A stretch of DNA of 58,520 nucleotides from Alicyclobacillus sacchari. Lineage in GTDB: Bacteria; Bacillota; Bacilli; Alicyclobacillales; Alicyclobacillaceae. Both the position numbers and the translations under genes were made by a program. The stretch covers positions 1-58,520 of the forward strand of contig NZ_SORF01000014.1 in assembly GCF_004366795.1 (NCBI RefSeq). The letters are read 5' to 3'. This document shows, piece after piece, positions 1-58,520 of this stretch; within the stretch, counting starts at the first letter, position 1, and each line of letters starts with the position of its first letter. The notes beneath the pieces are model-generated. The model had not been told where the DNA came from. It did no database searches and was given only the letters and a program-made list of their open reading frames with translations.

Positions 1-155
1 CCTGCGTCAACAAATCTTGTACGCTCATTAGTGATCCACCTTTCAGCATGGATACTCTCCCTTCTGAACCCGGCTAGGTCTGAAGAGAGATATTCAACTG
101 AGGTGGGTCATTTTCATTCCGGCGAACCTGGGTCAATTATAGTCCGGCGTTAACA
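1..155 (-). mobile_element. End of an IS21-like element running off the left edge
   Basis: Read on the minus strand, the segment begins at 155 with TGTTAACGCCGG and carries two related repeats, each containing CGCCGGA, a short A/T stretch and TGACCCA (plus-strand positions about 102-126 and 128-152). A TG terminus with closely spaced internal repeats is typical of IS21-family ends. Further in, a ribosome binding site (AGGTGG) precedes an ATG at 29-27 that opens the frame MSVQDLLTQ and leaves the window, presumably the first transposase gene. The family call rests on end structure only, because just nine codons of the gene are visible. Confidence 0.5.
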
Positions 156-225
156 GATTTGCTCAACATTCGTTATCTGAAGATCGGGGATAAGGATGAG
201 CTGGCTAAGGCTCTTTCGACGATAG

Positions 226-1246
226 TCAAGCGCATGGTGGAACAAAGTCAGGGCAATGGCGCGGGAGCACAATTGTTCGGTGGAGGACATCAGCTTGGTG
301 GAGGACATCAGCTTGGTGGAGGACATCAGCTTGGTGGAGGACATCAGCTTGGTGGAGGACATCAGCTTGGTGGAGGAATATCCCGAAGAGATAGAGTGGT
401 AGAAGAGCGGGGAAGAGCTTGGGATAATAGAAGGGACACGAAACTTGAAAAGGCAACTTTCGCGCCAGAAGGGGTGACTGCGCTTGTATGACAAAGAAGT
501 TCCGCCGAGCATAGCCGACCTTGTTCGCTACGTTTCCTTTCTCATGCTCGCTGCTCGGATTACAGAACGTCACGTGGAACCCGAAGTGCGCCTGAAATCG
601 CTTGAACAACTGCGTCAACCGCACGAAATCGCCGATTCTCCGTCCTGCTGCCGTCGCGTTATCAATGACCAGTCGAGGCGGGACGCCCTCGATGTGGAAG
701 AAAATGTACGGTAACCCCTGGTAAAGGCACTCCGCGATCTCACCACGAAAGTACTGGACAAACCCTGCGTTGCTGTAACGATACGGCGAGGTACTTCGAC
801 ATGCAGCGCAGCCCGTTGATGAACATGTTGCATTCTCCAAAGTCGGCCTGCGCCTCTCTGGTCAGACATTCCAGTTCAAGGAATCCGGTACGGCTCATTT
901 GCTGGCGCTCACGGTACGCACGGACATACCGGTTTACCGTTGGGTAGGAGCAGTTAAGATCCGGATACAACTTCACCAAGCGGTCTTACACGCGCTTTCC
1001 GGCGTGTCGCTGCTTGTACCGATTCTGAGAATCCGCAAGCAGCCACGCTTCAATCGTCGCTTTGTAGGGGGCGAGCTTCGACGGCCTGTCCGCGTGTACA
1101 GGAGCTTCGGGAGAAAATTCTTTCCTGCATCATGTACCTACACACGGTTTTCGGATCGATACCTAATTTGTGTAAATCTGGTACGCTCCTTTCTGCTGCG
1201 ACTGCAGCTCTTTGATCCGATGGATCTGCTCCATACTCGTCGTCAT
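226..1246 (-). pseudogene. Broken IS21-family transposase (IstA-like)
   Basis: The start at 1246 follows a GGAGGAGAAGGG ribosome binding site and opens with MTTSMEQIHRIKELQSQQKG. The protein then continues in other frames: a helix-turn-helix piece (LGIDPKTVCRYMMQ, about 1130-1175), a segment reading PTVNRYVRAYRERQQ and later QADFGE (about 805-940), and an integrase-core piece with PPRLVIDN and NPSSEHEKGNV (about 510-700). At least three frameshifts separate these parts, so no functional transposase can be made. The 3' third is unrecognisable and contains the 18-bp tandem repeat. The order of motifs (HTH, DFGE, DN, E) matches IstA of IS21 elements, which is the basis for the call. Confidence 0.7.
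279..377. repeat. 18-bp tandem repeat, 5.5 copies
   Basis: Five exact copies of GGTGGAGGACATCAGCTT start at 279, 297, 315, 333 and 351, followed by a half copy (369-377). The unit is a multiple of three, so it stays open in several frames and gives GGGHQL on the plus strand or HQADVL on the minus strand. It lies inside the decayed 3' part of the istA pseudogene. There are no spacers between units, so it is a minisatellite-like array and not a CRISPR. Confidence 0.9.
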
Positions 1247-1431
1247 CCCTTCTCCTCCTTGTCGGACTACAAGGAGGATTGTAAGAATTGAAGTACATAA
1301 ACGGGATCGACTGGATGATTTTCCAGATCCGATCAATGAATTCATGATGCCATCAGCAGGGACTTCCCGTTGATAAGACCAGGGATTTTTCGTTGACCAG
1401 AACCTCCATTTTTATTTGACCATACACAGCT

Positions 1432-1815
1432 TGGAACGCTCACTCTCAGGACGCCTGAGCGATGCATAATACCAGCTTCGAGACACGCCCAATATTTTGC
1501 ACATCTTCTGAACCGGAAATTTGGATCTGTATCTGTGGATGAATTGGTATCTTACTTCCGTCGCTTGTGAAGATGCGCACAGCTTTTAAGATCGCATTTT
1601 CCTCTCGCAGTTCACGGATTTTCCGCTCCAGGTCCCGCAAGGCCTTCGTCTCAGGCTTGAGGTTTCCGCTACAGACGAGCGGGGTAGAGGGATCCTCCTT
1701 GTACTTCGCCATCCAGCCATACAACGTCTTTTGCGATACGCCCAGTTCCTGAGCTACCTGGCTCGCCGGCTTCCCACTCTCCAAAGCCAACTGCACTGCA
1801 TGCAGTCGGCGCCCT
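1432..1815 (-). pseudogene. IS3-family transposase remnant (orfA plus start of orfB)
   Basis: The minus strand from about 1805 to 1575 encodes an OrfA-type helix-turn-helix and leucine-zipper segment (LHAVQLALESGKPASQVAQE, then SQKTLYGWMAKY, then a heptad-rich RDLERKIRELREENAILK). In the shifted frame the sequence continues as the start of OrfB (YQFIHRYRSKF, then KMCKILGVSRSWYYASLRRP). The orfA/orfB frame change is normal for IS3 elements. OrfB is cut after roughly 40 residues at about 1430, exactly where the IS21-like end begins, and the N-terminal part of OrfA is also lost. The catalytic DDE domain is absent. From 1816 to 2017 I see no gene. Confidence 0.7.
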
Positions 1816-2017
1816 CCACTCTCACGACATGTACAGCTTCTGCTGGGGTGTTTGGCGAGTCCATGATATAGCCATTTACCTGAGAGCACGATGCTCATTC
1901 CGCTCCGTGCTCAAAAAGATGAGAAAGTGAAGTTCGGAATTGGGTTTCCCGTGGTCTGCTGACAGCAGCCGTATCAAAAGACATCTTATCGAGCACCTGA
2001 AACGGGGAAACAGGAAT

Positions 2018-2104
2018 ATGATTGAATTGAAATGGGACATAAAGGGGACCTTGAACAATGAGCTACAACGGTATTTGGACAATCTCATAAGGCAAGGATG
2101 CTGA
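2018..2104 (+). CDS. Small ORF upstream of the membrane protein (28 aa)
   Basis: This 28-codon frame starts with MIELKWDIKGTLNNELQRYL and ends NLIRQGC. It is preceded by an ACAGGAAT sequence that could serve as a weak ribosome binding site and stops three bases before the ATG of the next gene, a spacing compatible with translational coupling. It is amphipathic with no membrane segment. It could be a leader peptide, a remnant of a longer gene cut by the IS insertions, or chance. No family is recognised. Confidence 0.3.
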   Translation: MIELKWDIKGTLNNELQRYLDNLIRQGC

Positions 2105-2107
2105 CCG

Positions 2108-2575
2108 ATGACCCTGCTTGTGGTCTCCCTCATAGTGTTTTACGCCGTTGCCATATTCATGCCAAAACATATCTCAGGACTTCAAATTTGGTCCGTCTCG
2201 TTGTTTTCATTGGTGACCGAATGCCTGTCCGATATGATCTTGGATCTGAAGTTAAACCTGTTCGGCTACTTTTCTCCAGGATATCAATGGTCTGGCTTCC
2301 TTCCAATATTTCTATATCCCCCGATCAATGCGGTTTTCTTGAACTACTATCCGTACAAAGCGAGGAAATGGTATAGGCTGCTCTACATTGTGGGCTGGAT
2401 TGCGTTTTGTCTCGGTTACGAGATAGCCGCACTGAAGTCGAAGTTTTTTTATTATCATCACTGGAAACTGTGGTACTCCGCAATGTGCTACCCCGTTTTA
2501 TTGCTCATGGTTCTTTGCAACTTCAAGTTTACACAGTGGCTCCAGCGCCGCGATCGTTCGGCTCATGGTGGATAG
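2108..2575 (+). CDS. CBO0543-like small integral membrane protein
   Basis: This 155-residue protein has about four hydrophobic segments (near residues 3-20, 24-40, 60-75 and 85-105, with another near 125-140) and a short charged tail. The composition and the aromatic HHWKLWYS motif near residue 120 resemble the CBO0543 family of uncharacterised membrane proteins common in spore-forming Bacillota. The family name is given from recall of its features, not from an alignment. The ATG at 2108 follows AAGGATG and the upstream small ORF. It sits between IS debris and the rhamnose operon and has no evident link with either. Function is unknown. Confidence 0.5.
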   Translation: MTLLVVSLIVFYAVAIFMPKHISGLQIWSVSLFSLVTECLSDMILDLKLNLFGYFSPGYQWSGFLPIFLYPPINAVFLNYYPYKARKWYRLLYIVGWIAFCLGYEIAALKSKFFYYHHWKLWYSAMCYPVLLLMVLCNFKFTQWLQRRDRSAHGG

Positions 2576-2694
2576 TAGTCGTGTCATCAGTTTGGCGTTC
2601 GATGTAAACGGCTGTGCCTGTGGTTCCCTCGCCCACAAATCACCCTGTATTCAAACATAAACAAAAACAAATACACAAAAATGTAGGTTGTTGA

Positions 2695-2710
2695 TGTATA
2701 ATCATGTTGT
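2695..2710 (+). promoter_or_regulatory. Rhamnose operon promoter with shared -10/operator element
   Basis: TATAAT at 2697-2702 lies about 50 bases before rhaB, in the sequence TGTATAATCATGTTG. No good -35 is seen at the usual distance, which would fit a regulated promoter. Almost the same string occurs at 9608-9623 in front of the ABC operon. An A-rich tract with ACATAAACA lies just upstream (2655-2663), and its inverse TGTTTATGT recurs at 9548-9556. The two shared pieces are candidate binding sites for the nearby DeoR-type regulator; this is inference. Confidence 0.45.
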
Positions 2711-2751
2711 GATAGCACTTTCAAACCAGTGAGGCGCGAGGAGGTGATCCT

Positions 2752-4245
2752 ATGCTGAATTTGGTTGCTGTTGATCTGGGAGCCTCCAGTGGGCGTATGA
2801 TGGTTGGTCAGTATGACGGCCGCGCTTTGACACTCACCGAACATGAGCGTTTTTCCACTCTCCCCGTGACGAGCGGAAGATGGTTGCACACGAACATTCA
2901 GTTTATCTTCGAAAGAATGCTCAAGGGATTGGTACGCAGTGCCACGCACGTTGGTGTGGTATCAGCCGTCGGCATTGACAGTTGGGCGGTTGATTTCGGG
3001 CTTATCGATCGATTCGGTAGCCTGATCGACCACCCTCGTCATTACCGCGACGAGCGCCATGCGCAAGCAATGAAGGCTGTTGTGGAGCGAATTGGCATTC
3101 ATCGTCTGTTTCAGGAGACGGGCATTCAAATCCTTCCGTTCAACACCCTTTTTCAACTTTACGGGATTCAAATGGAAGAACCAAACGTGTTCGATCGCGC
3201 CGCTACCCTCTTGTTGTTACCTGACTTACTGAACTATATGTTGACGGGCGAGATGCGTGCCGAATGGACGAATGCGACGACCACCCAGATGATCCGAGTC
3301 CAAACGCGCTCTTGGATGAATGACCTGCTACAAGAACTGGGATTACCCACAACGATCCTGCCAACCATCGCACAACCTGGCAGTGTCTTGTCGAGGTTGG
3401 CACCTATGCAGCGCGGTATGCATGAAAACCTATGCGATGCGAAGGTAGTGCACGTGGCTTCGCACGATACGGCTTCAGCTGTTGCAGCCGTTCCTGATCA
3501 CGCTGATCCCTATCTCTATATCAGTTCGGGTACGTGGTCATTAGTCGGCACAGTCGTACAACGTCCAATTACAACTCCATTGGCGGAGCACTACAACTTC
3601 TCGAATGAGGGCGGTATCGGCAATTATCGCTTCTTGAAGAATGTTATGGGTCTCTGGCTTATTCAGGAGATTCAGCGTGAGGTGCAAGCCGGTGGTCAGG
3701 TGGCAGACATTCATACACTGCTGCAATTAGCAGAACGGGCCCGGCCGTTCCCGTTTGTCTTGGATCCTGACGATCCGCTTCTGTTACATCCCGCCTCGAT
3801 GGTGCGCACGATTCATGAAATCTGTGTGCAGACAGGTCAACGGCCCCCAGCTGAACTAGGGGAACTTGTACGAGGCGTGCTAGAATCCCTGGCCTTCAAA
3901 TACCGCACCGTGTTGTTAGAACTTCAAGAGGTGACGGGGTGTACCTTTTCTCGTGTGCACATCGTCGGAGGCGGATCGCAGAACCAGTTGCTGTCGCAGT
4001 TTGCTGCGAACGCGACAGGATGTCCCGTCATCACGGGCCCGGTGGAGGCGAGTGCGCTGGGGAATGTGATGTTACAGCTGGTTGCACTTGGTGAATGTAA
4101 GTCGGTCTCCGAAGCCAGAGAGGTCGTCTTGCGTTCCGTCGCCACTGCTTTGTATGTTCCGCAAAGTGCCGAGGTGTGGCAAGAGAAGTATTCTGCGTTC
4201 CAACAAGTTGTCCGCCGCCAGGCGGCTTCCAGAAAGGCTATCTAA
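2752..4245 (+). CDS. rhaB: L-rhamnulokinase
   Basis: It phosphorylates L-rhamnulose to L-rhamnulose 1-phosphate with ATP in the cytoplasm. The 497-residue length and domain order fit the FGGY sugar-kinase family. The N-terminal phosphate-binding loop reads DLGASSGRMMVG (residues 6-17), the middle holds SSGTWSLVG (about 258), and the C-terminal domain has the adenosine-site motif GGGSQNQLL (about 405). The DLGASSGR form is typical of rhamnulokinases rather than xylulokinases or glycerol kinases. The start is fixed by GAGGAGGTGATCCT directly before the ATG. It is the first gene of the operon rhaB-rhaEW-rhaI-MFS-ASRT, and the next gene follows after 22 bases. I am sure of the family, and the substrate is well supported by the neighbours. 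Confidence 0.92.
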   Translation: MLNLVAVDLGASSGRMMVGQYDGRALTLTEHERFSTLPVTSGRWLHTNIQFIFERMLKGLVRSATHVGVVSAVGIDSWAVDFGLIDRFGSLIDHPRHYRDERHAQAMKAVVERIGIHRLFQETGIQILPFNTLFQLYGIQMEEPNVFDRAATLLLLPDLLNYMLTGEMRAEWTNATTTQMIRVQTRSWMNDLLQELGLPTTILPTIAQPGSVLSRLAPMQRGMHENLCDAKVVHVASHDTASAVAAVPDHADPYLYISSGTWSLVGTVVQRPITTPLAEHYNFSNEGGIGNYRFLKNVMGLWLIQEIQREVQAGGQVADIHTLLQLAERARPFPFVLDPDDPLLLHPASMVRTIHEICVQTGQRPPAELGELVRGVLESLAFKYRTVLLELQEVTGCTFSRVHIVGGGSQNQLLSQFAANATGCPVITGPVEASALGNVMLQLVALGECKSVSEAREVVLRSVATALYVPQSAEVWQEKYSAFQQVVRRQAASRKAI

Positions 4246-4267
4246 AGAATGTAAAGGAGGACGGCAA

Positions 4268-6313
4268 ATGCTTGCGACTCAGGATTCTACTGTTTTGCAG
4301 GAACTCGTCGATCGATCTCGCCGTTTGGCGTCGGATCGTAGCGTGTGTAACTGGGGGGGAGGCAACACGTCGGCGAAGACGACGATGAAGGATCACCTTG
4401 GGCGTGATGTACCGGTGATGTGGGTCAAAGGCAGCGGTTCCGATCTCGCCGATGCGACGGACAAAAATTTTACGGCACTGCGCCTTGAGGACATTTTGCC
4501 ACTCATGGAGCGCGACGCGATGAGTGACGAGGAAATGGTCGACTATTTGACACACTGCATGATGGACAGCAAACATCCACGTTCGTCGATCGAGACCTTG
4601 TTACACGCGTTCGTCCCGTTTCCACACGTGGATCACACACACCCGGACAGCATCATTGCCATCTGTTGCTGCGACAATGGCCGAGAGATAGCGAAGGAGC
4701 TTTTCGGCGATCGCGCCGTTTGGGTGCCATATATTCGCCCTGGATTCACTCTATCGAAGTTGATCGGCGAAACTGTTCGCAACCATCCCAATTGTGAATT
4801 GGTCTTGATGGAGAAACACGGGCTCATCACATGGGGCCATACGTCCGACGAGTGTTACCAGAACACGCTGCGGATCATCCAAGAGGCGGCAGACTACATT
4901 GAACGGCACATCGATCGCGATCGCGTCTTCGGTGGCGTGCAAGTTGCGGCCTTGCCAGCGGAACAACGGCAGGCGGTCGCAGCAGAAGTTTTACCATGGG
5001 TCCGTGGTATTGTCACAGAGTTGCAAGGTGCTGTACTTACCTTCGACGACAGCGCCGACTTCTTGTCGTTTGTAGGCAGTCACGTCGCGCCAACGCTGTC
5101 GCAGATAGGTGCCGCGTGTCCGGATCACCTCGTTCATACGAAGCGCAAGCCGCTTTTCATCGACTGGAATCCCGGGATGGAGGGTGTGGATGCTCTTAAA
5201 GAAAAGTTGCGGACAGGATTGCTTTCGTACCGCGCTGAGTATTGCGCCTATTATGAACGCAATGTCGATTTCGATGTACCCATGCACGATCCGTTTCCGC
5301 GCGTCATCCTTGTTCCGGGATTGGGCGTGATTGGCACCGGCAAGAACAAGAAGATGGCGAACGTGGCGGTGGCTTTGTACCGGCGTGCGGTCGCTGTTAT
5401 GCGCGGTGCGACAGCGTTGGGAAACTTTGTGTCACTCGATGAGAAAGAATCCTTCGATGTCGAGTATTGGCCACTCGAACTGTATAAGTTGACTCTTGCG
5501 CCACCAGAGAAGGAGCTCGCTCGCAAAGTTGTGTACATCACCGGCGGGGCCGGCGGTATCGGCAGCGCTTCTGCGCGGCGTATGGCAGCCGAGGGGGCGC
5601 ATATTGTTGTTGCCGATCTCGCTGTAGACGCGGCGGATCGGCTAGCTCGCGAACTGAACGCACAGTTTGGCGAAGGCACTGCTGTCGGCGTGTCGCTTGA
5701 TGTCACGAATGAAGCGGCCGTTCTTCGCTCATTCCGGGAAGCTGTGCTGGCATACGGCGGGATTGACATCTTCGTTTCGAATGCAGGTCTGGCCAGCTCG
5801 TCGCCCATCGTGGAAACGACGCTAGACGATTGGAACCGCAATGTCAGTGTTTTGGGAACAGGATACTTTTTGACGTCGCGTGAAGCATTCCGTTGTATGG
5901 TCGAACAGGGGCGCGGCGGCTCCATCGTCTTTGTGACATCTAAGAATGCAGTCTATGCGGGTAAGGACGCGGCGGCGTACAGCGCGGCGAAGGCGATGGA
6001 AAATCATTTGGCGCGCTGCCTCGCGGTGGAGGGCGGCGAGCACGGCATTCGTGTGAACACGGTGCTGCCGGATGCAGTGCTGCAGGGATCGAATATTTGG
6101 AATTCCGCTTGGCGCGATGAGCGCGCGAGAGCATACGGCATTGATCCGGAACAGCTTGAAGAACACTACCGCAAACGCACGATTCTACACGTGAACATCA
6201 CCACCGATGACATTGCGGAAGGGATCTTATTCTTTGCTTCCAATCGATCCGCCAAGACGACCGGCTGCATGTTAACCATCGATGGCGGTGTGGCTGCTGC
6301 ATTTCCACGTTGA
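4268..6313 (+). CDS. rhaEW: Bifunctional rhamnulose-1-phosphate aldolase / lactaldehyde dehydrogenase
   Basis: This 681-residue two-domain enzyme would split L-rhamnulose 1-phosphate into dihydroxyacetone phosphate and L-lactaldehyde, then oxidise the lactaldehyde to L-lactate. The N-terminal part (about 1-400) is a class II aldolase with NWGGGNTSAK near residue 28 and a metal-binding segment HVDHTHPDS near 122. The C-terminal part (about 415-680) is a short-chain dehydrogenase with the nucleotide-binding TGGAGGIGS motif near 425 and a YSAAK catalytic pair near 570. This architecture is that of RhaEW/YuxG-type proteins. The ATG at 4268 follows AGGAGG by seven bases; the frame is open further upstream but overlaps rhaB. 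If the product is lactate, the lutABC genes at 15.4-18.3 kb provide the next step. Confidence 0.9.
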   Translation: MLATQDSTVLQELVDRSRRLASDRSVCNWGGGNTSAKTTMKDHLGRDVPVMWVKGSGSDLADATDKNFTALRLEDILPLMERDAMSDEEMVDYLTHCMMDSKHPRSSIETLLHAFVPFPHVDHTHPDSIIAICCCDNGREIAKELFGDRAVWVPYIRPGFTLSKLIGETVRNHPNCELVLMEKHGLITWGHTSDECYQNTLRIIQEAADYIERHIDRDRVFGGVQVAALPAEQRQAVAAEVLPWVRGIVTELQGAVLTFDDSADFLSFVGSHVAPTLSQIGAACPDHLVHTKRKPLFIDWNPGMEGVDALKEKLRTGLLSYRAEYCAYYERNVDFDVPMHDPFPRVILVPGLGVIGTGKNKKMANVAVALYRRAVAVMRGATALGNFVSLDEKESFDVEYWPLELYKLTLAPPEKELARKVVYITGGAGGIGSASARRMAAEGAHIVVADLAVDAADRLARELNAQFGEGTAVGVSLDVTNEAAVLRSFREAVLAYGGIDIFVSNAGLASSSPIVETTLDDWNRNVSVLGTGYFLTSREAFRCMVEQGRGGSIVFVTSKNAVYAGKDAAAYSAAKAMENHLARCLAVEGGEHGIRVNTVLPDAVLQGSNIWNSAWRDERARAYGIDPEQLEEHYRKRTILHVNITTDDIAEGILFFASNRSAKTTGCMLTIDGGVAAAFPR

Positions 6314-6333
6314 TGCGCAAAGGGGGATGTTAA

Positions 6334-7563
6334 ATGAAAGCATGGAGTGACGAAGCTTACACCCTGTTCGAGATTCAACAGCGAGATCGGGGAATCGACG
6401 TGGACGCTGCCGTACGGCGGCTGTCCGCGCTTGCCGTGGAGACGCCTTCGTGGGGATACGGCGACTCGGGAACGCGTTTCAAGGTGTTTCAGAAAGAGGG
6501 CGTACCGCGCAATCCCTACGAAAAGATTGACGATGCGGCTGTTGTTCACCAGTTGACTGGTGCATGCCCATCGGTCGCCATTCACATTCCGTGGGATAAA
6601 GTGGATGATTACCAGTATCTGCGCGATTACGCCCTGCAGCGCGGCCTGCGCATCGGCGCTGTCAATCCAAACCTGTTCCAGGACGACGATTATATGCTCG
6701 GTAGTGCAACGAATGCGGATGCCGTTATTCGCAACAAGGCGATCCGTCATATGTTGGAGTGCGTTGACGTCATGCGTGAGGTGGGGTCCAGTGCATTAAG
6801 CCTGTGGTTTGCCGATGGCACGAATTATCCGGGGCAGGGACACATTCGTCGACGCAAGCGCTGGTTGCAGGAGGCCCTCACCGAAGTGTACGCCGCACTC
6901 GATCCTGGGATGCGTATGCTTATCGAATACAAGTTTTTTGAACCAGGTTTCTATCATACGGATCTCGCCGATTGGGGTATGGCTCTCCAAGCCGCCAACC
7001 AATTAGGGGGACAGGCGCAGGTTTTGGTGGACATCGGACACCATGCGCCGGGTACGAATGTTGAGCATATCGTTGCCTATTTGCTTGATGAGGGCAAGCT
7101 TGGCGGGTTTCATTTCAACAGCCGTAAGTATGCAGATGATGACTTGATTGTCGGTGCGATGAATCCCTATGAGCTGTTCCTGATTTTCTATCAAATTCTC
7201 GATGCCGAGCGCGATACGGATGGATTGGTGGCACGTACAGCCTATGAAATCGCATACATGATCGATCAGAGCCACGTGATCGAGCCTAAGATTCCCGCCA
7301 TGATTCGCTCGGTGTGCAACATTCAAACGCAGTTTGCAAAGGCTTTGCTGATTCAACATGAGGAGTTACAGGACTTACAGGCCAAGAACGACGTGTTGGG
7401 TGCTGAACATGCTGTGCGTACCGCCTTTGAGTTTGATGTAACTCCGCTTGTGTGCCGGATGCGCGAAGAACGGGGATTGCCGATGGATCCCATGCGTGCA
7501 TATTACGAGAGCGGATATGCCGAGAAGATCTGCGAGCGCGGTGTCGGAGGTAGCGGATGGTAA
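6334..7563 (+). CDS. rhaI: L-rhamnose isomerase (RhaI type)
   Basis: It interconverts L-rhamnose and L-rhamnulose, the first step of the pathway. The 409-residue protein belongs to the TIM-barrel xylose-isomerase-like group that contains the Pseudomonas stutzeri-type isomerase, not the E. coli RhaA type. Metal and substrate residues are seen in LIEYKFFEPGF (about 195), VDIGHHAPGTNVEH (about 233) and FHFNSRKYADDD (about 257). The ATG follows AAAGGGGGATGTTAA, 20 bases after the aldolase/dehydrogenase stop. Its place between the other rhamnose genes supports the substrate, although enzymes of this group can be loose in sugar specificity. Confidence 0.88.
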   Translation: MKAWSDEAYTLFEIQQRDRGIDVDAAVRRLSALAVETPSWGYGDSGTRFKVFQKEGVPRNPYEKIDDAAVVHQLTGACPSVAIHIPWDKVDDYQYLRDYALQRGLRIGAVNPNLFQDDDYMLGSATNADAVIRNKAIRHMLECVDVMREVGSSALSLWFADGTNYPGQGHIRRRKRWLQEALTEVYAALDPGMRMLIEYKFFEPGFYHTDLADWGMALQAANQLGGQAQVLVDIGHHAPGTNVEHIVAYLLDEGKLGGFHFNSRKYADDDLIVGAMNPYELFLIFYQILDAERDTDGLVARTAYEIAYMIDQSHVIEPKIPAMIRSVCNIQTQFAKALLIQHEELQDLQAKNDVLGAEHAVRTAFEFDVTPLVCRMREERGLPMDPMRAYYESGYAEKICERGVGGSGW

Positions 7564-7658
7564 TCCATCGCGACAATGGCCCATGTCGATCCGGGTGAAA
7601 GCGTGTACAAGAGGAGTTTGCGAAATCGTTGTCTTGCAATACAAAAGGAGGAAGCGGG

Positions 7659-9011
7659 TTGACGGCGAAAGCATCAGATCAATTAGAGCGTGAGGAAGTT
7701 GCGACTCGTGAGCAATGGAAATGGACAGCTGTAGCTTCCATGGCTAACTACATCGATGCCGGTTCCATTGTTGCTGGTGGTTCTGGGTTGAGTCTGTGGG
7801 CTGCCCATTTTCACATGAGCAATGGGCTCATCGGTATGCTTGGCGCGTTTAGTTCGAATGCTATTTCTGCTGGAGTTGGAGCCTTGATTGGCGGGCGTAT
7901 TTGTGACGTGTACGGTCGTAAGAAGATATACGCTTGGGATTTACTTGTCTATGCATTTGGTATATTATGGATCATTTTTGCAGTAAAGATGTGGATGTTG
8001 TTTGTGGGCTACGTGCTCGTAGGCCTCGCGGTTGGGGCAGATGTCCCGGCTTCGTGGACACTGATTGCAGAGTTGGCTCCAAAGCGTTCACGTGGCAAGA
8101 TGAGCGGATTTGCGCAAGTGTTATGGAACCTTGGACCTGTCATCACTCTGCTTTTGGCTTTAGCTCTATCAAATCTAGGTTTGTTAGGTATACGCCTACT
8201 GTTTCTACACCTGTTGGTCCTTGCAATGGTGACATGGGCCATGCGCCGAGGCGTTGTCGAGTCGGAGCGATGGAGGGTTGCCGTGCAACGCGAACGTGAA
8301 TCAAATAAGGGTATGCAAGGGAAACGCCATGGGATACAGGAAGTGTTTGCCTCACGGGCGAATGTGGGTGCTTTCGTGTTTTGTATTCTCATGTATGGGA
8401 TATGGAACCTCGTCGCTGGAACCAACGGTTTTTTCCTTCCATTTATCCTGCGCACGGTAGGATCCGAAACGCAGGCGACGAGTGTAGAATTGCAGTGTTT
8501 TAACTTTCTTCTCACGGTCTTGGCCACGATTTTTGTCTTTATGCCACTGAATGATCGAGTGAATCGCCGTGGGTTATTTGCCATTTCCTCCGTGTTCCAG
8601 GTGACTGCGTTTTTGTTATTTGTGTTCTTTCACTTAAACACGACCATTGCTTTAGCCAACATTGTCTTGTATGGAATTGCATTTGGGTTTGGCCAGCAAC
8701 CATTCTTCCAGTTGTGGTCAGGAGAGCTTTTTCCAACTCGTATACGTAGCACTGCACAAGGTTTGATGTTTGCCGTGGTCCGCATTGGCTTGGGTCTCTG
8801 GAGCTTTTTCGTACCAATCCTAACTGCAGTCGGGTTTCACAAGCTAGCATTGATTCTAACTTGTATGCTCGCCGTGAGTGGGCTAATTGGCGTTACGTTT
8901 GCGCCCCATACGGAAGGAAAATCACTGGAGGAAATTGAGGCTGAACGCTTGGCAGCATCTCACGAGACCTACTTAAGGACCAATACATCAATTCACACCA
9001 GCAGTAAATGA
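7659..9011 (+). CDS. MFS sugar transporter
   Basis: This 450-residue protein has about twelve hydrophobic segments and is probably a proton-linked sugar importer. It shows sugar-porter features: GGRICDVYGRKKIY after segment 2, PKRSRGKM after segment 4, and FPTRIRSTAQG in the C-terminal half. The TTG at 7659 is chosen because AAAGGAGG lies seven bases upstream; the open frame extends ten codons further without a better site. It stands in the rhamnose operon, so L-rhamnose is the likely substrate. The adjacent ABC importer operon could then serve the same sugar with higher affinity or a related sugar. Confidence 0.8.
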   Translation: MTAKASDQLEREEVATREQWKWTAVASMANYIDAGSIVAGGSGLSLWAAHFHMSNGLIGMLGAFSSNAISAGVGALIGGRICDVYGRKKIYAWDLLVYAFGILWIIFAVKMWMLFVGYVLVGLAVGADVPASWTLIAELAPKRSRGKMSGFAQVLWNLGPVITLLLALALSNLGLLGIRLLFLHLLVLAMVTWAMRRGVVESERWRVAVQRERESNKGMQGKRHGIQEVFASRANVGAFVFCILMYGIWNLVAGTNGFFLPFILRTVGSETQATSVELQCFNFLLTVLATIFVFMPLNDRVNRRGLFAISSVFQVTAFLLFVFFHLNTTIALANIVLYGIAFGFGQQPFFQLWSGELFPTRIRSTAQGLMFAVVRIGLGLWSFFVPILTAVGFHKLALILTCMLAVSGLIGVTFAPHTEGKSLEEIEAERLAASHETYLRTNTSIHTSSK

Positions 9012-9042
9012 ATGTTTAGCAATCCAATAGGGGGTATCAAGA

Positions 9043-9405
9043 ATGGCCGACATGTGCAGATGGTACATCGCTGATGGCTATTTGCCATCTTTCAGCACAG
9101 GGCAACTTGAGAGTCATGAGTCACTTTGCGTACTGAATACCACAGAGCAAGCTGCCATGTTACATTTGACAGTCTATTTTGAGGATCGAAGTCCGATAAT
9201 GGGTTTTCGCTTCAATTGTCCAGCCAAGAGAACGGTGCATGTGCGTTTGGATGCTGTGGAAAATGATGATGGTGAGTCTATACCACGTGGAGTTCCCTAT
9301 GCCATGGAGATTGAATCAACAGTTCCAGTTGTAGTGCAACACTCTAGGATGGATACAAGCCAGAAAGCCTTGGCATTATTTACGACCATGGGGTTTTCGC
9401 AATAA
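9043..9405 (+). CDS. ASRT-family (sensory rhodopsin transducer-like) protein
   Basis: This 120-residue soluble protein has no signal peptide or membrane segment. It matches the family of the Anabaena sensory rhodopsin transducer: an N-terminal WYIADGYLP, then SHESLCVLNTTEQ, LTVYFEDRSPI, a basic turn CPAKRTVHVRLD, IPRGVPYAMEIES and the end motif VPVVVQHSRMD. The family is a small beta-sandwich, and comparative work has proposed that it binds sugars or related small molecules. No rhodopsin gene is present in the window, so a photosensory role is unlikely. It is the last gene of the rhamnose operon, 31 bases after the MFS gene and just before a terminator. A role in sensing or binding rhamnose or an intermediate is inference. 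Confidence 0.82.
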   Translation: MADMCRWYIADGYLPSFSTGQLESHESLCVLNTTEQAAMLHLTVYFEDRSPIMGFRFNCPAKRTVHVRLDAVENDDGESIPRGVPYAMEIESTVPVVVQHSRMDTSQKALALFTTMGFSQ

Positions 9406-9408
9406 TTC

Positions 9409-9460
9409 GTAAGGCAAGTTTCGGATTACCAATATCGGTATCTCGAAACTTGCTCTTTAC
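9409..9460 (+). terminator. Terminator of the rhamnose operon
   Basis: A long hairpin pairs GCAAGTTTCG (9414-9423) with CGAAACTTGC (9444-9453). An inner helix (GATTACC with GGTATC) and outer GTAA/TTAC pairs extend it. It begins four bases after the ASRT stop and separates this operon from the ABC operon. The T-tract is short (TCTTTAC). Confidence 0.7.
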
Positions 9461-9587
9461 GGTTTGTGCAACATAGCTTTAGTCCATACGATTGCTTCAA
9501 CTAACCATCGATACTTTGCGTCGATCGAAACAAACGCTCAGAATGACTGTTTATGTCTATTTCATATGTTTTAGTTCCGTATTCGTA

Positions 9588-9623
9588 TTTACAGTTGGTG
9601 TTTTATGTGTATAATCAATGTTG
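9588..9623 (+). promoter_or_regulatory. Promoter of the ABC sugar importer operon
   Basis: TTTACA (9588-9593) and TATAAT (9610-9615) are 16 bases apart, about 60 bases before the ATPase gene. The -10 lies in TGTATAATCAATGTTG (9608-9623), nearly identical to 2695-2710 in the rhamnose promoter. TGTTTATGT at 9548-9556 matches the reverse complement of 2655-2663. Co-regulation of both operons is the simplest reading. Confidence 0.55.
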
Positions 9624-9676
9624 AAAGCGGATACAGCAGGCGGTGTGGTTAATTTGAGTGATCGGAGTGTGGTAGT

Positions 9677-11188
9677 GTGCCTGAGGTAGTGTCTGCCACT
9701 GGGCTTATGAAAAGCTTTTCGGGAGTGACTGTGGTTAAGGGCATAGACATTTCGCTAAACGCCGGAGAGGCGCACGCATTAGTTGGCGAGAATGGTGCCG
9801 GAAAGTCTACAGTTATTAAGGTGCTGTCGGGTGTACATCAACCGGACTCTGGGGTCATCAAGTTTGATGGAAGAGAGGTTACCATTGCCAATCCAGCACA
9901 TGCGCATCAGCTAGGAATTTTTACCGTCCATCAGGAACCTGCTCTTATGCCTGAATTGAGTGTTGCCGAAAACGTATTTATGGGGTTTCACCCACATCGT
10001 CATATAGGTCCAATTCGTTGGGTTAGGATGTCCGAGATGAACGCTAGATGCGAAGCTGTGTTTCAAAGACTTGGAATCCAGATGGATGTTCGAGAAAGTG
10101 CCGCAAGATTAACTATCGCAGAGCAACAGATGGTTGAGATTGCCAAATCACTAATCCATGATGTGAAAGTTCTCATTTTAGATGAACCAACAGCTACATT
10201 ATCGCTACATGAAACGCAAACTCTATTTTCGATTGTTAAACGCTTAATGAGCCAAGGGACAGCAGTTCTTTTTGTATCGCATCGATTGCATGAGGTCTTT
10301 GAACTGTGTTCTCGTGTGACTGTTATGAGAGATGGGCAGATGGTAGCACAAAGATTAACATCGGAGCTGACAGACGAACAGTTGGTAAACTTAATGGTTG
10401 GCCGGAAAGTGGATCTCTCGTTATCCAGACCGTATATACGACAAGCATCATCCCCTTTATTGAAAGTTCGTAGTTTTAACAAACCACCTTATTTTCAGGA
10501 TGTTAACTTCGAGATTTTTTCAGGTGAAATAGTTGGACTTGCGGGACTAATTGGTGCTGGAAGAACAAACGTGGCTGAAGCACTTTTCGGCATAGCGCCG
10601 GCGGATAGCGGAGAGGTGTATCTAGAAGGGCAAAGTCTGACCATTCGAAACGTGCAGAGCGCGATTGACCATGGCATTGTGTACGTTCCAGAGGATCGAC
10701 ATAAGCACGGGGTTGCGCTGTCGATGTCTATTCATCGAAACATAACACTGCCTAGTTTGCCCCGTACGTCTAAGTGGGGAATTTCTAGATTTGAAGACGA
10801 GAGTAATTTGGCGCGTCAACTCAAGGAGAGTCTTCGCATTAAGGCGAGTTCAACAGAGCAGACGGTTTCTGAACTATCAGGAGGGAATCAGCAAAAGGTC
10901 GTATTTGGTAAGTGGTTGGCACGCAAGCCGAAACTGATGATTTTAGATGAGCCAACTCGAGGTGTAGACGTCGGAGCCAAAGGCGAGATATATCGTGTCA
11001 TACGTGAACTCGCGAACGATGGAGTGGCGGTCCTTGTCATATCTTCGGATCTGCCTGAAATCCTAACACTCGCAAATCGTATTTTGGTTATGCGCGAAGG
11101 GAGACTAGCAGGTTGTCTGAGTCGCGATGAAGCATCGGAGCAGAGTATTATGCGCTACGCTACGGGCGTTTCCTTGGTGTCACCGTAA
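9677..11188 (+). CDS. Sugar ABC transporter ATPase (RbsA/RhaT type)
   Basis: This 503-residue double ATPase would power sugar import. The first nucleotide-binding domain (about 5-240) has Walker A GENGAGKST, a degenerate signature region (LTIAEQQMVEIAKSL) and Walker B VLILDEPTATLS. The second (about 255-495) has GLIGAGRTN in place of a full Walker A, the signature LSGGNQQKV and Walker B LMILDEPTRGVD. This asymmetry is usual for ribose-type ATPases. The GTG start follows GGAGTGTGGTAGT. It is followed by two permeases and a binding protein, the gene set of rhamnose (rhaSTPQ) and ribose importers. Because the pathway genes alongside are for rhamnose, rhamnose is the likeliest substrate, but it is not proven. 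Confidence 0.88.
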   Translation: MPEVVSATGLMKSFSGVTVVKGIDISLNAGEAHALVGENGAGKSTVIKVLSGVHQPDSGVIKFDGREVTIANPAHAHQLGIFTVHQEPALMPELSVAENVFMGFHPHRHIGPIRWVRMSEMNARCEAVFQRLGIQMDVRESAARLTIAEQQMVEIAKSLIHDVKVLILDEPTATLSLHETQTLFSIVKRLMSQGTAVLFVSHRLHEVFELCSRVTVMRDGQMVAQRLTSELTDEQLVNLMVGRKVDLSLSRPYIRQASSPLLKVRSFNKPPYFQDVNFEIFSGEIVGLAGLIGAGRTNVAEALFGIAPADSGEVYLEGQSLTIRNVQSAIDHGIVYVPEDRHKHGVALSMSIHRNITLPSLPRTSKWGISRFEDESNLARQLKESLRIKASSTEQTVSELSGGNQQKVVFGKWLARKPKLMILDEPTRGVDVGAKGEIYRVIRELANDGVAVLVISSDLPEILTLANRILVMREGRLAGCLSRDEASEQSIMRYATGVSLVSP

Positions 11189-11206
11189 ACGACGAAGGAC
11201 TGTGGG

Positions 11207-12193
11207 GTGAATCGGGTGAGGACTATTCATCAAAGTTGGCAAAGAGTATTGAGAAGGCGTGAAGCTACGTTGGTGGGCTTCATGACTGTAATGCTACTAG
11301 TACTTATGATAACAAGTCCTAGTTTTCTCGCACCGAGTAATCTTATTAATGTCTTGTTAAATACTGTAACCATAGGGATACTTGCTTTGGGTGAATGCGC
11401 TGTCATCATAACCAAGGGAATCGATTTATCTGTAGGTTCAACAATGGGGCTGGTCACGTTGGCCGTAGGAACCCTCATTTTGTCAGGAATACCCGTATGG
11501 GTGAGTCTTGCCATAGGGCTGGCTCTAGGGCTATTGGCAGGTTGTGTGAATGGCATCATGGTAAGTCTTGTAAAGCTACCTCCAATTATCGTTACCCTAG
11601 GAACATTGAGTGTATATTCAGGACTTATGTATACGGTGACAAACGGACAGTGGATTCAAAATCTCCCTAGCTCGTTGTCTTCGATCGGTAACTTTAAGAT
11701 TTGGTTTCTGCCTGGGCCAGTATTCATTCTGTTGATGTGTTTGGTTTTTATGTCAATGTTTCTGCAACGGACAATTACGGGCCGTTACGTGTATGCAGTA
11801 GGGAATAATGTAACGGCAGCACGATTGGCAGGGGTTCAGGAGAGAAGAATTATTTTTATTCCATACGCAATCACGGGCGTTTTGGCAGCAATTGCAGGAA
11901 TTCTCTACCTTGCATACAACGGATTTGCGACTCCAACTACAGGTTCTGATCTCAACTTGGAAGCCATCGCTGCTGCTGTGATTGGTGGTACCAACGTATT
12001 TGGTGGTAAAGGTACGGCGCTCGGAGCTGTCTTAGGTGCCATTTTATTGGGCATTATCTCAGAGGCTCTGGTCTTTTTCCACTTACCAGCCGTGTGGAAT
12101 GAGGCGGCAGAAGGATTCATCATTCTAGTTGCAGTCATCTCGGACTCAGCGGTTACCAAGCGCGCGGCTCCAAAGGGAAGGGTGGTTTCATGA
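11207..12193 (+). CDS. Sugar ABC transporter permease 1
   Basis: This 328-residue RbsC-type membrane subunit has about eight to ten transmembrane segments. The conserved GIDLSVGSTMGL occurs near residue 71, and the late cytoplasmic motif GGTNVFGGKGTALGAVLGA near 265 contacts the ATPase. The GTG start at 11207 has GAAGGA upstream. Its last codons overlap the ATG of the second permease (ATGA), so the two are translationally coupled and probably form a heterodimeric channel. Confidence 0.86.
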   Translation: MNRVRTIHQSWQRVLRRREATLVGFMTVMLLVLMITSPSFLAPSNLINVLLNTVTIGILALGECAVIITKGIDLSVGSTMGLVTLAVGTLILSGIPVWVSLAIGLALGLLAGCVNGIMVSLVKLPPIIVTLGTLSVYSGLMYTVTNGQWIQNLPSSLSSIGNFKIWFLPGPVFILLMCLVFMSMFLQRTITGRYVYAVGNNVTAARLAGVQERRIIFIPYAITGVLAAIAGILYLAYNGFATPTTGSDLNLEAIAAAVIGGTNVFGGKGTALGAVLGAILLGIISEALVFFHLPAVWNEAAEGFIILVAVISDSAVTKRAAPKGRVVS

Positions 12194-13197
12194 AACGTAG
12201 AGGATCTCTGTGGTCGGCCACAGTATTTGGAGTCTTCCTGGTGGAGATGATAGTGTTTTCGGCTGTAGCTCCTGGTTTTCTTAACTTCGAAAACTTGATG
12301 TCATCGACTAACAACTTTATGGCGGTTGGTGTCATGGCTCTGAGCATGACGTTCGTCATCATTACTGGAGGGATTGATCTTTCAGTCGGCTCTATGATGA
12401 GTTTGTGTGGAGTATCGATGGGACTGTTCTGGCAACATGGTCTCAATATTTGGATAGCAGCTATTCTAGCATTGGTGCTTGGCGCCCTGTTGGGGTTTAT
12501 CAATGGACAAATCATTGTTCGAACAGGTATACAACCGCTAATCGCAACTTTAGCGACATTATTTATTTACGGTTCGTTGGCAATGGTTCTTGCGGGTCAA
12601 GGGGATGGGTCTATTTACGGTTTCCCTCAGAGTTACTTGTTCTTAGGCACGGGCAGTCTATTCAGGATCATGCCGGTTCAGTTGCTTGTCTTTAGTTTCC
12701 TGGCATTGGTGTTTGGATTCGTTCTTCAGCGAACGAATTACGGTAGGCGTGTCTATTTTATAGGGAACAATGAAGCCGCAGCGCTTTATAGTGGTGTGCG
12801 TGTACAGCATGTGAAGACATACACGTATGTGATCTCCGGTTGCATGTCTGGCGTGGCTGCCGTATTAATGGGATCCTACTTCGCTTCTGTTCGCGGTGAC
12901 ATGGGTCTCAATTACGAGCTCACCGTAATCACTGCCTGCCTGGTCGGGGGAGTGAATGTCTTTGGTGGCTCCGGCACCATTTTCGGCGTCGTTGTAGGTG
13001 CTTTTATCCTTGGCATGCTGCAACAAGGACTAAATATGTTGAATGTTTCTTCCGTAGAACAATCCATTGTTACCGGACTAATTCTGATTGCAGCCGTCGG
13101 TATACAGCAGATGAGTGGACTATTCTCCCGCCGAACCCGTCGCATTAAAAAAGATCGCATGAGCGACTTAGGCTTGGTGAGCACTGGGCGGGAGTAG
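12190..13197 (+). CDS. Sugar ABC transporter permease 2
   Basis: This 335-residue RbsC-type permease is related to the preceding gene, with GGIDLSVGSMMSL near residue 59 and GGVNVFGGSGTIFGVVVGA near 252. The start overlaps the first permease by four bases. Having two different permease genes, rather than one homodimeric RbsC, resembles the rhamnose importer arrangement (RhaP and RhaQ). A short basic C-terminal tail follows the last membrane segment. Confidence 0.86.
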   Translation: MKRRGSLWSATVFGVFLVEMIVFSAVAPGFLNFENLMSSTNNFMAVGVMALSMTFVIITGGIDLSVGSMMSLCGVSMGLFWQHGLNIWIAAILALVLGALLGFINGQIIVRTGIQPLIATLATLFIYGSLAMVLAGQGDGSIYGFPQSYLFLGTGSLFRIMPVQLLVFSFLALVFGFVLQRTNYGRRVYFIGNNEAAALYSGVRVQHVKTYTYVISGCMSGVAAVLMGSYFASVRGDMGLNYELTVITACLVGGVNVFGGSGTIFGVVVGAFILGMLQQGLNMLNVSSVEQSIVTGLILIAAVGIQQMSGLFSRRTRRIKKDRMSDLGLVSTGRE

Positions 13198-13206
13198 TCA
13201 TAGATG

Positions 13207-13224
13207 GACGCCTGTGAAGGCGTC
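13207..13224 (+). promoter_or_regulatory. Intercistronic hairpin before the binding-protein gene
   Basis: GACGCC (13207-13212) and GGCGTC (13219-13224) form a small stem with a six-base loop in the 59-base gap between permease 2 and the binding protein. There is no T-tract. Such stems can raise the level of the downstream binding-protein message; here this is only a suggestion. Confidence 0.3.
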
Positions 13225-13256
13225 TACAGAATTGAAGTGAGAAAAGGGGAATATTC

Positions 13257-14306
13257 ATGAGAGACGTGAAGAAGATCGGAGCCGGATTGCTCAGTGCGGT
13301 GGCTATTTCTATGGCCGTCGCAGGGTGCGGCTCACCATCTCAGTTGACGCAGTCAACGAAGGCAGGCCAGATAGGCAATGCCAGCACAACACAAAAGCAG
13401 ATCAAGGTAGCTCTGATACCAAAGGAAATTGGCATACCCTACTTTACCGGTGCCGATCAGGGTGCTCAGTTGGTGGCAAATAGACTGCATATCAGTCTCA
13501 CGTACAATGGACCTACGACTGCTAGTGCCTCCGACCAAGTGTCTATGATTAATAGTTACGTTGCACAGGGTTATAATGTTATCGCAGTTTCTGCGAACGA
13601 TCCTACTTCTCTAGCTCCGGCATTGAAAGCTGCGATGCAGCGAGGGGTCAAAGTCATCACGTGGGATTCCGATGTAATTCCTTCGGCACGTCAGTACTTC
13701 GTGGATCAAGCCACCGCTGAAGGGATTGGGTCTACGTTGGTTGAAATTACTGCAAATCACTTTAAAGGACAAAAGAATGTGCAAGTCGGTATACTCTCGT
13801 CTACCCCGACTAACCCGAATCAGAACTCATGGATTGCGGTGATGAAAAAGGTCATTGCGAGTAAATACCCGAATCTGCACATTGTGACGATCCAGTACGA
13901 CCAGGAACAGCCTGATGTTGGCCTGACAGCTGCCGAAAATATGATAAAGGCCTATCCTAACATGAAGGCCATTATTTCTCCGGACTCGGTTGGAGTTCCG
14001 GCAGCTGCCGAGGCTGTAGAGAAATTAGGATTGAAGGGTAAAATTTATGTAACTGGATTGGCGGATCCGATTCAGATGAAGCAGTATGTTAACGACGGCA
14101 CGGTTCAACAATTTGTGCTGTGGAATGTTCCTGAATTGGGTGAACTTACGATGTACGTTGCACGTGCTCTCGCTGACGGGACGATGCCGACCTCAGGCGA
14201 ATTTAAAGCTGGTGGTCTAGGAACCTTTAAGGTTCAAGATCATACGGTATTGCTCGGAAATCCAACTGTCTTTACTAAGGCGTCGACTGATAAAGCAAAC
14301 TACTGA
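13257..14306 (+). CDS. Sugar ABC transporter substrate-binding lipoprotein
   Basis: This 349-residue periplasmic-binding-protein-like lipoprotein would capture the sugar outside the membrane. The signal peptide ends in the lipobox SMAVAGC (Cys near residue 23), followed by a Ser/Thr/Gln-rich linker. The mature part begins with IKVALIPKEIGIPYF and has the Peripla_BP_4 pattern (SANDPTSLAPALKAAMQRG, then VITWDSD, then GILSSTPTNPNQ). The fold group is that of ribose, rhamnose and autoinducer-2 binding proteins. AAAGGGGAATATTC precedes the ATG. It is the fourth gene of the importer operon. Confidence 0.88.
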   Translation: MRDVKKIGAGLLSAVAISMAVAGCGSPSQLTQSTKAGQIGNASTTQKQIKVALIPKEIGIPYFTGADQGAQLVANRLHISLTYNGPTTASASDQVSMINSYVAQGYNVIAVSANDPTSLAPALKAAMQRGVKVITWDSDVIPSARQYFVDQATAEGIGSTLVEITANHFKGQKNVQVGILSSTPTNPNQNSWIAVMKKVIASKYPNLHIVTIQYDQEQPDVGLTAAENMIKAYPNMKAIISPDSVGVPAAAEAVEKLGLKGKIYVTGLADPIQMKQYVNDGTVQQFVLWNVPELGELTMYVARALADGTMPTSGEFKAGGLGTFKVQDHTVLLGNPTVFTKASTDKANY

Positions 14307-14416
14307 TTGTTACGAGGAACCTGGTATGCTCTTGTTTGTACAGATAGATCTGCAGAGTATGGGCGGTTTGCCTGACCTCGATTCACAAGTCTAAGATAGT
14401 ATGTAAAACAGAAGTT

Positions 14417-14457
14417 GTGAGCAAGGAGAGAACTGGATAAACTCCCTCCTTGCTCAC
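14417..14457 (+). promoter_or_regulatory. Hairpin between importer operon and deoR-type gene
   Basis: GTGAGCAAGGAG (14417-14428) pairs perfectly with CTCCTTGCTCAC (14446-14457) around a 17-base loop, 22 bases before the regulator ATG. It could terminate the importer transcript, although no T-tract follows. Alternatively it is a palindromic operator or leader structure of the regulator gene. Confidence 0.4.
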
Positions 14458-14479
14458 ATGAGGAAGTGAATCGTACAAA

Positions 14480-15244
14480 ATGTTACCGGCGGAGCGTCAT
14501 CGGGCGATCTTACAATACCTAAACACACGTGGCAGCATTCGCGTTAAAGAATTGAGTCAACTATTCGATGTTACAGAGGAGACTGTTCGGCGGGATCTTC
14601 ATATGCTCGAAGAAGAAGGCAAGCTTCGAAGAAGTCACGGCGGAGCCGTTAAAATTGATGAAGAAACGCCGAGCGAGACGTCCTATCTGATTCGCGAATC
14701 TGAGCATGTACCTGAGAAAGAAATGATCGCGAGACTTGCTGTCAGATACATCGAGCCCGGAGATCGTGTGATTTTGGATGCAAGTACTACGGCGCTGCAT
14801 CTTGCCAGCATCATTCCGGATATGCCGTTGACCGTTTTAACAAACTCGGTGAAAATTGCCTTGGAGATGTCCGGGAAGGACAAAGTTGAGGTGATATCTA
14901 CCGGGGGAATTTTACGCTCGAGTTCTTTGTCTTATGTTGGTCCCATGGCTGAGGATTCGCTATCCAAGTTTCATGTCAACAAAGCGTTTCTGTCGTGTAA
15001 GGGAATACACACTCAGCATGGCTTCACGGAGTCAAACGCGTTGCAGGCGCTCGTCAAGCGCAAAATGATAGATATTGCCGATACCGTCGTTGTGCTGGCG
15101 GATCACAGCAAGATCCAGGTGCAGGACTTTACACATGTTGCAGATTTACGGGAGATTGACTGGTTGATTACGGACGGTGATACGAGCGAAGTGGCTGTTG
15201 CTGCATTTGAACAGCTTGGCGTGAAGGTCGTCCGGGCCCTGTGA
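14480..15244 (+). CDS. DeoR-family transcriptional regulator
   Basis: This 254-residue repressor-type protein probably controls the rhamnose region. The N-terminal winged helix-turn-helix (about 1-58) carries the family pattern RHRAILQYLNTRGSIRVKEL, then TEETVRRDLHMLEEEGKLRRSHGGA. The C-terminal DeoRC sensor domain (about 75-235) has DASTTALHLA and the late LADHSKI motif and would bind a phosphorylated sugar. GAGGAAGTGA lies upstream of the ATG with a rather long spacing. Its position between the two sugar operons and lutABC, and the shared element in both upstream promoters, make local control likely. The inducer is not known; rhamnulose 1-phosphate is a reasonable guess. Confidence 0.85.
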   Translation: MLPAERHRAILQYLNTRGSIRVKELSQLFDVTEETVRRDLHMLEEEGKLRRSHGGAVKIDEETPSETSYLIRESEHVPEKEMIARLAVRYIEPGDRVILDASTTALHLASIIPDMPLTVLTNSVKIALEMSGKDKVEVISTGGILRSSSLSYVGPMAEDSLSKFHVNKAFLSCKGIHTQHGFTESNALQALVKRKMIDIADTVVVLADHSKIQVQDFTHVADLREIDWLITDGDTSEVAVAAFEQLGVKVVRAL

Positions 15245-15313
15245 ACGTCGGTGTTTGGTGCGGTTACATGTATGCAGTTATGTACGCATCTTCTGTCATA
15301 TAAACAATTTAAG

Positions 15314-15347
15314 AAAAACGCGGCGTTCCGTTGCACCGCGTTTTTTT
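15314..15347 (+). terminator. Terminator after the DeoR-type gene
   Basis: AAAAACGCGG pairs with CCGCGTTTTT across a 12-base loop, and the 3' arm runs into TTTTTTT. The A-tract on the 5' side means it can also work leftward for transcripts coming from lutC. Confidence 0.85.
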
Positions 15348-15436
15348 AGTGTAAGTGGCAGACAGCCCACAGCCGGATTGATAGGACAGGAGTCTATACG
15401 TTACGCGGGCTGGCTCAATACCAGTTGCCTCGCCCG

Positions 15437-16120
15437 TCATTCCAGATCCGTTAACATGAGTGCCATCACGCGTGCCGGTCCATGCACGCCGATAGTCTGG
15501 TCGTTTTCGATGTCCGATGACCTGCTGGCACCGCTGATAAAGTGATTCGATGCGGCAATCTCACCCTGCCCATGCGCTTGTACCAGTCGCTGTAATGCAT
15601 CGCCAAGGCTTTGTACCAGTTGTGACTCGCGGAGTATGACGACGTGGATAAGCGGGATCTGGTGGACGGTCCGGCCTGACTGTGGCCCGCTGGCTATGAC
15701 GATTGTCCCGGTGTCGGCGATGGCGCACGAGCAACCGGTGATGCCGACATGGATATGGTCAAATGCGCGTCTATCGGTTTGCTCTTCCCAACGTAAAGCA
15801 TGCCAATGTTCAAGTACATCCTCCACATCGATCGGCCAAGGCGCTCGCTTACCCCACGCACCGATTTTATCGGACCCAATGTCGTTCAGCACACGTTCAA
15901 GTCCCGCGCGAAGTTCGTGAACGCTCGCATATTGTTCGATCTCGCCCGCAAGCCCTGTGAATTTCTCGATAAATGACGCAGTTCGAGACGCCTGTGTAGA
16001 TGGCCGATCCGTCCAACATGCAGGTACGCCGATGGCCGTTCGAGGTGAAGGCGGATCGCCAGGCACACGTCCGAGTGGTTTGGCAATTCGTTCGAGAAAT
16101 GTTGTTTTATCCACGCCCAT
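15437..16120 (-). CDS. lutC: L-lactate utilisation protein LutC
   Basis: This 227-residue LUD-domain protein is the third component of the LutABC L-lactate oxidation complex. The core pattern DVLEHWHALRWEEQTDR, then GITGCSCAIADTGTIV (about 130-150), then LIHVVILRESQLV matches the LUD domain shared with LutB. It has no iron-sulfur motifs, as expected for LutC. The ATG follows AAAGGGGA and overlaps the end of lutB by 14 bases. The operon is lutA-lutB-lutC on the minus strand, convergent with the rhamnose-region genes. Confidence 0.88.
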   Translation of the reverse strand: MGVDKTTFLERIAKPLGRVPGDPPSPRTAIGVPACWTDRPSTQASRTASFIEKFTGLAGEIEQYASVHELRAGLERVLNDIGSDKIGAWGKRAPWPIDVEDVLEHWHALRWEEQTDRRAFDHIHVGITGCSCAIADTGTIVIASGPQSGRTVHQIPLIHVVILRESQLVQSLGDALQRLVQAHGQGEIAASNHFISGASRSSDIENDQTIGVHGPARVMALMLTDLE

Positions 16121-17537
16121 TCCCCTTTCTCACAAGCTCGGGCCAAAGTTCGCGGAAAGTGCGTTTAGGCAGGGCAGGAAAGTCGCGGCTCGTCGTCCAT
16201 CCGGCTACGGGGCCAATCTTGGCCCGGATGTAGCCATCATGTGCGAGGGGGAATTGCAGCCTTCTCGCGATCCGGATCGTCGTCTGATAGCGTCCGGCGT
16301 TCCCGAACACTTGCCGAAATGCCCGGAACGCTGCTTTTTCCGCTGGTTTCACATGGCCTGTCGCCACCAATCGCTGGCGCTCGCGTACCAGCATGTCATG
16401 TAGTGGAATCTTCACCGGGCATGCCTCGTAGCAAGCCCCGCAAAGACTTGACGCGTATGGCAGGTCTTGATACGTTTCGCCGTCGTTTAAGAGTGGGGAA
16501 AGTACAGCGCCGATAGGACCCGGGTAAACCGATCCGTAGGCATGCCCGCCAATCTGGCGATAGACTGGGCAAACGTTCAGGCAGGCACCACATCGAATGC
16601 AATGGAGAATGGCTTGAAAATCTGGATCGCCAAGTTGGCGTGACCGGCCATTGTCAAGAATGATCACATGCATCTCTTCTGCACCGTCAGCCTCGTTGTC
16701 GCGCCGCGGGCCGGTGACAATAGACATGTACGTAATCACGTTTTGGCCTGTCGCGCTTTTAGGCAAAAGGTGCGCGAACACCTCGAGATCGGACATCGTG
16801 GGTAGAACCCGTTCCATGCCCATGAGGACGATGTGGGTCTTCGGCATGTTCATCACGAGATCGGCGTTGCCTTCGTTTGTAAACAGCGCTATCGAACCGG
16901 TTTCCGCAATGCCGAAGTTGCAGCCCGTGATTCCGATGTCGGCAGTCAAGTACTCTTGCCGCAGTCTTCTGCGGGCGAAAGCCGCAAGATCACGCGTTTC
17001 GGTCGTGAGTTGTTCACCGCTTTCGGCCTCAAACAGGTCGCGGATTTGTTCGCGGTTTTTGTGAATGGCCGGGATGATAATGTGAGACGGCGTCTCTCCG
17101 GCCAGTTGGATGATGTACTCACCGAGATCGGTCTCGACGACTTGGACGCCCATCTCCTCGAGGTGGTGGTTTAGATGGATTTCCTCGGTCACCATGGACT
17201 TGGATTTTACGGCGCGCTTGGCGCTTTTCGCAGCGGCGATCTCCCGCACGATGTAGCTCGCTTCTTCACCGGTAGCGGCGAAGTGAACGTGTGCGCCGTG
17301 CGCTTCCAAATGTCTGGCGAATTGATCCAGGTAATAGTCGAGATGGGCGATGGTGTGTTGGCGGATCTGTTGTCCGCGCTCGCGCCATGCTTCCCAGTTA
17401 CCAAATTCGCCAGTCACGGCTTGCTTTTTGTTGCGCAGGCGATCTGTCGTAAAATGTACGGCTTTCCGCAAGAAGTCGTCCGCCAGCGCCTGCTGCGCGC
17501 GATCGTGCACGTTGGATGAGCTGTGAGGGGTGCTCAT
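16107..17537 (-). CDS. lutB: L-lactate utilisation iron-sulfur protein LutB
   Basis: This 476-residue protein combines an N-terminal LUD domain (about 60-300, with TADIGITGCNFGIAETGS) with a ferredoxin-like iron-sulfur part. Cluster ligands are CIRCGACLNVCPVY (about 315-328) and CGACYEACPVKIP (about 365-377), and a DUF3390-type tail follows. With LutA and LutC it oxidises L-lactate to pyruvate. The ATG at 17537 is preceded by AAAGGCGGTGA and overlaps the lutA stop (ATGA). The frame is open further upstream but would run into lutA. Lactate from the bifunctional rhamnose enzyme is a plausible substrate source. Confidence 0.9.
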   Translation of the reverse strand: MSTPHSSSNVHDRAQQALADDFLRKAVHFTTDRLRNKKQAVTGEFGNWEAWRERGQQIRQHTIAHLDYYLDQFARHLEAHGAHVHFAATGEEASYIVREIAAAKSAKRAVKSKSMVTEEIHLNHHLEEMGVQVVETDLGEYIIQLAGETPSHIIIPAIHKNREQIRDLFEAESGEQLTTETRDLAAFARRRLRQEYLTADIGITGCNFGIAETGSIALFTNEGNADLVMNMPKTHIVLMGMERVLPTMSDLEVFAHLLPKSATGQNVITYMSIVTGPRRDNEADGAEEMHVIILDNGRSRQLGDPDFQAILHCIRCGACLNVCPVYRQIGGHAYGSVYPGPIGAVLSPLLNDGETYQDLPYASSLCGACYEACPVKIPLHDMLVRERQRLVATGHVKPAEKAAFRAFRQVFGNAGRYQTTIRIARRLQFPLAHDGYIRAKIGPVAGWTTSRDFPALPKRTFRELWPELVRKGNGRG

Positions 17538-18280
17538 GCGTTCACCGCCTTTCCAAGTTGCATGCCTTCCATCAGGAGTTCTGCCAGGTGCATCACGCGC
17601 ACTGCACGATTGGTGCGGCGCAGTCGGCCGCCAATGTTCATCAGGCATCCCATGTCCGTGCCAACCAAGACTTCTGCATCGGTCCTTGCAACGTTTTCTG
17701 CCTTTTCGTCGACCATCGCGCCTGAAATTTCACCCATTTTCACGGCAAACGTCCCCCCGAAGCCACAGCAATCCGTCGCGTAGGGGAGCTCGACGATCTC
17801 GATGTCGTGCACGCCTTGCAGTAACTGCATGGGCTCATCCTTGACGCCAAGCAGCCGCGATCCGTGGCAGGATGGGTGATATGTCACCCGATGCGGAAAA
17901 CGGGCCCCCAGATCCGTGATCTGCAATTGCTTGACCATAAATTGCGAGAACTCGTAGGTTTTGTTTGCCAAGTCCACAGCAGCCTGATGTAGTTGCGGAT
18001 CGTTGGCAAACAACTGGGGATAGTAGTGATGGATCATACCGACACAGGAACCGGATGGACTCACAACGACATCGCTGTCCCGGAATGCGCGCAGGAGTGT
18101 CATGCCGACGTCTCGAGCTTCATCCGTGTATCCGCTGTTGAATGCAGGCTGCCCACAGCATGTCTGTTGAGGCGGGAATGAGACATCACAGCCGCATTCC
18201 TGCAGTATGCGGGTCAATGAAACACCGACGTTTGGAAAGACGCTGTCGACGACACAAGTGATAAACAAGCTGACTTTCAT
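17534..18280 (-). CDS. lutA: L-lactate utilisation protein LutA
   Basis: This 248-residue protein has two cysteine-rich CCG domains typical of LutA and of GlpC/heterodisulfide-reductase-like subunits. The motifs are QTCCGQPAFNSGY (about 38-50), PSGSCVGM (about 74), YHPSCHGSRLLG (about 132) and DCCGFGGTFAVK (about 170). The ATG at 18280 has GGAGGG nine bases upstream; an in-frame extension upstream lacks a binding site. It is the first gene of the lut operon. Confidence 0.9.
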   Translation of the reverse strand: MKVSLFITCVVDSVFPNVGVSLTRILQECGCDVSFPPQQTCCGQPAFNSGYTDEARDVGMTLLRAFRDSDVVVSPSGSCVGMIHHYYPQLFANDPQLHQAAVDLANKTYEFSQFMVKQLQITDLGARFPHRVTYHPSCHGSRLLGVKDEPMQLLQGVHDIEIVELPYATDCCGFGGTFAVKMGEISGAMVDEKAENVARTDAEVLVGTDMGCLMNIGGRLRRTNRAVRVMHLAELLMEGMQLGKAVNA

Positions 18281-18488
18281 CGAGCAACCCTCCAAGCAAC
18301 TCACAAAACATCTAAAAGACCAGAGAGAAAAGGGCCTTGTCGTACATTTCGAATGTTTGCTGCTGATTTGGGATAACGCTTTCATCCTTCATCATAACGC
18401 AAAATGCTAAAGAATGTTTTGAAACTTGAATGCAAACGCATCATAGCAAATAAACAGGCACAAATCAACGTAAACAAAAATCCGTTAG

Positions 18489-18920
18489 TCAATCGGTTGT
18501 CAGGCTGTGCATGCGCAAGAGCCCGATGCCGAGAATGAGCAACAAACAGGCGACGAGATCGAACGCGATGTCATACTGAATTTGCATTGGGCCGGGCCGA
18601 ACATGATGAATTTGCAGAATGTGATGATCAATGACTCCCTCAAGCAGATTGAAAACCCCGCCTCCGAGTAGGAGGGCGCCCCAAAACCGACGGTTGCGCA
18701 GGGTTTTATCGCTCGCCCCATCCTGCCAGAGGACGAAGGTACCCGCCACCATCAAGGCCGTGGTTACAACATGTAACAACCCATCACTGACGATCTGATC
18801 ATGCCGGTTTGTCCACATGTATGTACTGTGCCATTGCAATAGTTGGTGAAATACAATGCCGTCCAGCATACCCGTGAGTCCCATACCAAACAAAAGCGCG
18901 CCAAGTCGCGTACGTTCCAT
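18489..18920 (-). CDS. DUF2243 family membrane protein
   Basis: This 143-residue protein has four predicted membrane segments (about 8-25, 48-65, 80-98 and 118-136). The HQLLQWH motif near residue 25 and a matching DHHILQIHH near 102 place it in DUF2243. The paired histidine-rich motifs suggest metal or heme contact, but function is unknown. The ATG at 18920 is chosen because GAGGAGG lies six bases upstream; the longer in-frame extension has no support. It is divergent from the spoVA-like cluster and shares the 138-base gap with it. Confidence 0.75.
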   Translation of the reverse strand: MERTRLGALLFGMGLTGMLDGIVFHQLLQWHSTYMWTNRHDQIVSDGLLHVVTTALMVAGTFVLWQDGASDKTLRNRRFWGALLLGGGVFNLLEGVIDHHILQIHHVRPGPMQIQYDIAFDLVACLLLILGIGLLRMHSLTTD

Positions 18921-19058
18921 GTGTATCCTCCTCATGGTGCTCATGGCAAGTATGAGCGGCTTCGTCGCGCGGTATACACGAATTTCCACGCACCCTGTCG
19001 CATATGGGCACGACGCGGACGGAACATTACACTCATCACGCATGGAGGTGATTTGCCA

Positions 19059-19265
19059 ATGACCATTGCACAGCAGGTCAAGACGACGTTGGCGAGTTTG
19101 AAGAGTGCGCAAGCGAATCTTGAATCGTTTGCCCTCGCGACCCAAAACAAGCAGGCAAAACAGGTCTATACGCAGGCTGCGCAAACGACGCAGTCGGTTG
19201 TGGATCAGCTGCAGCAGCGCGTGGGCCAGCTCGAAAAGGAAGAGCCGACGTACAAAGGTTTCTAA
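19059..19265 (+). CDS. DUF1657 domain small protein
   Basis: This 68-residue soluble alpha-helical protein starts with MTIAQQVKTTLASLKSAQAN. GGAGGTGATTTGCCA sits before the ATG. DUF1657 proteins are regularly found with extra spoVA gene sets in spore formers; their function is not known. The same helical pattern (SAQANLESFALAT, then YTQAAQTTQSVVDQL) reappears at the C-terminus of the next protein, so the two probably arose by duplication and may interact. It is the first gene of a cluster with DUF421, spoVAC, spoVAD and spoVAEb. Confidence 0.8.
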   Translation: MTIAQQVKTTLASLKSAQANLESFALATQNKQAKQVYTQAAQTTQSVVDQLQQRVGQLEKEEPTYKGF

Positions 19266-19290
19266 AATCGCAAAAATACAACGCAAATGT

Positions 19291-19315
19291 AGCCAGGAGG
19301 CATTGCCTCCTGGCT
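19291..19315 (+). promoter_or_regulatory. Intercistronic hairpin inside the spoVA-like cluster
   Basis: AGCCAGGAGGC (19291-19301) pairs perfectly with GCCTCCTGGCT (19305-19315) over a three-base loop. It lies between the DUF1657 and DUF421 genes, immediately before the AAAGGGG ribosome binding site of DUF421. There is no T-tract. It may act as partial terminator or mRNA stabiliser, so that the small protein is made in excess. Confidence 0.5.
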
Positions 19316-19331
19316 CAAAGGGGTTATCGAA

Positions 19332-20192
19332 GTGCCGGAATGGGTTCACATCATTATTCGGACGCTCATATCGTTTTGTGCCATGTTTGTATTTGCAAGA
19401 CTGATTGGAAAGCGTCAGCTGTCGCAAATTACATTTTTTGAATACATAGTCGGTATCGCCATTGGCGACATGGCGTCGATTATTCCTGACGAGCTGGATT
19501 CTCCTTTGTATCACGGCCTATTGCCAATGGCGGTTTATACGATCCTGCCTATTGCGCTTAGTTGGGTGGCATTAAAAAGTAAATCGGCTCGTGATTTTCT
19601 GGAAGGTCATGCGCGGGTTTTAATTCGGGACGGAAAAATTTTAGAGGACAACCTCAAGAAAGAGCGTATGTCCACGGACGAGTTGCTTGAGCATCTTCGA
19701 AGCAAAAATGTGTTCAAAGTTGCGGACGTCGAATTTGCACTCATGGAGTCAAATGGTACGGTTAACGTCTTGTTGAAGTCCGAACAGCAGCCATTGACAC
19801 CGAAACGGATGGGGTGGCAGGTACCACCGGAAGTCGAGCCTCAAGCCGTGATTATGGACGGAGAAATTATGGATGAGGCGTTGGCGACGATCGGATTTAA
19901 TCGGGCATGGCTGAAGGCGGAGTTAGACAAGCAAGGGGTTGCCGTTGAAAACGTCTTTTTGGCGCAGGTAGATGCCACCGGCCAACTGTATATCGATGTA
20001 TACGAGGATAAACTAAAAATCCCTGAACCGCAGACCATGCCGCTGACGAACATCGCGCTGAAAAAAGCGCAGGCTGATCTGGAGTCGTTTGCACTTGCGA
20101 CCAACGACGCGCGGGCAAAACGCATGTATACGGAAGCTGCCAAACGCATACAGCAAGTGATTGACCAGGTTGGGCCATACCTGACTCGCTAG
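19332..20192 (+). CDS. DUF421 (YetF-like) membrane protein with C-terminal DUF1657
   Basis: This 286-residue protein has an N-terminal membrane part with two or three segments (about 5-80). A cytoplasmic DUF421 domain follows (about 85-225), including GKRQLSQITFFEYIVGIAIGD near residue 24 and ARVLIRDGKI near 92. The last 50 residues (NIALKKAQADLESFALATND, then YTEAAKRIQQVIDQV) are a DUF1657 copy matching the small protein encoded just upstream. The GTG start follows AAAGGGGTTATCGAA. DUF421 plus DUF1657 next to spoVAC-D-Eb is the layout of the mobile spoVA2mob operon, so a role in the spore inner membrane is inferred. Confidence 0.82.
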   Translation: MPEWVHIIIRTLISFCAMFVFARLIGKRQLSQITFFEYIVGIAIGDMASIIPDELDSPLYHGLLPMAVYTILPIALSWVALKSKSARDFLEGHARVLIRDGKILEDNLKKERMSTDELLEHLRSKNVFKVADVEFALMESNGTVNVLLKSEQQPLTPKRMGWQVPPEVEPQAVIMDGEIMDEALATIGFNRAWLKAELDKQGVAVENVFLAQVDATGQLYIDVYEDKLKIPEPQTMPLTNIALKKAQADLESFALATNDARAKRMYTEAAKRIQQVIDQVGPYLTR

Positions 20193-20203
20193 GGGGGACG
20201 GCG

Positions 20204-20677
20204 ATGGCAAATCAAAAATTGAAAAAAGCCACACCCACGATGCAGCGATATCAGCAGTTTGCCAAAGCGCGTGAACCCGCGCGACCGATTTTGCGCAATT
20301 TCGCCGTGGCGTTTCTCGTAGGCGGCTTGATTTGCGTATTGGGACAAGCAATACAGGATCTGTTTGTGCATGTGTTCGGGTTTAGCCAAAAGGACGCTGC
20401 GAATCCGACTGTGGCCGTACTGATTGCATTGACCGCCCTGGCCACGGGAGTGGGCGCGTTTGACAAGTTTGCCCGCTGGGCAGGAGCAGGGACGGCTGTG
20501 CCGGTGACCGGATTTGCAAACTCGATGGTCTCTGCTGCGATGGAATACCGCACAGAGGGCTACGTGCTGGGCGTAGCTGGGAACATGTTCAAGCTGGCCG
20601 GATCCGTCATTGTTTGGGGCGTCGTCTCCGCGTTTTTCATCGGACTCATTCGGACGCTTTTAGTCATAGGGAGGTAA
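20204..20677 (+). CDS. spoVAC: Stage V sporulation protein AC
   Basis: This 157-residue membrane protein has about four segments. In Bacillus, SpoVAC is a mechanosensitive part of the spore inner-membrane channel that moves dipicolinic acid. The signature RNFAVAFLVGGLICVLGQ (about 29-46) and FARWAGAGTAVPVTGFANSM (about 88-107) fit the family. The ATG follows GGGGGGACGGCG. The spacing to spoVAD is three bases. Lacking spoVAA and spoVAB nearby, this belongs to a secondary spoVA set rather than the standard operon. Confidence 0.88.
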   Translation: MANQKLKKATPTMQRYQQFAKAREPARPILRNFAVAFLVGGLICVLGQAIQDLFVHVFGFSQKDAANPTVAVLIALTALATGVGAFDKFARWAGAGTAVPVTGFANSMVSAAMEYRTEGYVLGVAGNMFKLAGSVIVWGVVSAFFIGLIRTLLVIGR

Positions 20678-20680
20678 ACC

Positions 20681-21709
20681 ATGCTTGTTGGATATCAGAG
20701 TTGGGCATTTCCAAGCAACCCCATGATTTTGTCCACAGCCGTGATCGGTGGACCTATGGAGGGGAGAGGACCGCTAGCGGACGAGTTTGATCTTTTGCAT
20801 AGCGATCTGCGGATGCAACAAAAAAGCTGGGAGCAGGCGGAGCGCATGTTGCTCGATGAGACATGTGCAAAGGCAATTGAAAAAGCGGGACTATCCAAAG
20901 ACAACATCACATTTTTTATTGCAGGGGATCTGATGAATCAAATTATCTCATCCTCCTTTGCAGCACGCACATTGTCGATGCCCTACTTGGGTATTTTTGG
21001 CGCTTGCTCGACGTCTATGGAGGGGCTGGCGTTGGCCTCTCTTATGATTGACGCCGATTCCGCCCGATACGTGATGACAGGTACGGTTAGCCACAATGCG
21101 GCTGCCGAGAAGCATTATCGTTACCCGACCGAATATGGCGCACAAAAGCCTCCCACCGCCCAGTGGACGGTGACGGCGGGTGGGGCGGCGATTGTTACGG
21201 CGAACGACGGTTCGGGCAATCATCCTATCGTGACCCGGGCTACGGTCGGGCGCGTGATCGATATGGGGCTAACCGACCCGTTTAACATGGGGGCGGCCAT
21301 GGCGCCTGCCGCGTTCGACACATTGGTGAGTCATTTTCGCGACTTCGATCTCGCGTACGACTACTATGACTTGATTATCACCGGAGATTTGGGGAAAGTG
21401 GGCCACCGCATTCTGCTTGATCTTTGTGAACAACATGATGTACCGGTTCCGCGAGATCGGTTCAAAGACGCAGGCATGATGGTCTATGGAGATATACCAG
21501 ATGTATGGTCTGGCGGCAGTGGGTGTGGGTGTTCCGCCTCTGTTGCGTACGGTTATGTTCAGCGCCAATTGCGTGAGGGGAGGGTGAACAGGGTGCTCAT
21601 GGTGGCAACTGGCGCATTGTTATCGCCGATTTCATACCAGCAGAAGGAGACGATTCCTTGTATTGCACATGCGGCAGCAATGGAACGTGGCGAGGGGAGA
21701 AAATCATGA
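20681..21709 (+). CDS. spoVAD: Stage V sporulation protein AD
   Basis: This 342-residue protein has a thiolase-like fold and binds dipicolinic acid in Bacillus. Characteristic parts are ISSSFAARTLSMPYLGIFGACSTS (about 88-111), HNAAAEKHYRYPTEYGAQKP (about 138-157), and the C-terminal GCGCSASVAYG. The cysteine in GACST is kept. GGGAGGTAAACC precedes the ATG, and the stop overlaps the spoVAEb start (ATGA), so the pair is coupled. Confidence 0.9.
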   Translation: MLVGYQSWAFPSNPMILSTAVIGGPMEGRGPLADEFDLLHSDLRMQQKSWEQAERMLLDETCAKAIEKAGLSKDNITFFIAGDLMNQIISSSFAARTLSMPYLGIFGACSTSMEGLALASLMIDADSARYVMTGTVSHNAAAEKHYRYPTEYGAQKPPTAQWTVTAGGAAIVTANDGSGNHPIVTRATVGRVIDMGLTDPFNMGAAMAPAAFDTLVSHFRDFDLAYDYYDLIITGDLGKVGHRILLDLCEQHDVPVPRDRFKDAGMMVYGDIPDVWSGGSGCGCSASVAYGYVQRQLREGRVNRVLMVATGALLSPISYQQKETIPCIAHAAAMERGEGRKS

Positions 21710-22056
21710 TTTATTTGTGGGCATTTCTTGTGGGTGGGTTTATTTGTTTGATTGGACAATTTCTTATGGACGTCGTCAAGTTGCCACCAGCCAATGTCGT
21801 TTCCTCACTCGTCGTCGCGGGAGCCGTCGTTAGTGGATTTAACCTATACGAGCCGCTTGTCCGATTTGCTGGCGCTGGTGCGACGGTGCCCATTACCTCG
21901 TTTGGTAACGCGTTAGTGCAAGGAGCCATTGCGGAAGGCAAAGTGCATGGTCTGCTTGGGGTCATCACTGGCATATTTGAGTTAACGAGCGCCGGTGTTT
22001 CAGCCGCGATCGTCTTTGCATTTTTGGCTGCTGTCATTTTTCGCCCAAAGGGGTGA
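21706..22056 (+). CDS. spoVAEb: Stage V sporulation protein AEb
   Basis: This 116-residue membrane protein has three to four hydrophobic segments. The motif GGFICLIGQFLMD (about 9-21) and RFAGAGATVPITSFGNAL (about 52-69) parallel those in SpoVAC, as is known for this pair. The ATG overlaps the spoVAD stop. It closes the cluster; no terminator is evident before the next gene. Confidence 0.88.
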   Translation: MIYLWAFLVGGFICLIGQFLMDVVKLPPANVVSSLVVAGAVVSGFNLYEPLVRFAGAGATVPITSFGNALVQGAIAEGKVHGLLGVITGIFELTSAGVSAAIVFAFLAAVIFRPKG

Positions 22057-22200
22057 TTGAGAAACCAATCGGATCGAAATTGAAAGGTAAAGGATTTGTC
22101 CATAGAATTTCCATGAAACATCAAGCCCACGAGAATCGTCAGCTAGGTATAATCTTAGAGGGAATTCGACACGAACAGCGCCGACAGGGGGAGTTTCGAC

Positions 22201-24126
22201 ATGCCGAAGCCAATGGGTGGCAACGGCCGCTATATGCCAGGTCTCGACGGCTTGCGGGCACTCGCAGTGCTCGCTGTTATTGCGTACCATCTAAATCTCA
22301 GCTGGGCCCCCGGCGGTCTGTTGGGTGTGCAAGTCTTTTTTGTCTTGTCGGGCTATCTAATTACGGATTTATTAATTGCACAATGGAAGCGAAATGGACG
22401 AATTCTGCTCGGGGACTTTTGGTTGCGCCGCGCGAGACGATTGTTGCCGGCCATGTTCTCCATGCTCGTGGCCGTCATGGCTTGGGTGTGGTTCGAGGAT
22501 CGAACGCAGTTCACGCAATTTCGGCAGGATGCAATTGCGTCGATTTGCTACGTGAGCAATTGGTGGTTTATCTTTCATAAGGTATCCTACTTCGCCAGCT
22601 TTGGGCGTCAGACACCGCTCGGCCACCTGTGGTCGCTGGCGGTTGAAGAGCAGTTTTACTTGATATGGCCACTTGTGCTGATACTCGGTCTACGATTTTT
22701 GCGTCGGCGCGGTAGTATGCTCATTGCGACGTTGGCACTTGCGCTCGTGTCCGCTCTCTGGATGGGTATCTTGTACCAGCCTGGCCTCGATCCCAGCCGC
22801 GTTTACTATGGCACCGATACGAGGGCGTTCGGCCTGCTGATAGGTGCATCTGTGGCATTTGTCTGGCCAAGTAGTCAATTTTCGCGCGGTCTTACGGTGT
22901 CGGTGCGGCGCTGGCTCGACGTTGTTGGCTTTCTGGCTTTGCTCTGCATCCTATGGATGATTTGGCAGACCAATGAGTACGAGAATTTTTTGTATCGCGG
23001 CGGATTGTTCCTCCTGTCCATAGCGACGGCCGTTCTCGTGGCCTGTCTCGCCCATCCGGATACGCGTTTGGGCCGTTTGTTCGGTATGCAGCCGTTACGC
23101 TGGCTCGGTGTTCGTTCCTATGGTATCTATTTGTGGCACTTTCCGATCATCGTATTGACCACTCCGCTGATGGATGCGAACCAGTTTAACGGTGGTCGAG
23201 CCGCGGCGCAGGTTTTGGCGAGCATCGTGATCGCGGCTTTGTCGTGGCGGCTGTTGGAAGAGCCGATCCGCCGTCTCGGCAGGCGCAAACATGTCGGTGC
23301 GCCGGATAGAACAGTGCGTGTACGTCGACGTCATCCTGGCAGATGGGCGTTTGCAGGGAGTGCTGCGGCCGTCGTCGTGCTCTTTTGCGCAGGCATGACG
23401 GCATATGCCCCAACGGTTGTCGCGACTTTGGGTAATGATGTGCGTGAACTGGATCACCAAGGCGGACCGCAAACGGATACAGATGGAACGCACCCGGTGA
23501 AATCTACCGTCGGGAATGGCGCGAGCGGTTCGGGGAAAGCTATCAATCGTGCTCCGCATAGTAGCACAGGAGCAGGCACAGCGATTGAGAAAACCACGGT
23601 CGATACCACCGGACATGAAAAGGCGCAGCCGATTTCGGCAAAAGCTCCAAAAACAGAAAGCGGTGTCGGTGTCAGCGCGATCGGCGATTCCGTCATGGTC
23701 GATGCTACTCCGTATTTGCAGAAGTTACTTCCAGGTATCGTGTGCGACGGCATGGTGGGCAGGCAGATGTATCAAGCGCCGGAGGCGGTTGCACAGCTCA
23801 AGGCTAAAGGTGAACTGGGCGATATCGTCATTATCGAGTTAGGCACCAATGGTCCGTTTAGCAAATCACAACTCGTCTCGTTGCTGCAGTCGCTTGGCCC
23901 AGTGAAACGCATTATTCTGGTGAATACACGCGTTCCCCGACCTTGGCAAAACGTGGTCAATCAAACGTTGGCGCAGGTTGCGCAGACGTTTCCGCATACG
24001 GAGTTGGTCGATTGGTATCAGGCGAGTGCGGGGCATAGCGCATACTTTTATGAGGACGGGGTGCACTTGAACCCACAGGGAGCCGCCTTTTATGCGTCAC
24101 TGCTGGCCAAAGCGGTCGAGCAATGA
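22201..24126 (+). CDS. OatA-like acyltransferase with extracellular SGNH domain
   Basis: This 641-residue protein would O-acetylate a cell-envelope glycan, such as peptidoglycan or a secreted polysaccharide. The N-terminal acyltransferase_3 domain (about 10-385) has ten or so membrane segments, with GLDGLRALAVLAVIAYH at the start and LWSLAVEEQFYLIWP (about 140). A low-complexity linker (about 415-490) leads to a C-terminal SGNH domain with an intact GDS (SAIGDSVMVDA, about 495), ELGTNG (about 545) and DGVHLNPQG (about 620), the usual Ser and Asp-His residues. The ATG follows AGGGGGAGTTTCGAC. It stands alone after the spoVA cluster, and a TATAAT at 22148-22153 may be its -10. Confidence 0.85.
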   Translation: MPKPMGGNGRYMPGLDGLRALAVLAVIAYHLNLSWAPGGLLGVQVFFVLSGYLITDLLIAQWKRNGRILLGDFWLRRARRLLPAMFSMLVAVMAWVWFEDRTQFTQFRQDAIASICYVSNWWFIFHKVSYFASFGRQTPLGHLWSLAVEEQFYLIWPLVLILGLRFLRRRGSMLIATLALALVSALWMGILYQPGLDPSRVYYGTDTRAFGLLIGASVAFVWPSSQFSRGLTVSVRRWLDVVGFLALLCILWMIWQTNEYENFLYRGGLFLLSIATAVLVACLAHPDTRLGRLFGMQPLRWLGVRSYGIYLWHFPIIVLTTPLMDANQFNGGRAAAQVLASIVIAALSWRLLEEPIRRLGRRKHVGAPDRTVRVRRRHPGRWAFAGSAAAVVVLFCAGMTAYAPTVVATLGNDVRELDHQGGPQTDTDGTHPVKSTVGNGASGSGKAINRAPHSSTGAGTAIEKTTVDTTGHEKAQPISAKAPKTESGVGVSAIGDSVMVDATPYLQKLLPGIVCDGMVGRQMYQAPEAVAQLKAKGELGDIVIIELGTNGPFSKSQLVSLLQSLGPVKRIILVNTRVPRPWQNVVNQTLAQVAQTFPHTELVDWYQASAGHSAYFYEDGVHLNPQGAAFYASLLAKAVEQ

Positions 24127-24154
24127 GCCGATGTGGCACAGGAGATGATGCAGG

Positions 24155-25216
24155 TTGCAGTTGTCCGTGTCGCCGATTGCGTTGCGGCACTTTGCTCGCG
24201 CGTGTTTTTCGGCAGTTGGCGTTGTACAAGACGATGCGGATTGGGCAGCCACAGCGATGGTTGAAGCTGATTTGCAGGGGTTGAGCACGCATGGCACCAT
24301 GCGCCTCAAAGCCTACATCGAGGGGTTACAACGCGGTAAAATCAATCCTCGACCGCAGATGGTATGGAAACGAACAGGGCCGGTGACTGCCATCCTTGAT
24401 GGCGACAATGCCCTTGGCTGTGTCAGCGCGAAACAGGCCGCCAATTTCGCGGTCGATCTCGCGCGCAAGGCAGGTCTGGGTGCCGTGGCGGTGTATCGGG
24501 GAAACCACGTGGGAGCACTCTCTCTGTACGCAGAATGGGCGACACATTATGGAGTGATAGGGCTCTGCTGTTGTAACACGTATCCCGCTGTTCCACCCAC
24601 GGGTGGACGTAAGCCGTTTTTTGGGACCAATCCCATTGCATTCGCGGCTCCGACGAATGCCGAATACTCGCTTTCCATCGATCTCGCGACAAGCGTCGTG
24701 GCCCGCGGTCATATCATTCAGGCGGCGCGGCGCGGTGAAGCAATTCCGGAGGGCTGGGCGGTGGACTGTGAAGGACGTGCCACCGTTGATCCCAAGGCAG
24801 CCTTGGCGGGTTCCCTTTTGCCGATGGCAGGTGCAAAAGGCTATGCTCTTGCGATGATGATCGAAGTATTGGCAGGGGTATTATCGGGTGCACGCGTTGG
24901 GGATGACGTGGGATCCATGTTTGGGACGGATGATGAGCCTCCTGGAAACGGATTCTTTTACTTGGCGATTCATCCTGAACACTTTGTCGGTCAAGGGGTT
25001 TTTTTGGAACGCATACAGACACTGATCGACGATGTGCACGATATTCCCTTGGCAGAAGGCAGTGAACGGATATATGTCCCTGGAGAACGGCGATTTCTCA
25101 CCAAGCAGCGTCGGCGCGCAGAAGGGATTCCGATTTCTCGGGAGGTCTGGGACGACTTTATGGCGCTTGCGCAAGCTTTGGATGTGAACCTGCCCGAATA
25201 CACACAGGCCCGGTGA
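24155..25216 (+). CDS. Malate/lactate dehydrogenase family (Ldh2) oxidoreductase
   Basis: This 353-residue NAD(P)-dependent 2-hydroxyacid dehydrogenase is of the Ldh2/YlbC type, which is unrelated to the classic lactate dehydrogenase fold. Family marks are MVEADLQGLSTHGTMRL (about 31-47, with the conserved His), GNHVGALSLYAEW (about 114), GTNPIAFAAPT (about 157) and AGAKGYALAMMIEVLAG (about 227). The TTG start at 24155 keeps the normal N-terminal length and has AGGAG upstream at a longish spacing. The substrate cannot be told; family members act on malate, L-lactate, ureidoglycolate, sulfolactate or diketogulonate. Confidence 0.78.
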   Translation: MQLSVSPIALRHFARACFSAVGVVQDDADWAATAMVEADLQGLSTHGTMRLKAYIEGLQRGKINPRPQMVWKRTGPVTAILDGDNALGCVSAKQAANFAVDLARKAGLGAVAVYRGNHVGALSLYAEWATHYGVIGLCCCNTYPAVPPTGGRKPFFGTNPIAFAAPTNAEYSLSIDLATSVVARGHIIQAARRGEAIPEGWAVDCEGRATVDPKAALAGSLLPMAGAKGYALAMMIEVLAGVLSGARVGDDVGSMFGTDDEPPGNGFFYLAIHPEHFVGQGVFLERIQTLIDDVHDIPLAEGSERIYVPGERRFLTKQRRRAEGIPISREVWDDFMALAQALDVNLPEYTQAR

Positions 25217-25231
25217 TCCTCACCGGGCCTG
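25205..25231. terminator. Bidirectional terminator between convergent genes
   Basis: CAGGCCCGGTGA (25205-25216) pairs perfectly with TCACCGGGCCTG (25220-25231) around a three-base loop. The TGA of the dehydrogenase lies inside the stem, and the GH5 gene on the other strand ends a few bases beyond. No clear T-tract is seen on either side. Confidence 0.55.
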
Positions 25232-25236
25232 GATGT

Positions 25237-26271
25237 TCAATGAGCACTGACGATTCGTACCAATTCAGGATACACCACGCGCCCTGCCTTGTTGACTAAA
25301 CCAAAGTTCATTTCCTTATAAGACCAGCAAGCCCTGCCAATCCCCAAGTTTCTGAGTAACTCGACGATATCCCGGTGCCAACCGATGCGACTGGTCAAAG
25401 GCGCCTCGTCGATCACGCCATATTCTCCACAGTAAAGCTGATGGCCGGATCGTTCCATAAACTCTACAGCCGGTTGCAGATAATGCTGCAACAACGCCTT
25501 GTCCATGAACGTGCCCGCCAAGTCGTTTTCGCCACCTCCGAATTCGGGATGGCTGTCGAGAAATTCAGCCAGACCCGGAAAGCGACCCGGATAGTTGATG
25601 GTCTGGTTGTATAACTTCGCGGCTTCCGACCAGCTTGCCTTTTGGTGTGTAAATAAGTGCGGCTTATAGAAATGGAAGGTGTAGACAATGCGGTTGTCGT
25701 TTGGCACGAGCTCGATATGGCGCAGTTCGTCAATGGAGTTGTAGTGATTGCCGCCATACACAATGATACGTTCGGGATCGATCTCGCGAATGGCACGAAT
25801 GGTTCGGTGCGCCAATCGATTCCAGCGCTCACTCGTGGCATCGACCACTTCATTCATCAGTTCAAACCACAGTTGATCCCGCGTGCCTCGATACCGTTTT
25901 GTGAGCATTTCCCAAATAGCGATAAATCGTTGTTGATCCGATTCATCGTCAAACAGCGTATTCGTGTCAAGGGTTCCAAAGCTGTAGCCGGGGGCTCGAT
26001 GCAAGTCGAGCACGAGGCCCAACCCATGTTTTTGACACCATTCCAAGCAATTGTCAATATAGTGTAGGCCTTCTTCAAGGTAGATGCCTGGATGCAGATC
26101 GCTTTCAATAACCGGGTAGTCGAGGGGCAAGCGCACGTGATCCATGCCCCAGGACGCAATACGCGTGATGTCCTCTTCGCGGATGAAGGTATCAAAATGC
26201 TCTTTGCTTGCTTGCCAGTATTGCGAGATCCATCCCCCAAGGTTGACGCCAGACATAAATGTTGAGGGCAT
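25237..26271 (-). CDS. Glycoside hydrolase family 5 (cellulase-like)
   Basis: This 344-residue TIM-barrel glycosidase belongs to the GH5 clan. The N-terminus GVNLGGWISQY and the following DHVRLPLDYPVIE are typical. The acid/base glutamate is in WFELMNEV (about 132) and the nucleophile in YCGEYGV (about 290). There is no signal peptide, so it probably acts in the cytoplasm on imported oligosaccharides. The ATG at 26271 follows GGAAAGGAAG; a longer in-frame start exists but is less supported. The exact substrate (beta-glucan, mannan or other) is unknown, and no transporter or regulator is adjacent. Confidence 0.85.
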   Translation of the reverse strand: MPSTFMSGVNLGGWISQYWQASKEHFDTFIREEDITRIASWGMDHVRLPLDYPVIESDLHPGIYLEEGLHYIDNCLEWCQKHGLGLVLDLHRAPGYSFGTLDTNTLFDDESDQQRFIAIWEMLTKRYRGTRDQLWFELMNEVVDATSERWNRLAHRTIRAIREIDPERIIVYGGNHYNSIDELRHIELVPNDNRIVYTFHFYKPHLFTHQKASWSEAAKLYNQTINYPGRFPGLAEFLDSHPEFGGGENDLAGTFMDKALLQHYLQPAVEFMERSGHQLYCGEYGVIDEAPLTSRIGWHRDIVELLRNLGIGRACWSYKEMNFGLVNKAGRVVYPELVRIVSAH

Positions 26272-26464
26272 GAACGCACTTCCTTTCCCATGGAGAACCA
26301 AGGTTGAATGTTCAGATGATAGCGTTTACAACTACAATACCACACGCCCGCGTAAAATGGGCACCGCCATTGGCAAAGTTGCTTATCTATCATATAATTC
26401 GGGAACAAGTCAAGTTGAAATGCGGTTTTGTGGACTATCCGGCCGCTCGCTGGGAGGGCTGGGC

Positions 26465-28312
26465 ATGCACGACTTCGGTCGCCGCCGACGACCTTTGTTC
26501 TGGTTCATGGTTGCCATTGTAATCGTCGGCAATGTGCTCATCTTAGACAATATCATCGATGCGTTGCACATTCACCGCATGGCGGATCCCGTGGCCTATT
26601 TCGAATTGATGATCATATCGATGTTGATTGCGCCATGGGTCGTGAAAATGCCGAGTGGTGCATCGTGGCGCCCAGGACTTCCGTTTTTGATGCTGAGTAT
26701 TTTTATGGCCGACCCCGTGTTCACGGCGCTTGTCGCGTTGCCGAGCCTGACGTTGATCACAGCGCGTGAGCGGGCAAGGTGGTGGAAGTACCCACAGACG
26801 TACGCGCATGTCGGCCTCGGTCTCTATGTTGCTGCGCAGGTCTACTGGCGGTTGGATGTAGCCTTGCACCAGATCATGTGTGGCCAGGCCTTAGCTGCGT
26901 TGCTAGCCCTCGCTGTTCATCTCGCTGTCAATCGCTTGATATCGGCCGTTATCGTAGCACTGCGAGAAGGGCGTACGCTATGGGAACAGATTGACAAAGT
27001 GGTTCGCGAGTTGCACTGGGGATATTTCAGTACATACCTGATGATCCTGATGGTCTCCCTGATACCGCAGGATTTGCGCGCCATTGGTATTGCCCTCGCG
27101 GCCGTGCTTCAGCTTTCCAGCTTCGCTGCGGTCGCAAGGTACACAAGAATCGAGAAGTTGCAGAAGTCCCTGACGACAGACGGATTAACCGGGGCGGAGA
27201 ACCGCTACGCATGGGAGTGGCTGTGCAGTCATTCTGCCGATGCTCCGTTTGCCGGCTGCGTGGCCGTGATCGATCTCGACAACTTTAAGCTCATCAACGA
27301 TAAATATGGGCACTTCAAAGGAGATCAAATTCTGCAGGCGCTTGCCGAAGCGTTAGGACAAACCCTTCCAGGATCGGCGAGACTGTTTCGCGTCGGCGGA
27401 GACGAATGGGTGGTTGTCGACATGCGTGAGGTAAATCCGTCCATGCTTGTCGAATCTGTGCGTAGGGCGGAGGCGCAGCTGGCCGTGGCGGCCAAACCAG
27501 GCGATCCGCTTGTCGAGCTGAGCGTGGGCGTCGCGGCCGGACCTGCCGACGGGACGGAACTCCAGGCGCTATTTCGCGTGGCTGATGCACGCATGTACGA
27601 ATCGAAGCGAGCGCGTCGAGTATCGATGATCGGGATTGACGTCACGGTTCCGGAATCCGTATTGAGCTTGGTGGTCGCCATCGAATCGAAAGACGCCTAT
27701 ACAGCCGGCCATAGCTTGCGCGTTGCGTTTTACGCGCTGCGCCTGGCCGAATCGTTGAACGTGGATTCGCAAGGGCGCAAAGCGGTGTATCGAGCCGGCC
27801 TTGTGCACGATGTTGGCAAAATTGCCATACCGGATGGTGTTTTGAACAAGCCGGATCGCCTAGAGCCTGAAGAGATGCTCATCATTCGTCAACATCCGGA
27901 GATTGGTCACAGCATGTGCGCGAAGCTGGCGTTTCGGGAGGAGGAACTTCAGGTCATTCGGCATCATCACGAACGATGGGATGGCGGGGGCTATCCGGAC
28001 GGTTTGGCGGGGGAAGAGATTCCGTTGTTCGCGCGGATTACGGCGGTGGTCGATGTGTATGACGCCCTGACGTCGGCGAGATCGTACCGTCGCGCCTGGA
28101 CGCATCAGGAAGCGATTTCCTATCTCGCGGACAATCGGGGGCTTGCGTTCGATCCGGCGTGTGTAGATGCGTGGCTCCACCTATGCAAAGACGGCCCACT
28201 GCATGAGCAGTTTCCGGATTGGGTGGGAAGCGGCGGGATCGACATGCTCTCGCGTTACACGATGGTGCAATCGGCGAAAGAAGCCGGGGCGGCCCAATCG
28301 GTTCATGCATAG
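26465..28312 (+). CDS. Membrane GGDEF / HD-GYP signalling protein
   Basis: This 615-residue protein couples a membrane sensor to cyclic-di-GMP metabolism. About seven hydrophobic segments span residues 10-225. A GGDEF domain follows (about 238-395), with AVIDLDNFKLINDKYGH and the active-site motif RVGGDEWVV, where the usual final Phe is Trp. The C-terminal HD-GYP phosphodiesterase (about 412-590) has the HD pair (LVHDVGKIAIP), HHHERWDGGGYPDGL with an intact GYP, and DVYDALTSARSYR. The ATG at 26465 is chosen for GGAGGG six bases upstream; the frame stays open to 26144, antisense to the GH5 start. Net activity cannot be decided from sequence. Confidence 0.85.
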   Translation: MHDFGRRRRPLFWFMVAIVIVGNVLILDNIIDALHIHRMADPVAYFELMIISMLIAPWVVKMPSGASWRPGLPFLMLSIFMADPVFTALVALPSLTLITARERARWWKYPQTYAHVGLGLYVAAQVYWRLDVALHQIMCGQALAALLALAVHLAVNRLISAVIVALREGRTLWEQIDKVVRELHWGYFSTYLMILMVSLIPQDLRAIGIALAAVLQLSSFAAVARYTRIEKLQKSLTTDGLTGAENRYAWEWLCSHSADAPFAGCVAVIDLDNFKLINDKYGHFKGDQILQALAEALGQTLPGSARLFRVGGDEWVVVDMREVNPSMLVESVRRAEAQLAVAAKPGDPLVELSVGVAAGPADGTELQALFRVADARMYESKRARRVSMIGIDVTVPESVLSLVVAIESKDAYTAGHSLRVAFYALRLAESLNVDSQGRKAVYRAGLVHDVGKIAIPDGVLNKPDRLEPEEMLIIRQHPEIGHSMCAKLAFREEELQVIRHHHERWDGGGYPDGLAGEEIPLFARITAVVDVYDALTSARSYRRAWTHQEAISYLADNRGLAFDPACVDAWLHLCKDGPLHEQFPDWVGSGGIDMLSRYTMVQSAKEAGAAQSVHA

Positions 28313-28331
28313 AACCGATGGCCGCCTTTTT
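28288..28331. terminator. Terminator between GGDEF/HD-GYP and SGNH genes
   Basis: ATCGGTTC (28297-28304) pairs with GAACCGAT (28312-28319), and GGCGGCC extends the stem with GGCCGCC, followed by TTTTTA. It overlaps the 3' end of the upstream gene and the TAA of the convergent SGNH gene. Confidence 0.75.
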
Positions 28332-29130
28332 ACTGGGAGCTCGCCGCACTTGACTTTTCACTTTTGACAAATTGAGTTGCCAAATCGCTTGCCAGTAACT
28401 CGCCAGCAAGTTCATGGCCAAGTGTGTTGGGATGCCAGGCGTCTGCGCTGTATTGATCAATCGATTGGTGGTGTGAGGCGATGTACTGCTTCATCTGTGC
28501 AAATAGATCGAACACATATACATGCTGGCTGTGAAAGCTCTTGGCGATCGAAACCTCGATGTGAATCAAGTTGGCCTCGGATGCGATGTCATGTCCATAG
28601 GAAGCCCCCGTCGGCGGCGGCGTCACGACAATCACATCTGCATGGGCCTGCAGAGCAAGCTGAATTTCCTCTTGAATAGCCTTTTGAAAAGCTGGTATGG
28701 GCGTTTTGTTGGCAATGTCGTCCAGCATCCCCCACGATATGACGACCACGCGCGGTCGCACTGCCGAGAGGAAGCCAGGATATTTGGGAGCCATCTGCGT
28801 CGGGCCGTCGCCTTCAATGGATTTATTCACAAATGCAAAGGAGACAGGGCCTTCGTCGGACAATGTTTGGAACGCTCGGGCCAGATAACCGCCGCCTGTT
28901 TTGTCGTCCCATCCATGCGCGACCGATCCGCCCACCGCCATCACGGTTACGGGCTGCGCAGTTGGACCTGTGAACGCTGGTTTTGGGTTGGACGTTGTCG
29001 CTGGCGTCGTATGTACATGTGTCGAGGGTGCAGCCTGTTGCGAAGTACCACAACCGGTCAACGACGCGCAGACAAGTCCTACCAGCATAGCTGTGGAGGC
29101 CGTGAAGCGTGCTGCGTGCTTATGCTTCAT
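28330..29130 (-). CDS. SGNH/GDSL hydrolase-like lipoprotein (copy 1)
   Basis: This 266-residue exported protein has a lipoprotein signal (LVCASLTGC, Cys near residue 26) and a Thr/Ala/Pro-rich linker. The SGNH fold follows: block I reads AVGGSVAHGW instead of GDS, block III SWGMLDD, and block V DAWHPNTLGHE. The nucleophile Ser and the Asp-His pair are kept, but the Asp of GDS is Gly and the usual GxND is GMLDD. It may be an esterase or deacetylase of envelope polymers. It is 88 bases downstream of a paralogue on the same strand with about the same motif layout, evidently a tandem duplication. The ATG at 29130 fits the signal peptide. Confidence 0.8.
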   Translation of the reverse strand: MKHKHAARFTASTAMLVGLVCASLTGCGTSQQAAPSTHVHTTPATTSNPKPAFTGPTAQPVTVMAVGGSVAHGWDDKTGGGYLARAFQTLSDEGPVSFAFVNKSIEGDGPTQMAPKYPGFLSAVRPRVVVISWGMLDDIANKTPIPAFQKAIQEEIQLALQAHADVIVVTPPPTGASYGHDIASEANLIHIEVSIAKSFHSQHVYVFDLFAQMKQYIASHHQSIDQYSADAWHPNTLGHELAGELLASDLATQFVKSEKSSAASSQ

Positions 29131-29218
29131 TGGTTTCGTCCCATCTGTCAAATTTCCATCTATTATACCGCGCTGGTCGGAAATCGATCTTCGTTTTCGG
29201 CACAAAATGTTGTACGAT

Positions 29219-30043
29219 TTACGCGGTTGTCGTCTGTGCGCTTTTCGATGGAATGAAGACAGGGGACGAAACGGGGAACTTGGACATCATGTCGCGGACG
29301 AGCAATTGGGCAGCCAAGGCATGGCCGCTTGCGTTAGGGTGCCAACCGTCGCCCATGTACGGCACGATGCTCTCGTGGTGAGCCGACAGATACCGCTTCA
29401 TTTGATCGAATACGTTAAATACGTACACGTTTGGACTGTGGAAGCCCTCCGCGACTGTGATCTCGCTGTTCATTAGATTTTGTTGTGCAACGCGATACGT
29501 CGTATAGGAGGCTTTTGAGACAGGTGTCGTGACGAGCATCACGCCTGCGTGGTGCGCAAGTGCCTCGCTAATTTGCCAGCGAATCTGATCGTCGTATACG
29601 GGCAACGGTGTTTTTTGCGCCAAGTCATCGAGTCCACCCCATGCGATCACGACGAAATCAGGCTGGTAGGTGTCGAGCCAGTCGACGTATGAATCGCGGA
29701 TGGTCAGAACCCCGCGGCCTGGTTCCGCCTTGTCGATGACCTGGTAGGTCGTTGGTGTCAGTACGGACATGGCGTCAAACGCGCGTTGAAGGTAGCCTCC
29801 TTCTTGGGGGTTATCCTTCCATCCTCGAGCGACAGACGATCCGATGACGAGGACGCGTACGTCCTGGGGGTTATCGGCGTCAGCAGGTACCGTTGTATTC
29901 GATTCGGAAGGCGCTGATGGGAGGGATGCCGGCGCATGCTCCGGCGTCACTGGTTCGGCAGCATGCACAAGATGCATGGGGGTCAGTATCGCAAAGGCGA
30001 TTAGGCCGCTGGTCAATGCCCATTTCCGAAACGGAATCTTCAT
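29219..30043 (-). CDS. SGNH/GDSL hydrolase-like secreted protein (copy 2)
   Basis: This 274-residue protein has a signal peptide (residues 1 to about 28, ending near HLVHAAEP) without a lipobox, so it is secreted or anchored by the uncleaved helix. Block I is VIGSSVARGW, block III AWGGLDD and block V GDGWHPNASGH, parallel to the neighbouring copy. Again the GDS Asp is replaced, here by Ser. AGGAGG lies eight bases before the ATG at 30043. It is the first gene of the two-gene minus-strand unit. Confidence 0.8.
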   Translation of the reverse strand: MKIPFRKWALTSGLIAFAILTPMHLVHAAEPVTPEHAPASLPSAPSESNTTVPADADNPQDVRVLVIGSSVARGWKDNPQEGGYLQRAFDAMSVLTPTTYQVIDKAEPGRGVLTIRDSYVDWLDTYQPDFVVIAWGGLDDLAQKTPLPVYDDQIRWQISEALAHHAGVMLVTTPVSKASYTTYRVAQQNLMNSEITVAEGFHSPNVYVFNVFDQMKRYLSAHHESIVPYMGDGWHPNASGHALAAQLLVRDMMSKFPVSSPVFIPSKSAQTTTA

Positions 30044-30072
30044 ACTCTGGTGCCTCCTGCGCAAGGGGTTCG

Positions 30073-30096
30073 CGCTTAGGTTACCTATCCTAAGCG
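30073..30096. promoter_or_regulatory. Inverted repeat in divergent intergenic region
   Basis: CGCTTAGG (30073-30080) and CCTAAGCG (30089-30096) are perfect inverted arms around eight bases. They lie between the divergent SGNH and acyltransferase genes, next to a TTGACA at 30102-30107. An operator for either gene is possible. No family is recognised. Confidence 0.35.
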
Positions 30097-30274
30097 TTAG
30101 ATTGACACAACTGTCTCAAATTCGGATTAAAATTGTTCTTTTGAGTCGAAAGTTTGCTTTGAAGATGTCAATTGTCCTTGCCCGCACATTGTATTGTGGC
30201 ATGTGGACGTGGATCGCATGTAAACTTGGTGTATTGCTTTTGATAAAACTTTGAGGTTTTTCAACGGCAATTCA

Positions 30275-31513
30275 ATGTCCATTCCATATACTCGATTTGT
30301 CACACGTGTCGGCAGGCGGAAGGAGGGGGTTTATCTGAAAAAGCCACATCTATATGAAATAGATCTGATGCGTGCTTGTATTATTTTGGGCGTTATCTGT
30401 GTGCATATCTTGTCTGGGTTTAACGTCACAACGTCAGCGAATTCAGGCTTGAATATTGCGTCCGGCATTCTCATCATGACGTTTCACTTTACCCGTGAAG
30501 CCTTTATGTTCATCACCGGCCTCGTCTTGTTTTACACATATTACGACCGTTCGTTTTCGGTCTTGTCCTTTTGGCGGAAGCGACTGCTCCTGATTGCTAT
30601 TCCGTATGTCGCGTGGACCACGATTTACATTCTGTTCGAGGGCACGTATCTGACCAAGTTTCAATGGACGCGTTCTTATTTGACGCATGAGTTTGTGGGC
30701 GGATTGCTGACAGCGAATCAGTTCTTCATGTACTTTTTGCTGGTGTCCATGCAGCTGTACGTCCTGTTTCCTTTGATGGTGCGCTTTATGCGGCGCTACG
30801 AGCGTTTCCATCTATGGATTTTCGCATTCAGTTTTGCGATTGAAGTCGGTATTATGGTTTGGAATCAGGCGTCACTGCAATTTATCAATATTTATCAGCT
30901 ACCCACTTGGCTTGGAGATCTCGTCCGCTATCGGGATCGCATTATTTTCACGTATGAATTCTGGTTTGTGGCGGGCGCACTGATGGCAATTCACTACACC
31001 AAGATCAAGGTCTGGGCGCTCGGCCATACGCGCATGGTTGTGTCGGTACTCTGTGGCTTTTGGCTCGCGCTGTTCGGATTCTACTTTCTCAATCGTTTTG
31101 TATTTGATCTCGTCGGTCAGCGCGTTCTCGACACCTTGCAGCCGATCATGGTGCCATACAGTTTCGTTGTCGCACTCGTTCTCTGGTTGATCGGCTTAAA
31201 GTGGCATAGCGTGAGCAAAGAGCCGAATATGCGTGCGCTGAGCAAGGTGATTCGCTTCTTTGGGGGCGTGAGCTTTGGGATCTTCTTGATCCATCCCATC
31301 GCGCTGCACTTTGTCGACAAGTTGAGTCAGCTTGTGCATGGGCCGCTGGGCGTACATTTTGCGTTGCTCCCGCTGTGGATTGCCATGACGTATGTATTGT
31401 CGGGCCTGGCGGCGTATTGCATCGGCAAGATTCCGTATATCGGATACATCGTCGGCGAAAAGGCGAATTGGCCGCGCGTGCAAAAGAGCCGAACGGTATC
31501 GAACGCCGTTTGA
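30275..31513 (+). CDS. Acyltransferase_3 family membrane protein
   Basis: This protein of about 412 residues has ten membrane segments and probably transfers acetyl or another acyl group to a surface polysaccharide. The N-terminal ..YEIDLMRACIILGVICVHI has the family's arginine and histidine, and SFGIFLIHPIALHF near the end is also typical. No SGNH domain is attached; the two SGNH genes divergent from it could supply that function. The start is uncertain: ATG 30275 and TTG 30251 lack good binding sites, whereas AGGAGG at about 30321-30326 stands eight bases before a CTG at 30335, which would give a start at LKKPHLYEID. Confidence 0.78.
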   Translation: MSIPYTRFVTRVGRRKEGVYLKKPHLYEIDLMRACIILGVICVHILSGFNVTTSANSGLNIASGILIMTFHFTREAFMFITGLVLFYTYYDRSFSVLSFWRKRLLLIAIPYVAWTTIYILFEGTYLTKFQWTRSYLTHEFVGGLLTANQFFMYFLLVSMQLYVLFPLMVRFMRRYERFHLWIFAFSFAIEVGIMVWNQASLQFINIYQLPTWLGDLVRYRDRIIFTYEFWFVAGALMAIHYTKIKVWALGHTRMVVSVLCGFWLALFGFYFLNRFVFDLVGQRVLDTLQPIMVPYSFVVALVLWLIGLKWHSVSKEPNMRALSKVIRFFGGVSFGIFLIHPIALHFVDKLSQLVHGPLGVHFALLPLWIAMTYVLSGLAAYCIGKIPYIGYIVGEKANWPRVQKSRTVSNAV

Positions 31514-31600
31514 TCCGACTTCGACTGTGTGCCCGGTGTAATCCGGTAAGATCCACTGAATTCACATTTGCCCCAGGCAAATCGAACGAGGTGTTACACC

Positions 31601-33136
31601 ATGTCAAGACTACTACGAGCTTTGGATCAGGCGCTGCAAAACGGCGGCGCGCCACGAATTTTTGACGTAGGCCGTTGGCACGACGGCCATCAACTCAAGG
31701 CTGACGTCGAGGCGGCCAGAGCAGCCCTATTGCGGATAGGCGTTGTCCCTGGAGCACAAGTGATGGTTGCCGTGCCGAACTCGTATGCGTTTGTCGTGGC
31801 CTATCTCGCTTGTCTGTATCACGGTGCAGTGATCGTACCGGTCAATCCGGAGACCCCTGCTGCCGAGTTGTCCCGCGTCATGGAGCGGTTCGCAGCGCAG
31901 GCGGCGCTTGTTGTAAAGGACACGAGCGACGCCTGGGCTGGCGAACTCGAAGCCTCCGGCTTCGTACAGTGCGAAGTCAATCATACAGACCGTCTATCTC
32001 AGCTTTTGGTTCAATCTTGGTATTCACAAAAAATGCAGCCCATCGAAAGCCAAGCTGAGGCGCCCTCGGATGATACACCGGCTGTCCTCATGTTCACGTC
32101 TGGCACCACCGGCAAACCCAAAGGTGTGTTGCTGAAGCATCGGCATTTATTCGCGGCCGCAAACAACGTGATCGGCAGTCACGCATTGACGGAACGAGAT
32201 GTAGCTTATTGCATTCTGCCGCTGTTTCATATCAACGCACAGGTGATTGTACTCCTCTCGACACTCGTGTCAGGTGGCCGCGTGGTGATGTGTGACAAGT
32301 TTCACGCGTCGTCGTTCTGGGGGGATATTCAGCGTCACGGCGTCACCTGGGTGTCGTGTGTGCCAACCATTCTCTCGATTCTTACGAAGCTGAGCGTACA
32401 GAAGGAAGCGGCAAAGAGCCTGCGCTTTTTCCGATCCGCATCAGCACCGCTGACGCCAGCCATTGGAGCGCGAATTGAGGCGATGTACGATGTTCCTGTC
32501 ATTGAGTCATATGGGATGACGGAGGCCGCAGGGCAAATTTGCGTCAATCCTCTTCCCCCTGGCAGCCGCAAATCCGGATCGGTCGGTAGGCCTTACGGTC
32601 TGTCGCTGAGAATTGTCGATGCGGAGCACCGGCCCTTGCCGGCCTATGAATTGGGCGAGATTGCGATCCGCGGCAACAACGTGATTGAGGCATATGTAGG
32701 GCTCGCACCTTCACCTGACGAAGGCTACGGCGAGGGATGGATATACACGGGCGATCTCGGTTATCAGGACGAGGATGGGTATGTGTATATCACCGGTCGC
32801 GCGAAGGAAATTATCAATCGAGCTGGAGAAAAGCTCAGTCCGCGTGAAATTGAGGACGTGCTGAATGCGCATGAGGACGTGGCGAGATCGGCCGTCGTAG
32901 GGTTGCCTGACGCGATGTATGGGGAGCGCGTCGTCGCTTGGGTCGTGCCGCAGGATCCGGATCGGGTGCAGGCGGAGGCCTTGCGCGAGAGTTTACATGA
33001 ACTCTGCGCAACCCATTTGGCGAAGTACAAGTGCCCGTCGCAAATCGTGATCGCGCGATCGCTTCCAGTCAACGCGACGGGGAAAGTACAAAAGCACATC
33101 TTGCGCGAGATTGAACCGCGCGATATGCTGGCATAG
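31601..33136 (+). CDS. AMP-dependent acyl-CoA synthetase/ligase
   Basis: This 511-residue adenylate-forming enzyme would activate a carboxylic acid to its CoA ester. It has the phosphate loop MFTSGTTGKPKGVLLKH (about 165-181), ESYGMTEAAG (about 305) and the hinge region YTGDLGYQDEDGYVYITGR followed by KEIINRAGEKLSPREIE (about 383-418). The catalytic lysine is in NATGKVQKH near the end. The GRAKEIINRAGEKLSP form resembles oxalate-CoA and medium-chain ligases, but the substrate cannot be fixed. The ATG at 31601 follows GAGGTG by nine bases. It stands alone. Confidence 0.85.
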   Translation: MSRLLRALDQALQNGGAPRIFDVGRWHDGHQLKADVEAARAALLRIGVVPGAQVMVAVPNSYAFVVAYLACLYHGAVIVPVNPETPAAELSRVMERFAAQAALVVKDTSDAWAGELEASGFVQCEVNHTDRLSQLLVQSWYSQKMQPIESQAEAPSDDTPAVLMFTSGTTGKPKGVLLKHRHLFAAANNVIGSHALTERDVAYCILPLFHINAQVIVLLSTLVSGGRVVMCDKFHASSFWGDIQRHGVTWVSCVPTILSILTKLSVQKEAAKSLRFFRSASAPLTPAIGARIEAMYDVPVIESYGMTEAAGQICVNPLPPGSRKSGSVGRPYGLSLRIVDAEHRPLPAYELGEIAIRGNNVIEAYVGLAPSPDEGYGEGWIYTGDLGYQDEDGYVYITGRAKEIINRAGEKLSPREIEDVLNAHEDVARSAVVGLPDAMYGERVVAWVVPQDPDRVQAEALRESLHELCATHLAKYKCPSQIVIARSLPVNATGKVQKHILREIEPRDMLA

Positions 33137-33140
33137 TCGT

Positions 33141-33617
33141 TCAGAACCACGTCTGGGGCGGACGGGGCGGAGACTGTTCGGGAGAGTTAAGCGGCTTTGC
33201 GTTGACTCTTTCCGGGTTATCCGCCTCGGTTCGGAGAGCCTCTATCTTCCGATTCACATCCTCCATAGCAGCGCCAATGCTCTCCAGTTGTCGCTGCATG
33301 GCGGCGAGTTCCTCCAGTCGCCGATTTGCCTCTTTCAGTTCCCTGTACAGTTGGGCAGTCGTATTGGGCGCTACCGTCGGCTTGCGAGAAGGGCGCACTG
33401 GCGGTTTGGATGGCGGCTTTCGAACTGTCGATGCTTCGCTTACTTTGTTTTTTCGTGCGGTTGCTGGCTGACGAAGCGATTGGCGACGATTGTTTTTGTC
33501 AGGATTAGCCATGACGGTTTGTTCATTCGGTTGTGCTTTCACTGTGCGTTCTGCCTCGTAATATGCGCGCAAAAGCATGGGCAGCCAGCGCAGCCGTTCC
33601 AGTCTCATTCGCCTCAT
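33141..33617 (-). CDS. Hypothetical coiled-coil protein
   Basis: This 158-residue basic protein matches no family I recognise. The N-terminus is Arg-rich (MRRMRLERLRWLPMLLRAYY), the middle is low-complexity with Lys, Pro and Ser, and residues about 85-130 form a heptad-patterned coiled coil (LYRELKEANRRLEELAAMQR onwards). A Pro-rich tail ends in TWF. GGAGGG is positioned six bases before the ATG at 33617. It is convergent with the ligase and divergent from the foldase gene. Confidence 0.6.
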   Translation of the reverse strand: MRRMRLERLRWLPMLLRAYYEAERTVKAQPNEQTVMANPDKNNRRQSLRQPATARKNKVSEASTVRKPPSKPPVRPSRKPTVAPNTTAQLYRELKEANRRLEELAAMQRQLESIGAAMEDVNRKIEALRTEADNPERVNAKPLNSPEQSPPRPPQTWF

Positions 33618-33795
33618 ACGTCTCCCTCCTCTGTACACCCTATGCAGAGTCCACGTATGTTGCATGGGCCGCTATCGCCTGTCGAAACGCAGTTACTTGA
33701 ATTTTGGAGCTTTCAGATAGGACAAGCTTCAAGCAAATTTGGAACAAGGTTTGTTACAGTATTGGCGATGAATGGTCAGTCTGAGGAGGACGTAG

Positions 33796-34764
33796 ATGAA
33801 TAACACAAGGAAGTGGATTTCTCCAGTCATCGGTGCGGCCGCTGGTGCGGTAATCGTCGGTGGCGTCTGGTTTGGCACATATATCTTTCATGGGTCCGGC
33901 TCGGTGGTGGCGATGGTAGGGGGGAAACCTATCACACGTTCGGCGTTGCTGGCGGAGACGCAGGCGTATGCAGGAGCATCCATGCTTGAAGAGCTTATCT
34001 CCAACCAATTGATTGAAGACGCGGCTGCGAACAAGAAGATTACGGTTTCGCAATCGGAAGTCAATCAGCAATTGGCTGCGTTGGAGGCTCAAAATGGCAT
34101 TACCTCGGATTCTGAATTGGCGTCGGTTCTGGCTCAGAACCACATGACGAAGGCACAATTGCTTGATCAAATCCGGGTTTCGGTGCTGGAGCAGAAGCTG
34201 GCTGAATCCAAAGTCAACGTGACAGACGAAGAAATTCAAAATTACTACAAGCAGAACAAGGCCTCTTTTACGGTGCCAGAAACGCGTGCGTTGTCCGATA
34301 TTGTCGTGCCGACGAAGGCGAAGGCTGAGCAGATCGAAACCGAATTGAGCCAGGGCAAGTCGTTTGCGGAACTCGCCAAGCAGTATTCGACCGACTCGTC
34401 GACCAAGTCGAAGGGCGGCGCGATGGGGACATTCTCGCAGGCAGAACTCGCGGCGTCGCAACCTGCCATCGCGACGGCCGCCTTCAAGTTGGACAAGGGG
34501 CAAGTGAGTCAACCCATTGAGGTAAGCGGCAGTTATGAGCTGATCCAGTGCACCGCTGTGAACCCGCCGCATACGCCGACACTGGCGGAGGAACGTGCCA
34601 CCATTGTTCAGGACATCAAGCAACAGAACGCGGAGAGCGAGCCGCAGTTGGTCGCTCAGCTCGTAAAGTCGGACAAGGTTGACATTTTAGATCCCAGCTA
34701 TTCGAGCGTCTTGACTCAATTGGAGAATCCATCTTCCACGACTTCGTCTTCGGCGAGTTACTAA
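33796..34764 (+). CDS. PrsA/SurA-like peptidyl-prolyl isomerase
   Basis: This 322-residue extracellular foldase has an N-terminal membrane anchor (about 10-32) without a lipobox cysteine, unlike Bacillus PrsA. A SurA_N-like helical region follows (about 35-145). The parvulin (PpiC) domain (about 155-255) shows ALSDIVVPTKAKAEQI, GKSFAELAKQYSTDSSTK, GGAMGTFSQAEL and VSQPIEVSGSYELIQ. A Ser/Thr-rich tail ends the protein. GAGGAGGACGTAG lies before the ATG. It would assist folding of exported proteins at the membrane-wall interface. Confidence 0.85.
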   Translation: MNNTRKWISPVIGAAAGAVIVGGVWFGTYIFHGSGSVVAMVGGKPITRSALLAETQAYAGASMLEELISNQLIEDAAANKKITVSQSEVNQQLAALEAQNGITSDSELASVLAQNHMTKAQLLDQIRVSVLEQKLAESKVNVTDEEIQNYYKQNKASFTVPETRALSDIVVPTKAKAEQIETELSQGKSFAELAKQYSTDSSTKSKGGAMGTFSQAELAASQPAIATAAFKLDKGQVSQPIEVSGSYELIQCTAVNPPHTPTLAEERATIVQDIKQQNAESEPQLVAQLVKSDKVDILDPSYSSVLTQLENPSSTTSSSASY

Positions 34765-34790
34765 GCGAAGCCACAGGGCCGCCGAAGTGA

Positions 34791-34826
34791 AAGGGCTGTT
34801 CCAACGCCCGTGTTGGAACAGCCCTT
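34791..34826. terminator. Bidirectional terminator after the foldase gene
   Basis: AAGGGCTGTTCCAAC (34791-34805) pairs perfectly over 15 bases with GTTGGAACAGCCCTT (34812-34826) across a six-base loop. It lies between the convergent foldase and DUF378 genes. The T-tract is weak, but the stem is very stable. Confidence 0.75.
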
Positions 34827-34850
34827 ATGTGGCTTACTGCAAGGTGGTGG

Positions 34851-35060
34851 TTAGGCTCTCGGCGTTTGGCTCTTCGCAAGCACCGAGAATAATTGCCACA
34901 GTGCTCCCAGGCCTACCACGCCATAGACGAAGCGCGACAGAGTGGTGGTTCCAAACAGCGCGTCAACCACGTTCAGGTTCGCAAAGCCGATGAGTCCCCA
35001 GTTCAGGCCCCCGATGATGATGAGCGCCCAAGCGATCCAATCGATCGCGTTCCAACGCAT
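34851..35060 (-). CDS. DUF378 family small membrane protein (YuzA-like)
   Basis: This 69-residue protein has two membrane helices. The pattern DWIAWALIIIGGLNWGLIGFA, then NVVDALFG, then LSRFVYGVVGLGALWQL is characteristic of DUF378. Function is unknown. The ATG at 35060 follows GGGGGGATG; the longer in-frame start lacks support. Confidence 0.8.
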   Translation of the reverse strand: MRWNAIDWIAWALIIIGGLNWGLIGFANLNVVDALFGTTTLSRFVYGVVGLGALWQLFSVLAKSQTPRA

Positions 35061-35274
35061 GGATACATCCCCCCAACTACTTTCGAAGCCGTACATGCTT
35101 AGCGTGATCGAGACCGTTCGTTTGTATGCAATGGGAATCCTCGGATAGCACGACTTGGCTATGGCGGTTGCGCAGAGATGCGACTATACTTATATCTGAA
35201 TCTTTATGCAGGTTTCTGGACCGCAGCGGGGGATCAGATAGAGAAACACGACATCGTGAACAGGAGTGGAGATT

Positions 35275-36612
35275 GTGGCTCAGGACATGATCACGATACC
35301 GACTCGGGTCGATGCGCACGTCGAGATCGACGCCGCGCATCACCTGCGTATCGGCGGCTGTGACGCCGTCGAATTGGTGAACAGTTACGGGACGCCGCTT
35401 ATCGTCTACGACGAGAACGTCATACGGCGCACCATACGTGCGTTCCACAACGTCTTTCGACAGGCTGACGTCCCATATCAAATTTCGTATGCGAGCAAAG
35501 CGTTTTGCACGTTGGCCATGTGCCAACTGGTGTATGACGAAGGGTGCGGCATCGACGTCGTGTCCGGCGGCGAGTTGCACACGGCGTTGACGGCGGGCGT
35601 GCCCGCGAAGGCGATTCACATGCATGGCAACAACAAGACCGTCGACGAACTTCGGTATGCGCTCGAATCGGAAATCGGTGCCATCATCGTCGACAATTTT
35701 TACGAACTGAGTTTGCTTGATGAGCTCACGCGCGAGTACGGGCGCGAGATCGACGTCTTGATCCGCGTGGCACCTGGCGTTGAAGCCCATACCCACGACT
35801 TTATTGCGACAGGCCGCCAGGACAGTAAATTTGGGTTCGATCTCGCGAGCGGGCAGGCGCAAATGGCACTTCGCCAGTTGACCGATTTGCCATTTCTGCG
35901 CTGTGTCGGCGTGCACGCGCACATCGGCTCGCAAATCTTCGATATCGAAGGATTCCAATTGATGATTGAGCGTCTGGCAGAGGTTTATCAGTACGGGCTG
36001 TTACAGCTCGGACTACCGTTTCAAGTGCTCAATGTTGGCGGCGGTTTTGGCATTCAGTATACCGACGAAGATGCACCACCGACCACCGAGACCTTGGCGG
36101 CTGTGATCAAAGCCGTCAAAACGGCATTTGGCAGCCGGAATATGCAAATCCCCACAATTTGGATTGAGCCGGGACGGAGCATTGCCGGCCCAGCGGGGGT
36201 GACGTTGTATCGAGTGGGCAGCCAGAAGCAAATTCCTGGCGTTCGCAATTATCTCGCGATCGATGGTGGGATGACGGACAATCCGCGCTTGGCTCTATAT
36301 GGCGCGAAATATCATGCGATCTATGCCAACCGTGCCGACGCCGCGCCGGAAGCTACCTGGTCGATTGCGGGGAAGTGCTGTGAGAGTGGAGATATGCTGA
36401 TTTGGGATGCGGCTTTGCCCAATCCGCAAGCAGGGGACATCCTTGCCGTGTTTGCCACGGGTGCATATACCTATTCGATGGCCAGCCACTACAACCGGAT
36501 CCCCAAGCCTGCTGTCGTCTTTGTTCGGGACGGCAGTGCTGAGCTCGTCGTCCAGCGCGAGACTTGGGCCGACTTGATTCGCAGGGATGTGCCACTGCCC
36601 AACCGCGCATAA
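35275..36612 (+). CDS. lysA: Diaminopimelate decarboxylase
   Basis: It makes L-lysine from meso-diaminopimelate with pyridoxal phosphate, the last step of lysine synthesis. The 445-residue protein has the PLP lysine in YASKAFCTLAM (about 70), the glycine-rich HAHIGSQIFDIEGF (about 217), the phosphate-binding EPGRSIAGPAG (about 300) and the catalytic KCCESGDML near 365. The GTG at 35275 is favoured because AGGAG lies eight bases upstream; GTG 35266 and ATG 35287 are alternatives. It is a single gene without other lysine genes nearby, and I saw no lysine riboswitch in the short upstream region. Confidence 0.92.
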   Translation: MAQDMITIPTRVDAHVEIDAAHHLRIGGCDAVELVNSYGTPLIVYDENVIRRTIRAFHNVFRQADVPYQISYASKAFCTLAMCQLVYDEGCGIDVVSGGELHTALTAGVPAKAIHMHGNNKTVDELRYALESEIGAIIVDNFYELSLLDELTREYGREIDVLIRVAPGVEAHTHDFIATGRQDSKFGFDLASGQAQMALRQLTDLPFLRCVGVHAHIGSQIFDIEGFQLMIERLAEVYQYGLLQLGLPFQVLNVGGGFGIQYTDEDAPPTTETLAAVIKAVKTAFGSRNMQIPTIWIEPGRSIAGPAGVTLYRVGSQKQIPGVRNYLAIDGGMTDNPRLALYGAKYHAIYANRADAAPEATWSIAGKCCESGDMLIWDAALPNPQAGDILAVFATGAYTYSMASHYNRIPKPAVVFVRDGSAELVVQRETWADLIRRDVPLPNRA

Positions 36613-36722
36613 CGCAAGAATATCCATTTTTGTGCACGGGCGATCCCACTGTCTCTATCCGCAAGTGATATACTTGTGGGTGGAGATAAGGTTCGCGCCG
36701 TTTGCGAAAGGGGATATTTCTG

Positions 36723-38249
36723 GTGACCACGAAAGCGTTTGAAAGCTTGCTTGCATTGATTACAGAGACTTCAACCAACTTGCCCCCAGACGTTCGCCGG
36801 GCTATCAAACGAGCGCAGCTCGAAGAAGAACTAGGCACTCGCGCGTCCATTGCACTCAACACCATCGTCGACAACATCGTCTCGGCGGAGGAAGATGTCC
36901 AACCCATCTGTCAGGATACGGGCATGCCTACGTTCATTGTGCATTGCCCCGTTGGATTCAATCAGATTGCGTTTGAACGCGAGATCGAAGCCGCGGTGCG
37001 CGAAGCGACCAGGCTCGGGAAGTTGCGCCCGAATTCGGTCGATCCGCTGACAGGTAAGAACACGGGGGACAACCTCGGCGAAGGGACACCTGTGGTTCAT
37101 TTTCATCAATGGGAGCGCGACGAGGTCGAGGTGAAGTTGATCCTCAAAGGCGGCGGCTGTGAGAACAAAAACATTCAGTACGCCTTGCCGACGGAACTCC
37201 CTGGACTGGGACGTGCCGGGCGCGATCTCGATGGCATTCGCAAGTGTATTCTGCATGCGGTCTACCAAGCACAGGGTCAGGGTTGCAGTGCCGGTTTTAT
37301 CGGCGTTGGTATCGGCGGGGATCGGACAACTGGCTACGAGTTGGCCAAAGAGCAATTGTTCCGATCGCTTGATGATGTCAATCCGAATCCACAACTGGCC
37401 GAGTTGGAACAATACATTTTAGATAAGGCAAATCAGCTTGAGATTGGCACGATGGGCTTTGGCGGAAAGGTGACGTTGCTGGGCTGCAAAGTCGGTGTGC
37501 GCAACCGCATTCCGGCGAGCTTCTACGTTTCTGTCGCCTATAACTGTTGGGCATTTCGCCGCTTAGGCGTCGTGCTCGATCCGGCAACAGGCGAGATTCG
37601 GCACTGGCTCTATAAGGACAATGAGGAAAAAATGGAACGGCCGACTCACGCGTTTGCGACCGACAGTGCCATCGTTTTGGAAGCACCGATCAGCGAGGAG
37701 CAAATTCGCAAGCTAAAGGTCGGGGATGTCGTACTCATTCGAGGTGAAATGCACACTGGGCGCGACGAAATCCACAAATACCTGATGAAACACGATGCAC
37801 CTGTCGATCTGAACGGCGGTGTCTTGTACCACTGTGGTCCCGTGATGTTGAAGGACGACGATGGCACGTGGCACGTCAAGGCGGCGGGCCCAACCACGAG
37901 CTCGCGCGAGGAGCCATATCAGGCGGATATCATCGAGAAGTTCGGCATTCGTGCCGTCATTGGCAAAGGTGGCATGGGTGAAAAGACCTTGCAGGGGCTC
38001 AAAAAGTCTGGTGCTGTTTATCTCAACGCGATTGGCGGTGCGGCACAGTACTATGCGAAGTGCGTCAAGCGCGTCAATGGCGTCGATTTTCTCGAGCAAT
38101 TCGGCGTGCCAGAGGCCATGTGGCATCTGGAAGTTGAGGGCTTCGCGGCCATTGTCACCATGGACGCCCACGGAAACAGTCTGCACAAGGATGTTGCCGA
38201 AGAGTCTCTCGTGAAGCTTGAGGATTTGAAAGATCCGGTCTTCGTTTGA
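36723..38249 (+). CDS. fumA: Class I fumarate hydratase (iron-sulfur)
   Basis: This 508-residue one-chain enzyme of the class I fumarase/tartrate dehydratase family interconverts fumarate and malate. The alpha-type part (about 1-290) has cysteines for the 4Fe-4S cluster in PICQDTGMPTF (about 62), KGGGCENKN (about 145) and GQGCSAGFIGVGIGGDR (about 185). The beta-type part (about 300-495) contains LYHCGPVM and the TTSSREEPY signature. The GTG at 36723 follows AAAGGGGA. The tartrate dehydratase activity of relatives cannot be excluded, but the one-chain form points to fumarase. Confidence 0.85.
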   Translation: MTTKAFESLLALITETSTNLPPDVRRAIKRAQLEEELGTRASIALNTIVDNIVSAEEDVQPICQDTGMPTFIVHCPVGFNQIAFEREIEAAVREATRLGKLRPNSVDPLTGKNTGDNLGEGTPVVHFHQWERDEVEVKLILKGGGCENKNIQYALPTELPGLGRAGRDLDGIRKCILHAVYQAQGQGCSAGFIGVGIGGDRTTGYELAKEQLFRSLDDVNPNPQLAELEQYILDKANQLEIGTMGFGGKVTLLGCKVGVRNRIPASFYVSVAYNCWAFRRLGVVLDPATGEIRHWLYKDNEEKMERPTHAFATDSAIVLEAPISEEQIRKLKVGDVVLIRGEMHTGRDEIHKYLMKHDAPVDLNGGVLYHCGPVMLKDDDGTWHVKAAGPTTSSREEPYQADIIEKFGIRAVIGKGGMGEKTLQGLKKSGAVYLNAIGGAAQYYAKCVKRVNGVDFLEQFGVPEAMWHLEVEGFAAIVTMDAHGNSLHKDVAEESLVKLEDLKDPVFV

Positions 38250-38278
38250 CACGCATTGATCGCAATCCGTTCGATCCC

Positions 38279-38320
38279 GCAGGGCAAACGACATCGCTCG
38301 TTTGCCCTGCTGTCTTCCTT
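38279..38320 (+). terminator. Terminator after the fumarase gene
   Basis: GCAGGGCAAACGA (38279-38291) pairs with TCGTTTGCCCTGC (38298-38310) over a six-base loop, followed by a T-rich stretch (TGTCTTCCTTTC). Confidence 0.85.
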
Positions 38321-38407
38321 TCATGTTCGGAAAAGACAAATAGTTTCCCTCGTGAAAAAATTTTATCCATTTCCAAAATGATGCGGCACATTTTCCGCGC
38401 AAGGGTA

Positions 38408-38443
38408 TATAATATCACTATAAAGTTTCCCGAGACTAAAACT
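38408..38443 (+). promoter_or_regulatory. mntH promoter with probable MntR box
   Basis: A TATAAT lies at 38408-38413. Directly downstream, at 38424-38443, is AGTTTCCC, six bases, then AAAACT. This matches in spacing and sequence the manganese-responsive MntR operator of Bacillus as I recall it (AGTTTCCC-N6-AAAA or its complement). The position just after the -10 would let bound MntR block transcription when manganese is plentiful. Confidence 0.5.
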
Positions 38444-38502
38444 GTTGCACATATACAACAAACGTAGTTCATGAGACCCAGTCGGGAGAAGGAGGAATTT
38501 CC

Positions 38503-39798
38503 GTGAGTGTATCGACTTCGCATGTGGAGCGGGAGAGCAAGGCGGTTGCCGCAGCTCGGGCATCTCTGGACGAGCGCCGGCGGGGGTTGCGGGCGCTGCT
38601 TCCATTTTTGGGGCCGGCGTTTGTCGCCGCCGTCGCCTACGTGGATCCCGGCAATTATGCGACCAATATACAGAGCGGTTCCGAATTCGGCTACAAACTG
38701 CTGTGGGTCGTCATTCTGGCAAACTTAATGGCCATGTTGATTCAGAACATGTCGGCAAAGCTCGGCATTGCAACAGGCAAGAGTCTGCCGCAGATGTGCA
38801 GAGACCATTTTCCAGGATGGCTCACCTATGTGATGTGGGGATTTTCAGAGGTGGCGGCCATGGCCACGGATATTGCTGAATTTTTGGGCGCAACACTTGG
38901 CCTCAATCTGTTGTTCCATATTCCGATGATCATTGGCACGCTTTTAACGGGCGTTGTGACGTATTTGATTCTCATGCTTGAACGTTTTGGATTTCGGCCG
39001 CTCGAGAAGTTTATCACCGCTTTTGTGGTCGTGATCGCGCTCTGTTACGTCATCGAAACGGCGTTTGCACGGCCCAACTGGGGGGCCATCGCCTATCACA
39101 GCTTTGTGCCGTGGCTCGGCAACCAAAATGCCATTCTGCTCTGTGTCGGTGTGATTGGCGCGACGGTGATGCCGCACGCGGTATATCTGCACTCTGGCTT
39201 GACACAGCATCGAATCGTCGCGCGCAATGCCGATGAGAAGCAGAAGATTGCCCGCTTTAACACGAAAGAGGTCATCATCGCCATGTCGCTTGCCGGTTTC
39301 GTCAACTTGTCGATGATGTTCATGGCGGCGTCGGTGTTCCATGGCACAGGTCATTCTGGTATCGCGGACATCGGGACGGCGTATAAGACGTTGACGCCAT
39401 TGCTCGGTTCGGCCGCCGCCGCCGTCTTTCTTGTGTCGTTGCTCGCTTCTGGATTTTCAAGTTCTGCCGTCGGCACGATGGCTGGCCAGGTCATCATGCA
39501 AGGGTTTGTCGGGTTCTCCATTCCTCTCTGGGTGCGGCGCGTCGTTACCATGTTGCCGACGGTCGTCATCGTGGCGCTCGGCGTGAACCCGACACAGACA
39601 CTCGTCTTGAGCCAGGTCATTTTGAGCGTCGTGTTGCCGATGCCCATCATTGCACTCGTACACTTCACGAGTAAGCCAGCCATCATGGGCAGGCTCGTCA
39701 ATCGTCGCTTGACCAGCGTGCTCGCCGTCGTGTGTGCGGTCGTGATCGTCGTACTCAATCTGATTCTCATCTATCTGTCTTTTGGCGGCACGCTGTAA
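38503..39798 (+). CDS. mntH: Nramp-family Mn(II)/H+ symporter MntH
   Basis: This 431-residue divalent-metal importer has eleven membrane segments. The metal-binding DPGN in segment 1 (YVDPGNYATNIQSG, about 48) and MPHAVYLHSGL (about 224) in segment 6 are intact, and the conserved loop EKFITAFVVVIALCY is present. The GTG start follows GAGAAGGAGGAATTTCC. A probable MntR box precedes it, which supports manganese as substrate. It is a single gene, convergent with the flippase. Confidence 0.9.
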   Translation: MSVSTSHVERESKAVAAARASLDERRRGLRALLPFLGPAFVAAVAYVDPGNYATNIQSGSEFGYKLLWVVILANLMAMLIQNMSAKLGIATGKSLPQMCRDHFPGWLTYVMWGFSEVAAMATDIAEFLGATLGLNLLFHIPMIIGTLLTGVVTYLILMLERFGFRPLEKFITAFVVVIALCYVIETAFARPNWGAIAYHSFVPWLGNQNAILLCVGVIGATVMPHAVYLHSGLTQHRIVARNADEKQKIARFNTKEVIIAMSLAGFVNLSMMFMAASVFHGTGHSGIADIGTAYKTLTPLLGSAAAAVFLVSLLASGFSSSAVGTMAGQVIMQGFVGFSIPLWVRRVVTMLPTVVIVALGVNPTQTLVLSQVILSVVLPMPIIALVHFTSKPAIMGRLVNRRLTSVLAVVCAVVIVVLNLILIYLSFGGTL

Positions 39799-39821
39799 TG
39801 GCCGTCACGCGGTTGCACTGG

Positions 39822-41141
39822 TCATGCCCGGTGCAACACGCGGCGGCGTAAGGCGAGTGCCATGTCGCGATATGGTGCGAAGTCTTCGCGGCGCAATTGC
39901 CACAAGTCACGGCTGTCCCGCTTGGCGATCCGGTGGTACCAATACACGTAGAGTGCCAGTTCGAAGACGTATGAAATAGTCGACGCAACGGAAGCCCCAT
40001 ACATGCCAAACAGCGGGATGAGACCAAGGCAGATCAAGGCGTTTGCCGCGATCACGCAGAGATTGACCCACATCAGTGTCAAGGGCTTGCCCTGGGCATT
40101 GGTGAAGTACTGTGAAATCACGTTTGCTGTCGCCTTCAGGACGAGGCCTGGCAGCAGTACATAGAATGGTCCGATGGCATGGCCGTACTTGTTCCAACTG
40201 TAGATCAGCACGAGTACAGGCATGCCCACGGCCAATGCGATGGCGCCGAGTGTCGACGTGATCAAGGTCTGGCGGGAAGCCCGCTCGGTGATGGCGCCTG
40301 CGTCGTCGGTTGTCGCGGCGGTGACGCGGTGAAAGACCATGGTCGAGATGGTCTGTGTCAATGTGTTGAGGATTTCTGCCGCCGCCACAGCCACGCCATA
40401 AATCGAGATGATCGTTGCACTGTGGGTCGTCAGCAGCATCCAAAAGTCGGTTCGGTAATTGATGTAACCCGTGACAATGGCGAGCGACGACGCCGTCCCA
40501 TAACTGTATAGGCCTCGCCATTCCACACTTGACCAACGCCACTTCAGGACCTCCCGAAATCCCAGTGCGCGATAGGCGACAAACAGCGTCATCGCGACAC
40601 ATACGATCCATGACAACAGCCAGATGCGAAACGTCCAGAGAAGCCGTAGAGCATGGGCCAGGTGGGGCTGAAAACAAATAAAGAGCAGGTAACAAACGAG
40701 AAAGACCACCGCCTGGGCAATGTTTGCGCGGTTCAACCAGGAGATTTCACCGAGTGAGTTGAGCAGTTTTGAGCTGTACCCGAAGAGAAACGTGAGCGGC
40801 ATCCCAAAGAGCGCAAACATGACGGTCAACGACGGATGGGTCAACCAGGTGACCAGGGTCGCCGCAACCCACACGAGGATGCTGAATGAGTACATGACCA
40901 GGTTGCCCATCTGCACAATGCGCGCCTTATCTTCCGGCCGTCGAGGCAATGCGTAGGAAAAGTAGTTCGTGTAGCCGCCGGAGAAGGACTGGCCAAGGGT
41001 CGCGATGGTGGTCGATAACTGGAACTCACCGCGACTTGCCGTCGGCAGGTAGCGAGCCGCAATGGCGCTGTTGATAAACGTTAGGGCGGACGACGCCCCG
41101 CGGTAGACAAAGCTGTATAGGGTCAACTTCCGTTCGCTCAC
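39822..41141 (-). CDS. Polysaccharide-type flippase (MOP superfamily)
   Basis: This 439-residue membrane protein has about twelve segments and no soluble domain. It begins KLTLYSFVYRGASSALTFIN followed by RYLPTASRGEFQL, typical of Wzx/MurJ-like polysaccharide exporters. It would flip a lipid-linked sugar unit across the membrane. No glycosyltransferases are adjacent, so its substrate is open. The start at 41141 has GGAGTGCAAAACG upstream. An imperfect hairpin with no T-tract (39811-39837) lies at the convergent end with mntH. Confidence 0.78.
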   Translation of the reverse strand: MSERKLTLYSFVYRGASSALTFINSAIAARYLPTASRGEFQLSTTIATLGQSFSGGYTNYFSYALPRRPEDKARIVQMGNLVMYSFSILVWVAATLVTWLTHPSLTVMFALFGMPLTFLFGYSSKLLNSLGEISWLNRANIAQAVVFLVCYLLFICFQPHLAHALRLLWTFRIWLLSWIVCVAMTLFVAYRALGFREVLKWRWSSVEWRGLYSYGTASSLAIVTGYINYRTDFWMLLTTHSATIISIYGVAVAAAEILNTLTQTISTMVFHRVTAATTDDAGAITERASRQTLITSTLGAIALAVGMPVLVLIYSWNKYGHAIGPFYVLLPGLVLKATANVISQYFTNAQGKPLTLMWVNLCVIAANALICLGLIPLFGMYGASVASTISYVFELALYVYWYHRIAKRDSRDLWQLRREDFAPYRDMALALRRRVLHRA

Positions 41142-41314
41142 CGTTTTGCACTCCGTCCATCTGTCGTGTTTCGACCATTTTCCGCAACGAGTTTACTGTA
41201 CCATGAATCCTGCAGGGAATGGCGAATTTCGAGCCATCGCAAACGTTGGATTGTTATGGTAGGATGTTGTTCAAGTTTTCGTGAGAAGGTACGGCGGATG
41301 GAGGAGCTCACGCA

Positions 41315-43066
41315 ATGCGAACCGTGGATTTGATTGACAAAAAGCGTAGAGGCTTGGCCTTGTCGGACGAGGAACTCGCATTCCTGGTGACAGGGTATCT
41401 TGCCGGCGAGATTCCGGACTACCAAATGAGCGCCTGGCTCATGGCGGTCGCGCTACACGGCATGAGCGATACCGAGTTGAGCGCATTTACAGCATGTCTC
41501 GCGCAATCTGGCGAAACCCTCGACCTGTCGCTGATCCCTGGTATCAAAGTCGACAAACACAGTACAGGCGGGGTTGGCGATAAGACCACCATCGTCATTG
41601 CGCCACTGCTTGCCGCGATTGGCGTGCCGATGATCAAAATGTCGGGACGAGGCCTTGGGCACACGGGCGGCACCATCGACAAACTCGAGTCGATTCCTGG
41701 ATTTCGCACCGACTTGTCGATCCCGGAGATGGTCGCTCAGGTGCAGCGAATTGGCGTGGCTCTGGCGGGGCAGACGGCGGAACTGGCGCCGGCCGACAAG
41801 CGCATCTACGCATTGCGCGATGTGACTGCAACGGTCGAGTCACTACCACTCATCGCGAGTTCTGTGATGAGCAAGAAGCTGGCCAGTGGTGCGGATGCCA
41901 TCGTTCTCGACGTCAAAGTGGGCGACGGTGCGTTTATGAAAACTTTGGCCGATGCGAAGCGCTTGGCGCGCGCAATGGTCGAGATCGGGAATCGCGCCGG
42001 GCGGCGAACAGTGGCGGTCTTGTCCAGCATGGAGCAGCCTTTAGGGCAAGCCATCGGCAACGCCCTCGAGATCGCGGAGGCCATTCGCGTTTTACAGGGC
42101 GAAGGGCCACAGGATCTGACTGCAGTCTGCCTCGCTCTGGCCTCCGAAATGGCCGTGCTCGCTGGGGCAGCGGATCATGTGAAACAGGCACAGGAGATGT
42201 TACAGGCAGTCATCGTCGACGGGCGCGCCTTGGCCAAGTTGCGGTCGTGGATTGCGGCGCAAGGCGGTGACGCCGCGGTGGTGGACGATCCGGCGCGTTT
42301 ACCGCACGCCCCTGTGCAACGAGCATGGACTGCACCCTGCGACGGTTTCGTCAAGGAGCTGCCGGCGCTGGCGTTTGGTTCGGCCGCAATGCGTCTTGGA
42401 GCAGGCCGGGCGAAAAAGGATGACATCATCCATCCCGCTGTTGGCATCGTCCTCCACAAGAAGATCGGCGATGCGGTCGGGGCCGGAGAAGCTGTCTTTA
42501 CGGTGCACGCGGTCGATCAACCGTCGGCGCAGGCTTGTATCGATGAATTGGCGCAAGTCATTCAAATTGTGGAGAAACCTGTAGACCCCTTACCGCTCTT
42601 GCTGGGGCGCATCCAAGCCGGCACCGGGGACGTCGACGAAGATTTACTCGCGGCGGCCCAAGCGGCTCGCAATACCGCATATGTGCCTTACTCCGGTTTT
42701 GCCGTGGGTGCGGCATTACGGCTTGCGGATGGGCGGATTATCCAGGGGGCAAACATTGAAAACGCGTCCTATGGGTTGACAAATTGCGCCGAGCGTACCG
42801 CGATGTTTACGGCTCTCGTCGCCAACGGGGAAGCGGGAGAACGACCGCGCATCGCGGAAATCGCAGTGGTTGCAGACGCGCCCGAACCAGTTTCACCATG
42901 TGGCGCCTGTCGCCAGGTGCTGGCAGAGTTTTGCCCGCCGGAAACACCTGTCGTGCTTGCCAATTTGCAGGGCGACGTGTTGCGAACGACGGTCGGTTCG
43001 TTGCTGCCTGGCGCGTTTGGAGCAAAGCAAATGGTTTACACGCGTATGAAGGAGGCGGATGTATGA
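41315..43066 (+). CDS. pdp-cdd: Fused pyrimidine-nucleoside phosphorylase / cytidine deaminase
   Basis: This continuous 583-residue frame joins two nucleoside-salvage enzymes. Residues 1 to about 430 are a thymidine/uridine phosphorylase: ALSDEELAFLVTGYLAGEIPDYQMSAWLM-type N-terminus, phosphate loop KVDKHSTGGVGDKTT (about 75), MSGRGLGHTGGTIDKLES (about 109) and the C-terminal PYNP domain. From about 440 a complete cytidine deaminase follows: YVPYSGFAVGAAL, NIENASYGLTNCAERTA with catalytic Cys and Glu, and SPCGACRQVLAEF with the two zinc cysteines. The fusion would deaminate cytidine to uridine and then phosphorolyse uridine. These are usually separate genes. The ATG follows GGAGGAGCTCACGCA, and the stop overlaps the pepF start. 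Confidence 0.9.
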   Translation: MRTVDLIDKKRRGLALSDEELAFLVTGYLAGEIPDYQMSAWLMAVALHGMSDTELSAFTACLAQSGETLDLSLIPGIKVDKHSTGGVGDKTTIVIAPLLAAIGVPMIKMSGRGLGHTGGTIDKLESIPGFRTDLSIPEMVAQVQRIGVALAGQTAELAPADKRIYALRDVTATVESLPLIASSVMSKKLASGADAIVLDVKVGDGAFMKTLADAKRLARAMVEIGNRAGRRTVAVLSSMEQPLGQAIGNALEIAEAIRVLQGEGPQDLTAVCLALASEMAVLAGAADHVKQAQEMLQAVIVDGRALAKLRSWIAAQGGDAAVVDDPARLPHAPVQRAWTAPCDGFVKELPALAFGSAAMRLGAGRAKKDDIIHPAVGIVLHKKIGDAVGAGEAVFTVHAVDQPSAQACIDELAQVIQIVEKPVDPLPLLLGRIQAGTGDVDEDLLAAAQAARNTAYVPYSGFAVGAALRLADGRIIQGANIENASYGLTNCAERTAMFTALVANGEAGERPRIAEIAVVADAPEPVSPCGACRQVLAEFCPPETPVVLANLQGDVLRTTVGSLLPGAFGAKQMVYTRMKEADV

Positions 43067-44919
43067 GTACACAAGCGAATTCGGACAAGAACGTTCGGGA
43101 TGTTGGAGAGAGCCTACGGGCCAGTGAAGTTCGCGGGAAGCCACGCAGCGAGATCGATCCCGCATATCGGTGGAATCTGGAAGATATATATGCGGCGGAA
43201 GCGGATTGGCAGCAGGATGCACAGCGTCTGCAGGCGTTGGTCCAAGCGTTTGTCGGGCGCCAGGGCACACTTGGCCGATCCGCGGCAGATCTCCTGGCTG
43301 GGCTGAAACATCACGATGAGATCGGCATGGTTGCTGGGAAGTTGTATGTGTATGCGAAGATGAAGCTGGACGAAGACACAGCCAACGGAGCGGCGCAGAC
43401 TCTATTCAACCAGGCCACGTCGCTTCTCGTTCAGGCAAACGCCGCGACGTCGTTTTTCGTGCCGGAGATTTTAAGTGTGGACGCCAATCAGCTGCAGGCG
43501 TTTGTCGATGCGACGCCGGAACTGCAAGTGTATCGATTTGCCCTTGAGGAAATCACGCGTCAGCGCGATCACGTTCTATCCCCGGAGGCGGAACAGCTGC
43601 TTGCGCAATTCGGTGAGGTGCTTGGCGCGCCCTCTGACATCTTTGAAATGTACAACAACGCCGATATGGTATTTCCGACGATTGCGGACGAGAACGGGCA
43701 GTCTGTCGAAATCACACACGCGATGTATCACGAGCTCTTGGAGCGAAAAGATCGGGACGTGCGCGAACGGGCGTTTACGGCGGTTTATGACACGTACAAG
43801 CGGCATCGCAACACCATTGCGGCGGTGTATGCAGCAAATGTCAAGCGAAACGTCGTCAACGCTCGCATCCGAAACTTCCCATCGGCTCGCGTGGCGTCGC
43901 TCGACGCGGACAACATCCCTGTCGCCGTCTATGACAACCTCATTCAAGCCGTCGAGGAATCGCTGCCTGCGTTGACTAAGTATTTACAACTGCGTAAGCG
44001 GGTTCTCGGGGTCGACCAGTTGCAGATGTGGGACTTGTTTGTGCCCCTTGTTGCGGACATCGATTGGAAAATCCCTTATGACGAGGCGAAGGCCACCGTG
44101 CTGGACGCCGTCAAAGTCTTTGGCGACACATACCTTGAGGCAGCCACGCGCGGGCTGAACAGTCGCTGGGTCGACGTCTATGAGACGCGCGGTAAGCGTT
44201 CAGGTGGCTATTCCTGGGGCACGTACGGCACGCATCCGTACATTCTGTTGAACCACACCGACACCGTGCAGGATATGTTCACGCTTGCACATGAGCTGGG
44301 TCACTCCATGCACAGCTATTTTTCGCGCAAGACGCAGCCATACGTCTACAGCGATTACACCTTGTTCGTCGCCGAAGTCGCTTCGACGTGCAACGAAGCG
44401 ATTCTGTATGACTATCTCGGGCGCATCATTGCGGAGCCTGCGAAACGCGCTTATCTCCTCAATCAGCAGCTTGAAACCATTCGCGGCACGCTGCTGACAC
44501 AGACATTGTTTGCCGAGTTTGAGAAGATGACGCACGATCACGCTGAGCAGGGTGGGGCATTGACAGCCGATTGGCTCGACGAGACCTTTTACCAGCTCAA
44601 CGTGAAATATTACGGAAACGCGGTGAACGTCACCGACCGTACCGCTCATGGTTGGATGCGCATTCCACATTTCTATTCAGCGTTTTATGTCTACAAGTAC
44701 GCGACAGGCATCTCGGCTGCGATCGCGCTTTCGCGCAAAATCCTCAGCGAGGGTCAACCTGCCGTCGCGGCATACGTAGACTTCCTGTCTGCGGGCAGTT
44801 CGGACACGTCCATCGAGTTGTTGCGCAAGGCCGGAGTGGATATGACTTCGCCCGAACCGGTGCGTCAAGCATTAACGCAATTTGAACAACTGGTGGAGGA
44901 ACTCGGGAAGGTGCTCTAA
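43063..44919 (+). CDS. pepF: Oligoendopeptidase F
   Basis: This 618-residue cytoplasmic zinc metallopeptidase of family M3B cleaves short peptides. The active site LAHELGHSMHSYF holds HExxH (about residue 409), and the third ligand glutamate is about 28 residues later in VAEVASTCNEAIL. The N-terminal oligopeptidase_F domain (ALVQAFVGRQGTL onward) is typical. The ATG at 43063 has GGAGG upstream and overlaps the pdp-cdd stop (ATGA), so translation is coupled. The long in-frame extension to 42784 lies inside the deaminase domain and is not used. Confidence 0.9.
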   Translation: MSTQANSDKNVRDVGESLRASEVRGKPRSEIDPAYRWNLEDIYAAEADWQQDAQRLQALVQAFVGRQGTLGRSAADLLAGLKHHDEIGMVAGKLYVYAKMKLDEDTANGAAQTLFNQATSLLVQANAATSFFVPEILSVDANQLQAFVDATPELQVYRFALEEITRQRDHVLSPEAEQLLAQFGEVLGAPSDIFEMYNNADMVFPTIADENGQSVEITHAMYHELLERKDRDVRERAFTAVYDTYKRHRNTIAAVYAANVKRNVVNARIRNFPSARVASLDADNIPVAVYDNLIQAVEESLPALTKYLQLRKRVLGVDQLQMWDLFVPLVADIDWKIPYDEAKATVLDAVKVFGDTYLEAATRGLNSRWVDVYETRGKRSGGYSWGTYGTHPYILLNHTDTVQDMFTLAHELGHSMHSYFSRKTQPYVYSDYTLFVAEVASTCNEAILYDYLGRIIAEPAKRAYLLNQQLETIRGTLLTQTLFAEFEKMTHDHAEQGGALTADWLDETFYQLNVKYYGNAVNVTDRTAHGWMRIPHFYSAFYVYKYATGISAAIALSRKILSEGQPAVAAYVDFLSAGSSDTSIELLRKAGVDMTSPEPVRQALTQFEQLVEELGKVL

Positions 44920-44931
44920 AGGACGATGGCT

Positions 44932-44967
44932 AAGGGGCAGCAAATGTTCAGGCGTGCCCCTTTTTTT
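44932..44967 (+). terminator. Terminator after pepF
   Basis: AAGGGGC (44932-44938) pairs with GCCCCTT (44956-44962) across 17 bases and is followed by TTTTTTT. It separates pepF from the convergent kinase gene. Confidence 0.8.
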
Positions 44968-44986
44968 GTAACGCTGTCTCGCGAGG

Positions 44987-46273
44987 TCAAGTAACAGGTT
45001 GCGCCTTCGGTAGGTGGATGGAGACCACGGTTCCCCGGTCGACTTCGGAGTTGACGGTGATGTGACCGCGGTGCGCCTCAACAATGTGTTTGCTGACAAA
45101 CATGCCAAGACCTGTGCCAGATGGCTTGGTCGTGTGGAACGGACGGAACAGCTGGCGCATATCTGCAATTCCGCAACCGTTGTCGATGATCGAGATGTCA
45201 ATGTCTGCGCCGGAGTCTGCCAGCCTCAGGTTGACTGCGCCGTTCACGCGGCCCTCACAGGCGTGTACCGCGTTTTGGACCAGATTGATCAACACCTGTT
45301 TGATGCGGCCTGGCCGAAGTGTGGCAAACACGGCACCGGCGGGCACCGAACAGGTGAGTTCGACGCCGCACAAACTGGCCTCTGGCTGGAGAAAGTGGCA
45401 TACGGATTGCAGCAGGTGGCAGACATCGATAGACTGTGGCCACTCGTTATCTGGCCGCGACAGCCCCATGAAATCCTCGAGCAATTCCTGAATTCGATCT
45501 AACTCGCGAATTGTCAATTGCAAATAGGCTTTATCCGTCTGCTGGCAGCGCTCGCCAAACAACTGCAAAAAACCGCGGGCGGTCGTCAGTGGATTGCGAA
45601 TCTCGTGGGCAATCCCGGCGCTGAGCTGCGCCAAGGCCGACACCTTTTCGAACTCCTGGAGCTTCGTTCGCAGGCGGTCGATAAGGGAACGTCCGCGATC
45701 AACAGGCGGCTGGCTCTGCAGGCTTGTCCATATTTGTGCAATGCTGTAGGCCATGGCATTGGCCGTCTGCTTGACGAGCATGCTCGGTGCGGTCGTTTTG
45801 ACCAACAGCACAATGTCCCGATTTACCGAACTGCTCGCATCCGATACGGTTGCCATTGCCAAGTGCCAGCCATCCCGCCAGGGATGCTCGTGCAACAATG
45901 CGGCTTCGCTCCGCTGCGGACCTCGCTCAACGTCCAGGCATCCGATCATGCCGGGGAACAGGTTGCCCGGTGCCAGCGAATCAAGCCGTTCGTCGATGGA
46001 CGCTGGGATGCGCGCGCCTTGATTCACAACCCGGTCGAGGATGACGCGATCCGCATCAAGAATCAGGCAGACGAGTGGCTCGGGAAATGGGAAGCCTGCG
46101 ACAAAGTCACGCACGACGCTACAAAACGCTTCATGCTCTACAAGTCTGCGCTCGAAGTCAAGGACACAGGGACGCCTGTTTCCGTCGTCCGTACAAGCCC
46201 GCTCGGACGTCTGCAACATGTGCGTGTTCAATGCGAAGTCATCTACTCTGATACTGGCCGAAGCATAGCTCAC
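44987..46273 (-). CDS. Sensor histidine kinase (sporulation-kinase-like)
   Basis: This 428-residue cytoplasmic kinase has no clear membrane segment. The N-terminal half (about 1-190) is a degenerate sensor-type region, possibly PAS or GAF; I cannot name it surely. The HisKA H-box is in LSAGIAHEIRNPLTTARGFLQ (about 223), followed by the N-box QVLINLVQNAVHA (about 335), G1 DNGCGI (about 377) and G2 GTGLGMFVSK (about 398). This core is like Bacillus KinA/KinB-type kinases that feed the Spo0 phosphorelay. No response regulator is adjacent, again as in orphan sporulation kinases. The GTG at 46273 follows AGGTGG. Role in sporulation is inference. Confidence 0.8.
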   Translation of the reverse strand: MSYASASIRVDDFALNTHMLQTSERACTDDGNRRPCVLDFERRLVEHEAFCSVVRDFVAGFPFPEPLVCLILDADRVILDRVVNQGARIPASIDERLDSLAPGNLFPGMIGCLDVERGPQRSEAALLHEHPWRDGWHLAMATVSDASSSVNRDIVLLVKTTAPSMLVKQTANAMAYSIAQIWTSLQSQPPVDRGRSLIDRLRTKLQEFEKVSALAQLSAGIAHEIRNPLTTARGFLQLFGERCQQTDKAYLQLTIRELDRIQELLEDFMGLSRPDNEWPQSIDVCHLLQSVCHFLQPEASLCGVELTCSVPAGAVFATLRPGRIKQVLINLVQNAVHACEGRVNGAVNLRLADSGADIDISIIDNGCGIADMRQLFRPFHTTKPSGTGLGMFVSKHIVEAHRGHITVNSEVDRGTVVSIHLPKAQPVT

Positions 46274-46314
46274 CGTAAGTTACCACCTTTTTGGATCGCA
46301 CGCTCGTGTCAACA

Positions 46315-46331
46315 AATGTTTTGAAAACATT
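46315..46331. promoter_or_regulatory. Perfect 17-bp palindrome upstream of the kinase
   Basis: AATGTTTT-G-AAAACATT is a perfect inverted repeat 42 bases upstream of the kinase GTG, in an AT-rich gap. A TTGACA on the minus strand lies just downstream of it (about 46309-46304). It may be an operator for the kinase gene. The protein that would bind it is unknown. Confidence 0.4.
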
Positions 46332-46432
46332 ATGCTTTCCGTTCAATTTTTTGACAAGCGTATCGTGTGGAATTCATGCCTATTCGACAAAGGTTGTCAG
46401 AATTCGCCGTGAAACTCGATCGGCTTTTCGGT

Positions 46433-47245
46433 TTAACGGCCGTCGCGGGCCGGCAGTGGCTCAACCGTCCGGCCGGGATGGGTGTGTCGGGCAGTCGTCT
46501 TATGGAGGTTGGCGAACATCTCTTCGGCTCCGCCGAGCGTTTTCAGACCAGCTTCCGTGACACCGCCTGGCACGCAAATTTGTTCAAGGACCTGACCGAA
46601 GTCCGCACCCTGCTCGAGCAAAGCCGCTAACCCAATCAGTGTGTTGGTCACGAGTGACTCCGTTTCGGCATAGGGGATACCGCTGATGCGGCTGGCCGCC
46701 GTCGCCCATGCTTGACAGAGAAAAGCGAAGAACGCAGGGCCGCAGCTCGTGAGGTCTGAGCAGACGCGGACATCCGCGTCGCGCACCACGTAGGGCTGGC
46801 CGATACGTGAAAGCTTGCATTCGATCGCCTGTTGCACTGCGCGCTCCACGTTGTCTGGGTAGGTGATGAGCACGACACCCTTGTGTACCGATTGCGTCAG
46901 ACTTGGCACAATTTTGATGGGCGTGGCTTTGGTCAGCCTCTGCCAGCTGGCGAGATCGACCGTGCTGATGGTCGTGAGCAACAGTTGTTCCGCCGTAAGG
47001 TGTGGCCCCACTTGTTCGGCGACGCGTTCGCCGTCGATGGCTTTTGTACAGACGAAGACCGCGTCGGAGAGCGCGGCGATTTGCTGTATCGTGTCACAAA
47101 CGACGATCTGCGGACAGCTCGCCGCCACGGCCTCAGCCTTCGCGCGCGATCGGTTATATACGTAAACGGTCTCGCCGGACGTCTCCGCGAACGCCCTTGC
47201 CAACATGCCGCCCATGTGGCCGGTGCCGATGATTCCGATGGTCAT
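46433..47245 (-). CDS. comER: ComER-like protein (pyrroline-5-carboxylate reductase family)
   Basis: This 270-residue protein of the ProC superfamily has an N-terminal Rossmann motif (IGIIGTGHMGGMLARAF, residues 3-19). The C-terminal dimerisation domain contains CGPAFFAFLCQAW and CVPGGVTEAGLKTL. The lower similarity to true ProC and the Bacillus-type arrangement suggest ComER, a protein of unclear function encoded near competence genes. True proline synthesis cannot be excluded. The ATG at 47245 follows GGAGGTGG. It lies upstream of the kinase on the same strand, with 159 bases between them, and is divergent from pgk. Confidence 0.7.
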   Translation of the reverse strand: MTIGIIGTGHMGGMLARAFAETSGETVYVYNRSRAKAEAVAASCPQIVVCDTIQQIAALSDAVFVCTKAIDGERVAEQVGPHLTAEQLLLTTISTVDLASWQRLTKATPIKIVPSLTQSVHKGVVLITYPDNVERAVQQAIECKLSRIGQPYVVRDADVRVCSDLTSCGPAFFAFLCQAWATAASRISGIPYAETESLVTNTLIGLAALLEQGADFGQVLEQICVPGGVTEAGLKTLGGAEEMFANLHKTTARHTHPGRTVEPLPARDGR

Positions 47246-47377
47246 GTGCCGCCACCTCCGATGCGATCTCGCTTTTGTCATTCATATTCAGCGAGCCTGG
47301 CCGATAGTCCGGACTGCCCTTTTGCCTGCACAGAATTCATCGAAACAGGCAAAACACTTTTTGCACAGGAAGTGGTC

Positions 47378-47386
47378 TGGTACAAT
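47378..47386 (+). promoter_or_regulatory. Extended -10 promoter of the glycolytic operon
   Basis: TGGTACAAT (extended -10: TGn plus TACAAT) stands about 60 bases before the pgk start. A T-rich stretch with TTGCAC (47361-47366) is upstream but too close for a standard -35, so the TG extension probably compensates. No CggR-type operator is recognised. Confidence 0.45.
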
Positions 47387-47444
47387 ACAACTTGTGAACA
47401 CAACACCCGTGTAGATAGACAAGCAGGAGATGGGAGGTCTTTTC

Positions 47445-48632
47445 GTGCCAAAACGAACAATTGAAGACGTCACATGGCATGGTAAGCGTGCGCTGGTTCG
47501 TGTCGACTTCAACGTCCCGATGAACGATGGAGGCGAAATCACGGACGACACGCGTATTCGCGCTGCATTGCCGACGATTACATATCTGTCTGACCACGGC
47601 GCTCGAGTCGTCCTCATGAGCCATCTTGGGCGGCCCAAAGGCGAGCGCAACGAGAAGTATTCTTTGGCTCGGGTCGCGCATCATCTGCAATCGCTTTTGC
47701 CGGGCAAACGCGTATCGTTCTGTCAAGATGCGATTGGCGAGACGGCGGAACAAGCCGTTGCAGCTTTGTCCGATGGCGACATTCTCGTTTTGGAGAATGT
47801 GCGGTTTTATCCGGGCGAAGAGAAGAACGACCCAGACCTGGCCAAAGAGCTGGCGAAGCTTGGCGATGTGTTCGTCAACGACGCATTTGGAACTGCGCAC
47901 CGCGCACACGCATCGACGGCGGGCATCGCGGATTACTTGCCGTGTGTCGCAGGCTTTTTGATGGAAAAGGAAGTTGGCGTCATGGGCAAGGCGTTGGCCA
48001 ATCCGGAACGGCCATTTGTCGCCATCATTGGCGGTGCCAAGGTGTCGGATAAAATCAGCGTGATCGAAAATCTGCTTCCGAAAGTCGATGCGCTGCTCAT
48101 TGGCGGTGGTATGGCAAACACCTTCCTCGCCGTGCAGGGTTACGATATGGGCAAGTCGCTCGTCGAGGCGGACGCGAAAGAGACGGCAGCTCGCCTACTT
48201 GAGCTTGCCAAACAACATAACAGCCGTCTGTTGCTTCCGGTTGACGTCGTAGCCGCGAAGGCGTTCGCTGCAGATGCTGAATATGCGGTGCGCAAGGTCG
48301 ATGCGGTGCAAGCTGATGAGATGGCGCTCGACATTGGCCCGGAGACGGTGGAGCAGTATCAGGCGGAAATCCGTGACGCAAAGACAGTCATTTGGAACGG
48401 GCCGATGGGTGTGTTCGAGATGCCGGCATTTGCTAAGGGCACGTTCGCCATTGCGGAAGCGATGACCGAAGCAAACGCGACAACCATCGTCGGCGGTGGA
48501 GATTCTGTCGCAGCTGTCGAGCAAGCAGGTGTTGCGGTAAAGATGTCGCACGTGTCGACGGGTGGCGGCGCATCTCTTGAGTTTCTCGAAGGCAAGCTGT
48601 TGCCAGGGGTTGCGGTCATCGAAGAGAAGTGA
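47445..48632 (+). CDS. pgk: Phosphoglycerate kinase
   Basis: This 395-residue glycolytic kinase transfers phosphate from 1,3-bisphosphoglycerate to ADP. It shows [14 protein letters not shown] (about 20), [16 protein letters not shown] (about 58), [16 protein letters not shown] (about 192) and the C-terminal [11 protein letters not shown] (about 350). The GTG at 47445 is seven bases after GGGAGG; the ATG at 47430 has no room for a binding site. It opens the operon pgk-tpiA-gpmI-eno-secG. A gap gene, often first in this operon, is not in front of it. Confidence 0.95.
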
Positions 48633-48662
48633 CTTCGGCCAATTGAGGAAGGGGGCACGTCC

Positions 48663-49430
48663 ATGGCAAGAACACCACTGCTTATGGGCAATTGGAAAAT
48701 GTACAAGACGGTCGCCGAAGCGCGGTCGTTCGCAGAATCGCTGGGGCAGCACTCGGCAAAGCTTGCCGACGGGATCGAATACGCCATCTGCGCGCCGTAT
48801 ACGGCTCTTCATGTTTTGCGCGTGATGTTACCGGCGAACGTGAGCATCGGGGCACAGAATGTGTATCCGGAAAAGGAGGGGGCCTACACGGGCGAAATCG
48901 CGCCGGGTATGCTTGCCGAATTCGGGACGCGATACGTCCTGGCTGGACACTCTGAGCGCCGCATGCTATTCAATGAATCGGATCAGATGGTCAACCACAA
49001 GGTTCGCGCCATTGTAGAGGCTGGTATGGTTCCTGTTTTGTGTGTCGGCGAGAATTCCTCGCAAAAGCAGGACGGCATTACGAAGGAAGTCGTTACAGGC
49101 CAGGTGCAGAAAGGGCTAGATGGACTTTCGGCCGATCAGGTTGTCGGAGCCGTGATTGCCTACGAGCCCGTCTGGGCGATTGGATCGGGCAAGACGGCGA
49201 CGCCTGAGGATGCGCAGTATGTCGCGAGCGAAATTCGCGCGCTCGTTGCGGATTTGTTTGGCGAAGATGCGGCGGCTTCGGTGCGCATTCTTTACGGTGG
49301 CAGTGTGAAGCCTGACAATGTTGCGTCGTTCGTTCGTGAGGCGGACATCGATGGCGCGTTGGTCGGGGGTGCCAGCTTAGATCCGACCTCGTTCATTGAG
49401 ATGGCGCAAGCGCTCAAGGAGGTTGTCTGA
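48663..49430 (+). CDS. tpiA: Triosephosphate isomerase
   Basis: This 255-residue TIM barrel interconverts dihydroxyacetone phosphate and glyceraldehyde 3-phosphate. Active-site residues are in MGNWKMYK (Lys), LAGHSERR (His) and [19 protein letters not shown] (Glu), and the phosphate site is [25 protein letters not shown] precedes the ATG, 30 bases after pgk. The stop shares one base with the gpmI start. Dihydroxyacetone phosphate from the rhamnose aldolase would enter glycolysis here. Confidence 0.95.
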
Positions 49431-51001
49431 TGGCGGACGCGACGTTTGCACACCGGTCCCGTCCAAGTGGCAGAGGCCCGGTGGCCCTGATTATTCTGGA
49501 TGGTTTCGGTCTCAACCCGGTGCATGAAGGCAATGCGGTGTATCTTGCAAAGACCCCAACGTTTGATCATCTTTGGCAGACATACCCTCATACGCAACTG
49601 CAGGCGAGTGGTGAAGCGGTTGGGCTGCCGGACGGCCAGTTTGGCAATTCTGAGGTCGGTCACTCGAACATTGGTGCCGGACGTGTGCTGTACCAGGACT
49701 TGACCAAAATCACGAAAGCCATTCGCGAGGGCGACTTTTATCAAAACGACGTGTTGAAGCGGGCGATGAATGCTGCTGTTCGCAAGAACAAGACCCTGCA
49801 TCTTTGCGGCCTGGTCTCCGATGGCGGTGTCCACAGCCACGTGAATCATCTGCTGGCGCTATTGCGCATGGCCGCCGGCCTAAACGTCCAAAAGGTTGCC
49901 GTCCATGCGTTTCTGGACGGCCGTGACACGTCGCCAAAGACTGGCGCTGGCTTCATCCGGCAAGTGGAGTCGCTGATGGCCGATCTTCGCGTTGGGCAAA
50001 TTGCAACCGTCGTCGGCCGCTATTATGCGATGGATCGGGATCGGCGCTGGGAGCGCGTCGCCAAAGCGTATCACGCGATGGTGCATGGGGAAGGCGAGAA
50101 AGCGACGCGTCTCGCAGAAGCGGTGGAACAGAGTTACGCCAACGATGTCACCGACGAATTCGTCCTGCCGATCGTCCATGTGGATGCGCAAGGCGAGCCT
50201 GTCGCCAAGGTGGAAGACGGCGATTCGCTCATCTTCTTCAACTTCCGGCCGGATCGCGCGATTCAGTTGTCGCAGGCATTTACAGACCGCGAGTTTAGCG
50301 GTTTCGATCGCGGCGCGAATCCGCCGTCTGTGCACTTTGTTTCGATGACCAAGTACAGCGATACGGTCGGCGGCGAGATCGCCTTTCCGCCGGACAGTCC
50401 GCACGACACCTATGGCGAGGTGGTGTCGCGGGCGGGACTGACGCAGTTGCGCATTGCCGAAACGGAGAAGTTCCCGCATGTGACATTCTTCTTCTCTGGC
50501 GGCCGCGAGGCGGAGTTTCCAGGTGAAGAGCGGATTCTCATTCCGTCGCCGAAAGTCGCAACCTACGACCTCAAACCGGAGATGAGTGCGTACGAGGTGG
50601 CAGAAGCGGCAGCCAAGCGGATGCGATCCGGCGAGATCGACACGATGATCTTGAACTTTGCGAACCCGGATATGGTTGGCCATACAGGATCGCTCGAAGC
50701 GGCGATCAAGGCCTGCGAAGCGGTCGACGAATGTCTGAAGACAGTGTTGGATGCCATCGCTGCCGTCAATGGTGTGGCCATCGTTACGGCTGATCACGGC
50801 AATGCGGATATCATGGTGTTTCCGGATACGCATGAAGTTTGTACAACGCATACGACGAACCCGGTGCCATGCATCGTCACCTTACCAGGGGTAGAGCTGC
50901 GTTCGGATGGCATTCTGGCCGATTTGGCGCCGACGCTGCTCGATTTATTGGGGGTGGAGCAACCTCAGGCCATGACAGGTAAGTCGCTGATCGTCAAGTA
51001 A
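49430..51001 (+). CDS. gpmI: 2,3-bisphosphoglycerate-independent phosphoglycerate mutase
   Basis: This 523-residue manganese-dependent enzyme moves the phosphate from C3 to C2 of glycerate. It belongs to the alkaline-phosphatase fold group: [11 protein letters not shown] (about 21), the serine nucleophile in [14 protein letters not shown] (about 70), [13 protein letters not shown] (about 265) and metal ligands in ADHGNADIM (about 455). Manganese dependence of such mutases is linked in Bacillus to sporulation pH control. The start overlaps the tpiA stop (TGATG). The protein has a short N-terminal extension ahead of the usual start. Confidence 0.95.
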
Positions 51002-51036
51002 ATCACGTTTTCTTGGCCAAGCGGATTGGTGCAGCG

Positions 51037-51056
51037 CGGGCGGATATGTCCGCCCG
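51037..51056 (+). promoter_or_regulatory. Intercistronic hairpin between gpmI and eno
   Basis: CGGGCGGA (51037-51044) and TCCGCCCG (51049-51056) form a stem with a four-base loop in the 126-base gap before eno. No T-tract follows, and a TTGACA starts two bases later (51058-51063). The stem may stabilise or attenuate the message, and eno could have an additional promoter, although no good -10 is seen. Confidence 0.4.
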
Positions 51057-51106
51057 GTTGACATTGGTAAGCCCTGCGCGGGGAATATGACTCGCGCGGA
51101 AATTGA

Positions 51107-52408
<1,302 letters not shown>

Positions 52409-52461
52409 CAAGCGTGCTAGACTAAGACTGGAAAACAACGTGGAGCGGAGGTGACAAGCAG

Positions 52462-52704
52462 ATGATGTTAGCAGCGAAAATCGTCCTCGTGGCGTTGTGC
52501 GCGTTGCTCGTCCTTGTCATCCTGCTCCAATCGGGTAGAAGTGCGGGGTTGTCGGGTGTCATCACCGGCGGATCGAATCAAACCTCAAACCGTCGGGCCA
52601 AGGGACTCGATTCGTTTCTTGGCAAGGTGACGGTCGTATTGGCCATTCTGTTGTTCTTGGTGACGATGCTGATTGCGGCCTTTTACCACTACAATATTCA
52701 CTGA
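52462..52704 (+). CDS. secG: Preprotein translocase subunit SecG
   Basis: This 80-residue protein has two membrane helices (about 4-22 and 54-76) and the SecG motif LLQSGRSAGLSGVITGGSNQ between them. It assists SecYE in protein export. The ATG at 52462 is seven bases after GGAGGTGA; a second ATG follows at once. The eno-secG-rnr-smpB-ssrA order is common in Bacillota. Confidence 0.9.
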   Translation: MMLAAKIVLVALCALLVLVILLQSGRSAGLSGVITGGSNQTSNRRAKGLDSFLGKVTVVLAILLFLVTMLIAAFYHYNIH

Positions 52705-52731
52705 TCAGTCGAAACGGGATTTTGTATGTAC

Positions 52732-52784
52732 AAGGGGCTGCTCGCTGTACATCCTATGTGATGACAGAGGGCGGGCCCCTTTTT
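52732..52784 (+). terminator. Probable terminator after secG
   Basis: AAGGGGC (52732-52738) can pair with GCCCCTT (52775-52781), and a T-tract follows. The loop is long (36 bases), so the call is moderate. Confidence 0.45.
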
Positions 52785-52820
52785 CGCGCGACGGTGCGAG
52801 CTATGATCGGAGTGATAGAG

Positions 52821-53999
52821 TTGGGAAAGAAACAAGGATTCTTAATCATCGCGATTTTTATCTTATCGCTTGACCTGCGTCCGCCCATCACGTCGATAGG
52901 CCCGCTGATGACGCAAATTCAGCACGCCTTGCACATGAATTCCTTGACCGCAAGTCTGCTGACCGCCATCCCGGTTTTTTGCATGGGGGTTTTTGCGCCG
53001 CTCACAAGTACGGTTGGCGACAGAATGGGTATTGATCGGGCGATCTTTGCTTGTATGGCACTCATCGGCTTGGCGACTTTGCTTCGTTTCTTCGTGCACG
53101 CTTCGCCCCTGTTGTTGATTTCCGCATTTCTCGCCGGGGTGGGCATCGCCGTCATCGGCCCTTTGCTGTCCGGTTTTATCAAAGAACATTTTCCTGACCG
53201 TGCGGCGGCCATCATCGGGATTTACTCGGTCGGTATCGGTGTAGGTGCCACCGTCAGTGCCGGTTTGTCGATCCCGCTGGTATCAACGCTCCACTCTTGG
53301 CAGGCATCCTTGGGGACGTGGACCGTGCTCGCCGCACTCGGACTGGTGATCTGGGTGCCTGTGCTCGTCGCGGATCGCGGTTTTCGCGATGAGGAGCAGG
53401 CCAAGGGAAAGCTGCCATGGAACGTCGGGCGGGCTTGGCTTCTGCTGATTGCGTTCGGCTTGCAGTCTGGCATATATTACTCAGTCACGACCTGGTTGGC
53501 GCCGCAGGCAGAGCAAACAGGGTATTCGGCTGCCGGAGCGGGCGTGGTGCTCACGACGTTCTCCATCATCCAGATGTTCTCGAGCCTCGTCATCCCGATG
53601 CTCGTGCACCGCAGCAACAAGCGAACACCTTGGCTGATGGCTTGTGCAGTGTTTTCGATCATCGGTTTGGCGCTGTGTGCAATGCCACTTGCCATGATCG
53701 GCCCTTGGATAGCCGATGTCTTTTTGGGAATCGGCCTCGGCGGCCTCTTTCCCATTCTCCTCATTCTGCCGCTCGACGAGGCTTCGACGGGCGATGAGGC
53801 CAGCCGTTGGACGGCCATGATGCAGTGCGGCGGCTATATCATGTCCGGCGTCGTTCCGATGCTTGCAGGAGCTATCGAGGACGCAACAGGAAGTTATCAT
53901 CAGTCGTTTTGGCTGCTGGTCGCGCTGGCCGCAGGTTTGTTTGTCTGTTCCTATTTTCTGAAGCCAAGGCCGCAGCAAATGACTGATCGCGTACGGTAA
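52821..53999 (+). CDS. CynX/NimT-type MFS transporter
   Basis: This 392-residue membrane protein has twelve segments. The early motif SLDLRPPITSIGPLM followed by ASLLTAIPVFCMGVFAPL is typical of the cyanate/nitroimidazole (CynX/NimT/YycB) branch of the major facilitator superfamily. Substrates of this branch are poorly known, and efflux is likely. The TTG at 52821 is preferred because GGAGTGA lies about six bases upstream; ATG 52803 lacks a site and the longer frame starts within the terminator. It interrupts the usual secG-rnr neighbourhood. Confidence 0.78.
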   Translation: MGKKQGFLIIAIFILSLDLRPPITSIGPLMTQIQHALHMNSLTASLLTAIPVFCMGVFAPLTSTVGDRMGIDRAIFACMALIGLATLLRFFVHASPLLLISAFLAGVGIAVIGPLLSGFIKEHFPDRAAAIIGIYSVGIGVGATVSAGLSIPLVSTLHSWQASLGTWTVLAALGLVIWVPVLVADRGFRDEEQAKGKLPWNVGRAWLLLIAFGLQSGIYYSVTTWLAPQAEQTGYSAAGAGVVLTTFSIIQMFSSLVIPMLVHRSNKRTPWLMACAVFSIIGLALCAMPLAMIGPWIADVFLGIGLGGLFPILLILPLDEASTGDEASRWTAMMQCGGYIMSGVVPMLAGAIEDATGSYHQSFWLLVALAAGLFVCSYFLKPRPQQMTDRVR

Positions 54000-54106
54000 A
54001 ACTTTCTACGGCAAGGGGTGGCGATCTCGCCTATTTGTGTCCATACTAGTACAGACATTACGTATCGGTTCGCGCTCAGGCGAGTCTGACGATGGAGTGA
54101 GTTCCC

Positions 54107-56914
54107 TTGCAGAGAGAACAACTGCTCGATTATATGGCCAGCGATATCTATTCGCCGCTGACCGCGCAAGAATTGTGTGAAGTCTTCGACGTCGAGCGGG
54201 CGTCGGAGTTTCGGGACTTCTTGAAGCTGCTAAACGAGATGGAAGACAACGGCGACATCATGCGCACAAAGAATAACCGCTACGCCTTGCCCGAGCAGAT
54301 GAACCTGATTGTCGGGCGATTGCAGATGAAGGCTCGCGGATTTGGCTTTGTCATTCCAGAGCAGGAGTCGGAAACGGACATCTACATCCCGGCTACAGAA
54401 TTGAATGGCGCCATGAGTGGCGACAAGGTTTTGGCGCGGGTGCGCGATACTCGTGGCAAAACAGGTGCTCATCGCGAAGGCGTGATCGTCAAAGTGGTGG
54501 ATCGCGCCCATGAGCGCATCGTCGGGAAAATTGCCTTATATGCGTCGCATGCGTTCGTGACACCGCTCGACAAACGCTTCGCCGACGATATCTTTGTGCC
54601 GAAAGAGGATGTGCACGGCGCACACGACGGCTACGTTGTGGTCGTCGAGTTGACGTCGTATCCTTCCGCCACGCACGGACCGGTGGGCCGCGTTGTCGAG
54701 GTGCTCGGCCACCCCGACGAGCCAGGTGTCGATATCCTGTCGGTCATCCGCAAGTACGGGCTGCCTGAGCAATTTCCCGAGCAGGTGTTGCGTGCGGCGG
54801 AGGAGATACCTATCGAAATCGATCCCGCGGAAATTGCCAAGCGACGCGACTTGCGCGACGAAGTCATCGTCACCATCGACGGCGACGACGCGAAGGACTT
54901 GGATGACGCGGTCCACGTAAAAGTACTGGCAAACGGCCATTACGAGCTCGGCGTGCATATCGCCGACGTCGGCTATTACGTGAAAGAGGGCAGCGCGATC
55001 GACAAAGAGGCGTTTCGGCGAGGGACAAGCGTGTATCTCGTCGATCGCGTCATTCCCATGTTGCCACAGCGCTTGTCGAACAACATCTGCTCGCTCAATC
55101 CGCAAGTGGATAGGCTGACGATGTCGTGTGTCATGGAGATCGACGGGCAGGGCCGCATCGTTCATCACGACATCTTTCCAAGCGTCATCCGGACGGCCGC
55201 GCGCATGACGTATAACAACGTGCGTCGGATTTTGGTTGAGCGCGATCCAGAACTGCGCCGCAAATACGAAGCGCTCGTGCCGATGTTCGAGCTGATGGAA
55301 CAGTTGGCGCTGATCCTGCGCGAAAAGCGCATGCGCCGCGGGGCTGTGGACTTTGACTTCGACGAAATTTATGTGAAAGTGAACGATCTCGGCGAGCCTG
55401 TCGACATTGTGCCCCGCCAACGCTCAATTGCAGAGCGGCTGATCGAGGAATTTATGTTGGCGGCCAATGAAACGGTCGCGGAGCATTTTCATTGGATGGG
55501 TGTGCCGTTCGTGTATCGGATTCACGAGGAACCCGATGCGGCTAAGATGCTGGACTTGAACGCGTTTTTGCACAACTTTGGGTATCACCTCAAGGGTGCA
55601 GGCGGCAGTAAAGTGCACCCTCGGGCACTGCAGGAAGTTCTGAGTGAAGTGGAAGGTACACGTGAGGCCCGCATGATTTCCACGGTGATGCTCCGATCGA
55701 TGCAGCAGGCGAAATACCGGCCGGAATGCACAGGTCACTTTGGTTTGGCGGCGGAATACTATACGCACTTCACTTCGCCAATTCGGCGTTATCCAGACTT
55801 GACCATCCACCGTATCATGCGCGAAGTGCTGAGTGGCGGTTTGTCTCCAGAGCGCGAAGAGACGCTGCGCGAGTTTGTCGCGGAAGCGAGCCGTCAGTCG
55901 AGCGAACGCGAGCGGATCGCACAAGATGCGGAGCGTGAAGTCGATCAGCTCAAGATGGTCGAATACATGCAGGCGCATATCGACGAGGAGTTCGATGGCA
56001 TCATCACGAGCGCGACGCAATTCGGTTTGTTTGTGCAGCTCGACAACGGCGTCGAAGGCCTGATTCACATCAGTGCCCTTGATGACGATTATTACGTCCT
56101 CAATGAACGGCAGATGGCGCTTATCGGGGAGCGAACGCGTCGCGTGTTTCGGATTGGCGATCCGGTCCGGGTTGTGGTGGCGCGTGCCAGCAAGGAAGAG
56201 TTGCGCATTGACTTTGGCCTTGTCGCGCATTTGCGCGAAGCGACGTTTGTGGGCGGCGAAGGTGGCGACGCCATCATCTATGACGAGGATCTGTCGCCCA
56301 AGGAGCGTCGCGAGAGTATTCGCCGCCGCGAATCGATGTCCGGTGAGAAAGGCAGGGGCCAGCGCGATCGCGGTATGGGTGGGCGTAACCGGCGAGATAA
56401 GCTGAGTGGGCGAACAGTGCGCGGCGGCACAGACCGTGCCGGACGCCGTCGGGACGCGGTGCCAAGCGCGGATCATGAAGATCCAATCATCGACGTTCGA
56501 CATGCGGCTTCGCCCCCAGATATGCCCTATGACGAGTGGGATGCGGAGTTTCCGGATGCACGTGCGCTTCGTGAAGCAGAGGGAAGTCGTGGCAAACGCC
56601 AGCGGCAGAGCGCGGCGGATCGGTTCGCGAAGTGGGATCGGGAAACGGGAGGAGGCGACGGCCATAGGCGCGGTGAGCGCAGGACCGGGGGTTATCGCAC
56701 GTGGCCGGCCCGAGATGAGCAGGCGGGCGGTCGGAAGGCGACGCGCAAGACTGGCGGGCGCAAGCAGGGAGACCGGGTGGCCGCGGAGGTGGCGGATCGT
56801 CCAAAGCGTGCGAAATCGGGGAAGGCACTGGTGGGGACGGGCGCACCTGCAGCTGGCAGAGGCAAACCGAAACGGGCCAAGGGTAAACCGGGAGGCAAGC
56901 GCGGGCGAAGGTGA
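54107..56914 (+). CDS. rnr: Ribonuclease R
   Basis: This 935-residue 3'-5' exoribonuclease degrades structured RNA and takes part in tmRNA-linked mRNA decay. An N-terminal winged helix (about 1-65) is followed by cold-shock domains (about 70-225), the RNB catalytic domain (about 255-580, active-site aspartates in TIDGDDAKDLDDAVHV) and an S1 domain (about 630-710, EFDGIITSATQFGLFVQ). The last 200 or so residues are a low-complexity Arg/Gly/Lys-rich tail, longer than in typical RNase R. The TTG start follows GGAGTGAG. It lies directly upstream of smpB and ssrA, its functional partners. Confidence 0.94.
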   Translation: MQREQLLDYMASDIYSPLTAQELCEVFDVERASEFRDFLKLLNEMEDNGDIMRTKNNRYALPEQMNLIVGRLQMKARGFGFVIPEQESETDIYIPATELNGAMSGDKVLARVRDTRGKTGAHREGVIVKVVDRAHERIVGKIALYASHAFVTPLDKRFADDIFVPKEDVHGAHDGYVVVVELTSYPSATHGPVGRVVEVLGHPDEPGVDILSVIRKYGLPEQFPEQVLRAAEEIPIEIDPAEIAKRRDLRDEVIVTIDGDDAKDLDDAVHVKVLANGHYELGVHIADVGYYVKEGSAIDKEAFRRGTSVYLVDRVIPMLPQRLSNNICSLNPQVDRLTMSCVMEIDGQGRIVHHDIFPSVIRTAARMTYNNVRRILVERDPELRRKYEALVPMFELMEQLALILREKRMRRGAVDFDFDEIYVKVNDLGEPVDIVPRQRSIAERLIEEFMLAANETVAEHFHWMGVPFVYRIHEEPDAAKMLDLNAFLHNFGYHLKGAGGSKVHPRALQEVLSEVEGTREARMISTVMLRSMQQAKYRPECTGHFGLAAEYYTHFTSPIRRYPDLTIHRIMREVLSGGLSPEREETLREFVAEASRQSSERERIAQDAEREVDQLKMVEYMQAHIDEEFDGIITSATQFGLFVQLDNGVEGLIHISALDDDYYVLNERQMALIGERTRRVFRIGDPVRVVVARASKEELRIDFGLVAHLREATFVGGEGGDAIIYDEDLSPKERRESIRRRESMSGEKGRGQRDRGMGGRNRRDKLSGRTVRGGTDRAGRRRDAVPSADHEDPIIDVRHAASPPDMPYDEWDAEFPDARALREAEGSRGKRQRQSAADRFAKWDRETGGGDGHRRGERRTGGYRTWPARDEQAGGRKATRKTGGRKQGDRVAAEVADRPKRAKSGKALVGTGAPAAGRGKPKRAKGKPGGKRGRR

Positions 56915-57032
56915 GTTTGGGTCCAAGGGCTGCACATGCATCTATCGGATGCGGATTGCCTTGCTCGCTCTTGTGAGCCGTGTTATGATGAACTCTACGC
57001 TATATCATTGAAGCGGCTCTGGAGTGACACGT

Positions 57033-57503
57033 ATGGCAAAGTCCGGTGAGGGAAAAATTCTTGCGCAAAATCGAAAAGCGTACCACGATTATTTCATCGA
57101 GGAGACGTTCGAGGCTGGCCTTGTGCTCACCGGCACAGAGATTAAGTCCATGCGTAAAGGTTCGGTCAGCTTGCGCGATGCGTACGCGCGAGTCGAAAAG
57201 GGCGAGGTGTTTATTCACAACATGCACATCGCCCCTTATGAGCAAGGCAATCGATTTAATCACGATCCGTTGCGAACCCGCAAGTGCTTGCTCCATCGCA
57301 AGGAGATCAATTATCTGTTCGGAGCTGTTCGCGAACGCGGAGTTACGCTCGTGCCGACAAAGATTTATCTGAAGAACGGATTTGCCAAGGTGGAACTGGG
57401 ACTCGCCAAAGGCAAGAAGCTCCACGATAAGCGCGAGACGATGAAGAAACGCGATGCCAACCGCGAAATCGAGCGAGCACTGCGGGATCGTCAACGTGGA
57501 TGA
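57033..57503 (+). CDS. smpB: SsrA-binding protein SmpB
   Basis: This 156-residue RNA-binding protein delivers tmRNA to stalled ribosomes. It has the oligonucleotide-binding barrel with [20 protein letters not shown] (about 27-46), [13 protein letters not shown]-like [11 protein letters not shown] and the basic C-terminal tail [18 protein letters not shown], which enters the decoding centre. The ATG at 57033 follows GGAGTGA; an upstream in-frame ATG three codons earlier has no site. The ssrA gene follows 162 bases later. Confidence 0.95.
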
Positions 57504-57665
57504 CTTGGATGTTGGTGACCAAACAGCTTCTGTCTGGACAGTCCGGATGCGATTGGACAGATCAACAGCATTCTACGGTTGTCAGAAACTGTGGTTGGTG
57601 TTAGACTGATATACGTCAGTTCGGCAAGAACACTCTCGGCGATTAGCGATACAATCCCAAAACGC

Positions 57666-58036
57666 GGGGGCGTTTTGGATTCGACGGGGATTGTTCGAGC
57701 ATGGACGGCGGGCCGTGGGGCTGCGCACACGTTAATCACGCAGGTCTAAGTTTAACTGGCAAAGCTAATCGCTTTACCTCACAAAGCAAGATCGCTCTCG
57801 CTGCCTAATCGCACGAGACCGTTACATGACGCGTTGCCTGTGCGCGCCGTGTAACGTCACCTGAGCAGGCTAGTCGGTGCCTATGTTCGCGGGGCATCGG
57901 CGAAACCATAGCGAACTCGCCTGTACACCAGCGTGATCGTCCGCGGGTGGCAGGGACATCAGTAGACGGTCTACGCCCGTAGATGTGCATGTAGCGAGAT
58001 CTTCGGACGCGGGTTCGATTCCCGTCGCCTCCACCA
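57666..58036 (+). ncRNA. ssrA: tmRNA (ssrA)
   Basis: This 371-base transfer-messenger RNA rescues stalled ribosomes. The 5' end GGGGGCG (57666-57672) pairs with CGCCTCC near the 3' end, the T-arm GGGTTCGATTCCC is complete, and CCA is encoded (58034-58036). The tag reading frame starts at GGC 57758 and reads GKANRFTSQSKIALAA, ending at TAA 57806-57808; the ALAA end is the usual proteolysis signal. The region beyond folds into the expected pseudoknots, judged only from scattered complementary segments. smpB and rnr lie immediately upstream. Confidence 0.95.
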
Positions 58037-58048
58037 TCCGAAATCCGG

Positions 58049-58080
58049 GCGAAGCACAGAAAAATGTGCTTCGCTCTTTT
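58049..58080 (+). terminator. ssrA terminator
   Basis: GCGAAGCACA (58049-58058) pairs perfectly with TGTGCTTCGC (58065-58074) over a six-base loop and runs into TCTTTT. Confidence 0.9.
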
Positions 58081-58083
58081 CAT

Positions 58084-58437
58084 GTAAGGATCCGGGCCCA
58101 TCAAGGGGCTCGGCCAGAAATAAACCTGTATCTGGCGGGTTTCCGGATCAAAGATCATATGTGACACGAAAGCACGTATCATCTCACGACGCTGCTTGTT
58201 CGTCCCCGCTTGCATCACGTTAGAGAAGTCTTCGAGCAAAGTCCGCAACTCCAATTCGGTAATGGGACGGATGGGCTGTACTTCGACCAGCAAAGCCGCC
58301 TTCTTACGTTCCAACCGCTCCTTCTCGGCTTCAACGGTCTTAAACGCTTCAGCCAAGGTTGTTGAAGGGCCGGTCATTTGAATCGTTGCGAGGAGGTTGT
58401 TCATCTTTCTCTGGGCTTGCTCAATGTGAGCGTCAAA
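58084..58437 (-). pseudogene. C-terminal remnant of a large serine recombinase
   Basis: The minus strand encodes a helical segment (MNNLLATIQMTGPSTTLAEA, then EAEKERLERKKAALL) and ITELELRTLLEDF, then KQRREMIRAFVSHMIFD and IQVYFWPSP. This is the pattern of the C-terminal coiled-coil and tail of large serine integrases. The catalytic N-terminal domain is missing: in-frame similarity fades near 58437, and the same frame meets a stop at 58504-58506. Downstream the frame runs on through the ssrA terminator and antisense to ssrA, where the residues are not protein-like. A recombinase beside ssrA fits the frequent use of tmRNA genes as integration sites. Confidence 0.65.
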
Positions 58438-58520
58438 TAGTGCACACCTAGCGCCAGCGTGCCTGGTGCGAGATGATCCCCCCAGAATCCGACCATGGAG
58501 GGATCATCGTGACGAAGGCG
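58438..58520 (+). other. Possible start of another mobile gene at the window edge
   Basis: The recombinase similarity breaks off near 58437. The following 80 bases contain GGAGGG (58498-58503 region) six bases before a GTG at 58510 that opens VTKA and leaves the window. The segment may be the end of an insertion sequence that cut the recombinase gene. Too little is present to name a family. Confidence 0.3.

Follow-up and report, generated by a model that had tools for sequence, protein, structure and literature searches.

An ASRT-family gene at the end of a predicted rhamnose operon of Alicyclobacillus sacchari, possibly encoding a counterpart of RhaM

The stretch of DNA analysed here (the window) covers positions 1 to 58,520 of the Alicyclobacillus sacchari contig NZ_SORF01000014.1, and encodes a set of rhamnose catabolic genes followed by a gene of the Anabaena sensory rhodopsin transducer (ASRT) family (Table 1). 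The gaps between rhaB and rhaEW (25 nt), rhaEW and rhaI (20 nt) and the MFS and ASRT genes (31 nt) are short, while that between rhaI and the MFS gene is 95 nt with the MFS start at TTG 7659 (107 nt with a start at 7671), and the gap downstream of the ASRT gene is 271 nt. The hairpin after the ASRT stop codon has a folding energy of -26.4 kcal/mol (z -7.9), and none of 200 shuffles was as low. It is absent from the list of a simple terminator scan, which overall was no richer than shuffles. A sequence-only reading of this DNA had placed the ASRT gene at the end of the operon, and the short gaps, the common strand and the hairpin indicate that this assignment holds, with the predicted order rhaB-rhaEW-rhaI-MFS-ASRT. 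It had also remarked that no rhodopsin is near, and indeed no rhodopsin family was found among the 30 of the 48 listed window ORFs scanned with Pfam.

Table 1. Features of the rhamnose operon and of the second unit, with their positions in the window.
Feature	Position	Strand	Basis
rhaB, L-rhamnulokinase (FGGY)	2752..4245	+	TIGR02627 453.7 bits, under the cut-off of 527.95; PF00370/PF02782
rhaEW, rhamnulose-1-P aldolase / lactaldehyde dehydrogenase	4271..6313	+	NF006190 1172 bits and TIGR02632 960.2 bits, both above cut-off
rhaI, L-rhamnose isomerase	6334..7563	+	TIGR02635 620.8 bits, above cut-off
MFS permease, sugar-transporter family	7659..9011	+	PF00083, PF07690; likely start TTG 7659 after AAAGGAGG; ORF open from 7629
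ASRT-family protein	9043..9405	+	PF07100 149.7 bits; 1nc7 structural match
Hairpin 3' of the ASRT gene, probable terminator	9407..9462	+	Inverted repeat, arms 9414-9433 / 9434-9453
Promoter-like site, second unit	9588..9615	+	TTTACA-16-TATAAT, 11 of 12
ABC sugar importer ATPase	9677..11188	+	PF00005; AraG/XylG/RbsA models best, below cut-off
ABC sugar permease 1	11207..12193	+	PF02653; LsrC model best, below cut-off
ABC sugar permease 2	12190..13197	+	PF02653; LsrD model best, below cut-off
RhaS-like sugar-binding protein	13257..14306	+	PF13407; TIGR02637 RhaS 279.6 bits, below cut-off; LsrB nearly equal at 270.3
DeoR-family regulator	14480..15244	+	PF08220, PF00455

The second unit (9677-15244) encodes an ABC sugar importer, whose binding protein is RhaS-like, and a DeoR regulator. 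The 10-mer TGTATAATCA at its promoter-like site also occurs upstream of rhaB, at 2695. A search for an operator common to both upstream regions yielded no more than this 10-mer, located at the -10 box, and some short repeats; the promoter scan as a whole was not enriched (19 sites against 14.3 in shuffles). A lactate-utilisation-like set on the opposite strand (15437-18385), encoding a LUD-domain protein, a LutB-like protein and a CCG-domain LutA-like protein, adjoins the rhamnose units. As RhaEW makes L-lactate, this set may complete the rhamnose pathway. Elsewhere in the window, an 18-bp tandem repeat (GGTGGAGGACATCAGCTT) is present in 5.5 perfect copies at 279-377, and a transposase fragment lies nearby (1446-1898).

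The ASRT gene encodes a protein of 120 amino acids that matches PF07100 (ASRT, the ASRT-like ASRAH family) over model positions 5-118 of 119 (E 4.5e-44, cut-off 25 bits), i.e. along the whole domain, and the family assignment of the sequence-only reading is thus borne out. It is the only PF07100 match in the window's genome, and PF07100 is its only Pfam match. The protein does not match the RhaM family model (PF05336), and no PF05336 match was found in the window's genome. The SHEshChhN signature of the family is present (S24 H25 E26 S L C29 V L N32), as is the early tryptophan (W7). An alignment-based monomer model (pLDDT 91.1) folds into eight strands forming a predicted beta-sandwich; it replaced a single-sequence model (pLDDT 63, Foldseek). 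Its best PDB match is 1nc7, the Thermotoga maritima protein TM1070 (TMq 0.75, 36% identity over the structural match), and the 19 chains at E <= 0.001 are all TM1070 or Anabaena ASRT. Among the PDB matches there was no enzyme fold, and nothing beyond ASRT itself reached E 0.001.

Residue conservation was followed in two alignments. In A1, whose 16 rows include TM1070 and Anabaena ASRT, S24, H25, E26, N32, H66, R68, Q99, R102 and D104 are invariant, and C29 is replaced by serine in L006, itself a rhamnose-operon member. Alignment A2 has 55 rows, namely 52 of the 80 named loci described below (hand-picked, near-copies thinned), the window and two relatives. In all of them S24, H25, E26, C29, N32, E47, D48, R63, T64, H66, Q99, R102, D104 and Q107 are invariant, with arginine kept at R68 in 53. 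TM1070 is a tetramer in whose pocket an ethanediol molecule touches H25 and C29 (PMC2739507). Going by the strand topology in the literature, one sheet should hold the strands with H25/C29, H66/R68 and Q99/R102, and these residues may form one common pocket.

The neighbourhoods of ASRT genes were examined in 80 named loci; the search had found 201 relatives, of which these are the best 80. At the bit thresholds used, rhamnose enzymes are encoded in 20 of these best 80 of 201 loci, and none was found in the other 60. A looser rhamnose label had given 25 of the 80, from which L067, L072, L093, L104 and L114 were dropped. Loose cases among the 20 are L042, where other genes lie between, and L083, where the ASRT gene sits in a sulfatase/dehydrogenase run and the rhamnose genes are farther along. 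By record title, the rhamnose-type loci include Bacillota, one Actinomycetota and three Chloroflexota, two of the latter with the same ASRT. Other ASRT genes stand beside genes of the sulfatase/sugar-dehydrogenase or pectin type: a run of sulfatase and Gfo/Idh/MocA genes is found in 24 to 26 of the best 80 of 201 loci and a GDSL run in 11. A frequent setting (L044, L049 and similar ones among L040-L086) combines a Gfo/Idh/MocA dehydrogenase, an AP_endonuc_2 TIM barrel, sulfatases, AraC and an ABC importer, and perhaps serves a sulfated sugar. On the ASRT tree, which has few columns and is poorly resolved, the rhamnose context is scattered rather than confined to one clade; 11 changes are needed, and the starred branches force at least 5.

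The association was also seen in whole genomes. In the order set, ASRT is present in 15 of 59 genomes, and RhaEW scores above the family cut-off in 14 of these 15 against 15 of the 44 others (p=6e-5); in nine of the 15, ASRT and RhaEW are no more than 15 kb apart. The fifteenth ASRT genome (G010) retains only the last 26 residues of the protein. This genome, of a congener, shows a decayed rhamnose locus (L015 / L029) in which a cut rhaB lies beside the 26-residue ASRT end and the DeoR gene is kept. In a phylum sample of 398 genomes, RhaB (TIGR02627, E <= 1e-90) was called in 18 of the 20 genomes with ASRT against 41 of the 378 without it (p=1.5e-14), and the distance to RhaB is 15 kb or less for only three of the 20 ASRT genes. 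In this sample the 19 remaining ASRT loci were opened and their neighbours typed in part: they include a rhamnogalacturonan lyase (L116), GH88 (L120), GDSL esterase runs (L117, L118, L121), a class II aldolase (L122) and GH42 (L127), as well as the non-sugar genes acetolactate synthase (L125) and M24 peptidase (L133). Further non-sugar neighbours of ASRT are spore germination genes, in Paenibacillus. In L119 the gene order is RhaB-ASRT-RhaA-lactaldehyde reductase, and the alternative isomerase RhaA also accompanies ASRT in L057, L088 and L107. A class-level search, overlapping the order set, found ASRT in 25 of 250 genomes, and four of its loci were opened. Locus L143 (G498:C8:454694-455044) carries an ASRT gene in a rhamnose operon, with one internal TAG in its frame.

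Taken together, these data show that the linkage of ASRT to rhamnose genes recurs and is not exclusive. The carbohydrate role envisaged in the sequence-only reading is well supported by the rhamnose genes beside ASRT in Bacillota, Chloroflexota and Actinomycetota loci (best 80 of 201), by its tracking of RhaB in the 398 genomes and by the scatter of the rhamnose context over the tree. The expected repeated linkage to sugar genes was found, in 20 of the best 80 of 201 loci, and ASRT also occurs outside it. The specific step suggested there, sensing or buffering with an action on the permease, the isomerase or the regulator, is hypothetical. Linkage to an MFS permease is not conserved: a window-like MFS gene was found in 2 of the 20 rhamnose-type loci (L036, L037; best 80 of 201). 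The interpretation is thus partly supported: it is sound in direction, but the carbohydrate role is not new, since a sugar-sensing function for ASRT-like proteins was proposed in 2009 by de Souza, Iyer and Aravind, who also described the isomerase-aldolase-kinase neighbourhood (PMC2739507).

A new lead comes from the distribution of RhaM. The phylum sample contains 59 genomes with RhaB, of which 18 have ASRT, 18 have RhaM, none has both and 23 have neither (p=3.1e-4; 4.5e-4 without the window's genome, which both the order and the phylum sets contain). Counted by genus, ASRT occurs in 10 and RhaM in 14 of 39 genera, with no overlap (P=0.005). Among the 29 genomes of the order with RhaEW, 14 have ASRT, nine RhaM, one both and seven neither (p=0.0095). 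This counts as present the RhaM of G019, a 39-residue partial match, and p becomes 0.022 when it is left out. By genus the order gives a weak result (13 genera; ASRT 6, RhaM 6, both 1; P=0.078). In 221 Chloroflexota genomes the exclusion is not significant (p=0.08): 52 genomes have RhaEW and 69 have RhaM; ASRT occurs in six of the RhaEW genomes, two of them with RhaM, and RhaM in 33 of the 46 others. Of the 14 genomes run as controls, only that of T. maritima has RhaB without PF05336, and it alone has ASRT. Genomes with ASRT are concentrated in a small number of genera. Nevertheless, one order and the families f3 and f105 each hold both gene types.

At the level of loci, 154 rhamnose markers were examined within 15 kb, the window's operon being counted once. 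ASRT is near 13 of them, RhaM near 28, and both near none (pooled p=0.065). For the order, phylum and Chloroflexota sets (31, 67 and 56 markers; the last from 102 RhaM rows and 56 RhaEW rows), ASRT is near 9, 2 and 2 markers and RhaM near 6, 14 and 8; these separate tests were not significant (p 0.10, 0.50 and 0.73). A tblastn search for RhaM in the named ASRT loci (best 80 of 201) gave no match, and among the corresponding genomes RhaM occurs in 2 of 20 of the rhamnose type and in 5 of 14 others. Both genes occur, at whatever position, in nine genomes: G007 (identical to G673), G677, G680, G685, G689, G692, G702, G837 and G851. Of these, G007, G689, G692, G702, G837 and G851 were opened at RhaM, and in none of these six do both genes lie in one rhamnose operon. 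In G007 the ASRT gene is in a sulfatase locus (L019) and the RhaM-like gene (L149) is apart from both ASRT and the rhaB-rhaEW-rhaI locus (L150). In G851 RhaM lies within the rhamnose operon (L154) and ASRT at another site (L138), and in the genomes of L076 and L107 RhaM is elsewhere (L147, L148), and no rhamnose enzyme was seen next to it. In two relatives RhaM adjoins the MFS gene, namely L030 (MFS-RhaM-rhaB-rhaEW-rhaI-DeoR) and L031 (MFS-RhaM-rhaEW-rhaI-rhaB-DeoR). Their RhaI, RhaEW, RhaB, DeoR and MFS proteins are homologous to those of the window, and the swap of RhaM for ASRT at these loci is therefore not explained by isomerase type.

This alternation speaks more for a chemical action on the sugar than for sensing or buffering, and the polar, enzyme-like set of residues invariant in the 55 A2 rows likewise counts in favour of such an action. 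The reading preferred here, with a probability of roughly 40%, is that ASRT may be a counterpart of RhaM, not homologous to it, that acts directly on the sugar. L-rhamnose, or a close sugar of the pathway, would be bound in a cleft formed by the S24-H25-E26-x-x-C29 strand together with H66, R68, Q99, R102 and D104. Instead of signalling, ASRT would then supply RhaI with the usable anomer, replacing the mutarotase RhaM; this is the least certain step. If ASRT stands in for RhaM, the examined rhamnose operons would be expected to carry one or the other and not both. Mutarotation also proceeds spontaneously. Since it runs by itself, ASRT would be dispensable, in keeping with the rhamnose genomes that lack both genes. 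The alternation makes a mutarotase-like role testable and is no proof of it.

Nearly as likely is the proposal of de Souza et al. (2009) that ASRT is a soluble sugar sensor, binding rhamnose or an intermediate and tuning a transporter, enzyme or regulator by contact. It accounts for an identical genomic linkage, and the ethanediol in the pocket of the TM1070 tetramer and the reported binding of Anabaena ASRT to its rhodopsin (both in PMC2739507) agree with it. The unlike partners of ASRT (MFS, two ABC types, sulfatases, AraC, DeoR and two-component genes) suit a general ligand binder, but a sensor dedicated to protein contact would need one constant partner, and no single one is constant across the best 80 of 201 loci; nor does this proposal predict the alternation with RhaM. 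Somewhat unlikely, and overlapping with the sensor, is that the alternation is a by-product of shared ancestry and that ASRT has another role in rhamnose use. In its favour are the clumping in genera and the Chloroflexota and locus-level tests, which were weak or null, but both gene types occur inside one order and inside f3 and f105, the swap within the order takes place among homologous rhaI, rhaEW and MFS genes, and the starred branches of the tree force at least five changes of rhamnose context.

That ASRT is a DNA-binding regulator of the operon, a role put forward for the Anabaena protein at the pec promoter, is quite improbable. The available part of PMC8660804 reports DNA looping and reporter effects for the Anabaena protein, but also a KD of about 10 uM with weak sequence dependence. 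Of the contact residues R109, Q110 and N113 named there, only Q is kept according to the alignment mapping made here, the R column being S or T in all 55 A2 rows and asparagine standing in the N column of 4 of them, and a DeoR regulator is already at the locus. Least probable is that ASRT binds or detoxifies the L-lactaldehyde from RhaEW: although a conserved cysteine lies near a histidine and ASRT adjoins the RhaEW gene in Paenibacillus, with the bit threshold used, RhaEW was detected in 15 of the named ASRT loci (best 80 of 201), C29 is serine in L006, and RhaEW itself oxidises the aldehyde, according to the available part of PMC3870299.

ASRT structures have been solved since 2003-2007 (release dates), and the literature examined gives no agreed general function. 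With the link to sugar operons already in print, the alternation with RhaM reduces the question of function to a short assay. It is doubtful, yet conceivable, that ASRT proteins are sugar mutarotases (anomerases) of a new structural class, acting above all on L-rhamnose, and that the Anabaena rhodopsin partner is a recruited member of an enzyme family. If mutarotase activity proved true, a 'light-signalling' family would be an enzyme family, and the Anabaena result would need rereading. No paper joining 'ASRT' and 'mutarotase' was found among open-licence papers. Rodionova 2013 (PMC3870299) describes RhaEW, RhaI and RhaM, and the words ASRT, DUF1362 and TM1070 are absent from the available part of its text. 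The T. maritima rhamnose operon, induced 27-37 fold on rhamnose, is printed as 'rhaMADBC' in PMC3750489, whose main text contains neither 'TM1070' nor 'mutarotase'. The likeliest bearer of its 'M' would be TM1070.

Compared with known systems, the ASRT protein of the window resembles RhaM/RhaU (PF05336) in that both are small accessory proteins of rhamnose operons, and in L030 and L031 RhaM/RhaU lies beside the MFS gene, as ASRT does here. The two families nevertheless have no sequence match, and mutarotase activity is hypothetical for ASRT. With the Anabaena sensory rhodopsin transducer (2ii7) it shares the family, the fold and the A1-invariant residues, but no rhodopsin is encoded among the 30 window ORFs scanned, and two of the three reported DNA-contact residues are lost. 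The closest parallel in structure, T. maritima TM1070 (1nc7), belongs to the same family with 36% identity and is likewise encoded near a sugar isomerase, aldolase and kinase (PMC2739507), except that uptake there involves the ABC system RtpEFGKL, as given in the accessible part of PMC3750489, while the window has an MFS permease and another ABC importer.
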